NCBI RefSeq assembly: GCF_016097555.1 | Contig: NC_054702.1 | Location: 80,023,997-80,087,996, forward strand | Source of the DNA: Gigantopelta aegis | Taxonomy: Eukaryota > Mollusca > Gastropoda > Neomphalida > Peltospiridae | Direction of reading: 5' to 3' | DNA: 64,000 nucleotides | In this document: positions 1 through 64,000 of the stretch, piece after piece | How the letters are laid out: every line of letters starts with the position of its first letter | Numbering within the stretch: position 1 is the first letter of the stretch | Position numbers and translations under genes: made by a program | Notes under the pieces: model-generated | Database searches by the model: none | The model's input: the letters and a program-made list of their open reading frames with translations, nothing else | Told to the model about the DNA's origin: nothing

Positions 1-650
1 GAGTCATTACCAGTCTCATTACGTGTTACCAAAACAAGTGGTTATTGACAAAACGCGTTTGCAGGCTCTTGCATAGGTCTACCCTGAAATATATCCAAGG
101 TAACGTTGTACCTCCGAACTAATCTTCTATTCAAAGCCATTTAGCCAAACTTGTGCAAGCGGCTATGTCTTTCAGCGTTTGATTTAATACAACCCACCAC
201 GCGGCAACACTTTCCCTTTGACGCAACCTATCCAGGCTGGGAGCTTTTTGTTAGAAGTCATTATCACAAAGCATGTCGAAATTGATTTATCGGTCAGCGC
301 AGCTCCACTTAGCCGATGAATTTACGCTATGCTAATCCACCCTGTAAGAGTTAATCCAGTCTTATGACTGCACTTTCAGCCTGTCACTCAATATTTATAA
401 GCATTCAAAAATCTATCGTCACATGATAAACATTTAATGTTGTCAATACTCGAGTGTAAATCGAACCCACAATTATGTTCACTTTAGCTATTTATAAATA
501 AATTAACGTTGTAGTAAATGTATACATGCCGGTGGAAAGAAATAAGGGAACATACCAACACTAACAGCAAATAATGACTGCAACAACATCCCTCATTACT
601 GACATTCTATCGCACATCACTTATTTGTATTGATACATATTACGCTAATG
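1..650. other. gene-free stretch
   Basis: I see no coding region, repeat or RNA gene that I can name here. It is AT-rich unique-looking sequence up to the start of a truncated LINE. Confidence 0.5.
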
Positions 651-654
651 GTTT

Positions 655-1494
655 GCTTTGAATTTGCCCCATGTCGGTGTTAGTGTCCCCTATAGTGATT
701 TTAAATATCATATTAACCAATGTATCTTTTCGACTTGGCAAGATGATTGGGATAGTGCGATCGCGAACAAGCTTCTGTCTGTCATCGTTCCAGCTAACTG
801 GTGTAACAAAGGCTGTGGTATGTACTATCCTGTCTGTGGGATGGTGCATATAAAAGATCCCTTGCTGCTAATCGAAAAGAGTAGCCCATGAAGTGGCGAC
901 AGCGGGTTTCCTCTCTCTATATCTGTGTGGTCCTTAACCATATGTCTGACGCCATATAACCGTAAATAAAATGTGTTGAACGCGTCGTTCAATAAAACAT
1001 TTCCTTCCTTCGTTCTGTCAAGCCAGTTCTGAGAGAGTGGCAGTCATCCTACAGGCGGTGCAGGAAGAATGAAGTAGTCTTGTGCCGTGCCCGCATCAAC
1101 CATACATCTTTGACACATGCATTTGTTTTGAAGAAGGACCCTCCTCCTCGGTGTAAACGTTGTCAGTGTACACTAACTGTGCGCCATATTTTGGTGGAGT
1201 GTGATCATCTCAAGTCGACGAGAAATTGTATATTTGGTAACAGAAATGTTTTGGAATCTTTTAAATTCCACACAGAATTAATTTTAAAGTTTTAAAAACA
1301 CTTTGATTTCTATACAAAGTTTTAAAATATACTTAACTTGTTTTATGTATTGTCTTATACTTTTTTCCACAGCTCCTTACACTGTGGTTTTACATAATTA
1401 TACCTAAATAATACTTGCATATACTTACAATTTGTAACACCCAATAGCCGATGTATATTTTTATGCTGGGGTGTCGTTAAACATTCATTCAATT
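655..1494 (+). mobile_element. 5'-truncated LINE (non-LTR retrotransposon) 3' end
   Basis: Two pieces of one reading frame, before 788 and after 1015, read as the C-terminal end of a LINE ORF2. The first has PYSDFKYHINQ and NKLLSV, the second KPVLREWQ, RARINHTSLTHAF, a cysteine motif CKRCQCTLTVRHILVEC and a short tail. A 3' UTR follows, ending near 1494 in a tail containing CCAATAGCCGATG, GGGGTGTCGTTAAACATTC and ATTC repeats. I take it for a Jockey/I-like element by the RNase H-to-cysteine-knuckle layout. The ORF is split by a SINE at 788-1015. The same tail recurs at 33424, and reversed at 35822 and 39017. Confidence 0.75.
788..1015 (+). mobile_element. SINE, partial head plus tail type 1, inserted in LINE
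   Basis: It carries the central SINE block (GGGATGGTGCATATAAAAG, then CCCTTGCTGCTAATCG) and the type-1 tail (CTGACGCCATATAACCG to AAACATTTCCTTCC). It interrupts the LINE frame exactly between NKLLSV and KPVLREW. TTCTGTC occurs on both sides as a likely target duplication. The tRNA-like head is mostly missing. Confidence 0.8.
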
Positions 1495-1564
1495 ACATCT
1501 GATCTATTACACCACGTTTTCCCTTATTGTTTCCCCTTTAAGTATGTAATCATTATAACGTCCT

Positions 1565-1735
1565 CTCCGTGGGATGGTGCATATAAAAAGATCCTTTGCT
1601 ACTAATGGAAAAACGTAGAGGGTTTCCTTTCAAAACTATACGTCAAACTTACCAAATGTTTGACATCCAATAGCCGATGATCAGTAAAACAATGTGCTCT
1701 GGTGATTTCGTTAAACAAAACAAACTTTATAACGT
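1565..1735 (+). mobile_element. SINE fragment with tail type 2
   Basis: The central block GTGGGATGGTGCATAT is followed by the type-2 tail: TTTGACATCCAATAGCCG, ATGTGCTCTGGTG, then GTTAAACAAAACAAAC. The head is absent. The tail matches the copies at 17160-17350 and 51305-51618. Confidence 0.75.
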
Positions 1736-2245
1736 TAGTATGGTGGACATAAAGTATGCTGTATTCATATTATAGTGCAGCCTCTAACCTACAAACTGCT
1801 GTAGGATTATTAGTATGCATAACAGTGGAGAGGCCAGGGCGTGTCTCCCACGGTCATCAACTAGCTGTCTCGGACAGACAGCCCAAGATACTACGCTTGA
1901 ACTCTAAGAACTACAAATAACTGATGTCATAAAATACAGCAAAACATGATAAATTTGGTGGTACTCTTCGATTACATTTTGAATCTACATATATTTAGCT
2001 AAAACAGAGATAACAGTGCAAAACAAAGTAGAGAGGTCACAAAAGGAACTACAGGTGTCATAGAAACCAAATTGGCATATTAAAGAATGTAATATTATGG
2101 TATGTGTTGTCCTGCCTGTGGGATACAGCACACAAAATAGTCCCTACGATGAATCGACAAGACAAGCTTAAAGCCTGGGTATCCATGAAGTCGGTAACGG
2201 ACGCAGACGCTGTGCGACAGATCTGCAAAGTTGAACATTTATCAT
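1736..2245. other. gene-free stretch
   Basis: No convincing gene. A short piece near 1845-1885 with GGACAGACAGCCC resembles the tail of the SINE-like repeat at 11100-11482. Confidence 0.4.
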
Positions 2246-2585
2246 CAGGGCTTCTAGATTATGGTAGCCCCACTCCCATGGCTAGTAATATTTAATGTTG
2301 GGTTAGTAAATAACTATTTTTGCCATGCCCAACGGCTAGTGATTTTTGTTTTTGGTCAAGTGTTTTGCAGTTTTGTAGATATGAATATCCTGACCCCACC
2401 CCAACCCACAAATATTAGTGTTTTTAAGCTCTATCTCCCTCTTTAGATGACATATCTGATTATTATTATTATTTAGTAAAATTGTATTAACTAGTAGGGC
2501 TAGTGAACTTTCAGTCGTGGCTAGTAAATGTTTTAAATCACTGATCCCATGGCTAGTGGATTTTAAAAACATTCTAGAAGCCCTG
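2246..2585 (+). mobile_element. hAT-like MITE (CAGGGCTTCTAGA termini), copy 1
   Basis: The 340-bp element starts CAGGGCTTCTAGA and ends with its reverse complement form TCTAGAAGCCCTG. Internally it repeats a GGCTAGTG motif several times. Further copies lie at 19605-19939 (same strand) and 18011-18306 (opposite strand). CAGGG termini are typical of hAT. Only a 5-bp flanking repeat (ATCAT) is visible, so the superfamily call is tentative. No coding capacity. Confidence 0.7.
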
Positions 2586-2597
2586 ATCATCTTCCTC

Positions 2598-2765
2598 GAT
2601 CGGTCGCCGATTCAACGCACACCGCAAGCCCGTAGCCAGGATCGGTCGCCGATTCAACGCACACCGCAAGCCCGTAGCCAGGATCGGTCGCCGATTCAAC
2701 GCACACCGCAAGCCCGTAGCCAGGATCGGTCGCCGATTCAACGCACACCGCAAGCCCGTAGCCAG
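2598..2765 (+). repeat. 42-bp tandem repeat, 4 perfect copies
   Basis: The unit begins GATCGGTCGCCGATTCAACG and ends CAAGCCCGTAGCCAG. Four units start at 2598, 2640, 2682 and 2724 with no differences that I see. Because 42 is divisible by 3 an open frame crosses it, but I read this as an accident. The last third of each unit is the terminal sequence of the adjoining inverted-repeat element. Confidence 0.9.
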
Positions 2766-2952
2766 GATTTTTGAAGGGGGGTTCTTTTTGGTATTAAAAG
2801 GGCACTTTCGAGCACATTGTCGGTTTCAGCATGTTTCAGAGTGGCAGGACATGACTCGGGGGGGGGGGGGGGGTCTAGCCTAGTTTGAAAGGGCACTTCA
2901 GAAAAAGGGGGGTTCGTTCGAACCCTACGAACCCCCCTGGCTACGGGCTTGC
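2750..2952. mobile_element. inverted-repeat MITE (GCAAGCCCGTAGCCAGG termini)
   Basis: GCAAGCCCGTAGCCAGG at the left and CCTGGCTACGGGCTTGC at the right are exact reverse complements. Arms with GGGGGGTTC on the inside extend the match. CACCG lies at both outer edges as a possible short target duplication. A 15-nt G run and no coding capacity lie inside. Confidence 0.7.
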
Positions 2953-2955
2953 ACC

Positions 2956-3260
2956 GTCTGCGTCGGTCGGTGACGTATTACCGTGTTTATGGAAACCACG
3001 CTTTAGTGATGATAGTAGATTAAATAGTATCTTCCTGACAGCCGAATTGTGTGCTAGAAACTTAATAGGATATGTAACTGTTATCAAAAATCGGACCAGC
3101 AATTCCTTCAGCGCTAAAATCCACGGCGAGGCCAGACGTTATTCACACGAGGGCCGTGTTTGCGTCAGAGATGTCACACTAGTAGGTGTTTAAAACAAAG
3201 AGCTGAAAACAATGTATTCTATTTAATCAAAGTAACTTTTTAACAGTTCGGGTTACCCCC
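2956..3260. other. gene-free stretch
   Basis: Unique-looking sequence. An open frame runs through from the MITE but resembles nothing that I know. Confidence 0.4.
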
Positions 3261-3263
3261 TCA

Positions 3264-3445
3264 ACCCCCCCCCCCCCCACCACCACCACCACCACCACCA
3301 AAAAACCCCACAAAAAAAAAAAAAAAACAAAAAACAAACAACCACCAACAACAAACAATCAAGCAAAAAACTCACAAAAAACAATAACAAAACAAAACAA
3401 TCACCACCACAAAAAAAAAAAAAAACACCACCACAAAAAAACACC
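3264..3445 (+). repeat. A/C-only low-complexity tract
   Basis: About 180 bp with almost only C and A on the plus strand: a C run, CCA triplets, then A runs with C interspersions. The minus strand gives long G/T open frames that are not genes. Similar tracts lie at 4678-4760 and 6361-6430. Confidence 0.9.
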
Positions 3446-3634
3446 TGAACAAAATCCTCCAAAAATCTTACAAATACATTTAGATTTAAAAAGAGGACGT
3501 GCGATAAATAAAACAAAACGTGGGAAAAACCTATTCACAGTACCGAAATTACATTAAGTTGCATTACATGTTTGCAGCAGAGGTCTTTTACATACATGTA
3601 TATACTTATCCCAAACTGTAACTCATTATACTTA

Positions 3635-3636
<2 letters not shown>

Positions 3637-3682
<46 letters not shown>

Positions 3683-3697
3683 CGAGAGAGAGAGAGA

Positions 3698-3736
<39 letters not shown>
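3637..3736 (+). repeat. compound microsatellite (CA)n-(GA)n-(CA)n
   Basis: About 43 bp of AC dinucleotides, a 20-bp GA block, then about 37 bp more AC. Confidence 0.95.
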
Positions 3737-3741
<5 letters not shown>

Positions 3742-5215
3742 ACACCAATAATGTCATATACATGTATATCGTTTGAAAAAGGCGACCAGTATTTATTTGG
3801 ATTGACAATGGCCGACTGTATAAGTAGCTGTTCAGTATCAACCTGAAAAGCATTCCCGTGCTTTTTGTGAGAGCTTATCGGTGGTTAAGAAGGCATAAAC
3901 CTTAGTATTATGATACTTGTCTCCAACACAAAGGCCTCCATTACGAACAATCGAGTTTTAAATGTTTTTAACCTTCGGTGCAATTTCGACGGCTTAAAAT
4001 TACACAAGAACACGCCATAAGTCGGCGTATATATACAGTGTAGTGTACTTGAATGAGACTATAGTGGCACAGTGTCAGTAATAAAACCATAAATAATATG
4101 CACCTTTACCTTTTAACCACAGAATGTACTATAGATCCAACACACAATACAATGATTAATGTATGCCTATGACATTGGGTGCAGATGGTACAACTTTTAA
4201 AGAAATGGCATGTATAATATAATAGTACAGTAACGTGCATTTTTATGCTTGGAGGTTAATTCATACTTAGATCGCCGACCTCGGGCGAAACTGAAATAAA
4301 AAAATTGGATTAGGTAATCGAAAAAGCGTTGAAGGAACGCAAACCAAAATTTAATATGACCTGTGTTAAAACCACACTGAATTTACTGTAAAATGAGGAT
4401 TCGGTTTGAACAGAAGCAGGACCGGGTGAGTCAACTACTCGCTAATAAGAGTGGTCGGTGAAGTATAAATCCAACTTGACAAACTTCCCCAGAAACGCCC
4501 CGCCCAACAAGATATTACATCTCACCAAATAAAAATAAATATGTTCTTTCTTTTTAATTATTATTTTTGAGGCACTTCCAAATTAGGTGCATTGAGCACC
4601 CAAGCACTCACAATAGATACATGCTAGGCATCAAGTGTTTTGTTAATATATATATATATATTATATATCGGGTGGTAACCCCCCCCCAAAAAAAAAACAA
4701 AAAAAAAAAACACCCCAAAAAACAACCAACAAAGCAAAAAAACAACAACAAACAAACATAACACTACTGAATATGGAATCATTAAAAAAGACAGGCGAGC
4801 AATAAGTGAAAATGAGCGTCGCATCCTTTTACTTACAAGTTTGAATATATTGCTATTTTAACAATATTTGACGCACGGGTCTACAATTTTTACTGAAAGT
4901 GGCAAATATCCATATAGCAATGGTTCTGAAATATAAAACTTACAGTCCCCATACATTTGTGTTGTTTTTGTTTATACAATTTCATGTTCAGTAGGTTTAT
5001 AGTATTTTTTTCTTTCTGGTTGTTGTTGGGGCTTGGGGTTGAGGGGGGGGGGGGGGGCGGGGGCGGGCAGATATATATATATGCAAGTTCTTTGGTCTAC
5101 CAAAGATAATATAAATTTGGATTTGATAATAATTTTATCGTCTTGTTTGCAGTAGTGCATCCTGTTATCTGAAACCTTTCTGATATAGGCTTAATTGTGT
5201 TCTGCTTCTGCAGGG
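3737..5215. other. gene-free stretch with simple repeats
   Basis: No gene recognised. It holds a TA run at 4647-4660, an A/C tract at 4678-4760, a G run near 5042-5057 and a short TA run near 5071-5081. Confidence 0.5.
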
Positions 5216-5218
5216 GGG

Positions 5219-5245
<27 letters not shown>
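5216..5245 (+). repeat. (GT)n microsatellite
   Basis: About 14 GT units following a short G run. Confidence 0.9.
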
Positions 5246-5249
<4 letters not shown>

Positions 5250-6597
5250 ATAACTAGCAGAAACCAAGATTATTTAAGTCTTATAATCTAAAGTTTGCCA
5301 AGTTAAATTTCACCTATTAGTAAGTTTAATACAAAATCAATGTGGTCCAGTAACGTTGTTTATTTATTATTTATTCCAAGAAGCGCTGTCCTGCGTTAGT
5401 TTTGATCTAGTCTGGGAGTGGCAATCCTCTTTGTGGCGGTCAAACGGATGTATCATCCAGTAAAGGATCTTCTTGGGAGTGGCTATCCTCCTACAGACGA
5501 GACACTAGATAGATATTCATGGAATAAACAACCATTTTGCTAAATACCCATTCGACTCTGTATTGTGCAGACACACGGTTTTGATTACCGATAACGGTTT
5601 TGTCGTAAAAGATTTGATATATCACCAGCTAACCATTGTGAAAAAGATATTATGAGGTGGAACTAACTTGAGAATTTCCTACTCACATTTGGAATCAACA
5701 ATATTGAGACCGGTAGTGAAATATATTATAACTAGTACAGCTTACTAATACTTCTGAAGGTGTATACCCCTACCCTACCTCGCGTGCGTCAAGTGTATAT
5801 AGCACACTTGTTATCTTTATCTCCCACTCGACCTGTTGTTGAATACCAAATAATACACTTCCATTTGTCAACGGGTTATCAATATCCGGCCTATATGTTA
5901 CACCTTATCACCCCCCGCAATGCACCTCAAAATGCAATTGCGGATATGTCATTTAAATAATATATCGAATTTACACAGACGATGCAGTGTCGTGAAACAG
6001 TTGCATAATGACATTGTCTGAGATAATCCCCGGAGATAAGAAATAATCTAGAACAGCGAGGCTTATTCTTTCAACACGCCTCGTCTTTCAAGACTTACGT
6101 TCTGTTCCCGCACTGGCGTCGTCTATAAAATTACAAATAATCGCATGGTTAACAGGCATTCCGGGAACCCATTCTAAGATAATTAATGTCATGCATGTGT
6201 GGATGAATGCTCCTTTGTACAGCAGTAGTTCGTGACACCTTAATCAGTTTAACAAGACTTATTTAATGAAAAACAGAACTTTGTTCACTTCGATGTTTAT
6301 GTGCGTGTTAACTTTGAATAAAATAATTTAAAATAATATTAAATAAAGAAACAACATAAATATACTCCCCCACCGCAAAACAAATCCCAACAACAACAAA
6401 ACCTACAACCCCCCCCCCCCCCAAACAAAAAACCCAACTGAATTCAGATCAATAGATCTTTTAACTTAGCGGAGGTTTTCTTCTTCTTCAAAAATGCAAA
6501 ATGTTAATATTGACCCAAATGGACTCAACCTCATACCCTTTAATATCTGATATGGGATTTCCTTAACGTAACGCTCAAGTACGTATCATAGTCTCTT
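5246..6597. other. gene-free stretch
   Basis: No gene seen. GGGAGTGGC followed by ATCCTC occurs twice near 5413 and 5475, suggesting an old repeat. A C run lies near 6409-6422. Confidence 0.45.
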
Positions 6598-6614
6598 CAC
6601 ACACACACACACAC

Positions 6615-6694
<80 letters not shown>
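6598..6694 (+). repeat. (AC)n-(TC)n microsatellite
   Basis: A short AC run is followed by about 75 bp of CT/TC dinucleotides, a pure polypyrimidine stretch. Confidence 0.95.
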
Positions 6695-7019
6695 GACTAC
6701 ATTGGCTACTTAACATAGGTAGGCCTAGCTTTATTTTATTTATTTATTTTCATCGCACGTATTTAGAATGTTTATAATGATGAAAACATTTCGAGATAAT
6801 TTTGGTAATTCTTTTTTGCGTAGCTTCATAGTAATTATATTTTTTGTTATTTATTATTTAATACTAAGTAATACGCTATTAATTTAACTATATTTCGATT
6901 TACCAGCTGTTTAAAAATTGATAAAATCGGTACTGAAAAAAATAATCGAATATTGGCTGGGAATGAACAGTAGGGCCTACACTTTATATTGACGAACGCC
7001 AAATGTGTTGTGGGTTGTT

Positions 7020-7020
<1 letters not shown>

Positions 7021-7074
<54 letters not shown>
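7021..7074 (+). repeat. (GT)n microsatellite
   Basis: About 26 GT units. Confidence 0.95.
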
Positions 7075-7075
<1 letters not shown>

Positions 7076-8000
7076 TGACAGACATAAGGAAGTGGAAGTT
7101 GTGTGTGTATGCATTAGTTTATAAATCTCCACACGGTAATTAGGCGTATTACTTTTTTTGTTCTTCTTTAAAAGAAAATATCAATACCTTCAAATCTTTT
7201 CACTAGAATGACTTACCCGTTTCGTCTGATAAATCCAGTATAACATTTGAGTTGCCATATCCAGTTCGTCTTTTTATACTAGTCAAAAGATTCACCACAG
7301 CGCAGCTAGGGTTACAAAGCAGGGATTCATTATTCCCGAACTTCACAATAATAAACATTGTGTTTGTAGTTACTGCTTCGTGTCTGCCGCTATAAGAGTC
7401 CGATCCATTAATACATCCAAGTACAAGTGAAGCGTGTTAAAAAAACAATAACTCAAATTTTATTTTGTTATTTAGCCGATTTAGTAATGTTATTTCCCAA
7501 CGTTGTATTTCCTAACAGAATAACGACAATGGTTGGTGAATTAACACAGGTTGGTCGTTCAGTGGGACTTTAAGCCACTCTTGTCGCAAGGGACGCTTTT
7601 CCGATAAACTTCGTCTGAGACGAGCGACGTGATTGGTTTATCAGCCAGGTGGTAGTCCAGTTACCCACAAGTACATGCCTACCTGCTGGAATTCTAAGCA
7701 CGTTTTGTATGAACGTGAAGCAAAGGCAAACACCGACTACATAATCCACCCAGATTAAATACTGACAAACGTTCTCTTTCACCACTTGTTAAATTGCCGT
7801 TTAGACCTAAATTATGTAATATTTAACTAGCCGTTTCAGAAGGCTAGTAGCTTAACATACTAGTAAATTATTTTGAACGGACAGACCAACACAAAAAATA
7901 TTAGCAGTGACAGATAATTCCTTAAGTTAAAATACATTTTGAAAAATATAAATAGCGCAGTTGACATCTGATAATCACAATCTAATATCACATATTGCCA
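7075..8000. other. gene-free stretch
   Basis: No gene, RNA or known repeat recognised in this 0.9-kb stretch. Confidence 0.4.
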
Positions 8001-8004
8001 TTAA

Positions 8005-8388
8005 AGGGACTGTCCTCATTTTGCTGTTATTGTAAAATGTTTACGAACAACATATCCTTTTTCGTGACTAAAGGAAACTATATATTAATGATTTTTCCTG
8101 TTTAGAATATTAGTATTTTCATAAACAAGGCTTAATGTTTGTTGTAGTTCAAACCGATTAAAGTTCACCTTCCAGAAATCTCGTAAGTACGAAAACTTAT
8201 ATATATTATGAAGTAAAATGAACAATGACTGCTACAAACTTTATAGCATACGGCCGCAAACACGTGGGATATATGACGACACTGGCATTCCAAAGGAAAA
8301 GAGTACTGCCTATTTAATATTTAATTATAGTCATCAAAAAGGCTGTTGGTTAGAAACATCTTACAATGGCTGCAAACTCACAGTGCCT
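8005..8388 (+). mobile_element. Kolobok-type MITE (TTAA target), copy 1
   Basis: The 384-bp element is flanked by TTAA at 8001-8004 and 8389-8392. Its left end, AGGGACTGTCCTCATTTTGC, pairs imperfectly with the right end GCAAACTCACAGTGCCT. TTAA target sites with AGG termini fit the Kolobok superfamily; piggyBac also uses TTAA. It shares its design with 12483-12854. The open frame inside is not a gene. Confidence 0.7.
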
Positions 8389-8835
8389 TTAATATGGCTA
8401 TATTGTTTTTTTTTCTAACCGGTGCCGTTATTTGTCAAGAAGGCCCACTTCCTAATGTGTCTTAGCAAAACATGCAGACAAGGTGCGACCAAGAATACGC
8501 GAACCGTAATTGGATATAACACAAACATAAAATGAAATAATTTCCATCTTAGTGCCTGGGGCATTGGTACATCAGAATGAAATATGACCGACATGGAAGT
8601 ATATCAGTGCGCCTTTCAATCGGGGTGGGCAGTGTATAATTTTCATTTGGGGAGGCAGTATCTCCCTAGCCCCATCTACGTCTTCCAATGCCTATGATAT
8701 TCTAGTGCATTTGCTAGTCATACCAAAAATGGAGATATCATAATAGGCATATGGCATACATCCAAGTTCAATCGCTAGTCTGATGACAATTATAACCGTG
8801 AACCTAACATGCTAAATCAATACATGTCCCCTATT
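8389..8835. other. gene-free stretch with SINE-tail fragment
   Basis: GAACCGTAATTGGATATAA near 8500 matches the tail of the SINE-like repeat at 11100-11482. Nothing else recognised. Confidence 0.4.
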
Positions 8836-8839
8836 AGGC

Positions 8840-9365
8840 CCCACAAATTGTTTTTTTCCCCCCAAGTTCAAAAGCCACAACTCTGTGAAAAAACGGAGTA
8901 AATTGCTATGAAAGTCAAACCTGATTGTTACAGTACATAATAAAGTTAGTTCAGCATTCCGAAAAACATATGTTCGTATCCCCTAAGTTCAAGAACCACA
9001 ACTCTTTTTAAAATGGATAAATCGCCATGGAATTCTAACTTTATCTGCAACAGTACATGATAAAGCTATACAAAAAATATCAGATCAATATCTTGAGGCA
9101 TTCCGAAAAAAAACAAAATTAATGTCCGTATCTCCTACGTTCAAGGGCCATAAATCTGTTTTAAAATGTGTAAATCGCCATGACAAGTCAAACTTGATCT
9201 GTAGCAGTTACAGTACATAATAAAGCTATACAAAAACAAATGTCAGCTCAATATTTTGAGGCATTGTGATAAAAATGTCCGGAAAACTACATATGGGGCA
9301 GACGGGCGTACAGACACAATAACCGTGACCAGATTAATGCCCTCCGTTTGAACAGATACGAGCCT
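8840..9365 (+). repeat. degenerate tandem element, ~125-bp period
   Basis: About three and a half imperfect copies share the cycle: CCTAAGTTCAAG, GCCACAACTCTG, AAATCGCCATG, ACAGTACATAATAAAG, GAGGCATTCCG. The tail ends in CAGACGGGCG and CCCTCCGTTTGAACAG. A second, more decayed copy with the same order lies at 50520-50945. It is a dispersed non-coding repeat of unknown mobilisation type. Confidence 0.7.
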
Positions 9366-10185
9366 AAATTTGATCCACAGTAGCAAACCTAATACTAATA
9401 TTAAGAATGAGGAGTAACAAGATTAATTTTAATAAATTATTTATTTTCAGGTTTTTCATGACTATAATATTTTTGACTGTGCAACGACTGTGACTAAGGA
9501 AGACCGTTTAGTGTCTACCTGCCCTTTAAATTTTACTCTCGTATTACACATACGACATATATATCACAAGACAGGAAAAACTGATTTTAAGTAGGACAAC
9601 TCTAAATTTGAATTTCCAGGCTTTTAACTTGTAAATGCGACTCGTGATTCATACATTATAAAAAAAGTAATCCCCAAAAGCTGATGGGGAATGACAAGTG
9701 TGTGGCACAGATAGCCACACGAGACAAGTACCTATCGCGGTTGGAGAGACAAAGACTAGGAAGTGGAGGTGGACAGCGAAAGAAGTTGAAAGATACGGTA
9801 AGTTGGCAGATCGGGGGGAAATTGAGATGGAATTCAAAGCATTAAAAAGGAAAGGGGGCAGTGGGATAAAAAAGAGAAAAGATTAGCTACAGAACTTATG
9901 TGAGTTGTCATTAATTTTGTTCCATCACGTGATTACAGGTTTTACACTAGCAGAAAGCAACCACTGCATAATGTGTTTTTTGTTCGCTTTTATAATACGA
10001 GAAAATATTTTAAAGTTTGTTTTTCTTTCTCCGACGATAATCAGAAAATTAGTTCTGTGTCCTGAAAGACGGACATCTAAACATACTAAATACGTTTTCG
10101 ATGAACACGAAATTGATTTTAACAATAATTATACTAATGTAATTTGAAAGTTTAATGCACGTTATTGATTTTAAGTCAGACAGGA
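9366..10185. other. gene-free stretch
   Basis: No gene that I can support. A small charged open frame at 9698-9886 is discussed among the rejected items. Confidence 0.4.
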
Positions 10186-10250
10186 AGGAAGGAATGTTTT
10201 ATTTAACGACACACTTAAAACATTATAATTACGGTTATGTGGCGTCTGAT
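10186..10250 (-). mobile_element. SINE tail type 1 fragment
   Basis: GGAATGTTTTATTTAACGAC and GGTTATGTGGCGTCTGA match the end of the type-1 SINE tail; the rest is missing. Confidence 0.75.
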
Positions 10251-10475
10251 CCAGGATTTTTTCATAGAGGGAACCAAAACCCGTAGTTCAATATAATGGG
10301 ACCGTTGATATCTACAACCGCTTTGCAGTTGAATCTGTTACATAATTTAGTTACGTTTTAATATAATTGTATGTCACATCCTTAATGAATTAAAATGTAA
10401 TGAAATTTTAGTGAAAATACATGTTCGACTTCAGACCACTTAGTCAGACTTAAAAGCAAATGTGTACCAAGTCAA

Positions 10476-10526
10476 GTCTGTCCCGGGTCTGCCTCTGGCT
10501 ATCCAGAATCGGGACCCGGGACAGAC
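10476..10526. repeat. perfect 14-bp GC-rich hairpin
   Basis: GTCTGTCCCGGGTC and its exact reverse complement GACCCGGGACAGAC are separated by about 23 nt. It stands out in AT-rich surroundings. I assign no function. Confidence 0.6.
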
Positions 10527-11099
10527 ATGCTCGAAACTTTTGTGGTATATAAGCATGTTAAAATTACCCGCAACCGCAACCAAGTCAAGAGTCAAATGCT
10601 AAAATTATCATATATTTCTGCCAATGGAGAGGTTATTTAAAACAAAATAAGAAACAATGAAGTAATCCTTTGATTACAGAATATGAATTTTGAATAGGTA
10701 TCGAATTTTTTGAAAATGTCGATGAAACATTTTCTGCCCACTGTGTCCGTGATATTATTGGAATCTTACGATACAACCAGAAAAACTAAATTTTATGTCA
10801 GCAAGGTTTAACTGTTTACAAATCCCACTTTCTTCTCCAATCAAAGTAGTGAACGACAGCGGAGTAATTTTTAAGGGAAAAACAACTAAGAAAATATTCG
10901 GCGAGGTCTGAAATGGGGAATAACCAACCTCGGGGGTGTCGGAGATAAGGCTGGCAACTACTCGGTTCGATGATCATAGAGCCTGGTGCATGTACAGACA
11001 TTTCCTTTTGGTTTCTACGCTAATGCTGATGCATAGCTTCTGTACTCACTTCAGTGGACTTTGTTTGAATTAGTTTTCCTTCTCCTAGGGAGTTTTCTT

Positions 11100-11482
11100 A
11101 CTAGGATTCTGAGCTTCTCCAGCTCAGTTTTAATTTTGAAGTCTTTCTTGACTCACATCATCCGTCTGGCCAGTCCATATTAGTCTAGTCTCTACCCTTT
11201 GGCCAGTCCAGTTTGGGTGACCCTACCAGGAGCTGAAGCTCCAGCTGGCATAGCTCTCCCGAGTCATTGAAACGTGCAAACCATCTCACCACCCAGTATC
11301 GGCTCCCATCCAGAGCAGGTTTTAATGACTAAGACCACTACGCCCTCTTTTCTCTAACCACTAACCTACTGTCCTGGACAGACAACCTAGATAGCTGATG
11401 TGTGGCCAGGAAAGCGTGTTCGAACCGTAACTGGATTATAAGCATGAAAATAAGTTAAAGAAAGAAAGAAAGAAAGAAAGAA
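11100..11482 (+). mobile_element. SINE-like repeat with (AAAG)n tail
   Basis: The sequence ends GTCCTGGACAGACAACC, GTGTTCGAACCGTAACTGG, ATAAGCATGAAAATAAG, then AAAG repeats. This end looks like the 3' part of a dispersed short element. Similar tails lie near 1850 and 8500. The 5' boundary is uncertain. Confidence 0.45.
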
Positions 11483-11638
11483 TGTCGGACTCCATTTTTC
11501 AGTTTAAGCTTCAGATCAGCAGGGAACCCATTCAATAGTCGGTGCATTTATTTGCATCATGGACAGTATCTGGTATTGATCACCAAGTTGGTTCAGACTA
11601 TTTCTTGCTATGCAACCCCACTCTACTAATACTAGGGA

Positions 11639-11826
11639 GAGAGCCGGTTTATTCTAGTAACACATGCAGCATGTGCTATGGTCCCCGCTGTGATGTGTAC
11701 ATTTATTTCCCCCAGGTCATTCCCCCCCTCCCCCAAGGAGGTTGCAACAAATATATTCTGGGAAGCTCCCCCACCCCCACCCCGTTATTTGTGCTACAGC
11801 CCCTGCAAATCCTTAAACCGGCTCTG
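11639..11826 (+). mobile_element. hAT MITE with perfect 8-bp target duplication
   Basis: The 188-bp element has termini (C/G)AGAGCCGGTTTA and TAAACCGGCTCTG. ACTAGGGA is directly repeated at 11631-11638 and 11827-11834. An 8-bp duplication and this terminus type fit hAT. No coding capacity. Confidence 0.85.
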
Positions 11827-12482
11827 ACTAGGGATAAGAATGACGGACTACAAATCAGGAAAACTTTGCAGGGTCTTGAAAAGTGAGGAGTTACTTTATA
11901 CCAAACAACAAATTTCACAAAAACTAGGAGGAACAAAAACTAATGTGGGATTTGTTTGCTGCTAGCCACTGAAGGAGCTCTATGCTACAGCTTGTTGTGG
12001 CCTCTTCCCAATCAACATACAGAATTATACACCAGTTGCTACAATAGAACCCGCAATACCCATGTGTCAAAAGTGTTAAGTAACCTGCCAGCCGTTTGGG
12101 GACACTTGATGCCGATGATTAGACAACCGATTTTGTTAGCCTGTTGGATAAGGATGATGCCTTTTGACTTGTGAATTTCTTTAGGTTTCAGATTTGGATT
12201 CATCAAAAGTGGCTGACTTTGAATTTTTTGTGTGTGGAATCTCCAAGTACCAACTGGGAATTTTGAAAAGAAAAGAAAATGAAAAAGAAAATCCAAACCA
12301 GTAATTCTACAGATAACACTATATATTAACTGTCGTACCAAACATTCCACTTTAAAAGATGATAAAAATATGGATTGTGTGGTGTCACCCCCTTCCCCCA
12401 GACATTGTTCTTATGGGCCTGTTATGTAATAATATGTTTCAACACAAATTCTTACACACCCGTTAGTCGAAAAAGATGTTAA

Positions 12483-12854
12483 AGGGACATTCCTGAGTTT
12501 GCTGCACTTTTTAAGATGTTATCGACTAACAGTCTTTTTAACGATTGTAATTACATATCAAATATATTTTTCTGCATAAAATATTACCCCCAGTAGTGGC
12601 TGTATATTAAACGTGTTTCTGATCGTTCTAATATTAGTACTAGGTTAAATTTCATTTTATTTCCAAAAATATGTACGAAATTATTTGAAGACAAAATCCA
12701 GTTTGGGCTTCTTACAAATATTAAAACGACCAGAAACACACTGAATATACAAACACTGATATTCTAAACAAGAAAATATGTTTAATATGCAAGTTTAATC
12801 GTAGAAATATTAGTCGGAAACATCTCACAATGCAGCAAACTCAGGAATGTCCCT
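12483..12854 (+). mobile_element. Kolobok-type MITE (TTAA target), copy 2
   Basis: The 372-bp element is flanked by TTAA on both sides. Its termini are AGGGACATTCCTGAGTTTGC and the near-perfect reverse complement GCAAACTCAGGAATGTCCCT. The interior is partly palindromic. The left half reappears inverted at 20371-20599. Confidence 0.85.
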
Positions 12855-12858
12855 TTAA

Positions 12859-13747
12859 AATTTGCTTAAAACCTGGCTTTTGAGGATATTTAAGAAATAG
12901 AATACTACATTTGCGTCCATTAAGATACCATTTATTTTACAACTTGTTTAAAAACAGTCTCCAACTCGCTTTTGCTCATTAAATACATTTTAAAATAAAT
13001 GGTATCTAACGGCTACTCGTGTATTATTATCTATTTATCCATCTCTTCTGACATTAATCAAGAAAAAAAGAAGAAAATTGAAACCAATTTTTTTTTCTTG
13101 ACTTTTCATGATCCCAACTCAAAATCTCAAGCATCCAGATCTGTAAAATGACAACTATGAATTCCATGACTTTCCATGATGTACATAAACTCTGTCATAT
13201 GCCCTAGTACCGATCAGTTCACAAAATGTTTGCATGCTTTCTATACCCAATATTAGTGAATACAACAAACCATGCAAAAGTCAAAACATTTAATAATGAC
13301 CGGTCAGCCATTTTTTTCTTATATATATTATATTTTAAAAACCACACCTAATATAGGTGAAAAATGTACCACAAATAAAGAACATTTATAGTACATAATC
13401 TAGTTCAAATGTTATAAATGGTATTATGTGATTTAAAAAAACCCATTTGTAACTGCTTGAATCTCAAATTAGCACCACTTTCAGCAATGCTAAAAAACTA
13501 AGTAAATTGTTTCAGCTGTTTTCTTTGTTTAAAATTAATAAACTAACTATTTATGGCATGTATTAATAATAATGGATCGGTGAATGTTATTATTTATTGA
13601 AATAGATGCAGACATTTTTAAAAAGGTTGGTTTTTTTGTAAAACTTTGAGAAGTTTCTTATTCAACTAGACATAGAAAAAGATTAACTGTAGAATGGCGA
13701 TTCATACAATGTATAAAGTGGTTTTATCTTTCCAGGAACATCAATTC
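12859..13747. other. gene-free stretch
   Basis: AT-rich. No coding region or recognised repeat. Confidence 0.45.
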
Positions 13748-13751
13748 TTAA

Positions 13752-14284
13752 AGCCGCACACCCTAATTCCATCCAGCGAAAATAAATTATAATTTGGTTA
13801 ATCTACAAACCTGTAACACACTTAGATCACGTTTGTAACGTTTTGTATTGAGATACTTACTTGTCTGAACTTTATTGTTACTGAAAATGTTCACGAACTG
13901 AAGAAAAATCTCACAAATGAACAACAACAAATGATGTTGATCACGCGAACCGTGCACGAGAAAACAAACCAACCAAAATTATAACGGTCACATGGTATAC
14001 CAACGTCTGACATTGAAATGGAAATATCCCGTCTAAAAATAGATTAGACCTTGTCTGCTCAACGTTTTTTTCTCAAACGTGCACCCGTTTTCAGAAATAC
14101 GAAAAATGCATTTTGTGGTATTACAAACACCAGGATTACCAAAAAACACTTCAGGTGAATGGAAATGTATATTCTAAATAATAAACGGTAAGTAAAGTGC
14201 AATTTTATTTGTGAAAAAATGGGTTTAATAGCGAAAAACAACACCGTAATGGTTAACAACTAGCCATAACTAGGGTGTGTCCCT
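13752..14284 (-). mobile_element. TTAA-flanked MITE sharing a module with 23, 25 and 63 kb
   Basis: The 533-bp element is flanked by TTAA at 13748-13751 and 14285-14288. Its right terminus read inward is AGGGACACACCCTAGTTATG; the left is AGCCGCACACCCTAATTCC. The interior, read on the minus strand, contains GTGCACGGTTCGCG and ACAATAAAGTTCAGAC, shared with the elements at 23135, 25384 and 63238. Confidence 0.75.
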
Positions 14285-14288
14285 TTAA

Positions 14289-15000
14289 AAGATGTCGGAT
14301 GTCCACACAGTAACAAATTACCTCACACTTTAATGCAGACATGAACAAAGACAACACACATTTTACAAAAACTAAAAGAATGTTTTGTGGTATGAAGTTG
14401 AAAATATCGTCATCAAGCCACTTGTGTGCTAGTATTGAACAGCGATTGCTCCCTTCTTTCAGTAAAACAAATTACAACAAAAACTTAACAGGTTTTAAAT
14501 CTACTAAAGTGATGGACAATAAATTACCGGTGGTGGTCTTGGTACCAATTCCCCCCCCCCCCCCCCCATTAAATTCCAGTTTAAAGCAACATTATTTTAG
14601 GTACATTATTATTATTATTATATTATTATAAAACGTTTTAACAAGGAAAAATAATTTCTACCCCCTCCCTCATATTAGTACAAATCTTATATTCAGGATT
14701 TATATTTATTCTTTACTGGTCATGAATCAAAATAAATTATCACTCAGTAATAATATTTAGAAAACTGCACAATCCATTTACTTTTTACATTTTGTTGATA
14801 AAAATCTGAAATTTGCTTAACCCTCTCCCTCCCCTAAGAAAGAATATTGGTAATACATCAACTCTGAATAACGGAATGGAAAACAGTCTGTCCCAGTAAT
14901 TCATAGACAATATATCAATCACATCGACCCTAAGACCATATTGCCTGACAAAAAGAAGACAGATACACAGATTTAAATAAATTGTCAAAATTGTCCGTGG
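14289..15000. other. 3' flank of AHSA1
   Basis: AHSA1 3' UTR and downstream sequence. It includes a C run near 14552-14566 and short TTA repeats near 14605-14625. No gene. Confidence 0.5.
14705..14710 (-). terminator. candidate AHSA1 polyadenylation signal
   Basis: AATAAA on the minus strand, about 290 nt after the AHSA1 stop codon. It is the first clear hexamer I noticed, unsupported by transcript data. Confidence 0.35.
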
Positions 15001-18000
15001 TCAAAAAAGCCTTGAAGAAAACCCAAACACTTGATTCATTCTCTGCCAGTAATTGATTTTCCAGCCCTCCAGTGTATTGTCATACTCTTTCTCCGGAACT
15101 CCAGTTTGTGTTAAATGTAGAACAGTACAGTCATCTTTTTGTTCTAGTTCCATTGTCACTTGGGAATAATGCTCTGCGGGCCACGATTTTAACCGCCACT
15201 TCTGAACAATTTTCTTATCTGGTATCTGAAAATGTAAAGTTAATCCACTTTAATATGAGAAAGTCATGCCAGGTAAAATGAAATGAAAGGCAATGTCATG
15301 TAATTACATCCCAGGAATAACTGGCTCAAATATATGTGTGCATATTAAATTAATACTAATCATTGGGAATCGGTTGGCAGTGCACGATTTTGGTTTAAAA
15401 AATTAAAAGTGCCATAAAGACTCCGTTTGCAAATCTTGACATCCTGCCTCCAATCTAGTGAGCCCAACTACGCATCTCCAATACAAAAGAAGATACTCTA
15501 AACAAATTATTTGATTTTATTTGTTGTGGGGAGGGGGGAATATAACACTGTTCTTAGCTATGTATGATGTACATCTATATATGTCAGGGATAGCTCTAGG
15601 TGAGCAGAAAAATTTGCCAAATCATCTTAAAAAAAAATGAAAGAAAGAAATGTTTTATTTAACGATGCACTCAACACATTTTATTTAGTTATATGGCGTC
15701 AGACATATGGTTAAGGACCACACAGATTTTGAGAAGAAACCCGCTGTCGCCACAACATGGGCTACTCTTCCGATTAGCAGCAAGGGATCTTTTATTTGCG
15801 CTTCCCACAGGCAGGATAGCACAAACCATGGCCTTTGTTGAACCAGTTATGGATCACTGGTCGGTGCAAGTGGTTTACACCTACCCACTGAGCCTTGCGG
15901 AGCACTCACTCAGGGTTTGGAGTCGGTATCTAGATTAAAAATCCCATGCCTCGACTGGGATCCAAACCCAGTACCTACCAGCCTGTAGACCGATGGCCTG
16001 CCACTACGCCACCGAGGCTGGTACCAAATCATCTAATTAAAATTAAAAAACCCAGTTATTTTCTAATAAAATAGCAATTATTACATAAAATTTATTCGCC
16101 AAATTAAAATAAAATTTGCCAATTGTTTTTAAACTTCGCAATTGGAGAATTTGGCGAGTGTCAAAGCTAGCCCTGTATGCATTTCTATCAGTTTTGATAA
16201 ATATATAATTATTTGTGAAACTGTTTTTTTATTTTTGTTACTAATAGTTTCATTTAAATAAATCGATGTATAATTAAAGGAGACCGGACACCAAACCATA
16301 TATATGGCGTAATGAATTGTTTGCCGTCATAAACCACAACACGCAACAACCGCGCTCCCCTTATTGACTAAGTTAAGCGTGCCAGTCTTGGTTGGGGTTT
16401 TTTTTTTGCCGATCTCCGATGTTTGCCGGAAATTGTCGACAATTGATGAGCTAGACCCGTGACGTCATCGATGAGAGGAAAACTAAAGAAACTACCAAGC
16501 AGCATGGTCGAACTTAGTGATTCGAGTGACGAAGAATTGTGTCCAGCTTGTGCTAATGGCATCAAACCGTATCAGTTTGAACCACTTATCAGAGACTTTG
16601 ACATCAGTGGATATTCCAATCTGTAAATAATCTTTTGTTATAAATGGTTTTGAGACTACGGTTTGTCATGCTGGCAAGTCAGAGAGTCTCATATGATTTT
16701 GCAAGCCTCAAGCTCACTCTCTCCTTTAAATCACACACTGGTTGGCATTTCATCATCGATTATCAGGTAACCTAAATAAAAGTTATTTGTTTTTAAAGGA
16801 TGAGCTAAAAGATTGAAGTAGGGTTCCTACAGGACAGGATTCAAAACAAAGCAACAACAAATTGTATAAATACATCATCAAAGAATTAGTTTTTGTGTTT
16901 TTTAAAGCATATAAAACCTTACCAACTCTACAAATTCTCCAGTTACATAACCGTTCATCAATGAGAAGCGGGATCCCTTTGCAGCATCTATAACAGCTGT
17001 ACAACCCGTAAATGCTTCTATCATCTAAAGTAGTGAGAAATAAAAACAAAGTGTTAGTGAGAAGGATTCAAAACTACAGCAGCAATCAGCATGGCATTTG
17101 ACAATCCATATTTAATATTAAAATAGCAACCAGCATCTTATCTCATTAATTCTCGTTCCAGCCTGTGCACCATGACTGGTACATCAAAGACTATCCTGTC
17201 TATGGGATGGTGCATATAAAATATCCCTTGCTACTAATGGAAAAATGTAGCAGATTTCCTCTCTAAGACTATGTCAAAATTACCAAATGTTTGACATCCA
17301 ATAGCCGATTATTAATAAATCCATGTGCTCTAGTGGTGTTGTTAAACAAAACAAACTAACTTATCTCATTAAATAATCAATATATTTACTCGAGTCTAAT
17401 CATTAATACAGGTAATTTGTGTATGTATATATATTCTTTTACAAAGCCTAATTGGCTATAGAGGTAACAATTATTCAAAAGCAGACAAATTAACAAAACA
17501 ATCAATGCTAGAAAAACTTCGGACAAAACAGCTAGAAATTCCAAGAAGAAAAAACAAAAATCATTTGTATGTAAAATTAGACAATTCAGGTCCCTATTTT
17601 TTTTAATGTCATATTACAATTTTTAATGCAAACAATGTTCAGTTACTGAATAAAATTTGTATAAAATGATTCCAACAATTTAAAACATGTTTAAAATGTG
17701 TTTTACAACACAATAACAAACATTTATTTTAAAATGAAAAAGATAAAATTTACAATGCTTACCCCTTTGTCTGTTAGTGCACGATATAGATCTGATGCCT
17801 GGCACTTAAATTCTTCTTTTGAAGTTAATTTCTTGGTGCGTATTCGAACACCAAGGTTCTCTATCTGTTGTGAACATCCATCAACGACTTTATTCAATTG
17901 TTTCTTAGCCAAATTCTAGACAAAAATACAAAGAAAGATTTTTTTTTTAAATCTTCAAATATTAACAAATCTGCAGAATACATATACAACACAGGGAATG

Positions 18001-21000
18001 TATAATTTCTAACAAAATCCACTAGCTATGGGATCAGTGATTTAAAACATTTACTAGCCATGATTAAAATTCACTAGCCCTATTTTACTCAATACAATTT
18101 TACTAACAGTAATAATCAGATATGTTACATAAAGAGGGAGATAGCAATTAAAAACACTAAGATTGTGGGGTGGCATTGGGGGCAGGATATACATATTTAT
18201 AAAATATACTTAAATGCAGCATTTGACAACTTTTTATTTTCACTAGCCGTCGGGCATTGAATATCACTAGCCATGGGAGTGGGGCTACCATAATCTAGAA
18301 ACCCTGCAACACCTCACAGAAAGTACAAGACTGGATTTCAGTCAATAAAACTGCAATATTTAAAAGAATCTGTGCACACATGATAAATAATTATGAATGA
18401 CCCCAACATTTGTTTTCTAAATCATCCCCATTAAAACAATTTAGCAAACTTATCCTGAATTTGATGCTAGGCAACTTTCTTAAGTCAATTTTATTTTAAG
18501 AAGTTATATTAAGTGGACTGCAGATTTGCAAATAAACATGCTATAAATAAGACATTTGCTATATTAATAATTAAGCAAAAGGGGAAAATAATAAGATATG
18601 GTAACAACTGTAACAGATAATTCAAAAATAATATACCTCTTTTTGATCTTTGTTTGGTTTTGTTGCTGATTCTTTTGAATTCTTTGAAGGTAGAATTATT
18701 CCCTGACCAAATTCTGAAAAATAAAGAACATCAGCAATATAATTCATAAAAAATGAAGTTTAAAATTGGACCAGCATAAATCAATTTGAATTTTCTTAAC
18801 CTTTTAATAAATCACTATGAACCAACTTTGTTTGACTATTTTTAGCCTCAAGTTATTAATACATATTTTTAAAACTTAAACTAACATGTGCACCCACACA
18901 GTGTTCGAAATAAGCACTTGTTCATTTGTCCTGACAAGTGAAAATCTGCTCGGCCAAACGAAATGTACCTTGGTGGTTGTCCAGTGGACAAGTAAAAGAA
19001 GTTCAAAGAAGTTTCATTTTAAGCAATGAAAACCATCGTCCTTGTACTTGAATAAAACAAATTATTTATTTTGACAGATAAAAATATTCTTGGACAAGTA
19101 GATTTATAGATGGATTTGTCCGGTGGACTAGTGAAAAATTCTGCTTATTTCTATCACTGCCACACTCACACACCTCAACTTATATAGATATATGATCTAG
19201 GAAGAAAAATTCTGCTTATTTCTATCACTGCCACACTCACACACCTCAACTTGTATAGATATATGATCTAGGCAGAAGTCAGGCAATTTGATGAAAAAGA
19301 AACAAAAATGTCCATTTTGTTTTTAGAAAATTGTTATTTAAATTAAAACTACATATAATGGCAGTTTCTGTGACTATGTAATTGGCTTATCTCTTTTCAG
19401 TGTTTCTTTTATGATAATACATTTATAAATACACTGACTTTGATAGACTGGCATATCTACATGTATGGCTTTGTTTTAAAGTGGATTTTGCTTTTGCGAC
19501 GTCAAATTAATATGTAGAAGGTCAGGGGTAAACCATGGCACATGCTGAATTGCTGTTGTAATATGTGAACACTGGGTCTGCATTAATAAATATGTAAGTA
19601 CAAACAGGGCTTCTAGATTATGGTAGTCCCACCCCAATGGCTCATGATATTTAATGATGGGCTAGTAAATACCTACCATCACCATGCCTGATGGCTAGCG
19701 ATTTTTTTTGGGTCAAATGCTGCATTTGTCTATTTTGTAAATGTGAATATCCTGCCCCTTCCCTCAAATCTAAGGGTTTTTAAGCTCCATATCCTTCATT
19801 AGGTGACCTATCCAATTATTTCTATTAGTAAAATTGTATTTACTTTTAGGCTAGTGAATTTTTAATCATGGCTAGTAAAAAAAATGTAATTACTGATCCC
19901 ATGGCTAGTGGAATTTTAAAAAACATTCTAGAAGCCTTGACAATTTGTTTTTTAAAACTTAGGTTAATTAATAGAAGAAAAAAATCCTACCTACCTACCC
20001 TATATTTTTTCAAGGATGAAACACATATACAGTGGACTCTGTCTAAACCGGATTCTGTGTAATCCGGATCTCTGCGTAAACCGGTCCATTTCTAAAGCCC
20101 CGTCCAGCTACCGTTTATCTCTTAGGTATAAATCTCTGCCTAATCCGTACTCGGTCTACTCCGGACTCAGATCAAAAATCAAGATCGAAAGAACCGTTCA
20201 TGCATTAATTACCTCTGTCTACACCGGATTGGGATTTGACTGAACGACAGGCTGCTTAATTAGTAGAACAATGATCGTCACTTGCCGAGTAATCAGGACA
20301 CCGTCGCAAGATCAAATACAAAATGTAATCACACTCGTGTGAAGTTTACTCTTATTGCAGTAGGCCGTTAGATCTGGATTTTGTATTCAAATAATTTCGT
20401 ACATACGAATAAATAATGTTTTAGGAAATAAAATGAAATTTAACCTAGTACAAATATTAGAACGACCAAAAACACGTTTAATATGCAGCTGCTAATATTT
20501 TATGCAGAAAAATATATTTGATATGTAATTACAATCGTTAAAAAGTCTCTGTTCGTGGACAACATCTTAAAAAATTGCAGCAAACTCAGGAATGTCCCTT
20601 TGGGTATATTTTTTGTCTGTGAAATAATCGATTGCAAGTTTGACTTGTATGACTGTGTTTCCCAACCATCCATGGGTTCAAATGTCATTGTTTATCCCGA
20701 GTTGTCGATCAGTCAAGAACCATAACTCTGGATGAACTCCGTCTAAACCGGTCCTCTATGTAAACCGGACTATTTCGATGGTACGAAGTGAGTCCGGTTT
20801 AGACAGAGTCCACTGTATATATTTTTTTAGGCCTTATCCACATACTAGTATATGCATCAACATGAGCACATAAACCATACACTGGTAGCATAGCATAATG
20901 CCAGTGTATGCTTTTTAGCCAAACTAATTTTATATGGAGGATTTTAGCCAGTTGATGGCTATTGGGATATTCATGCCAGTCCAATCGGGGGATGTGGGGT

Positions 21001-24000
21001 GAGGGGTGGCATGAGTAAAGGTAATAAAACGTTAGAGTTGTGGTCAGTGTTTAAAAAGAAAATAGTATGATTACCTTCTTTAAGTCCCTTGATGTATTTA
21101 GCAGCTTGTTGCCTGATGACCTCAATCCCTTTCTTTCTCATTATTTCCTTCACTTGAAATGCCTCGTCAGATGTTTTCTCACAGGACACCTCCAACTGAA
21201 ACAGTACAATGTATGCCCAGATTACTTTTCTATTTTTATCTCATCTCCAATTTGAGGTTCATACATATCAACCAAATTCCATAACTTTCAACAACTTTTT
21301 AGTGGCCTTTTTTGCATGATCTTTTTAAGGATTTTTGTTGAAGAATAAACAGACTAATAATTTTATGTTTTTATGGGAATTGTAAGTCTCTTCTTAAGTT
21401 ATTTTAAATGGGAAAAATTTAAATATCAACCAGTTTGCTTTTTTAAAAATGCCTTTTCATTTGAAAAAGTCCTCAAGGATTACTGATGACCTAAACTTCC
21501 GAGTTCACACAAAATTATGACCACTTCACTGCCTTACAACAAATTGGAATGTACTAGGTATTATCCTGTTAAAAACATGTTGAAAAAAGTTGAATTTAAA
21601 AATGTTTTACAGGTGACAAGCTGTAAGGGGATACAACTGCTTTCAAAATAATCTTACCAAAATCCATAACATAAAAAAACAAAAACATTAAAAGGGTCAC
21701 TTAAAGCAGTTTTATTACATCATTTTACTTACTTCTATTTCATCAGCATCATGCTCTTCACTTAAATTTGGGATCTCAAATGTTCCCTTGTATTTTTTAT
21801 CACTTCCATTTAACATGCCTGCAAAATACCTTTTATCGGTGAACAAATGATGACTGCCAATTATTTCCACATTATTGTATCTAATGCCACAATAATAAAA
21901 CCTAAATAAGTTTCAGAAATAAAAATTAAGTGTTTAAACTATTATTTAAAAAGGCATGAACATTATTAGAGTTCCATATATATAATACACATTAATTAGA
22001 CTGTATTTCTAGCCATTTTAAAATGATGTACAACTCCTGTTATTTACTGACCATGCAAATGTATACACATTTGATTGTTATAAATGTATAAAGATAAAAG
22101 AAAACAAGACAATCCTAATAATAAAATTGTATAAACATTTTAATGATACACTTGTGTTTTAATTAAAAAAACAAAACAAAACAAAAGTACTAAAAAGGAA
22201 GCTTGTTTTAAAGTCTAAATGCATTTAAATTTCTTACCAGACCATTCTCCTTTTATGATCCACTCATAAAAAAATATTAATTTTCCTTTCCGGTTATTAG
22301 CTGTAGCTTCTCCTTCAACTTTTGAAAGCTCCTTTATTTCACACACACCTATAAGTTACAATACAAAACAGAAAAAAAAAGATGAAATGTGTAGGTTACA
22401 TTTCTTTTATGCACGTTTTATCCAACAAATTGCAGTACATACTAAATAAAAAATCAAAAAAATCAACATAAATTCCAAATAAATAAGGCCTCTATAATAG
22501 TATAATAATAAATTAAACATGTGTAATTACCTTGTTTATCATCAATAACAAGACCTTGAAACAGTTCCTTTATTTTGTCTCGACTCCAAGGTGTTGCATT
22601 TTTTTCCACCCTAATAAAACAAAAGAACATTGGAACTGTAATCAACTGTTCTTAAATATCTAGGAGGATCAATATACATATATCAAATACACAACAATCC
22701 AAACAACACTATAGAAGATAGACTTTCAAAATGTTCAATGTTAAATTTGATATTTAAACTTATAAAATTAAATAAAAGACTTTCAAAATATCTATTAGTT
22801 TGTGAAGACTGACCCAGGTGATCACTGTACCTGTGATATTTCCCATCATTAAGTTAAAAGTTTATTTTGTTTAACAACACCATTAGATCCCATCGATTTA
22901 TTAATCATTGGCTACTGGATGTTAAACATTTGGTCAATCTAATTAAAATTAGCTCCACTATTACATGTGGATCTAAAAATATCGGGCGAGTCTATTTTAA
23001 GACAGCCAGTTGGAGTCTTCTCATGTCCACCAATTAAAACATGTTTTACTTGCAGAAACATTAGTGGATGCTAATTTTGAGCTCCAACTGGCTGTCTTAA
23101 TTAGATTGACATTTGGTAATTTTGAAATATTATGTTGTCAATGTCCCTAACTACATTTTGCTGCCAACTCTGTTCAGTTTGTTTTCTCATGCACAGTTCG
23201 CACAATCAACATCCGATTTGTTGTTGTCTGCATGTTATTCATCTGTGAGGTTTTTCTTGACAGTTCAGGAACATTTTCATTGACAATAAAGTTCAAACAA
23301 TTAAGTATCTAAATACAAAACTTTACAAACATCTAAAACCATTAATTTTACTAAATCGTTTTTGTTTATTCCTTAAAATTACCGATATTGGGACCACAGG
23401 ACTCGTAGAAATTGACTTAAAATGGAGGAAGGTGAAATAACATTTGGTGTGTATTACATGACCTCACACGTGCCAGATCAACAAAGCCAAATCATTTTAA
23501 TTTTTATGACTTTTAAGCTCCCTGTTGTGTTTTCAATTATTATATTCGATCTGAAAAAAGTATGCTACATTTTTGTGCCTCTACTGTAATGAATGGAATT
23601 CATAATCCATTCATAACATTGTAAATAATTTCGAGTGTATAAATTGTGTTAATTAAGAATCAAATTCATTTAAAATATGACATTATACAAACTATTCACT
23701 GGTATTAATGTAATGCCTATCAGTATTGACAAAGTATTAGCGATGGGTGTTGGTAAACACGGTCCAGACCATAACACTTGACAAACTGAATTTTTCGTTT
23801 AAAAAAAATATTAAACAAAGTGTTCATCAACTGTGCATAGTTAAGAAACATATATTTTTTAATGTAGTGGCCTTAAAAATTGAAAATGATGAACCACACA
23901 TGCGCGGTACGATACTTTTTGCAAACGCATGTACCTGAACAGAGTTAGAAACTTTGCACTCTTTCCCATTTACTGGACGGTGCTTCATTTTTGTTTACTA

Positions 24001-27000
24001 GAATGGATTTGTTTTACGTACACAGTTGATTTTTTACGTCAAACAATTGTAATCTATTTTGTTTCACATAATTATCGTTGTTGAAAAATAAAGAATAGTA
24101 TTTCTGTAAATATCAGATTCGTGTTTTTGTCATTAGGTGAACACAGTTTGGGATATCGCCAGGGTTAAAAATTAACAGTCACCCGGTTGCCCATGGCGAC
24201 CTTTATTGGCTATGGGAGACTAACAATTTTACAAAGGTAATCCGTTAGGCGACCATCGATATTAAGGTCTGGCAATTAATTAGCTTACATTATTCTGGGA
24301 AAAAATCAAAATATATCTTGTAAGTTTTAACTCACACTAACGTGAGCGCATGCGCATATATACAAATAACAATTATCTTTTCCATTACTACAGACCAGGG
24401 CTTATTCCAAAGGTCAGTTAACTGATTGTTGTTGTCGATATTGTTTTAAATTTAAGCGATTTGCATTAAATAAAAACATATCAGATCTAAGTCTTGACAC
24501 CAAGACTTACATAATGACGTAACTGTAAAAATATTACTGTAATAAACAAGTACACCGTTATGCTATATAATATAGTAACCAAGTGCATCATATTTTTGGG
24601 GTAAAATGTTGGGTTTTTTTGTTAACAGATTTATTTTTCTTTTGGTATTTATTTTATTAGTAGCCTATACTGTAGCATTTACAATATCCAAATTAAAGGC
24701 ACACGTGTGCATGTTTTGTCCTTTCCAGGGGAAATCCGATACTGGAGATTGTACCCCTTCTTGCATTGCCACAAAGGACTGTCACCTCGAGACTAGGTTT
24801 ATATACTAAAGCACACGCACTTCTACCTGTATTCTCTCTGTACTGCATTATTTGTTTTTACTTCAGAGACAGTGCAAGTATACCTCGGCTGTTCTAGCAT
24901 TTTGTTTTCACCCCTGTATTAAAAATGAGATTTAATCATCATAATTTAATGGTAATTTGTAAAGAATTCTTTTTATTTATACTGGATTTCTTTCTCTTTT
25001 TTTCCCAAAAAATGTTGAGTTGGTATGAGTTTAAAACTTAATAACATTTTTTTATATGAATTTTAACTGTATTCATTATGAAGTTACATGCCAATTCATC
25101 GCAGACTATATACGGTGAGCACATGATTAATATTCAACAGTATATTGTAGTTTTGATTTATAGTACAATGTGATAATTGGAGGGCTAGTTGAACTTGAGA
25201 AGGGCCAGTAAGATTTGTTTTCAGCTGGCCCTTCTGGTGACCATGATTTTCATATTAATTTTCAACCCTGATCGATGGTAGTCTTAGAGAAGAAACCTAT
25301 TACATTTGTACATTCGTAGCAAGGGATCTTTTATATGCACCATCTCACAGACAGGGAAGCACATACCATGGACCTTTGATATATTGTCAACGTCCCTAAC
25401 TGCGTTATGCTTCAAATTCCGTTCACTTTGTTTTCTCATGCACGGTTCGCGCAAACAACATCCGATTTGTTGTCATCGGCATGTCGTTCATTTATGAGGT
25501 TTTTCTTCACAGTTCAGGAACATTTTTATAAATAATAAAGTTGAGAAAAGTCAGTATCTAAATACAAAACTTTACAAACCCCTAAAACCATTAATATTAC
25601 TAAGTCATTTTTATTTATTCCTTAAAATTACCGATATCGGGTCCACATGACTCGTAGAAATTGACTTAAAATGGAGAAAGATGAATTAACTTTCAGTACG
25701 TGTCACATGACCTCACACACGTGCCAGATCAACAAGGCCAAAGAATTTAATTTTTACGATATTTAAGACCCCTGTTAGAATTTGTTTTCAATTATTATAT
25801 TCGATCTGCAAAAGATATGCTACATTTTAGTGCCTCTATTGTAGTGAATAGTATTCATAATCCATTCATAACAGTTGTAAATAATTTTGAGTATATAAAT
25901 TGTGTTAATTTAGAATCAATTCATTAAAAAAATTATATTTTACAAACTACTCGCAGGTATGAACGTAATGCCTATCAGTATTGACATCAAGTGTGATCGA
26001 TGTGTTGATAAAATGAGAACCAGGGCCAGAACGCTTGATAAATTTAATTTTTCCTTTAAATTTTTTTATAAATTAAGTGTTCGGCAACTGTACATAATTA
26101 AGAAACATATATTTGTTCATCGTACCGTCATATAAATTCGAACATCATATGTTTTCGAACAGCTCATTTATATGCAATTTTCCACGTGCATACTGAAGGT
26201 GTGACGTCAACAAACATCGCAGATTGACAAGAGGTTGTGCATCGTTCACCACAAAAATGTTGCGCATAAAACTTGCTTGTGTAAGTATGGCAATTAATTT
26301 ATTAAAAAATAATGTTAATGAATCACTGTCCAAGTTTTGGGTACATACCATCATGTAAATACAAACGTAGCACTTTACTGCATTGGCTATATCTGCACTC
26401 GATCTGCCGTCTGCTTTGTTTATATCCATATTGAATACGTCATTCACTGTAAAGGGAAATAAATCTGATTCTTTTAGAAAAATATGGAAGCCTGTTTAGA
26501 CCAATTCTTATTAATGTCTGCGAGACTTTACAATGTTCCTTTTTGAAAGGTAAGTGTTCCTTTTTGTTTTTTAGACTACTTCTCGCACTGAGAGATCCAG
26601 ATACTGTCAATACACCCAAGAAAATATGTCTAAGGCATATTCTGCTGTAATAGACGATCAAATAGACATACGTAAGGCTGCCAAAATATTTTCAGTCCCA
26701 GTTAAAACTCTGTATGACTGCTGTAGAGGGAGGATTGACGTGTCATGTAACAAATCTGGACCTCAAACCTTGTTATCTAAGGATGAAGAAGCTAAACTTG
26801 TTGCTCACATCCAAGACATGGCTGCATATGGATATGGCTACACAAGAGAGGATGTTACAACCATTGCTACCGATCTTGCAAGTTATCTTGGAAAGAAATC
26901 GGTAAATGATAAGCCATTTTCACTTCAGTGGTTTTACAGTTTTTTGAAGAGCCAGCATTAAAAGTTTACAAACCACGGTCACTTGACATTATGAGAGCCA

Positions 27001-28989
27001 AAGCTACATCTGAAGAAACTGTCACCAATTACTACAGTCGTCTAGAAGCAATATTGGACCAGTATAATTTGAAGGACAACCCAGAACGAATTTACAACCT
27101 TGATGAAAAGGGTCTCATGGAAAACCACACACCACCGTGTGTTGTTGGCTCTACTGGTCAAGTCCCAGTTGCTGTTACGCTGTCTAGATCCAGTACCACG
27201 ACTGTGATAGGATGCGGCAATGCTATTGGTAACACCATCCTACCGTATTTCATTTTCAAGGGTCAACGTATGCGAGAAGAGTTATTGGAGGGTTGTTTAC
27301 CCGGTACTGCTGTGAACATCAGTGCATCGGGATGGTCAAACAGTGACATTTTTAAGAAATACCTCTCAGAGTACTTTGTCAAATACTGCATCAACCCCAC
27401 TGCTGAGAAACCTATTCTGATTAAGTACGACAGCCACAAATCACACGTGTCTGTATCTCTTGGAGAATGGGCAAGAGAGAGACATATCATTTTGTTTGTG
27501 CTACCAGCACACCTCTCACCGCCAACAGCCGATGGATGTTGCTTGTTTTGGGCCGTTTGAAAAGATTTATTGCAACATGCGACACAAATATATTCGCAAA
27601 CATGCTACACGAGGAGTAGACCTACATTCCATTTGCCGCCTGGGTTGTCGTGCATATGCAACGGCTCTAACATCTGTAAATCTTCAGTACTATAGTAGCT
27701 GGTCGAGCCATCACAGATGATGTTCTTTAAAAGATGAAGATCCATGAAGCATCACCCCCCCCCCCCCATCTAAGAAAAAGTCACTTGTAGCCACAACTGC
27801 CTTAATATCCAGTGTTGTGCCATGCACATCTGGCATTTCCAAATGACTCTGTCACTGCTAATAACGAGTCCGATTCAGAGAGTGATAATGACAACGAAGT
27901 ATGTTGTCAGTGTCATTTATTCACCCCAGATGAAGTCAGGAACTCTGTATCATTGGTTTTTTGTATCCTGGGCTCAGTGTACACATCCACAATGTCAGCA
28001 CTGGGTTCACTTAAAATACTGCACACCTGTGAAGGTTGTTCGAACACATGCTGAATTTTGGTGCCCGTCACAACAATTATGAAGAATGAATTTACAACGT
28101 TGTGTTACCACTTGTAAATAAGTTTATGTTGAAATTAACTAGTTTTAATTTTTTTCCAAGTTCGGAGATTTTGGAAAGTTATCTGTTGTCTGTTGACTGT
28201 GTTCAAATCGGCATACCATACATACACTTTGTTGTGCCGCTACGGAACAAGGTTTATTTATAGAAACTATCACGTGTTCGAAAACATATGACATAATTTC
28301 CTCACAGTATATCCAGACACGATGTCGGAAAAACGTTTCTGCTGCAACCAGTATTGTGTTTAATATCTATAATTCTGTCTGTTTCGTGGATTATATTCTA
28401 ATGAACAGGTAAGAAAGATTATTTAGCTTTTAATTTAGAATTCATTACAGCAATCTGCAATATTTGCTTATTTGTTCGAAAACATATTATGGGAGGATAG
28501 TTGCCTTAAAAGTTAGAAATGTTTACCGGAGGGTGTTTCACTTTTATTTAATAGAATAGATTTGTTTTACGTCCACATTGTTGATTTTTTACGTTACTTG
28601 ATTGCAATTTATTTTGTTTCACGTTATTGTAATTGAAAAATGTAGAATAGTATTTCCGTAAATATCGTATTCGTGTTTTTGTCGTTAGGACGTTAGTTTA
28701 GGACGTCGATGGTATCAGTCGTGGTGCCCAGCTGGAAGAAGAAATAACCTAATCATGGGACATCCGACGGGGATCGATCCTAGATCGACCGCGCTGTATC
28801 CCCCACTCCATCATTAACCTACATCCCACTCTTTCTAATCAACAGGTGAGGAACCTTTGCTCTTAGCAAATATTCCTGTCTGACTCTCAGACTGGTGTCT
28901 TGGACTTACCAATGCCAATTATTGACGTTTACCGCATCAGGCCTTTCCTCTACAATCCATCGTGGGTCTCCTTCTCCCCACTTCGCCAT
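15001..28989 (-). CDS. AHSA1: Aha1, activator of Hsp90 ATPase (complete, 9 coding exons)
   Basis: Cytosolic co-chaperone that binds Hsp90 and stimulates its ATPase. Coding exons in transcript order: 28989-28910, 22610-22531, 22348-22238, 21818-21733, 21195-21075, 18713-18637, 17915-17763, 17024-16923, 15225-15001. All junctions are GT-AG, the phases agree, and the total is 344 residues against 338 in human. The start is fixed by MAKWGEGDPRWIVEERPDA, near-identical to vertebrate Aha1. Visible motifs: NVNNWHW (21-27), the conserved N-terminal element reported to influence Hsp90 nucleotide exchange; RKGKLIFFYEW (73-83); YKGTFEIPNLS in the Aha1_N domain. A charged linker (about 165-185) leads to the C-terminal AHSA1/START-like domain: LYRALTDKG, AFTGCTAVIDA, QKWRLKSWP, the end WQRMNQVFGF. 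No broken exon. The 6.3-kb first intron is nearly all nested transposons. Confidence 0.97.
15585..16175 (+). mobile_element. hAT-like MITE (CAGGG(C/A)TAGCT termini) split by a SINE
   Basis: The left terminus is CAGGGATAGCTCTAGG and the right reads inward CAGGGCTAGCTTTGACAC. It is interrupted at 15628-16023 by a SINE. Without the SINE it is about 185 bp. A smaller copy of the same family is at 45575-45675. It lies in the last AHSA1 intron. Confidence 0.75.
15628..16023 (-). mobile_element. full-length SINE with head type 2 and tail type 1
   Basis: Read on the minus strand it has a tRNA-like head (A box about GGCGTAGTGGC, B box about GGTTTGGATCCC), a central block (AAAGATCCCTTGCTGCTAAT) and the type-1 tail ending AAACATTTCTTTC plus an A-rich end. 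An 11-bp target duplication, CCAAATCATCT, lies at 15617-15627 and 16024-16034. The head differs from that of the SINEs at 51305 and 55541 while the centre and tail are shared. Confidence 0.9.
16278..16626 (+). mobile_element. left end of a Kolobok-type transposon
   Basis: TTAA at 16274-16277 is followed by AGGAGACCGGACACC, resembling the AGG-type terminus at 56429. A small acidic frame follows at 16471. I did not find the right terminus; it is probably truncated. It sits in the last AHSA1 intron. Confidence 0.5.
16471..16626 (+). CDS. 51-residue fragment with SDSSDEE and IKPYQFEP
   Basis: The frame starts MRGKLKKLPSSMVELSDSSD, continues EELCPACANG and IKPYQFEPLI, and stops at 16624-16626. 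The acidic serine stretch, CPAC pair and PYQFEP match the N-terminal region of the many invertebrate proteins labelled P2X7-receptor-like, which carry the P2X7 cytoplasmic-tail-type zinc domain without a channel. That domain itself is absent. Given the adjacent TTAA terminus I infer a transposon-borne first exon or relic, not a host gene. Confidence 0.45.
   Translation: MRGKLKKLPSSMVELSDSSDEELCPACANGIKPYQFEPLIRDFDISGYSNL
17160..17350 (+). mobile_element. SINE, partial head plus tail type 2
   Basis: TTCCAGCCTGTGCACCATGA (end of the type-1 head) is followed by the central block and the type-2 tail ending GTTAAACAAAACAAAC. It lies in an AHSA1 intron. Confidence 0.8.
18011..18306 (-). mobile_element. 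hAT-like MITE (CAGGGCTTCTAGA family), copy 3
   Basis: Reverse-strand copy of the 2246 element. It ends CTAGAAACCCTG at 18306; the other terminus is lost. It lies in an AHSA1 intron. Confidence 0.7.
18899..19159 (+). mobile_element. hAT-like MITE (CAGTGTTCGAAATAAGCA)
   Basis: The left terminus is CAGTGTTCGAAATAAGCA and the right reads inward CAGTGATAGAAATAAGCAG. The interior has two palindromic GGACAAGT-type motifs. CCACA abuts both ends. About 261 bp, in an AHSA1 intron. Confidence 0.6.
19134..19275 (+). repeat. 71-bp tandem duplication spanning a MITE end
   Basis: The block beginning AAAAATTCTGCTTATTTC (right terminus of the 18899 MITE plus about 45 bp of flank) is repeated once at 19205, with very few differences. 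Confidence 0.85.
19605..19939 (+). mobile_element. hAT-like MITE (CAGGGCTTCTAGA family), copy 2
   Basis: Starts CAGGGCTTCTAGATTATGG and ends TCTAGAAGCCTTG; the interior aligns with the 2246 copy. AHSA1 intron. Confidence 0.7.
20030..20815. mobile_element. Tigger/pogo-type MITE, TA target
   Basis: The termini are CAGTGGACTCTGTCTAAACC and its reverse complement, with TA at 20028-20029 and 20816-20817. Terminus and TA target fit Tigger/pogo. It is 786 bp, in an AHSA1 intron, and contains a fragment of another MITE. Confidence 0.8.
20371..20599 (-). mobile_element. Kolobok-type MITE fragment nested in the Tigger MITE
   Basis: About 230 bp is the reverse complement of the left half of the 12483-12854 MITE, ending GCAAACTCAGGAATGTCCCT. 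The TTAA on that side is gone. Confidence 0.7.
22935..23108. mobile_element. MULE-like MITE (CAATCTAATTAA), 9-bp target duplication
   Basis: The 174-bp element has perfect CAATCTAATTAA/TTAATTAGATTG ends. ACATTTGGT is duplicated at 22926-22934 and 23109-23117. Nine-bp duplications fit Mutator-like elements. A 591-bp relative is at 56809-57399. Confidence 0.85.
23135..25278 (+). mobile_element. unnamed ~1-kb DNA element X, copy 1 (with hAT-like insertion)
   Basis: Begins TTGTCAATGTCCCTAACT and ends near GATATCGATGG. The outer 18 bp of the two ends pair imperfectly as terminal inverted repeats. Excluding the insertion at 24160-25270 it is about 1.03 kb. It aligns along its length with copy 2 at 25384-28712. 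No coding capacity. Inserted in the SINE. Confidence 0.7.
24160..25270. mobile_element. hAT-like element (CAGGGTTAAAAATTAA), 1.1 kb
   Basis: The left terminus CAGGGTTAAAAATTAAC pairs with the right terminus ATTAATTTTCAACCCTG. No clean 8-bp duplication is visible. No transposase frame was recognised, so it is non-autonomous. It sits at the right edge of element X copy 1. Confidence 0.65.
26150..28484 (+). mobile_element. pogo-like DNA transposon, TA target
   Basis: The 2335-bp element has termini TGTTTTCGAACA and TGTTCGAAAACA with TA at 26148-26149 and 28485-28486. It carries a decayed transposase. A second TTCGAAAACATATG motif lies near 28278. It splits element X copy 2. Confidence 0.85.
26626..28078 (+). 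pseudogene. pogo/Tigger-type DDE transposase, broken
   Basis: An N-terminal Psq-type helix-turn-helix (AYSAVIDDQIDIRKAAKIFS, then LYDCCRG) is followed by WFYSFLK and the DDE domain. Catalytic aspartates are visible in NLDEKG, IKYDSHKSH and QPMDVACFGPF, a DDD set as in pogo. A C-terminal cysteine-rich finger follows (CCQCHLF, then WAQCTHPQCQHWVHLKYC). Frame changes occur near 26930-26960 (frame starting at 26626 to frame at 26928), near 27510 (to the frame of 27460), and in the zinc-finger region near 27950. The gene is dead. It lies in host intron 1 on the strand opposite AHSA1. Confidence 0.9.
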
Positions 28990-29450
28990 ATCACCTTCTT
29001 TTTAAAAAAAATCTAGATTAACTATAACTGATGAATATATTTTAAAACATAAATCAGTTAAATGCAGTCAGCGTGGTCAGATAGACACAACACATTTTCT
29101 TTCTCGAAACTAGAATGTTCTTTTTGGTGCGCCATCTAGTGGTTAAAAGGAAGATTACTGTACGTTCAGAAAGCCAATAAATGCAAAAACGTTAGCGAAT
29201 TAGTTGATTGGTTCCCGATGTGGTCATTCAGTTTAACACGAAGCGGATAAACCAGTGAAGCGAATGTCTACACTACTCTGTCTTGCTGAACGCATCTGAA
29301 ATACAAGTAAACATAACGAGGTTTTACCAAAAGATAAAAGTAGCGGGAATTTCAAGTTCAAAAAAAGTACCCCCCCCCCCAACCCAAACCACAATAAAAC
29401 AACAAATTTAAAATCAAAACATGTTTATAATAGTGGTGGTCATAGTGGTA
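28990..29450. promoter_or_regulatory. AHSA1 5' flank
   Basis: About 460 bp upstream of the AHSA1 start codon with no other feature. It must hold the 5' UTR and promoter unless a non-coding first exon lies further out. No TATA box or other element was confidently identified. Confidence 0.35.
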
Positions 29451-29921
29451 GCGGGCAATTCTAATATTACGTAACGCTCGAGGGAGTGGGTGGGTGTAGA
29501 TGCCACTTTCGTTATACATGTAACGTTACAGGGGTGGGTGGGTGTATTAACAGCGTTATGTAACGCACAGGGGTGAATGAGTGTATTAGCAGCGTTATGT
29601 TATGCACATTTTATTACTACATTTTTAAAAAACAGAATTCATAAACTGTCACTGCGACAATGTTTAATTATAGCTAATCATACCCACACAATATGGATCG
29701 TAATCGCAAAACAGTATGCTAAAATTATATTACTCATTGCATGGTTTGTTTGTGAATGAAAAGTGTGTCTGTGTGTGTGTGTGTGGGGGGGGGGGGGTGT
29801 CTCTAATCGTTACGTAATATTTTGGGGAAGTATGGGCCAGCGTTACGGAGCGTTACATGGGGAGTGAGGGTGTCTAATTTGGAAAACATAGCGTTAGCCT
29901 ACGTAACATTTGAACGGCCCC
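29451..29921 (+). mobile_element. MITE-like repeat with TTACGTAACGC termini
   Basis: The left end GCAATTCTAATATTACGTAA and the right end GTAACATTTGAACGGCCCC are imperfect inverted repeats. The interior contains repeated GTTATGTAACGCACAGGGG-like blocks and a GT/G run. Related fragments lie at about 30700-31000 and 48697-48730. Confidence 0.6.
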
Positions 29922-30128
29922 TATATCTGTACTAGTGGTAGTAGTAGTGTGATTTTATGTTTGTAGTGTTTCAAATGTAGTAGTTTGAAGCACGGACTCA
30001 AGCGACCACTTGTATTAAAAGACCACTTCACCCGTATCTCAGTTCATACACGTATAGACCTACATGTGCACAAGTTTATAATATAGTAAATTAATAACCA
30101 TCTCCTATTCACTACTACTATTAGGCTA

Positions 30129-30131
30129 GGC

Positions 30132-30167
<36 letters not shown>

Positions 30168-30170
30168 GCC
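30129..30170 (+). repeat. (CTA)n microsatellite
   Basis: About a dozen CTA triplets. Confidence 0.95.
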
Positions 30171-30421
30171 TACTACTATATTTTGAGGTGGGGGTGGGGG
30201 CGGAGACAACCTCTAGTGGGGGGAAACAAGCCATATATTCACCGTATTTATATAGAGGACTAAAAACAACCAGACCCCTCCGCGGTTCCAACGGGCGTGT
30301 CCCTTCAGACAAAAACCAAAAACTAAACCACCAGATTTGAAATTATTATTTAGGAATGCATCTGAAAGTAGCATGCCGGTAGATGCATACATTCAGCTCC
30401 CTTTTGACTAACAATTTTAGG

Positions 30422-30662
30422 GACTTGGTCACTATGCATTTTTTTTTATCCAAAGCTTTGTTTCTTGTTTGAAATAAAATATTTTTTACATTCAAGATTG
30501 TATTCATTTAAAAGTTACTTTTGACTTTATACTTGCAAGCATGGTCACTATGCATTTAAAAAATGTTATATCCAAAGCTTTACTAATTGTTTATTATTTG
30601 AAACAAAATGTTTTTTTACATTTTATTCATATAAAATTTACTTTTGAGTTTATATTTGTCTA
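30422..30662 (+). repeat. ~120-bp tandem duplication
   Basis: GGTCACTATGCATTT, TATCCAAAGCTTT and TTTTTACATT occur in the same order in both halves (boundary about 30541), with moderate divergence. Confidence 0.75.
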
Positions 30663-31395
30663 CAAATTCGCTAAACTCTCCACAATCCAACAATTTCATA
30701 ATTACGTAACGCAAAATTTGGCATTTTCAATACCATCCTCTCTCAGGTACCCTTTTGTAACGCTCGTCAGTCCGACCCCATCCAGATCTCCTTGAATTTT
30801 CTGTTTGTATTTATGTTGGTTTATTGTTATAAAAACTAGAGAAAAACTAATGCCTGGCTGCATTTTACTTTATAAATAAAACAAGACAATTTTTAAAAAA
30901 CAAAAAACAAAAACTCGTTAGGTAGGCCTAACTATATTGTCCTACACGTTTTATAACGCACCCCGTAATACCTCCCCCGCCCAATAGAGCATTACGTAAT
31001 TGAGACAAGTAAATACGCAAGGTATAATTTGATTAGTTAAAGTGTTTTGAGTTGTGACAAATTACTAAAGTGTATTTCTAGAAGGTACTAACTTAAACAT
31101 GCTTTTTAAGTAAAATTGAGGCGTGCGATAGACAGAAGGCCTTTGTCTCAAGCTTCCATAGACATTAGGGCAACCAAGCACATTGGATATACAGTGATGA
31201 TTTCTAAGAAAGGAACCTCAAGATTTAACCACATGTAGGGTCTACAATACACTGTTTATAAGAGGACTGTATCCATTAATGTTAGATGTTTCCGTTTTTC
31301 GAGACATTATCTTATGGAAACAATTCTGTTTAAGACTATCGCTTTCTAAAATAATATTAAGGAATGCTGTTGTTACTTCAAGGGCCACCATTCCA
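30663..31395. other. gene-free stretch
   Basis: Contains pieces related to the 29451 repeat (TTACGTAA motifs near 30700 and 30995). No gene. Confidence 0.4.
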
Positions 31396-31399
31396 TGGT

Positions 31400-33240
31400 C
31401 ACAGTGATGCAATTATTATTATTATTTTTTTTATCGAAATCGCTATCGGCCATTTTGAAAAATGGCAGCCAATCCAATACTTTAATCTTAAATAACAGCT
31501 AAACTATTCCAGCTAGATGTCATATATATATTGAACACTTATAGGAAGTAATATATTGCCGATCCATTCATGACCTTGAAATGACCTTAAGGTTATTTTC
31601 AAGGTCAAATTCTTTATTTTGATATTTTGCAGTGTTTTAAGCAAGGTATACATGTGCTTTATGCAGGGTATACACTTACTCTAAGCTAGCTGGTAGTAAT
31701 ATGATTATAGGTTCAAGGGCATGCTGCACAGAACCTCGAAAATATGATCCTTGATGTCCATGGTATAGATTGTGAGAAGATATCCACTGTTCTCTTTGAA
31801 GGGTTTCTCCAAGTTGCAATTAATGATATGAGCTGGTTGACCTCTTTGCCCGAACACTGGGAATTGTATCATGGTGCTTCCGAGATTTGTTTGCTGTAAA
31901 TTGAAGAACTAGTATGATCCTCATTCATTCTGGATATGTAGGCTGGCCACCATCCACCATCTTAAAGTTGAGGGATTTTCTGTCAGACCCACATCTCTAC
32001 CTCCATCTTTTACTACGGCATTGCTCTGCTCGTATGCCTGATCAAGGACCATAGCTGACAATGGACGAGTAGGTTTGTAGGATACAAAACCTCCTGACAG
32101 AAACCCCCGATACACAGTTGGCAGGGTGACCGACAAAGAGCTCATTTCTCTTATATGAACGGACAGCCATCTAGTGTAGTTTGTGTGGCCTAAGCTGAAG
32201 ACCAACATAATCAATTAGAGACTCAACATAGTATGTATCCTGTAGTGAACTAATCAAGCTAAATATGCAGAGTTAAAGTTCAAGTACAAGTGACCAATAC
32301 AGGAACTGTGGTTGCTATGATTTCAATTTGATTCACCAAATTGCAAAGTCCATAATTTCATCTCCTGGTGTCATATATGTGTACCAGTTGCATGCTTGGT
32401 TTTGAAGAATAAACAAGGCAGCTGCTATGACCTCACAAGCACGACTTGTGCTCGTTAGATGTGTGACCTTAATGAATAAGTCGGCTACTCGTTGCAATTT
32501 CGATAATACATATTGCAGTGGTTCAACCACTTCCGTCTAGCCAATTCCCCGAGGTTTTGCAGCCCATCAGACAATGAGAAATTATAGTCTCCAAGGGTAT
32601 TGGGAAAGTTCCACTATTTTGTTTTGGCGAGGGCAAATAGTGGTTGATCCATGGTGATCACTAGAACTTGGCCACGGTTGCGACTGAATGTGCATACTCA
32701 ACGAAGTGGCATGAGAGTGACGGTTGTGGGCTGTGGGCATATTCATGAACGGTATTTATTTAGAAGCATGGTTACCCACATAGAATGTCCAGCTCAGATT
32801 TGTCTACCTGACACCTCAGGTTATCCAACCACTAGTACTTCTTTACCAGTGTAGTAGCCATGTCAGCTATTTGGACCAATTGTGGGAGTAACAAGGTACT
32901 TTCTTGAGAGTTTTGGTAAATTGCTAAACTACAGAAATTAATAGTCATGGGACCTTAAAAAGTACCTCGAAGTTATTTCAGGGTCTTGTCATGTTGAGTA
33001 TAATTCCCGAGTCACTAACTTTACACATAAATATCATTCGACCAGTGGCCATTTTGAAAAGTATGAACTTGAAAATTGACCTAAGTCAATTCAAAGTCAC
33101 CAACAGAAAGGCCACATAAGACTTCTTTTAACTGTTCAAAACAAATATTACACCTATCTGGCTTAATTTAGATGTAAATTAGGGTTAGAATTTGAGATTG
33201 GTGGCCATTTTGAAAAATGGCTGCCACGGTCTTCAGAGGT
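31400..33240 (-). pseudogene. decayed transposon-associated protein gene (unnamed family)
   Basis: Minus-strand fragments, from high to low coordinate, read ITMDQPLFALAKTK, then a long helical block (RACEVIAAALFILQNQACNW), then LGHTNYTRWLSVHIREMSSL, AMVLDQAYEQSNAVVKDGG and VGLTENPSTLRWWMVASL. I recognise this order from abundant uncharacterised invertebrate proteins but cannot name the family. It is clearly degenerate, with several breaks. Flanks contain GGCCATTTTGAAAAATGGC at 31449 and about 33200, and a TGACCTTGAAATGACCTT region that may be non-coding ends of the element. Confidence 0.65.
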
Positions 33241-33423
33241 GGCTGCTGACCTGGATCCATATCCAGAATTGTTCAGAATAGAACAAAGGACATGTTTGCC
33301 AAGTTTGCCACTTGTACTCAAAAGTGCAGGAATCAATGAAAAAATTAGCCGAGGCAGCTGTACTATATTCAGCAGGTTGTTAGGTTTCCCTTTCCCATAG
33401 ACATACATGTACATGTATACTTA

Positions 33424-33495
33424 CCTTAGTTTGACATCCAATAGCTGATGTGTATTTTTGTGCTGGCTGTTCATAAACTAATTAATTAATTCCCA
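33424..33495 (+). mobile_element. LINE 3' tail
   Basis: TTTGACATCCAATAGCTGATG, then TTTTTGTGCTGGCTGTTC and ATTA repeats, match the end of the LINE at 1494. Confidence 0.7.
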
Positions 33496-33753
33496 CATCC
33501 ATCTTCTAACATTGTAATTTATACAATATGTTTCACCTTTGTATTACAAACGTGTGTGCAGGAAATGGTTTAGAGGAGTCTAAACCGCAAGCAAAGTTTT
33601 TAGGGGGAGTCGAGTCACGTTCCCCTGAATTTTTTTTTTTTTGGAGCAGAAGCTTTCAACTCCAACCCCCCACCCCCCATTGCATACACATCTGTATTAA
33701 GAATACTATATTGAATAACTAACACCAAATCAAGAGCAAATTATATAGCTGAA

Positions 33754-33759
33754 TTTATT
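33754..33759 (-). terminator. candidate DMAC2L polyadenylation signal
   Basis: AATAAA on the minus strand about 97 nt past the stop codon. Confidence 0.4.
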
Positions 33760-33855
33760 GCAGTTTATATACACATACACAATGTATGCATATTTTAAAA
33801 AATCATCAAAGTTTCACTCATTCACATTCACAAAACACTTTTGAAAAGTGTCTTT

Positions 33856-36800
33856 TTACTTCTCTCTCGTGGCATCAAAGTAGTCAATGTTACATTTTGG
33901 AAGACTTCCCTGAAGTTTTTTCAAAACTGTGGATTTATTCCTTACTTCTGGTAAATCGTACATCAGAAGAACCTTCAGATTACTGGAAAAAATAACAGAG
34001 AATTCAATCACTAAATGGACCTTCAGTCGAACAAACGTACAGTCTCCATCTAAACGGGATTGAAGAGGGACTGATGAGATATGCAAAATGCTGGGTTAGA
34101 GTGATGTTAGCTGAGACTGAGATTGTACTGGATTAGATAGCCAAATTATGCAGATGTCAGTTTCGACAGAGTCCACTTATATATAAAAAAAATGTAGTAT
34201 TTTTTAATAGGGTGTCCCATAAAATTATTGTAACGTACAATCTCAAAGTCTCATCCAATGACAATAGTGTGGATAATATCAGTCTAACCCAGCAAGTAAA
34301 ACTAAGTACTATGGGTAAAATCGTTGTTAGCCCAAGAGTGAAGCACACTCGAAAAAAATCAGCAAAATCAGATCAAATCCAGTTCCAAATAAACGTGGAT
34401 AATTCTGTCAGGATTTATCTGGAACTGGATTTTATAACTGCCTCATTTTTTTTCCCCCTGAGTGTACTTTGCACTTGGGCCGACTTAATGATTGTACTTA
34501 CCTTTGAAAGTCAAAATAATTTTCTGGAGTTTTTATGCAAAGAAATGTGAATCTAATTGTGTTGATAAACAAGACTCCTCACCATATACAAATGCAAAAT
34601 AAAATACTTGACCAAAAATAGAGGGCTCTTAGGCCCTTCCTAAATTAAGACAAGGCAACAAACATCATTATGTTCAGAAACTAGTATTGAGAAATAATGT
34701 AAATGCAGAGGTGTCACCGTGTCTGTGAAGAAAGTGCCAGTAGTGTTGTAAATCAATTGAAATTTCCTCAACAATAATTTGTTATAATTGGTTTTTACCG
34801 TCTTATCAACTGTACTTGGATTACACAAAAATAACCAAACATTTTTGTTTCTAATAATTAACAATCATACTAAATTACTACAGTGAAACCTTTCTAAACT
34901 GAATATAGTAAAAAGGTTGATTTTCCAGTATAGAGGTTATATTCTGTACCGATTTTTAAAGACGGACCGTCAGGTTTTGATAAAATTCTGGTTTACAGAG
35001 GTTTCACTATATCTCTTCCAATTAAATAGCTCTGCAAGTCATTTCCAACATTCCAATAATGTGTGTACCTGAAGACTGTGGTTGAATGTTCTGTTTAGCA
35101 CAGGTTAACAGATTGGATTAGACTGGCAAAAGTACACTAACCTAAGCTGGCAAACATGAGCAAGCCCTTCATCACTGATGTCACCACAGCTACTGATTTG
35201 CAAACTGTTTAGCGTTTCCTTCACCAGCGGCAGATAAGACAAGGCATCATCATATAAATAGTTACAGTCATGCAAGATGATTTTTCTTACATGTTTTAGT
35301 CCATCTACAAAATAAGATAAAAACACATTATCATAATTATTATTGCATTAAAAATCACAGTAAATTTGAAGATATTTTATATATTTACATTTGTAATTGC
35401 AGGTTTATACACAGTCTGGATCATGATCAACTCTTATCCATGGGCCTGATCATTATTTCTAAATGGAATGGTTTTAAAAAAAAAAACCCCACTTCTGTTC
35501 AAGCTGAGTGTTCATTACTAGGCGACAAACAGCGATTTTCTGTTTGTTACTAGGCGACAGTGATTTTCAGTTCGTTACTAGGCGACAAACAGTGATTTTC
35601 AGTTCATTACTAAGTGACAAACAGTGATTTTCAGTTCGTTACTAGGCGACAAACAGTGATTTTTAGTAAGTGACAAACAGTGATTTTTTGTTCGTTACTA
35701 GGCGACAAACAGTGATTTTCAGTTTGTTACTAGGCGACAAACAGTGATTTTCAGTTCGTTACTAGGCGACAGTGATTTTCAGTGGCTACAGCAGCTGCCA
35801 CCGACACCTACTTTTCATGTTTACATGAATGAATGAATGTTTAACGACACCCCAGCACGAAAAATACAATGTGTCAAACTATGGTAATGCAAAAAATAAG
35901 ATGATGATCAACATTAATATAAAAATTCAAGATTTAACTAAAAACAGTGTAAAGAACTGTGCCAAAAGACCAATATCACAGAAAGATACAGACTTTTACT
36001 CAAAATTTCAATTTGTATTGTATTGGCCATTCTCAAAGAGAATGTTACACCCCTGCACCACGGTGAGGTTACAGCACGCGCAGGGGTTTCATGTTTACAA
36101 TCATACACATTAGCAACACTTCTAGTCAATTGAAAACTGATTAGCAACAACTATTTAATGATCAAAAAGTGTGTAGTGACTTCTAAAATTTTGTATGCGA
36201 ATCACGATGAGATACTTAACAAAATGTTCTCTACCACCTACTTATCTCAAACAGCATTCTACTTTCAAACATAATGAACATTTTGTAAATGTTTTAAAAT
36301 GATCTGACATTCAATGCAACAAAGCATAACTTTGTAGCAATATAATGTTTAAATAGATGCAATTTAGATTTGCTTCTCTCAAAAGTATCATGCAACTTAA
36401 ATTCCATTTTACTTGCTTGGATTTTTTTTAATTACTAAACTGTAAATGGTGAAACTCGTCAACTTAGACCCACCCTCCAGATCTGTTAAAGGAGCGTTCT
36501 CGCATGTGATTGAATCGTACTGTAAGAACACCTAAATCGGAACGACATTAGTCTTAAACACATATGATTAGAGTTGCTACGACAAATTGTAAATGACAAG
36601 TTGGTGCGACAAATTGCATAATGAAAAAGCGGCTTAAGGAAACGGTTATAAAGCGATAAACAATTATACTGAGATGTGGAAATCCGATCCCCATGACTGC
36701 CGACTTTGATGCATCAATCTCTTCTATTTTGTACTTGTCAAAGTTGCTGCCTGGTAAAGAGTTATAATCTTTCTCAAAGTGATTCAGTCCTTTCCACTTG

Positions 36801-38464
36801 ATGCTGGCCCCACAACGAAGCAGCCACTCGGCACATGCTCGGTCAGGACCAACTTGTTTCAGACGATCTTCGTCAACTCTAAACATTTCAAAAATACAAT
36901 GAAGCAATGTAAAAATGTATGGCCAACAGTATCAGAATTAATAAATTAAGTAAAATGTAAGTGTGTAATGAAAGCCGAGTTGCCTTTAGGAATTGTTTTT
37001 TAAAGATATAAATCTGGCATGTGCCGAAAACTAGAGATTGTACAGCCCCCACCCAAACTTCTTGTATCTTTTCCAACAACACTGAACAAATTATTGACAC
37101 CCCTGAGCCTCTTCCCTTAGACTTTAAATCGGCTAACCATACATTAGCAAGGCTAGCTCTAACACTCACCAAGATCGCCAAATACGAAATTTTAAAAATT
37201 TATTTTAATTTGGTGAATAAATTTCTTGTGGTAATTGTTATTTTATTAGAAATTACCTGGGTTTTTGCAATTTTTGAAGTTTAAACAGATGATTTGACAA
37301 AATGTTCTATTACCAAGAGATAGCCCTGCATTAGAGATTAATAGCATCTATCACCATTGTGAGGTATAGATACGGCAATTCCAACTTGAGGGACAAAATG
37401 TTTTTTTGTGAGGGCTGAGGTTTACTGAGACCTAACAAAAACATTTTGTCCCGAGGGTTGGAATTGCCATATCGATACCTCACAACGGTGACTGATTCTT
37501 TTCTTGCCCATTTAAATACAGTGACAATACATTAATTTCGTAAGCTAGGATTTGTTTATTGTAGAATGATTTGTAAACATTTCACGTACAATCCTACATT
37601 TAATCATATGCAGAAAAATATAGTCCACCTTATGCAACGACATAAAAATGTAACAACTTACCAATAAATATAAAGTTGAAAATATTAATTTGTTTAAATA
37701 TTTTTAAAACATTGATACAATGTGAAATGGCAAACAGAATTCTGAAAATCACGAGTAATGACGTCAATCCTCGTAAAGCATGAGTTATGTATGTAAAAAT
37801 TGTTCAACACTGGGGTGCTAGACAGATTTATCTAGCACTGGGTTGCTAGAAAGATTTTTCTAGCACTGTTCAAAAGCTGGCTAATTCAGTCCAGTGGGCA
37901 AGAAAAAAAAGAAGGTACAACTGGACAAAGAAGCTGGTTAATTTGAGCTATTCATCAGCAAACCATAACAACAAGTTTTCAGGTTATACTAAAATCCAGA
38001 ATTTCTTAAATATCCAAAACAATTACATCATAATCGTAAAATTATGTACCCTAAAATCTTGAACAATAATGAATACTAGTAGTAGTATATATATTTTAAT
38101 TTTATATACAGTAAATGATAGAAAGAGAATTGCTGTTTAAAACTGTCAAAGTGCAAGAAATCCAGTGTCAAATTTCAAACCATAATCTGTTATGTTTTTA
38201 TTATGTACCCGTAAATTATTATCTGTTCTTTGGAAAAACAAGTTTGGGTATCCACTCAGTAAACTATTATGAATTTGGTGCTTCTTACAGAAGGCACCTC
38301 AAACTAAAATAAAAAAGAACCCCAAGAAACCTCAAACAAAAGAAACCACCACCAAAAACTTACCTGTTAAATACTGAATTCAGGTAACCCCACAGAAATC
38401 TCTTTGTAATTTTGACATTATGAGAAATCAAATTTCCTTTAGTCCCAAGACAATAGTTATATAT
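33856..38464 (-). CDS. DMAC2L: DMAC2L / ATP5S (factor B), 5' end missing
   Basis: Mitochondrial leucine-rich-repeat protein, the metazoan ATP synthase subunit s / coupling factor B family. Coding exons: 38464-38364, 36878-36670, 35304-35142, 33982-33856, phases consistent, giving 199 residues. Motifs in order: RFLWGYLNSVFNRVDEDR, QVGPDRACAEWLLRCGAS, HFEKDYNSLPG, DKYKIEEIDAS, VMGIGFPHL, then LRR units ending LQISSCGDISDEGLAHVCQL and NLKVLLMYDLPEVRNK. Human factor B aligns almost throughout. The first exon here has no in-frame Met after its strong acceptor, so a short upstream exon ending in phase 0 is expected between 38.5 and 42 kb; I could not identify it. One intron donor is GTTAGT. DMAC2 lies head to head. 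Confidence 0.95.
34040..34177. mobile_element. short Tigger-like MITE
   Basis: The left end CAGTCTCCATCTAAACGGG and the right end TTTCGACAGAGTCCACTTA are decayed forms of the CAGTGGACTCTGTCTAAACC terminus at 20030. TA lies on the left, TATATA on the right. It is in the last DMAC2L intron. Confidence 0.55.
34881..35009. mobile_element. short pogo/Tigger-like MITE (CAGTGAAACC)
   Basis: CAGTGAAACCTTTCTAAAC at the left pairs with GTTTACAGAGGTTTCACTA at the right; TA precedes it. About 129 bp, in the last DMAC2L intron. Confidence 0.65.
35512..35790 (+). repeat. 32-bp minisatellite, ~9 imperfect units
   Basis: The unit is GTTACTAGGCGACAAACAGT plus GATTTTCAGTTC. Some units lack the ACAAAC segment or GTTACTAG. 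It lies in a DMAC2L intron. Confidence 0.9.
35822..36115 (-). mobile_element. LINE 3' end, reversed
   Basis: GAATGAATGTTTAACGACAC then CCCAGCACGAAAAATAC is the reverse complement of the LINE tail. It is followed by about 200 bp of related 3' UTR. It lies in a DMAC2L intron. Confidence 0.7.
36500..36635 (+). repeat. dispersed repeat (CATGTGATTGAATCGTACTG)
   Basis: About 135 bp, present reversed at 49900-50035 with the shared marks GTACGATTCAATTGCATGTG and ATTGCATAATGAAAA. Boundaries and type unknown. Confidence 0.6.
37355..37487. repeat. foldback element, ~50-bp arms
   Basis: The left arm has GAGGTATAGATACGGCAATT and GGGACAAAATG; the right arm has CATTTTGTCCCGAGGG and GGAATTGCCATATCGATACC. 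The arms are nearly complementary around a loop of about 30 nt. A further inverted pair (CTTTTCTTGCCCA near 37497, TGGGCAAGAAAA near 37898) suggests a larger element reaching 37920. It lies in a DMAC2L intron. Confidence 0.8.
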
Positions 38465-39016
38465 CTGAAAATACAAACACAAACCTAATTAATATCCTTT
38501 ATTTCATTAAAGGAGATATGTTAAAGTTGCATAAATGCAGCTCAATACTAAAAATATTTATTATTTTCTGTTTTTAAATGTAAAGATTATATACTGAACT
38601 ATGGTTCATGCCCATTTCAATAAAATAATTTTATTTAAAAACAGAATATTTTTTTATTTTATTAAAAAGTCTACAGAAGGTGACTGGTTAAATGTTTCAG
38701 TCATTATGCATCATTCGATGACCTGTTTTGGTTCTTGTGTCATTGTGCGCAAGAGTATGTACATTTGAAGATTTCTGATGTCATTATCTTTTTCATGGTG
38801 AAAGTAACAAATGTCTGTCACATTCACAGAAATATTCGTAAAAATAAAGTTAAAATGAGCACGGAAAGCAAGATTGAACTTGACCCACTCATAAACATGG
38901 CCCATTTCTTAATACCTTTTTTCTATGATTTACAAAGACTGCCATTTGATAGAAAACTTTATTTTAAAAACAATTTTTTTTATGTTCTCAACTGTACTGC
39001 TATCTAAGCTTAATTA

Positions 39017-39170
39017 TTGATGGATGGATGGATGGATGTTTAATGACACCCCAGCACGAAAAACAAATTGGCCATTGGGTGTCAGGCAATGGTAATAAAT
39101 ACCGTATATAACAAATATACAAGTTTAAAAATAATATATGATTAAAACACAGTGTAAAACTTAATTGTTG
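39017..39170 (-). mobile_element. LINE 3' end, reversed
   Basis: (GATG)n, then TTTAATGACACCCCAGCACG and GCCATTGGGTGTCAGGCAAT, as in the tail at 35822, followed by related 3' UTR. Confidence 0.7.
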
Positions 39171-39834
39171 AAGTCACATGATTGTCATTGCGTCTGAGCT
39201 GGCAAAACTCACTTTACAGATACCATGATACTTCAAAGTTTAATGGAAAAGAATTATAGATGCTTTATCTTTTGTATTTTTATACAATTCTTAGAACATT
39301 CACAGCTATTGTATTATTGCAGCACATTACAATTTTTACATTAACAAGTTATTAATTTATAGTTAGGCCTATTTATCACCTAACAATGAGCTAGAACAAA
39401 AAAGGAGGGAAAATAGACACTGTCACTTGTAGTTCACCAAGGTAAACATCTACGGTCCGTTTTTTAACATGTTGACATTTATTGGACCCGATGTTTACAA
39501 CTTGAACAGCAAAAACAAGCGTGCAGTTTCCGCTCAGATTTCAGGCGGAATCGATACAACCATGGAATTAATTATTTCGTGGCGAAATATGAGATGTACC
39601 AATAAATATAAACACTTACTGTATAAAGAAAACTGCCCGAGTCACGTTTTACGCATAAATAGACAGTTTGTCCAAACAGTAATCCTGCATTAATCCAATT
39701 TTCAGTTACGAACAAAATCTCGAATATTCCCGCCGGCCATTGCGAGCATATTTAAAATGTGATTGAAAACTGTTGGCGGAATCGGATTATTTTTATTATT
39801 ATTCGTATCGGGTTCACGAGTTTATTCCACGATA

Positions 39835-40130
39835 TTTAATGGAATATCACGTTTAATAATAATACATAAATAAACTTAATTAATGAATAATATTTTTTTT
39901 AAATCAATTAATTGATAATAAATTAATAATAACAATTAAATAATATAATACAAAATTAATTAATTAATACTTAATAAATAATAATATAATAATAAATTAC
40001 TGAATAATGTTAGTAATAATAATAAATAAATAACATAATAAATAAATTATTGATTGAATAATAATGATAATAAATAAATTAATTAATTAATTTTATTATT
40101 AACTAAATAAAATGTTTTTTTTTTCATTTA
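39835..40130. repeat. ~300-bp nearly pure A/T tract
   Basis: AATAAT, AATAAATAAAT and TTAATTAATT strings with almost no G or C. Confidence 0.9.
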
Positions 40131-40260
40131 TAAATGTTTCCGTTACACACACACACACACACACACTTATATACACACAAAACAGAAGGGGGTGGGGGAG
40201 ACAGACATAGAGGGATGAAACGGGGTGGCAAGATATCACGCATTTGTTTGTTAGAACATG

Positions 40261-40475
40261 TTTAGTAATTAATGCATAACTGTGACTTGATGACAACTGC
40301 TGCTTGTGGTGACTGCCTTGTACCTGTCTGCACATTGGCTAAACCGATGTGTACTCTGATTTCTACTTAACCGTTTGAACATTAAATGTGCCTTGCAACC
40401 ATATGAATATGTTTAGTAATTAATGACAACTGCTGCTTGTAATGACTGCCTTGTACCTGTCTGCACACTGGTGTG
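40261..40475 (+). repeat. imperfect direct duplication
   Basis: TTTAGTAATTAATG, GACAACTGCTGCTTGT and GACTGCCTTGTACCTGTCTG occur in both halves, at about 40260 and 40409. Confidence 0.8.
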
Positions 40476-40874
40476 CACTTGACAATAACATGCAAGTAGT
40501 GGGATGGATGTGTATCATTCCTGTTCTTTTGTTGGTACCAGGATTACTTCAGGTAAGTTTACTGTTAACATGTTCATGCATTTATGTTAATTTCTAAATG
40601 TTATGGTTAACATTTGAGACTTAATGCTTGATAATTATGTAGTTGAACATACTTTTTCAGTACTTTATTTAAGTACATTGCTGTGGAGATTTGTAATGTA
40701 ACTACATACAACTTATAGTACAAGTTTTGAAAGTAGTTACATGAATATGTTTCAAGGAATAAATTACATGGAGCTGACAATCATTATAACATGTTAGATT
40801 TACATGTATAAATTGTTTTCAACTGCCAGTTTTAACTTTCAAATTGTCTGTTTCCCCATTCTTTGTGTGTCTAG

Positions 40875-40876
<2 letters not shown>

Positions 40877-40925
<49 letters not shown>

Positions 40926-40930
40926 TATAT
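40877..40930. repeat. (AT)n microsatellite
   Basis: About 25 TA dinucleotides. Confidence 0.95.
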
Positions 40931-42150
40931 AATTTTGTTTGTTTGTTGTTTTTTTAACTGAATAAAACCCCTAAAATAACTAATGACCAGTAATTATAGC
41001 TAAAAAAAAGAAATGAAATTAAAACCAAAAAGAAGAGAAAAAATAGGAGAAAAACCTTTGAAACACATGTAAGCAATGGCCTGTAATAATAATATTTAAA
41101 AACAATTACTAAAGGAAATAATAATTTTGGAAAAAGTAAATAAATGAAGGCCTTAAAATAAGTAATGACCTGTACTAACAATCATTATTTTTTTTAATAA
41201 TAATAAAAAAGAATAATACACCCCAAAACTTTAATGTGATAATATTATTAACAATGCATATAATGCAACCCACACAAAGCACATATGTAGAAACAAAAAT
41301 AACAAAATAAATAAATTTAATAATCAATTCCATTCAGTTCCGCAATATTTCTTTTTACTGGGTGTACGTAAAATGCTTGATACGAATAATTCTCGTTCCG
41401 CAAATTTTTCATTCCGCATTTTCGATGTGCCAGGATAAAAATAGCTTTCAAATGTTTAAATGTGTCATCTTCAAACATCTAATCCTGGAAAGGTTACCAA
41501 AGGTATTGTACTTAATATTTTTGTCTAAAATTTATTAAAATATGTTGTTGTACGTGTTGAGGCTCTTAAATAAAGCACATATGCCTGATTTTATTAAATC
41601 GTGATTGCAAATGGAAAATTCGATCCAATGGATAAACGTTACTGCACAGCAATAAACATCACAATAATAAATATCGTGCCGGAGACGTTTATCTTGATGA
41701 ACTATGTCACTTGGTGAGTTGGTCAAGTTGGTGACTTGCAAAACAAATTACACCAGTTACATTAATTTATGTACAATTTAGACATGGATGACCTTCACCC
41801 TAATTGGTGTGTAATAATCAGATGGATCATACAGTTATTTCAACTACATATCTTGACATGTTATAAATACTAAACCACAACAAATAACATACATTGAAAA
41901 GGCCCATTTGACAAATACACAGGTAATTATCAAACACAACCCACAGCGTAACAAAATAGAAAGTTCAATCAATTTGCTTACAACATTAATCAATGTTTAT
42001 GTCAATAAATGTATAAACAGGCATCTTTTGTTAGCGACGATTCTTATCAATAGTTAATTAGCTTATTGATATTATTAAAAAATTAATTGACTATATTTAT
42101 AGAGTCCTACGGCACCAAAACAATTTTATATAGACCTATGCGATTCCAAG

Positions 42151-45100
42151 ATGGCAGCCTTCTTGCAAAATGTTCAGGTTTGTCAATGATATTTTGCTTT
42201 ATTTTCATGACGTTGTTCAAGTAGTACTCTATGACGGTATAAACTGATTGAATTTAGTGACAATAAAGTTTTATATTGTTGTATTGGCTGTTTTTAGAAA
42301 GGGTAATAATAAGAAAATTATAATTTGATATTGAGCTATGACCTTTTGCTAAATGTTTAATATGAACCGCTGACACTTTCTAAATATGACAAGAATGTTA
42401 ACGATTTTTTGCTGTACTGATGGAATATGTTTTAAATAACTATTTTCAACAACAACAACTTTTTTTTTATTAAGGGGAAATACCTGTTTAAATAGCAGTA
42501 ATTGACAGAAGACCTAAACAAATTGGCACTGTGAAATGTTTTAAAATTTAAGCCTGATTTTGAGTATTAATACCTGATATATATTTCCACTAAATTATCA
42601 TTAAAATAGCCCCAAATGTTTTTTCAATGCCAGAAAGGACCATTCATTTGCCTCAAGTATATGGTACGTTTCTTCCCCAAGCAAGTTCGCCCCAGTCAGT
42701 TCACCCCCATATTAATTTGCCCCCAAAATATATATGCCAGTTCGCCCCCAAGATATTACCAGTTCGCCCCCAATGAATTATCAGTTCGCTCCTGCAAAAA
42801 AAAGAAAAAGAAGCAGTGTGGGGTTTGGTATGTCTTCAAAAATAGACACTTGTTATGATGACAACACCACTGTTTTTCAATAACTAATGGCGGTCTCTTT
42901 AATTTCAGACTTTGCCACTGAATAAAATAAAAATTAGCTATTAAAATGAGTTCTGTCTTTTGTACACAATTATTTCAATGTATTTTTGTAGTATTACAGA
43001 TAAATGTTGTACATAACTATCGCCAATGAGCATGTGGTTTTCAACCAAAGAAACACTGCAATGGACTGGTGACAGTGTGTGGCACTACAAGTCTTCCTTA
43101 ACTCAAGTCACTTCCAGCCCTTCCCCTTATTAATATTGATATACATGTATGGGGTAAGGCTAGAGGAAAGTATGTAATGCTTTGGCAAAACTCCACAACC
43201 AAATGGTTGCAAGCTACTGTGTCTAAAATAAATAAAAATTCCTAAATCTGATGCCACAGAGCTTTAGTTTGATTATTCTTAGAGTCCAGTCATGACATTA
43301 AACTTAATGTTTTTAACCAGTACCAAGTAAGAAACCCCGACACTCCTATGCAAAACAAACCTGCGCTGTACTTTTTCTTGTGACATTTTGCATGGCGTGT
43401 GCCCATTAGACACATTGTGTGTGCTTTCTGGCAGAGGCTCTATCCATGGTATCATACTATAGTTAAATTTAAATTACGTACTCAAAGTAAATGTGGTATT
43501 GTTGACAACAGTCACTTTTTGCACCCTTGTTTTGGGTTCGTACACAATAAATATAACATATCTTACTGTAATTTCACTTAAAATCCATATTTTGAAAACG
43601 ATACAATTTTTTTAATCACAAGTGTTTTCAGATATGGACCCACGTCAGCAGTGCCAACTTCCATGCTTTTTGCCAAAGTACATCATTTTTTGTTACCCGC
43701 CCCACTAAACAGGGGTGGGGGATTTTTGTAGATCCTGCCTGGCCACCAGGAGGCACTCCTAATTTAGATCCAAATCTCAAAATGTTTATAATGGGTCATG
43801 GTATATATGTGCCAAGTTTCATGTTTTTAACCAAGGCTGCACAATATTTTTATTAGCTGTCCCATTAGAAGGGGGTGTGGGGACATTTGTAGATCCTCCT
43901 TGGCCACCAGGGGGCACGTCTGACATGGGTCCATATCTGAAAATGTTTGAACCAACATTACACGAAGAAACCTGACGTCTCTATGTGAAATGAACCTGCG
44001 CTGTACTTTCATGTGGTGACTTAGAGCAAAGTGTGTGCCCACGTGACATATTGGTACTGGTTAACAACATGTAAGTTTAATATCATGACTGGACTCAAGA
44101 ATAATCAAACTAAAGCTGTGTGGCATCAGATTCAGGAATAAATTTGTATTTTAGACACAGTAGCTGGCTACCATTTGGTCATTGACGATTGCCGAAGTAT
44201 TACACACAGTCCCCTCTAGCCCTGTACCATGCAGGGTATAGAGGGTAAGTGTAGTTTGCGGATAAGTTCGCGTATTGAATTTATGACATCATTTACATGA
44301 TCATGATGGGTTACATAAAAACGAAATGGGTTACCTGAATTTGTTTTTGTGTAACCCATAAATGGAAATATTCAATTCTCAGAGACCTGTCATTGGTCGT
44401 AGCCTATATTTGAATATCAGTTTATTTCATGTACTTCTGAGACCTGTCATTGGTCGTAGCCTATATTTGAATATCAGTTTGTTTCATGTACTTCTCTTGT
44501 CCATAGCCTGTTTTGACAAATGTACAATTCTAAATGCTAATCATTTTAAATTTTATTTGTAGAAACTTTTGCAACCCAGAAGTGTTTTGCTCAAAGTGGT
44601 AGCAAGACAGTCTTTAATTGCTTCATACGACAAAAAGGAAGGAGTACCTCGTGATTTTCTTTGTTGGCTACAGCAGGATCTAAGTTTGCCAGCAATTCGA
44701 CAGAAATTAAGAGTAACAAGCTTTCAACTGGATAGAGAGGATCAAAAGTATGATTACTTTATGTGGAAGATGTAGTGGTACTTGATGAGCGTCACATATA
44801 TATAACCTTTGCCACGGTATATGTATCAAGCATTAATGGAAATTATATGCATCCTGACAATTAAAGTATCCAGGTTTTTGTAATGCCCCAAAATGCTTTT
44901 TTTTTCGTAATTCTGAAAATGCACGTTTGTCTGAGAAGTAATAGTTATTGAGACGAGCTCTAGTTATTTTAGACAGCATGTCCCTGTTTAAACATCACAG
45001 ACGTTAGCTTCCCTCTGTTTTAACTTTAGCCAGCTATGTTGCAGGTTTGTAGATTAATTAAACTTAAGTGACCATTTTCACAGGCTGAAACTAGAGTCCG

Positions 45101-47780
45101 TGTCTTTAAGATATTTATCATTTCCTCTTCTTTTTCCTCACAAGATGCTTTGCCGTGTTGCTGTTTTGTTGCATTTTCTTTCAATTACCGTTTATACAAA
45201 AAGTGACGGAACTGTTTACTGCATTGCATTTTACAGATATCGTCCAGAACGTCACAAAATTCTTGGTCCTGATTTGGCAACAGCTCATTTCATTGTTAAA
45301 AGGAAAGGTGCTGTAAAATTTGTTGGCCATGATTCTTGGTTTCGTCTGAATAAAGCTGGGAGGTACAATCTTCCTAACAGAAGAGTTGATGGTATGGAAC
45401 TGGAAGCAGTGGATGCATCAGGTACAAAACTGATGTCTGCAGGGTTTGAAAATTTTGGTAAGTTAGTTAATGTTTCTTTAAAATTAAAAGGTTTGCATGG
45501 TTTAAGATGCAATGATTTCATGAAAAATTACTATTTATAACAGCATATTCTCACTTCTGGCACTATGCCTTAATCAAGGCTAGCTCTAGGTCAGAAAAAT
45601 ATTTCACCAAAATATCAATTATTTCATGAAATTAAATTTGCCCAGTGTTATTGGCGAGTGCCAGAGCTAGCCCTGCAAGACTAACATTTTTCAGTCTACA
45701 CTCAAGTCTCTAATAATATCTTGCAACTTTAATGTCTTGGCAAAATATACAAAGTGCATATATATGACACAACTGAAAAAAATTGAGTGTAGACAAACTT
45801 TTATAAGCACAGACCATATTTTTTCTTTTATACAGCAGTTTTAACTTTCAGTGACTTACTTAATAGATAAATTTTACAATATACATGTATAACAAGAATT
45901 CCACAGAAATAAATGTCCTGCCCACCATGAATTTATATGGCGACACTCATGGATGCCTTAATTTTATAGATATTAATGCATGTTAAAACATTTACAAATT
46001 AATTAAATTTGTAAATTAATGTTTTAATTCTTAAAAAGAAATATATATTCCATTATTTTAATAATTTTTTTCATACATACATTCAGTTTATTTTTGTGCT
46101 TATATCCAATTAAAGTTCAAGCAGGCTGTCCTGGGCACACACCTCAAGTTAAGACTTACGGCAACAAAAATTAATTTAAAACACCTTTAATCATTCAGAG
46201 TTAACTGTCAAATCCTTAAATAATGTTTAGCTCAACTAATGTTTCTCTTTTTTTTTCAGTTGACTTAGAAAACCTACGATACTTAAATGTCAGCAACTGT
46301 GTCAACATGGATGACTGGTGCCTGGCCTGTTTTCACCAGTTTGCAGATACACTGGAGTTTCTCGACATCAGTGATTGCCCACAGATAACAGAACGAGGCA
46401 TAGCCTGTCTGCACCACCTGAAGTATGTCACTGAAGTTAGCTGAAGTCACTCTTATATCTTTAATCACACCTCAGCACATTTAAAATTTCTGCTGTTTGG
46501 TGTCTTAACATGTGGTTATTTCGACATTTCATAAGAGAGAAAACATGTTGTTACGATATAGGCTACTCCTATTTATAAAGCAGCAAGGGATGTTTTATAT
46601 GTACTTTTCCATAGACAGGACAGTACATATACAGGCCTTTGATGTACAAGATTTGTTTTGTTTAATGACATCACTAAAGGTATGACTATACCATGTTAAC
46701 ATTTGTATTTAAAAACACTATATGCAATATATCAACCAAACTATGACCCATAAATATCAGTACTACAATCTCTACCTCAAAGTATTAACTGCAGAAAATG
46801 GTACCTTTCATGACTCATTTTCGGTAAAACCAGATGTTTTTACAACACCCCTATTTTCGCACAAATTTGAGTACTTGTTTTTTACAGGTACCCCATACAT
46901 GTTCCAAGCACAAGGCTACTTGACACAGTGGTACTAGATGAAATAAAATTGCATCCATTTTTAGCCCAGATGAATCTAAATTTTTTTTACAACACAACAC
47001 ACATTTATAACCAATCACAGGACTTGTGGTGTTAACTTCTCTATCAAAAGTTTGGTGCATCTCGAACTTTGACCCAGCCTGAAATTATTTGGTTTAGTAC
47101 TACCTATAGCATATTGATTAAATATTAAGTGGCTATTAAATGTTAAACATTTAGTAATTTTGACATATAGTCTTCAAAGGAAAGCAAGTACATTTTTCCA
47201 CTACCGAGAGAACTAGACCCTGCCTCACTTGTGGGACCGAAGTCCATCAAAGGTGATCAATCCAATTTGTATGACATCATTTCAGTGCAAGTTAAATTTA
47301 TCATCACAGTTAGACAAGTGTCCATTATTACCTACAGAACAAATGATGCTGAAAGGTAATTAGGGGCGTGTGCAAGAATTTTAGCAAGGGGTGTGTCTAG
47401 ACTGATGAGCGAAGTTTATAAGGTGGGTTGAGACATGCTTCCCCGGAAAATGTATTTAAAAAAAAAATTGCTTGTGTATGGAGGGGAGGGGTTGGACATA
47501 CACACAAGTCTGTTAATTGACTGCAACAGTAGTTTTAATTATTCAAATTAATTTTACTTTCAGGCATCTTCAAGCTTTGAAAATGAAAAATCTCCCCAAA
47601 GTAGAAAATCCACAACTTGTGATTCTTATGTTGGAAGAGCTTCTACCAAACTGCAAAATATTTGGACCTGATTATAACACAATACACAATGAATTGGAAA
47701 CCGATGGTCAGATAAATCAGTCTGGTGTTATCACACAAGATTCTCATACAGCACAGCCTGAAACACAGGTCCAGAGATGA
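42151..47780 (+). CDS. DMAC2: DMAC2 / ATP5SL, complex I distal-arm assembly protein (complete)
   Basis: Mitochondrial inner-membrane factor for building the distal membrane arm of respiratory complex I. Exons: 42151-42177, 44563-44747, 45237-45457, 46260-46422, 47564-47780, all GT-AG with matching phases, 270 residues (human 257). The start ATGGCAGCC lies in a good context and encodes MAAFLQNVQ; the next residues (KLLQPRSVLLKVVARQSLIA) make a basic, amphipathic mitochondrial presequence. Conserved blocks: FIVKRKGAVKF, ELEAVDASGTKL, NMDDWCLACFHQFADTLEFL, CPQITERGIACLHHL, VENPQLVILMLEELLPNC; the last three are leucine-rich repeats. The final 30 residues are poorly conserved. Its 163-nt fourth exon matches the corresponding DMAC2L exon in length and phase. 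AATAAA follows at 47879. Confidence 0.96.
42675..42797 (+). repeat. degenerate GTTCGCCCC minisatellite
   Basis: CAGTTCGCCCCCAA and variants recur six or seven times at 15-35 bp spacing. DMAC2 intron 1. Confidence 0.8.
43743..43756 (+). promoter_or_regulatory. CTCF-like motif, one mismatch
   Basis: CCACCAGGAGGCAC differs from the animal CTCF core (CCASYAGRKGGCRS) at one base. First copy of the internal duplication in the foldback element. Confidence 0.3.
43904..43917 (+). promoter_or_regulatory. CTCF-like motif, perfect core
   Basis: CCACCAGGGGGCAC fits CCASYAGRKGGCRS at all 14 positions and is preceded by TGG as in strong sites. Whether it is bound is unknown. Confidence 0.4.
44384..44497 (+). 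repeat. 57-bp tandem duplication
   Basis: GACCTGTCATTGGTCGTAGC starts at 44384 and 44441; the units differ at about one base. It lies just upstream of DMAC2 exon 2. Confidence 0.9.
45575..45675 (+). mobile_element. hAT-like MITE (GGCTAGCTCTAGG)
   Basis: CAAGGCTAGCTCTAGGTCAG at the left and GCGAGTGCCAGAGCTAGCCC at the right; a shorter copy of the 15585 family. DMAC2 intron 3. Confidence 0.65.
46560..46680 (-). mobile_element. degenerate SINE fragment
   Basis: GGCTACTCCTATTTATAAAG, GCAAGGGATGTTTTATATG and GGCCTTTGATGTAC match the SINE central block. DMAC2 last intron. Confidence 0.6.
47090..47215 (-). mobile_element. degenerate SINE tail type 2
   Basis: GTTAAACATTTAGTAATTTT and GACATATAGTCTTCAAAG match the type-2 SINE tail. 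DMAC2 last intron. Confidence 0.6.
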
Positions 47781-47878
47781 TATTGGTGAGAGATGAGCAG
47801 GGACTCTTGACCGTGTTTTTATCAGTTTTTTTTGTGGATGTACATACATGTATGTGAGTGTAATTAAGTTAAAAATGA

Positions 47879-47884
47879 AATAAA
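47879..47884 (+). terminator. candidate DMAC2 polyadenylation signal
   Basis: AATAAA about 100 nt after the DMAC2 stop codon. Confidence 0.5.
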
Positions 47885-47899
47885 AACTGAAAATTAATC

Positions 47900-49890
47900 A
47901 CGTTCTAATTAATGAATCTTTTTATCCCATTTTTTTTTTTATTACAACCTATTTCAGGTCCATCGAAAAAAAAGTATGCTTGTATTATTGTAAGCTTATG
48001 CCAGGTCTGTTTAAAGATTGATGGCTATTTTGATATAGGTTACTGCTTGAGTGTACTTGAAAGAAGATCTTGTTGACATAAATAATTATATGTTCGTGAT
48101 TAGACTAAAGCCACCCAAAGGGGGACAGAACTCTGGATACCCATCCCAGCCTGAAAACAAAACTCAAATTAAAAATAAAATCCTGGCAACTTCATTGCAA
48201 TATATGTGCCATCACATTTATAAAATATACTGACATGCAAAAGAAAAACAATTTTTTCAAGGATATTGATTTGTTAAAAATCAATTTTGTTTCCATCAAA
48301 ATAATATTACCATCAGAATTGGCATTTTTTTCATCTATCTGTTATGTATTCCAGTAAAGCATGAATTGCCCTTGCATACATATATGTGGCCAGTTGGTAC
48401 GGTAAAAATAAGTGTTTTTGAATTGATGATGATAGGAAAAGAAAAAGTCATTCGCTAGATCAGTGTTATTTCCTATCATTATTGTTTACGAGGCTGTTCA
48501 GTAGCCTCTTTGCTGGAAATCCTGACACTTCACTGTGAAATGTGTGATTGACAAAATGAAATTGAGTAAAAGAGATGGAACTTTATCGTTGACTAGTTAT
48601 CATTATCTTGAATTAATTAAAATATAAAAAATGACAGAAAAAACGTTTGCTACTTTTCTTTTGTTTTGGTATACTAGTATATACGGTCATGTAAATAGGG
48701 GCCATTCAAATATTATGTAATGTCCGTTTTGTCAACATGAGCACCCTCCCCCAGTAACACTAGACCATACACCATATTACTTATCGCTCAGAGCCCTATT
48801 CCGGGAAACAATCTCATCACCAAAAGTATTTATAAGCATCTCCTCAATTTATAATCGTTATATTGTGTGCATATTGTTAAGTCTAGCTGTCACTGTGACA
48901 GTGTTTATGGGAAGCCCCCTGAAACAAAGTACATGGAAAATACTACACGAGTGGCTGTTAAAATCTTACGTGGTTATTTTACCACATACAAACAAGAAAA
49001 AAGTAAGTTGAATAAGTTTCTAAACTTCTAAAAGAGTATCTAATGGACACATATGTAGTATTCTACTTAATACATATCTTAAATAAATTCAAACATCTTT
49101 TCTAACTAAAACTTATTTACGGCCTTAACATGTTAACTTAAACCTCACAGACAAATCAGTTCCATGTTAACTTGTAATGCTTTTTCACTGGATAGTATGG
49201 CAGTGCAGACCATAGGATTTCAAATTTCATGGAAAACACTTTTTCAGTTCCACGCCTTTTATCTCTGCATAAGAAAAGTTCCGTGAACATGAAAATGTAA
49301 AAAATGTACCTAGCAGGAAGGGTCAACAGATTTTAATATGCGATTAAAAACAATACAAACAAAGTGTACTTGTTATATATTTATTTTGATAGTCACAAAT
49401 GACAAATTTTTATGTGTATCACCAAAAAACATTTAGCAACAACCATTTGACACAGCAACTAACAAATATTTGTAAGATTTTTTTAAAGCAGAAGGGGGGA
49501 AAAAAGAAGAAGAGAGAAATAAATAAAAGTAGTACTGTTTTCATCTAGATAATCCTTCTAGTTTTTAAAACTAAAATTAGAGAGGGATCGATTCAATGTT
49601 AAAATGTTGCCAAAAGTAAAATGTTCAAAAACCAAAACCAAAATTATCAACTGATCTGCAAAAGTTACGCCAACTTAAAACTCTCGTTTCAATGAAACCA
49701 AATGGTAGATATATGGCCAAGCAAAACACAGTGGTCAGAATGTGTCATTACAGTTACGATGCATTTAAAATTCTGCAGTTGATGGATGCTGATTGTGTTG
49801 CACATTTACATGGATATACATAATGCTGAACTAAAACCCGATTCAGACCGGAATGGTTGCACGCTAGGCTACTTCTATGCTAAAGGACAT
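47900..49890. other. convergent spacer, mostly unrecognised
   Basis: Between the 3' ends of DMAC2 and PRPF39. A short repeat end (GGGGCCATTCAAATATTATG) at 48697 is related to 29451. No gene seen. Confidence 0.45.
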
Positions 49891-49899
49891 TTGGTAAGG

Positions 49900-50035
49900 A
49901 GTGTTTTCATTATGCAATTAGTCACACCTACTTGTCAGCCCTATAAAAATCGGAACATACAAGACTGAAATGTTTCTGATTTAGGTGTCCTCACAGTACG
50001 ATTCAATTGCATGTGACAAGTCTGTGCAACTGGTG
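49900..50035 (-). repeat. dispersed repeat, reversed copy of 36500-36635
   Basis: GATTTAGGTGTCCTCACAGT and CATTATGCAATTAGTCACAC are the complement of the 36500 copy. Confidence 0.6.
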
Positions 50036-50519
50036 GCATAAGGAGAACACCACTTGGACAAAAGCTGGCAGTAACATAATATTGGGATATTCACATTAGT
50101 ACCTGCCTTTACTTTGCCCATTTTAAACTCAAAATCAGTACACTCCAAATTAAAATGGTATATTTAAAGTTAAATGGAGAGGAAAAAAGCATCTGAAAAT
50201 GTCCCAGAAAGGCAAGTCAATGTAGTATATTTTTAATTTTTAGATTGCAATCAGACTGCACGAAGAATGCCTTTTTAAACCCTACTTTTGTCAGAAATCA
50301 CATTGTAAAATGTACACGTCCAAATTTATGAATGGCAATTATTGCACATTTATTTGTAACCAAGTTTTAAATACTAACTTTTACTTTACCACATTTATTA
50401 CAAAATATGAAATAAGAGCTTTTACAGGAAATTAACATGATAAATTCTGCTCATAGTATTAGCAATGTAGGTTTCTTTGTATTAGAATCCCAATCACAAC
50501 AAGTATTGCGAGAGTACTG

Positions 50520-50945
50520 CTGAAGCAACAAATGTACATATCTCCTACAAGGGCCATAACTCTGTAAAAATGGGTAAATCATGAAAGTAAAGCAATATGC
50601 ATAATTTCATCTATCTTTAGGCATTGGGCGACAAGAAAAATAAATAAATCATATCTCCTAACTTCAAGGGACATAACCGAAAAATTTATACATTGCCATG
50701 CAAACTTGATCTATAATATTACATTGTAAAGTCATACATAAAATGTCAGGTCAATATCTGGAAGCATTGGGGCACTGGGGTGGAGGGAAAGGAGAGAGTT
50801 CTGTATCTAACAAGTTGAAGGGCCATAACTCCAGGCTTTGTATATATAAAAAAAATCCATAAAAAACCTCCGAAAAACTAAATGGCACAGACAAAAGGAT
50901 GGAGATGAAACCTATAGTCCCCTCCAGTTGAACCAGTAGAAAACC
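50520..50945 (+). repeat. degenerate tandem element, second copy
   Basis: It shows the same cycle as 8840-9365: ATATCTCCTA, AAGGGCCATAACTCTG, GTAAATCATG, GGAAGCATTGGGGC, and the tail AAACCTATAGTCCCCTCCAG. More diverged. Confidence 0.65.
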
Positions 50946-51304
50946 AACAAATCATGAACATATGCATAATAAAAACATTTACAGATGAACTTATCATGAA
51001 CAATTTACACACCCACAAAAACTATGGTAAAACGGGAGATCTGTTTAGTGGAATACATTTGAAAGGTCCACAGGAATAACCTATGATGTCACATATCTAC
51101 CGTAGTAAGCCGATATTTTTTAATTTTAATGTTTACAACTTTGCAATCGTGGATTATTTATACCTAAGAAAGCATAATATACTAACTACATTTAACAGCA
51201 TATTGCAGATTTTTAGTGTCATTGTGACCATGACATACACAAATGTTATAATACTGACCATCACAGTTAGTCCCTTGGACCCTTCATATATATCCTTATA
51301 AACT

Positions 51305-51618
51305 ACACACTAGAAGAAGCTTGTTTGTTTTGTTTAATGACACCACTAGAGCACATTGATTTATTAATCATCGGCTATTGGATGTCAAAACATATGGTGA
51401 TTCTGACAGAGCGGAAACCTGCTACATTTTACCATTAGTAGCAAGGGATCTTTTATATGCATAATCTCAGACAGGATAGCACATACTACGACCTTTTGAT
51501 ATACCAGTCGTGGTGCACTGGCTGTGACAAGAAATAGCCCAGTGGGCCCACCGACGGGGATCGATCCCAGACCGACCGCGCATCAAGAGAGTGCTTTACC
51601 ACTGGGCTACATCCCACC
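51305..51618 (-). mobile_element. full-length SINE, head type 1 plus tail type 2
   Basis: Minus-strand order: tRNA-like head (A box about TAGCCCAGTGGTA, B box about GGGATCGATCC), GCCAGTGCACCACGACTGG, central block, and type-2 tail ending TTAAACAAAACAAAC. It is the reference for the split SINE at 22861-28806. Confidence 0.9.
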
Positions 51619-51861
51619 CCGTACAACACTAGATAATCCACTTTTATTAGTAGCATGCTGAAAATAATATCCATATCCACTGCGATATACATAGCAGAAA
51701 CATGTATCACCAAATTTATATAAAATGTATAGTTTTGTGTCTTGGCATTTGTTGATGAACGCCAAGAAAAAGGACGATTAACATTACTTCATTCATGATA
51801 ATTACTCATCCTCAATTACTTAAAAAACAACAACCTGTGGCTGCATACCTTAATGACGAAC

Positions 51862-52018
51862 CTTTTAAGATCCCTTGCTGCTAATCGGAAGTAGCCCATG
51901 TAGTGTCGACAGCGGGTTTCCTCTCAAAATTTGTGTGGTCCTTAACCATGTCTGACGCCATATAACCGTAAATAAAATGTGTGGAGTGCGTCGTTAAAGA
52001 AAACATTCCTTCTTTTTT
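51862..52018 (+). mobile_element. SINE fragment, tail type 1
   Basis: AAGATCCCTTGCTGCTAATC, GTGGTCCTTAACCATGTCTG, GACGCCATATAACCG and GCGTCGTTAAAGAAAACATT. The head is missing. Confidence 0.85.
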
Positions 52019-52164
52019 TTCTTCAGTAAAAAGCATTTGTGTCATTCTTTCAGTCAACTGTGCTGGTGAAACGACATACCAATATCAGTACAAGTCCTAT
52101 TCTGGATTTTCTGTCTGCACTTTTTAAGAAATGCTAAATAATTTTGTGTGTACAAAGAAATATT

Positions 52165-52490
52165 AAAATCATATCTTAATTTAAAGCTACAAATGGTCAT
52201 GGTTTTGACATGAATGAATAATCAGGGATGTTGTTTTTAACAAAAGATTATTCACTTACACTTAATCACATCTAATGTAAAAGCGACACATGAAAATTTT
52301 TTTGACATGACTGAATGAATATTAAATGTTTGTGTTTAACAAAGGTTTATCTACTTACACTTTAATTATATCTAATAGAAAGCTACACATTATCATGTTT
52401 TTGAAATGAGATAATAAATATTAACATATGTTTTTAACAAAAGTTTATCTAATGTAAAGTTACAGAGATTTGTTTTGACATGATTGAATA
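52165..52490 (+). repeat. ~105-bp degenerate tandem repeat, 3+ units
   Basis: Each unit has AAAGCTACA, GTTTTTGACATGA, TGAATAATCA and GTTTTTAACAAAAG, then TTATC(T/A)ACTTACAC. Confidence 0.75.
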
Positions 52491-52925
52491 TTTGATATGA
52501 ATAATGACATAATATACTACTGTACGTTAACTACTACTCGAAATAATTTTTATTCTAATACAAGTGTATACCATATTCTATTAACATGTACCAAAATGAC
52601 AGCAATGTCAGCACAAAGAACCTATTCATTACAATTATTTGGGAAAGTAATTATCTACCAATTCCTTTGTACCAAGAGAAAGTACCTTTTTTTTTCTTCT
52701 GTTGTGCAGTTATTTTATACAAAAATTAGAACCATTAATTCTGGTCATATGTATGTGCGTATCATTAAAAATACACGGGTAGTGGTGTAAGATGCTACAT
52801 ATCAGTCACATCCCAGCAGTGAGTAATTAAATTTGTCATGCAAGTGGAAATAACTTCAATATATGCACCAAGGCTTGTTGCCAGGTCATCCCCCCTCCCC
52901 AGGAACCTTGTATCATACACATGTA

Positions 52926-53256
52926 CAGGGCTTGAACTTAACGACAGCAATTGCCATCATTAAGATATAAACTGCTGTAGGTAGAAATCATCACCAACGA
53001 CACTTTTGTGCTGTCGGAAAACTGATAAAATGTGTACATCTGGTGTACATTATCTGCCAGTATTTAACATTTGTACATTTGAAATGTATTTACATACAGC
53101 AAAATAACCTTTCAGTCATGTGTATTTGCTGAAAATGTCACTTTTTAGAAAAACAATCACAGAGGCAGTCTCAAAATTGCCATCATGGGCCGTTTCACCC
53201 ATGGCAATTCTTTATTAAAATTGCTGTGGCAGACAAATTCTTAAGTTCGAGCCCTG
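52926..53256. mobile_element. hAT-like MITE (CAGGGCTTGAACTTAA)
   Basis: The left end CAGGGCTTGAACTTAACG and the right end CTTAAGTTCGAGCCCTG; CATGTA is repeated directly at both edges. 331 bp. Confidence 0.8.
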
Positions 53257-53783
53257 CATGTATATCTTAAATTTTGACAGCTACACATCTCCTGGTACTC
53301 AGTTAAATAGCTCCATGAACATGTATACACTACCGGGGTAACTGTAATAATAAAAATAATAATTAAAAAACAAACAGAAACATATCTAAAATGTTTCCCC
53401 AATGTTATTAATAATGCCTATTGAAAAACAATGTCATGACAGTTAATTTTAAACAAATATTTCAAACAATCATGATGATTAACAGAAGAAAATACTCAAA
53501 TATTTTTAACAGATTCTGTTCAAAATATATATAATTATCCATTTTTTAAACGAAAACTCAAAATGACATCCTCAACAAGGTGATCTCATCCACACTGGAT
53601 CACAGATTGAATCCACATTGTGTTGTAGGTCAATCATTCACACTGTCTGCAATAACATTAACAACATATGCAAGTCTCATCAACAACGTGACATGAACAT
53701 TTTGTAAACACATGTTTTTGGTGTAAACAAGGTTGTTCACAATTTTATCTTTACAAAAATCTCATTTTGAGGATATTGAAATT

Positions 53784-54693
53784 GAACTAGAATTCACTTG
53801 AAGAAGCTAGTCCACAAGACTGTTAATAAGATGGGTAATACGACCCATACTGTGATCCATAGTTAGCGTAATTTGAACTAGAATTCACTTGAAGAAGCTA
53901 GTCCACAAGACTGTTAATAAGATGGGTAATACGACCCATACTGTGATCCATAGTTAGCGTAATTTGAACTAGAATTCACTTGAAGAAGCTAGTCCACAAG
54001 ACTGTTAATAAGATGGGTAATACGACCCATACTGTGATCCATAGTTAGCGTAATTTGAACTAGAATTCACTTGAAGAAGCTAGTCCACAAGACTGTTAAT
54101 AAGATGGGTAATACGACCCATACTGTGATCCATAGTTAGCGTAATTTGAACTAGAATTCACTTGAAGAAGCTAGTCCACAAGACTGTTAATAAGATGGGT
54201 AATACGACCCATACTGTGATCCATAGTTAGCGTAATTTGAACTAGAATTCATTTGAAGAAGCTAGTCCACAAGACTGTTAATAAGATGGGTAATACGACC
54301 CATACTGTGATCCATAGTTAGCGTAATTTGAACTAGAATTCACTTGAAGAAGCTAGTCCACAAGACTGTTAATAAGATGGGTAATACGACCCATACTGTG
54401 ATCCATAGTTAGCGTAATTTGAACTAGAATTCACTTGAAGAAGCTAGTCCACAAGACTGTTAATAAGATGGGTAATACGACCCATACTGTGATCCATAGT
54501 TAGCGTAATTTGAACTAGAATTCACTTGAAGAAGCTAGTCCACAAGACTGTTAATAAGATGGGTAATACGACCCATACTGTGATCCATAGTTAGCGTAAT
54601 TTGAACTAGAATTCACTTGAAGAAGCTAGTCCACAAGACTGTTAATAAGATGGGTAATACGACCCATACTGTGATCCATAGTTAGCGTAATTT
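53784..54693 (-). repeat. 91-bp satellite, exactly 10 units, from PRPF39 terminal exon
   Basis: Units start every 91 bp at 53784, 53875, 53966, 54057, 54148, 54239, 54330, 54421, 54512 and 54603. By eye they are identical except for one C-to-T in unit 6. On the minus strand each unit contains the codons for [16 protein letters not shown], the stop TAA and about 49 nt of downstream sequence. The unit at 54603 supplies the real end of the coding region; the other nine lie downstream. Confidence 0.95.
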
Positions 54694-57600
54694 GAATGAT
54701 AGGGATAGCTGCTGCTTGGGTTAGGCTGGAAAAAAAAAAGAGAGAAAAGAATTAAATAGAAATGTTAATCAATAAAACAGCTATATCTAGTTTTTAAAAC
54801 AAGATGTTTGTGGATTTAAATGTCTTGTCTACCATAAACTGGTTTAGAGTTGTTGTTTTTTTAATTTTCATAATGCATGAAGTAAAACACAAAATTTTTA
54901 TTATTAAAAAAAAAGCCCAACTATACATTGTGAAATAAACATCCACAAGTACAACAATGACCCAAGTTCAATGGATCCAAAACATATGGTTTGAGTAAGA
55001 AATGGTACTAAATGCAAAACTTAGAGCTAAACAGTACAGTTGATGCTACCAATGGAAAAATAGCATCCATATCTAACCTTTCGATGTTGACAAAAACACA
55101 CACCATAACACAAAATATATTGCCATTACCCCCCCCCCCCCCCCCCCCCCCCCCAATTTTTTTTTAATATATATCACTTGATAATCCAAATGAAAATAAC
55201 TTACAGGGTAATAATAGTTGTATGCATGGTTTGTGTCTGGTGTGGATGTAGAGCTTAAGTGTGATGTCGAGTCTCCACTTCCATTAATTGTTTCAGTCTT
55301 CTGCTTCTTATCTGGAGGCTGTGAAGAATCATCTCTAGAAGATAAAACATATCCGGTTAAAGGCTAGAAGATAAAACATATCCGGTTAAAAGCTAGAAGA
55401 TAAAACATATCCGGTTAAAAGCTAGACGATAAAACATTTCCTGTTACAAGCTGCAAACCAAAGTACATACGCATTAAAAATAAATCAGTCAGTTGAATTT
55501 TCTTTCTGTGATGCACTGTAAAATATTATTTCTAATCGAAGAAGGAAGGAAGGAAATGTTTTATTTAACGACGCACTCAACACATATGTATGGTTATATG
55601 GCGTCAGACATATGGTTAAGGACCACACAGATATTGAGAGAGGAAACCCACTGTCACCACTTCATGGGCTACTCTTCAATTGGCAGCAAGGGATCTTTTA
55701 TATGCACCATCCCATAGACAGGATAGCACATACTACGGCCTTTGGTGTACCAGTCGTGGTGCACTGGCTGGAGTGAGAAATAGCCCAAGGGGCCCACTGA
55801 CGGGGATCGATCCTAGACCGACCGCACATCAAGCGAGCACTGTACCACTGGCCTACGTCCCGCCCCTTCTAATCTAAGAAGTCATCATATTTGAAAATTC
55901 TTGCAGTGCTTTTAAATTTGTATATCTAGAGTTTATTTTTTTAGAGACACCAACCCTCACCCCAAAGATGAAAGTTTAAGTGTGGAATAGTGCACAAAAT
56001 ATCACTCTCCTTAAAACTTATAAATGATAGCTTGTCTAGGATACTTCTAAATTACAAGTTATTTTTGTTTCAAGGTAGATAACAATATCTACTGACAGCC
56101 ATACACAAAAAATATATTAAAGCTGTTGGTGTATATTTGTGTTTTGGATTGACATGCAATGTTATCGGATGAGGAAACAAGACTGCAACTTTAAGACCAT
56201 AGCTATATGCGTGTTCAAATGTGTATAAAAATTAAATCATTCTGAACCATGCTGCATGCACTGGGTCTTTCACTTCTTTTTCAAATAATCATGAATATGA
56301 TGTTTGTATGAATGAATTATTTTTTACTGATCACTAACAATTTCTGAGAAAATAGAGCCAACATGAAAAATGCACAGGCAAATCTAAATGTATAAACTTA
56401 ACTATAAATTTAACCCCAAAAATCTTAAAGGAAACATGTCACGAGACCATATTATAGCTCATTTTAAAAGCAAAATGATATAAAAATAATATACAAATAA
56501 GTTTATAACAATAAAATATGCGTAGTTAACTTAAAATGAAGAAATTATGCCAAACAGTATCAAAGTACGATTTATGCATATTTATTCGTGAGCGTTCGGA
56601 AAAAAAGGGAAGTGACGTCAGAGCCGCTGTACTCTTCCATTGTTGTTAACTGTTTATATATTGAGTAAGGGGCTTACGATCTTTTCAGTCCAGCAGTGCC
56701 GTACTGCGCGGCCTTTGGGTGTAAAAATGAACAGTTTAAACGATCCGGATTATCTTTTTACGGTTTTTCAAAGGATTGTATCCGAAGAAAGACGAGTGTA
56801 TTTTATCGCAATCTAATTAAAATTAGCTCCACTATTACATGTGGATCTAACACCAGACAGTTGGAGCTCATGTCCACCAATCAAAACCTTAATTGCAGAA
56901 TCCTGCCAGTGATTTAAAAATAATTTTAAAACATTCCGAATTATCCTGAGGGTATACGACATGTTTCGTGTGAATTACGAATGCCTTAAAACATGTTTTA
57001 TTTTATAAAATAAATAATTTGTAATGTAAAACTGAAGACTGATTTAGTTAGGTTTTTTTTTTATAAATAAATAAATAAATAGTTTTTAATGTAAAATTGA
57101 AGACTGATAACCCACCCCGTATGTATTGGTATGGTTCGCTGTACTGCGGCCACTAAAATAGACTCGCCCGATATTTTTTGAATTTGTATGCTCCCAAATA
57201 ACGTTATAAAAGGTGAAGTGTGATTGGTCAATATTTAAATTATTATTTACAGACGAAATGTTACCTGGACATTGGGGACTACGCAGTGTTGTTACGTTTT
57301 AAGTGCAAGTGCAAGTGCAAGTGCGGTTTTGATTGGTGGACATAAGCTCCAACTGGCTGGTGTTAGATCCACATGTAATAGCTAATTTTAATTAGATTGA
57401 TTTTATTGCAAAACAAAAGATTGGACACCAACACCGCATAGTACTTTGGTGTCAGCCTATTTTAGTATTTACAGCCCGGAGCCCGAACGATACCCAGAGA
57501 CAAAAACAGTACTCGGTTGCGAATGCCGAGGTGTACATTGTATATATTTGGCACAAAGATACACCTCAGCATGATGTATTTATATATGTTAAAACAAAAA

Positions 57601-60600
57601 TGTATATATTTTTTTTTTATTTTTTTTAAAAGAAGAGATTTTTCATGTTAGGCCTACATAACCAAATCTGTATTCACCGTCCGAAGAAGGAAACGTCAAT
57701 AATTAAATAAATATGGCATATACAAACATAGGATTTTGCATGAGGATACATCTCAGTACAATGTATTTAAATATGTTTTTTTTTTTTTAAATAATGATTT
57801 TAATCTTCGGGCGGAGTACGTCACAAAAACGTTCCTCATCGCCCGAAGCCCCAAAGTAACACAAAGTTCAATACAAAATAAACCACTACTGTCGGTGTCG
57901 AAATAACTATTATGTTTCATCCACGGGCTGACTTGAGAATTGGAGTGTTGTTTTAGTTAATTGGTCCTTTCTTTCCTTGGCCTGCACATGTGATTCCTGA
58001 CTGGCAGGTGTATGTTGCAGGGTATCGACCCGGTAAGTGATTACCACTGTCTAGACATACGTACAAAATACTTGCCAGTTTTTTAAGATCACAGGGTATT
58101 GTGGCATAACCTGTCGCGACTATAGTACAATGTTAATGGACATTATCAGCCGCCCTGCTTCATAACTGTAAATAATGCTGTAAAACTCTTGATTAAGTAG
58201 ACTTTACCATCTAAAATTACAAAACTGACCAATTACGTAGTACCAAAGAAAAGAAAATTATCACATGGGTATTGTGAGTGGTCGTTTTTACTCTAACGCA
58301 CCCTACCAATAGGCCTAATAATATGCCGCTTTTTTTTTGGAGAGAAAAATACTATAACCCCATTTCGTTCTATTGATGCAAATTGAAATATATTTAGTTA
58401 AAAAGTTGATTATACTCTCAAGTCATTTATGTTGTTTTACAAGTCAATTGAACTTTAATGAAAGTGAAGCGCCTTGTAAATTAGAGTGTTTGTTTACACT
58501 GTGCATACAGATTTCATTATGTACATGAAAAATGCGATATTTTCTAAATAAAAATAAAATAAAAAAAAGTTTGTCCTACATTTATATTTTTAATATATTT
58601 AAATACATCATTAGCATCCGAGTTTTGGTTTTGTCTCTGGATTACTTTCGGGCTCCGGGCTGTAAATTGGTCGACCGGTCTGGTCTGGCACCATCAGTTT
58701 CTCCACCCTCCGACTCCCTATCCGTTTTTTCTTCAATATCACTGTTGTAAGTAAATGTGTGTCTTTCTTCATTTACTAACAGCTCAAATTGATACGGCGA
58801 AACGTTTTGCTAACGAACACTCATTGTTTTGGTAAGCTGTGCAAGTCTTAAGATTCTTTTTGAGTGGTACGGACTAATGCTTTTAAGTGTAAAAGGCTTC
58901 AGATCAAGCAACGCGTCTCTGACATCACGGACCTCGTGATTGCCCTGCTCATTAAAGATCGTCAATTACCGCTAAGAGCTCGTATCTGGGGTTTTTTTTA
59001 ATGGAGATATTTTAAGTAATTAATTTTTAAATAATTTTTTTTTTTAGGTGATTCATTTTATAATTAATTGTACATGGTTGGTGCCAAATATAGGTCACGT
59101 GACATGTTTCCTTTAAAACACAATAAGATAGTCAGTTTGCTTACAACTGGTCGGGATGCTTCTTCTTGCGATCTGTATTTAAATCTTTGACTAGTTTTTG
59201 ATGTTCGTCGTATGCTTCAGTGATTCTACAAAAGAAAAGCATCAAAAAATTTTAACAGCTGCATCTTTGCAGATAAATTTATATTGCTTTTATTACAAAA
59301 AATGTTCCTGCTACAAGCAGCGATAATGAAGATCAGTAATTTTGTTTTAAATAAACATATAAAAAGCTTTCCAAAAATGCATTGAATTAAAGACTACAGT
59401 AAACGGTTTGCCAGAAGTTAAAGGTGTCAATCATGGTAATTTTAGTTATTTATCTACAGTGAGCAAAGAAACCTACTATTATCATCAGACTTTTTATTTT
59501 TACTAGCAGCCATCAATCTTTTACACTTTTTCACAGACAGATTAGCACATAGCAGTCATCGACTAAGATGCAGTCACAAATTCTTTAAACCAATATATTT
59601 AAAACAGTCAATAGTATTAGGAATCTCAAGGCTTATGCAAATATCAAACACTATTGTCCTACAAATTTAAACATGCTGACCTTTTGATATCTGTACCAAA
59701 GTCTTCCAAAAATTCCATTCTCCGCTGTGAAACTTTGACCTTAAAATCCAGCTGAACATCATTCTGGATGACTCGATCAAATACTTCCAGTGTTCGGTCA
59801 ACATCTACAGGCTGAGTCTGATACTCAAGATCTATTAACTGTAGAAACAGTTTTTCATTTCTCTGAAATTAAATACACATCAAATATCACTGTTGCTTTA
59901 CACCACAAATTACTATATGTATATTATTTATTATATTTAAATAATTCCAATCTGTAAATAACACTTTTGTTATAAATGCTTGAATTGATCCAAATAATAG
60001 GTGACCTAAAAAAAAGAAGACAATAACTCCATGGACCTCAATTCTGGACTACTTTCAGATGTTTTCTTTACTGTTTAAAACTAATAAAATAACTGTCTAC
60101 ATTACATCAGTAAATTATATTTTTTTTATTAAAATAACGTACACTTTTTCTTTTTAAAAATTATTTCTAGTAAAAATGTAACAATTACCGTCATGCATGA
60201 AAACAATGTATGAACAGCATAGCAGTTCTGAAAACAATATTTTCTTGAATGTCAAACATGATTGCATTCAATTGTTACATACTGCAATATTTCAATATAA
60301 TTTGTAAAAATATTTTTATTCTGAACATAATTATATTATAAAAAATTCTTTTTACATACCTTGTCTCTTTCAAGTGCTTCTGTCAGAATACATCTTGCTT
60401 TTTGAGAGTTACCTTTAATCTGAAAACAAAAACAGTCATATAATAAAGTGTAAAATGTAGATTTCACTTTGGTAGCATGAGGGCCATGCTAGTAATGGAT
60501 TTAAAAATACAATAAAATATTCAGATTCATGAACTAGTTTGTTATGTTCAGGGATGTGAGAGGGGCTGGAACAAAAAAGCTTATTGTGGCTGGGGTCCAG

Positions 60601-63034
60601 GGGCCGCTGGGAAAATTGTTGTTTGCAACCCCTGGAACTGCCAAAAATTGCATTCAATGCCAACAATCTAAACTGGTTATAACTTATAATATAAGGCATA
60701 CATCATAAACGTGAAACCATGAAAACATGCAAATGAACCTTGTGTGGTCAACAGTATTGAACATGTTTTAATTTTTTTGGGTGTTTTTTTTAGACGAAAT
60801 GGAAAAGCACATTTCCACGTAGCTCATATCCCTGTACGTTTGTATCTCTCAAGTGCCTTAAAAAATGTTACAGTAGTCATGGTACATATAAATACATAAC
60901 CAAAATGTACTAATAAGGATACCAATGTTAACCAAAATGGGTATCACATCTTTAGTGACATTCTAGGTTTACTGTATTAAATTTTAACTTTATATACTTT
61001 ATATACCTCCCAGAACTGGATTGTTCAAGCAGGACTATTCAAGTCTTACCTTTAGAAGATATCTAGCGAATTTGATGGAATAAAATGATTTGACTGATGG
61101 AGATGTAGACTGGTTAATATAATCTTGGAAGAGTTTTTCAACATCAGTGTCGTTGCCTTGGCGCCGCTCTAGACTGATCCTTCGCATTGCCACCATCACA
61201 AGTCCGGGGACATTCTTATCTATGTTGATCAGTACTTGACGAGTAGCTTGGTAATTTTCTGTATAATAAAAAATAATTATTTAAATCATGCTATTTATGT
61301 TTTGAATATGGCTGATGGATACAATATTTCACAAGAATTAAAAAGAACAGGGATGAGTTTCATGAATATTTAATCTAACCTTGGTCAATTTGGTACTCTC
61401 CCCACCCCCAATGTCTGACTACTCTAACAGTCGATTGGCTAGAATTGTCCATATACCCAGGGTATCTTCTCCCAGTTACGTGATACAAGTCCGAGGTCAG
61501 GATAGTGTAAGAAAAGAAATCACATTAGTAAAATGTTAAAGAATCTTAATATATATATTTTTTAATATTAATTATTTTAACAATTTTTAAAAAAGAAACT
61601 GATTAAAATGTATTGGCAGCTTTTTGTAATTTTAAAAGGCAGAAAGAAATCAGAAATCTAAGCTCAAGAATATAAAATTAAGCCAAATGTAAGATCCTTA
61701 TTTCCTTGACCCAACAATATTTAAAGAATACTTTTCAAATACATATGCTTGTTGTTTTTTTATAACAAGAAAGCTGAATATAAATTTTTAAAATTCAAAA
61801 GAATTTTTAAGAGTATAATTGATTTTTAACGAATAAGATGCCATTACTGTACACACGTTGTCTTTCTTCAAAAGCTGCCCATGCCATGTGTATGTACGGT
61901 TTCTTTGGTAAGTGAATCTCACAAGCTCGTCGGTAGACATTCTGAACACCTTCTATACTGTGCTGCTCCAAATACTTTGCATACTGAAAACAAAAATAAT
62001 TAAACATCATCTTTCAAAACACATTAGTGCTGAATTAATAACCGTATGATAAAAAAATTTCCCACTTTTCTTATTACAACCCAATACATGAAATGGATAT
62101 AAATTACAGAACAGGATTTAAATTATTTTAGTTAATGAATTCAAAAATAAAATAAAATTAGGTTCAAGATTTAGTTTTTATGGCTGAAATGTTGTTCTGT
62201 GATATATTAACTAAGTAAAATAGTTTAAGATCGTTTTAGAACTGCTAAATAAAATCTGAAAAACATAATTATTGTTGCAATGAATTTACAGCTGACAAAT
62301 ATTTTCTTATAGCAGCAGAGCTAATATTACACGCAAACCGTAGTTCTATTCAAGTGTTCCGCCACTACAATTCTTTTTTAAATAGTGTTCCCTATTAACA
62401 GTAGACAAATGTTGTGATTGAATGAACAACTATTGCGATTGACTCAAGGATTACCTTCATCCAGAAATCTTCATAGAGTGCACATGCAATCATACATCTT
62501 TCAAACAGTACCACAACTCTCTCGTGTGATCCATGTTCTATTTCAAAATCTAGGTACTCTCGCCAATTCTTAAGCTGAGCTCTTTCCAATGGTTTTACGT
62601 GAAAGTATGGTCTTCTAACCTGAAAAAAAATGTCACAGTAACTTTTTAAACTCTGAAATAATATGTATTTCCAATCATTAGCATCTCAAACAATTCCATT
62701 GAAAATTCACATTCCTCCCATATAGCACATCAACAGATAGTAAATACTATAAACCATTCAGTTCTACATACTAATGCAAATGGACGACTGTCATCTTACA
62801 TTTTGAATATTTAAATATATGAAAGATATTAATTAAATGTTGCAATGAACATGTTTAACAAGTTCTATAAACTTCAGTATTTTATTACCTACTAGAAACT
62901 AGTAAACTAAACTTTTTACTTACTGCTTCTTCAAATGCCCATCTTCTGCTGACTTCATTTTCATTTCTTTTAAACATAGCTTCTCTGATATCTATTATTT
63001 TAACACGCAGCTTTCTTGATTCTACGTCATCACT
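54642..63034 (-). CDS. PRPF39: PRPF39 splicing factor, C-terminal 382 residues (5' part off window)
   Basis: HAT-repeat (half-a-TPR) protein of the U1 snRNP, homologue of yeast Prp39; it acts in the nucleus in 5' splice-site recognition. Exons: 63034-62924, 62619-62455, 61983-61857, 61258-61050, 60419-60360, 59862-59681, 59225-59145, 55334-55205, 54725-54642, phases consistent throughout. Markers: [133 protein letters not shown]. The last two exons encode a low-complexity tail rich in Ser, Asn, Tyr and Pro, ending SYYPSY. Odd points: weak donors GTGTGT (after 61857) and GTCAGC (after 59681), a Kolobok element close to the 59145 donor, and tandem repeats at the edges of both last exons. Confidence 0.96.
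55129..55154 (+). repeat. 26-bp C homopolymer
   Basis: Uninterrupted C run in the last PRPF39 intron; its length is likely to be unreliable in any assembly. Confidence 0.9.
55335..55450 (-). repeat. 29-bp tandem repeat carrying a splice-acceptor-like end
   Basis: About four units of GCTAGAAGATAAAACATATC plus CGGTTAAAA; the first abuts the PRPF39 exon at 55334. On the transcribed strand each unit ends TTTTATCTTCTAG, identical or close to the acceptor actually used. Confidence 0.9.
55541..55867 (-). mobile_element. full-length SINE, head type 1 plus tail type 1
   Basis: Minus-strand order: head with GGCCAGTGGTA and GGATCGATCCC, CAGTGCACCACGACTGG, central block, then CATATGTCTGACGCCATATA and AAACATTTCCTTCC. 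TTCTAATC occurs at both ends (about 55529 and 55866), a probable target duplication. PRPF39 intron. Confidence 0.9.
56696..57463 (+). pseudogene. THAP domain relic, interrupted by a MITE
   Basis: 56696-56808 reads [10 protein letters not shown] and [15 protein letters not shown], the start of a C2CH THAP finger. The expected ATG is GTG here. After the MITE (56809-57399) the frame resumes as [15 protein letters not shown] at 57419-57463, where the usual Cys and His of CSAHF are replaced. Non-functional. Confidence 0.8.
56809..57399. mobile_element. MULE-like MITE, 591 bp, 9-bp target duplication
   Basis: Terminal inverted repeats of about 80 bp start CAATCTAATTAAAATTAGCT and include CCACATGTAATAG and GTTGGAGCT motifs. 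Flanks ATTTTATCG (56800-56808) and ATTTTATTG (57400-57408) differ at one base. It is inserted in the THAP relic. The shorter relative at 22935 shares its ends and the CGGGCGAGTC segment. Confidence 0.85.
58628..58800 (-). pseudogene. fragment with PYQFE motif (P2X7-like N-terminal type)
   Basis: The minus-strand frame reads [20 protein letters not shown] then [20 protein letters not shown]: the same PYQFE plus acidic region as at 16471, here inside the Kolobok element. Too short for function. Confidence 0.45.
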
Positions 63035-63237
63035 CTAGCATGTACAAAAAAGATTATAAGTACCAAATCTCATATAATTTTTAATGCAAAATATAACAAT
63101 ATTTTGCTACAAATGACTAATTTACTATTAAATATTTTCAACACATAAAACAAAATAATTACAACATAAATTATTACCATGTACTATGGAAATTACACAA
63201 CATAATTTTCCAATTTTGTTAAATTATATAAAATTAA

Positions 63238-63725
63238 AGGGACATGCCCTAGTTACGGCTAGTTGTTAACCATTACGGCGTTGTTTTTCGCTATTAAACC
63301 CATTTTTTCACAAATAAAATTGCACTCTACATTTTATTATTTAGAATACACATTTCCATTCACCTGAAGTGCTTTTTGGTAATCCTGGTAATCCTGATGT
63401 TTGTAAAACCACGAAATGCTTTTTTTGTATTTCTTAACACAGGCGTGCACTTGAGAAAAAACCGTTAAGCAAGCGAGGTCCAATCTATTTTTAGAGCGAA
63501 TCTTCGTGTGTAAACATCACAGACGTTGGTATACCACATGACCGTTATCATTTTTGGTTAGGTTTGTTTTCTCGTGCACGGTTCGCGCAATCAACATCAG
63601 ATTAGTTGTCGTTTGCTTGTTGTTCATTTGTGAGATTTTTCTTCACAGTTCGTGAACATTTTCAGTAACAATAAAGTTCAGACAAGTGTGTGTCTCAATA
63701 CAAAACGTTACAAACCCTTAAAACC
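63238..63725 (+). mobile_element. TTAA MITE, relative of 13752-14284
   Basis: TTAA then AGGGACATGCCCTAGTTACG; the interior matches the 13752 element (reversed there) through GTGCACGGTTCGCGCAATC and ACAATAAAGTTCAGACAAG. Its right part continues into CTTAAAACCAATAATTTTGC, as in element X at 23 and 25 kb. The right terminus was not found. Upstream PRPF39 intron. Confidence 0.65.
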
Positions 63726-64000
63726 AATAATTTTGCTAAGTCTTATGATATCTGGAGAGGGGATACAACCAGGACAGAACAGTTGGAACATGTCCAGGAG
63801 AGGTGAAAAGAACGTACCCCAAGTCTGTGCGCACTCTGTGATATTTGTCGTGACGTAGGCATTGTTGTGCTTCGAGCGACATCTACCGGTGACATCAGAA
63901 TACTAACTTTCAAAATTATTTCAAGCAATTGGGACATGGGGATTCCCATGGTATTTATCGATACAAAACCTGCCTTTTCACTCCATTTGATACAAACGTG
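63726..64000. other. PRPF39 upstream intron, unrecognised
   Basis: No exon seen. The remaining PRPF39 exons must lie beyond 64000. Confidence 0.4.

Follow-up and report, generated by a model that had tools for sequence, protein, structure and literature searches.

A young minisatellite very probably born from the end of the PRPF39 gene in the gastropod Gigantopelta aegis

Results

A 91-bp tandem array over the end of PRPF39

In Gigantopelta aegis, the terminal coding exon of PRPF39 runs into a 91-bp tandem array that is, with high probability, a young minisatellite confined to this single locus and born from the gene itself. The array lies at 53782..54696 (sense strand minus) of the window, by which we mean the whole 64-kb stretch of DNA that was analysed (C4:80023997-80087996), and it is made of ten full units plus 5 bp (TTGAA), that is, 10.05 head-to-tail units and 915 bp in total (10 x 91 + 5). 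The TRF row for 53782-54696 gives a period of 91, 10.1 copies, 99% matches and no indels, and its score of 1823 is the highest of the 39 TRF rows for the window. When the units were compared one by one, nine of the ten were found to be identical, while the remaining one, at 54237..54327 (minus strand), carries a single substitution, C>T at 54252. The period-91 self-match begins exactly at 53782, and a 23-base core of the unit has 10 matches in the window (at most 3 mismatches) vs none in 100 shuffles. An earlier note on this DNA had described ten near-identical head-to-tail 91-bp units at 53784-54693; both the TRF row and the unit-by-unit comparison confirm the units, and the bounds given were correct within 3 bases at both ends.

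Units differ from one another by 0.0022 per site on average (9 differences in 45 pairs x 91), corresponding to an age of approximately 0.1-1.1 million years when rates of 1e-9 to 8e-9 per year are assumed and homogenisation and polishing are ignored. The near identity of the units supports the recent origin that had been claimed for the array; short-read polishing may have hidden some differences between units. Because purity is the same at the edges of the array as in its middle, a single recent expansion and homogenisation are indistinguishable here.

With 91 bp x 10.05, the array is a minisatellite in the sense of head-to-tail units of about 10-100 bp that together span hundreds to thousands of bases. 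Classical satellite DNA is likewise made of head-to-tail, near-identical units, but it is dispersed or megabase-scale, with long arrays that usually occupy many loci and are often centromeric or heterochromatic, whereas the PRPF39 array is a single array of 915 bp at one locus. The term satellite, as used in the earlier note, was therefore an overstatement.

The unit contains the last codons and the stop of PRPF39

The host gene of the array is PRPF39, encoded on the minus strand. A single exon piece of 77 aa matched mouse PRPF39 (6g70) with E 1.6e-30, and eight pieces, stitched together by visual inspection with guesses for some residues at the joins, matched it with E 8.9e-107, the alignment reaching residue 666 of 670. 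Three pieces were scanned against Pfam: one matched HAT_PRP39_C (6.6e-29), and the two others, both short, matched no family. Across the assembly, HAT_PRP39_C has two matches above the family cut-off, both in the array-bearing gene; a third match, on C3, is below the cut-off and contains stops. Upstream coding exon pieces were located as peptides at 62924-63022, 62455-62619, 61858-61983, 61047-61259, 60360-60413 and 59686-59859 (all minus strand), these being peptide spans whose ends are approximate except where a consensus splice site was seen. They are followed on the same strand by the antepenultimate exon at 59145..59225, the penultimate exon of 130 nt at 55205..55334, and the coding part of the terminal exon, 27 residues long, at 54645..54725. 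The start of the terminal exon at 54725 is preceded by a pyrimidine tract (18/18) and an acceptor CCAG that ends at 54726, and the reading frame is continuous across 59145-59225, 55205-55334 and 54725. The last intron contains a run of 26 C (55129-55154), a likely sequencing-error site.

The stop codon, TAA at 54642..54644 (minus strand), falls within the unit that the gene reads first. This native gene end, the unit at 54601-54691 (minus strand), comprises the stop, the 15 complete codons before it and two bases of the sixteenth, and the whole array extends into the eighteenth codon from the end. The C-terminus encoded in the unit is in frame with the upstream exons and is, by homology, the end of PRPF39, with the tail itself only loosely like that of mouse PRPF39 (a YG.YYP end). 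Indeed, the unit content proposed earlier (the last PRPF39 codons, the stop and the start of the 3' UTR) was recovered in full, as was the proposal that the array starts inside the coding part and continues with nine units after the stop-bearing one. It had further been argued that the protein is unaffected. This part stands, because the native stop sits in the first unit read; whether 91 is divisible by 3, which had been part of the argument, is irrelevant to it.

A few other features of the window were recorded. A convergent gene is represented by coding pieces with leucine-rich repeats at ~46220-47780 (plus strand), with an LRR_6 match below the cut-off, and we take this gene to be perhaps DMAC2/ATP5S-like. 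At ~55540-55860 there is a dispersed repeat, presumably of a type common in mollusc genomes, and similar coding-like pieces are present near 51490-51660 and 51880-52080. ARAGORN, run with bacterial settings, reported one tRNA-like gene without assigned identity at 15947-16018 (minus strand).

A proposed course of birth and spread

The array boundary carries the 5-bp repeat TTGAA, which suggests birth by slippage or microhomology repair; for comparison, when breakpoints 91 bp apart are drawn at random in nearby DNA, 1.6% show junction homology of at least 5 bp. Given the extra five bases, the ancestor presumably had TTGAA on either side of a 91-bp stretch that would have comprised the last codons of the gene (the last 15 in full, up to 17 depending on register), the stop and the start of the 3' UTR. 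A first duplication could have arisen by slippage or microhomology-mediated repair, and unequal exchange or further slippage would then have raised the number of units to ten. As all the extra units would fall in the 3' UTR and leave the protein unchanged, the array would have been tolerated, and since gain or loss of whole units would leave the C-terminus and the stop intact, the copy number could drift in a neutral or nearly neutral manner. We infer that all ten units would be transcribed, that the array is close to neutral, and that its copy number may be polymorphic.

How ordinary such arrays are in this genome

The array had also been called unusual. We counted arrays by TRF, requiring a period of 20 or more and a copy number of 8 or more, with overlapping rows merged to the best-scoring one. 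The main sample consisted of the first 20 in sorted order of 60 random C4 starts, covering C4 5.0-19.4 Mb and thus skewed to one chromosome end, and the second of five stretches on other chromosomes at hand-picked round positions. On C4 at 5-19 Mb, 193,934 non-N bases yielded 19 such merged arrays, distributed over 11 of 20 stretches, and 4 of the 19 were at least 97% identical. The other chromosomes contributed one such array, 77% identical, in one of the five stretches (38,536 non-N bases). Merging dropped one row of 41 bp x 9.0 (99%) in L036 for its 122 bp x 3.0 form, and the dropped row is excluded from both the 4 young arrays and the 19. Pooled, the 232,470 non-N bases sampled outside the window thus contain 20 arrays with 8 or more copies, 19 of them from one array-dense region, and this count leaves the word unusual without support. 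In the 64-kb window, the PRPF39 array is the only one of at least 8 copies. Arrays with 5 or more copies make up approximately 14% of the non-N bases of the C4 5.0-19.4 Mb sample (L019-L038); several arrays there have a period of 90-93, and two PRPF39 units were unmatched there beyond 15 bases. For a related snail, Chrysomallon squamiferum, the accessible part of the published description reports ~10.17% tandem repeats (PMC7736800).

By plain arithmetic, random placement would put ~300 arrays over a stop codon, with 4 young arrays per 232,470 bases, a mean length of ~827 bp and 21,438 genes as inputs, the last being the gene count of G. aegis given in the accessible part of the genome paper (PMC7895826). 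The real number is probably below ~300, given that selection operates and that arrays look sparser in this gene-bearing window and on the other chromosomes. Genome-wide, finding an array across a stop codon is probably no surprise. Since the stretches on other chromosomes and the rest of the window are much poorer in arrays, the background near genes may be low and the PRPF39 array may be less ordinary than the pooled count suggests.

The minisatellites of C4 at 5-19 Mb (57 bp x 8.7, 97%; 55 bp x 19.8, 98%; 42 bp x 10, 98%; 71 bp x 18.3, 97%) resemble the PRPF39 array in having tens of bases per unit and 8-20 copies at 97-98% identity, vs 99% for PRPF39; the latter sits on a stop codon. Within the window, a G+C-rich and very young minisatellite is present at 2598-2768 (42-bp unit, 4.1 copies, 100% identical), and it is open in more than one frame. 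There are also two young two-copy tandem duplications, at 19133-19277 (71 bp at 97%) and 44382-44495 (57 bp at 98%), possibly first steps toward such arrays. As far as the accessible text of its description goes, a known 3' UTR minisatellite of a protein-coding gene is similar to the PRPF39 array in being single-locus and in copy number (3-11 repeats), but the PRPF39 unit, unlike that one, includes a coding end and a stop (PMC8502797). Titles and the beginnings of abstracts retrieved for PRPF39 together with tandem repeats mentioned no such array, and, judged likewise from titles and abstract beginnings, none alike was found among the matches listed for minisatellites at stop codons, in last or terminal exons, or in 3' UTRs. 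No new kind of genetic system is indicated by the PRPF39 array.

Alternative explanations

Is the array real, and did it originate from PRPF39? Short reads cannot place 91-bp units, and the accessible methods text describes an assembly from PacBio subreads by Canu correction and wtdbg2 that was later polished with Racon and Pilon (PMC7895826), so one or a few real units might conceivably have been inflated to ten by the assembler. We consider this quite unlikely, as 915 bp is far below read length (Canu minReadLength 8000, according to the same text; PMC7895826) and spanning reads should therefore exist. The position of the variant unit in the middle of the array also argues against simple copying of one unit, and the many arrays of differing periods in the assembly speak against an artefact. 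No alternative haplotype copy of the array locus was seen in the assembly. As to origin, we searched the complete assembly of 1,149,253,464 bases in 5,216 contigs, skipping very common words and with counts that are lower bounds. The unit had 10 matches, all 10 at the PRPF39 locus, and its sequence is in this sense locus-specific. The left flank of the array had one match and the right flank (421 bases) one full-length match; 16 other right-flank matches, pieces of 39-124 query bases at 71-92% identity, are probably dispersed repeats. Arrays of period 92-93 are present in the sampled stretches and would fit the capture by PRPF39 of a pre-existing satellite as its C-terminus and 3' UTR. However, the unit is unmatched elsewhere in the assembly, two units compared with 25 sampled stretches gave just a single 15-base match, in L028 (reported per unit, E 0.12), and the C-terminal tail encoded by the unit can be aligned with mouse PRPF39, which makes the gene end older than the array. 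On these three grounds we rejected the capture of a satellite, to which we assign a next to negligible probability. A prokaryotic or viral origin of the unit is likewise unsupported, the exact 23-base core being unmatched in either collection, although these collections are uninformative on animals. PRPF39 as the seed of the array, which was the proposal of the earlier note, is thus borne out by the assembly-wide search that had been suggested as a check, in which no copies were detected at unlinked loci (on lower-bound counts).

Another question is whether the array does anything in the transcript. It contains no AATAAA, and the first one downstream of the stop is at 53211..53216 (minus strand), therefore a transcript ending there would carry all ten units. 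If this signal is used, the predicted 3' UTR would span 53195..54641 (minus strand, ~1,447 nt), of which 860 nt would be array. A scan for seven poly(A)-type hexamers found none inside the array. Neither the single unit (z -0.82; 44/200 shuffles as good) nor the whole array (z -1.01; 3/20 shuffles as good) folded better than shuffled sequence, which leaves an earlier suggestion of altered RNA structure unsupported, and no Rfam family was matched at gathering scores; the better fold or known RNA family that would mark a structured 3' UTR regulatory RNA is thus absent. A peptide encoded by the array was rejected, the longest stop-free run in six frames being 26 codons. The best donor-like word of the unit, CAAGTGAAT, weakly resembles a 5' splice site and is found in 9/10 units; its GT is lost in the sole variant unit, where the substitution reads G>A on the sense strand, and this loss may be due to chance. 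Scored with an approximate weight matrix, CAAGTGAAT ranks in the top 6.7% of the 7,613 GT sites that the window contains, counting both strands. The recurrence of this word, together with five AGs per unit and the partnership of PRPF39 with U1 snRNP (stated in the accessible part of PMC5648754), would be compatible with a functional 3' UTR element under selection, acting through U1-like 5' splice sites, protein sites or a decay-triggering intra-UTR intron. We nevertheless regard such an element as very unlikely: all four PRPF39 donors that were scored outrank the best site of the unit, for which reason the array was also rejected as a set of repeated splice sites, there is no fold signal in unit or array, and the youth and near identity of the array are predicted by neutral expansion alone. 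In summary, folding, Rfam and splice-site scoring revealed no sign of function, and a tolerated, nearly neutral VNTR is the best reading of the array.

A second array at the penultimate 3' splice site

PRPF39 carries another tandem array in front of its penultimate exon, whose 3' splice site occurs as four 29-bp units at 55335..55450 (minus strand), with AGs that end at 55335, 55364, 55393 and 55422. The unit furthest from the exon is the most divergent, and the region 55335-55450 has one match in the assembly. Two of the last signals of PRPF39, an acceptor and the stop, are hence each multiplied. Splicing to the AG at 55335 yields the full C-terminal tail, while with the AGs at 55364, 55393 and 55422 only two new codons precede a stop, which then lies 155, 184 and 213 nt, respectively, before the last exon junction. 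By the 50-55 nt rule, a stop farther upstream of the last junction than this distance leads to mRNA decay, and use of any of the extra AGs would, as predicted from the sequence, send PRPF39 mRNA to decay. Many RNA-binding proteins are said, in the accessible part of one report, to be self-regulated through splicing that introduces an early stop (PMC6547761); PRPF39 was absent among the matches listed in a literature search for PRPF39 and poison exons.

Discussion

We take both PRPF39 arrays to reflect the habit of this genome of making minisatellites. It is highly improbable, in our estimation, that the tail of PRPF39 is a double repeat-based control region in which copy number sets the expression of a U1-partner protein. 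If this were nonetheless true, the extra AGs at the penultimate 3' splice site would mark mRNA for decay, the ten copies of the stop region would contribute weak U1-type sites from nine units, and the array would guard the end of the protein, as loss or gain of units would keep the C-terminus and the stop.

Read as a young minisatellite born from PRPF39, the 91-bp array clearly exemplifies a minisatellite at an early age: its source, the gene end, is known, its boundary carries a defined 5-bp repeat, and neither flank has a full-length match anywhere else in the assembly. It indicates that coding sequence can be amplified without a change to the protein when the amplified stretch is placed across a stop codon. 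If the copy number varies among individuals of G. aegis, the array would provide a natural series for testing whether the number of repeats in a 3' UTR matters.
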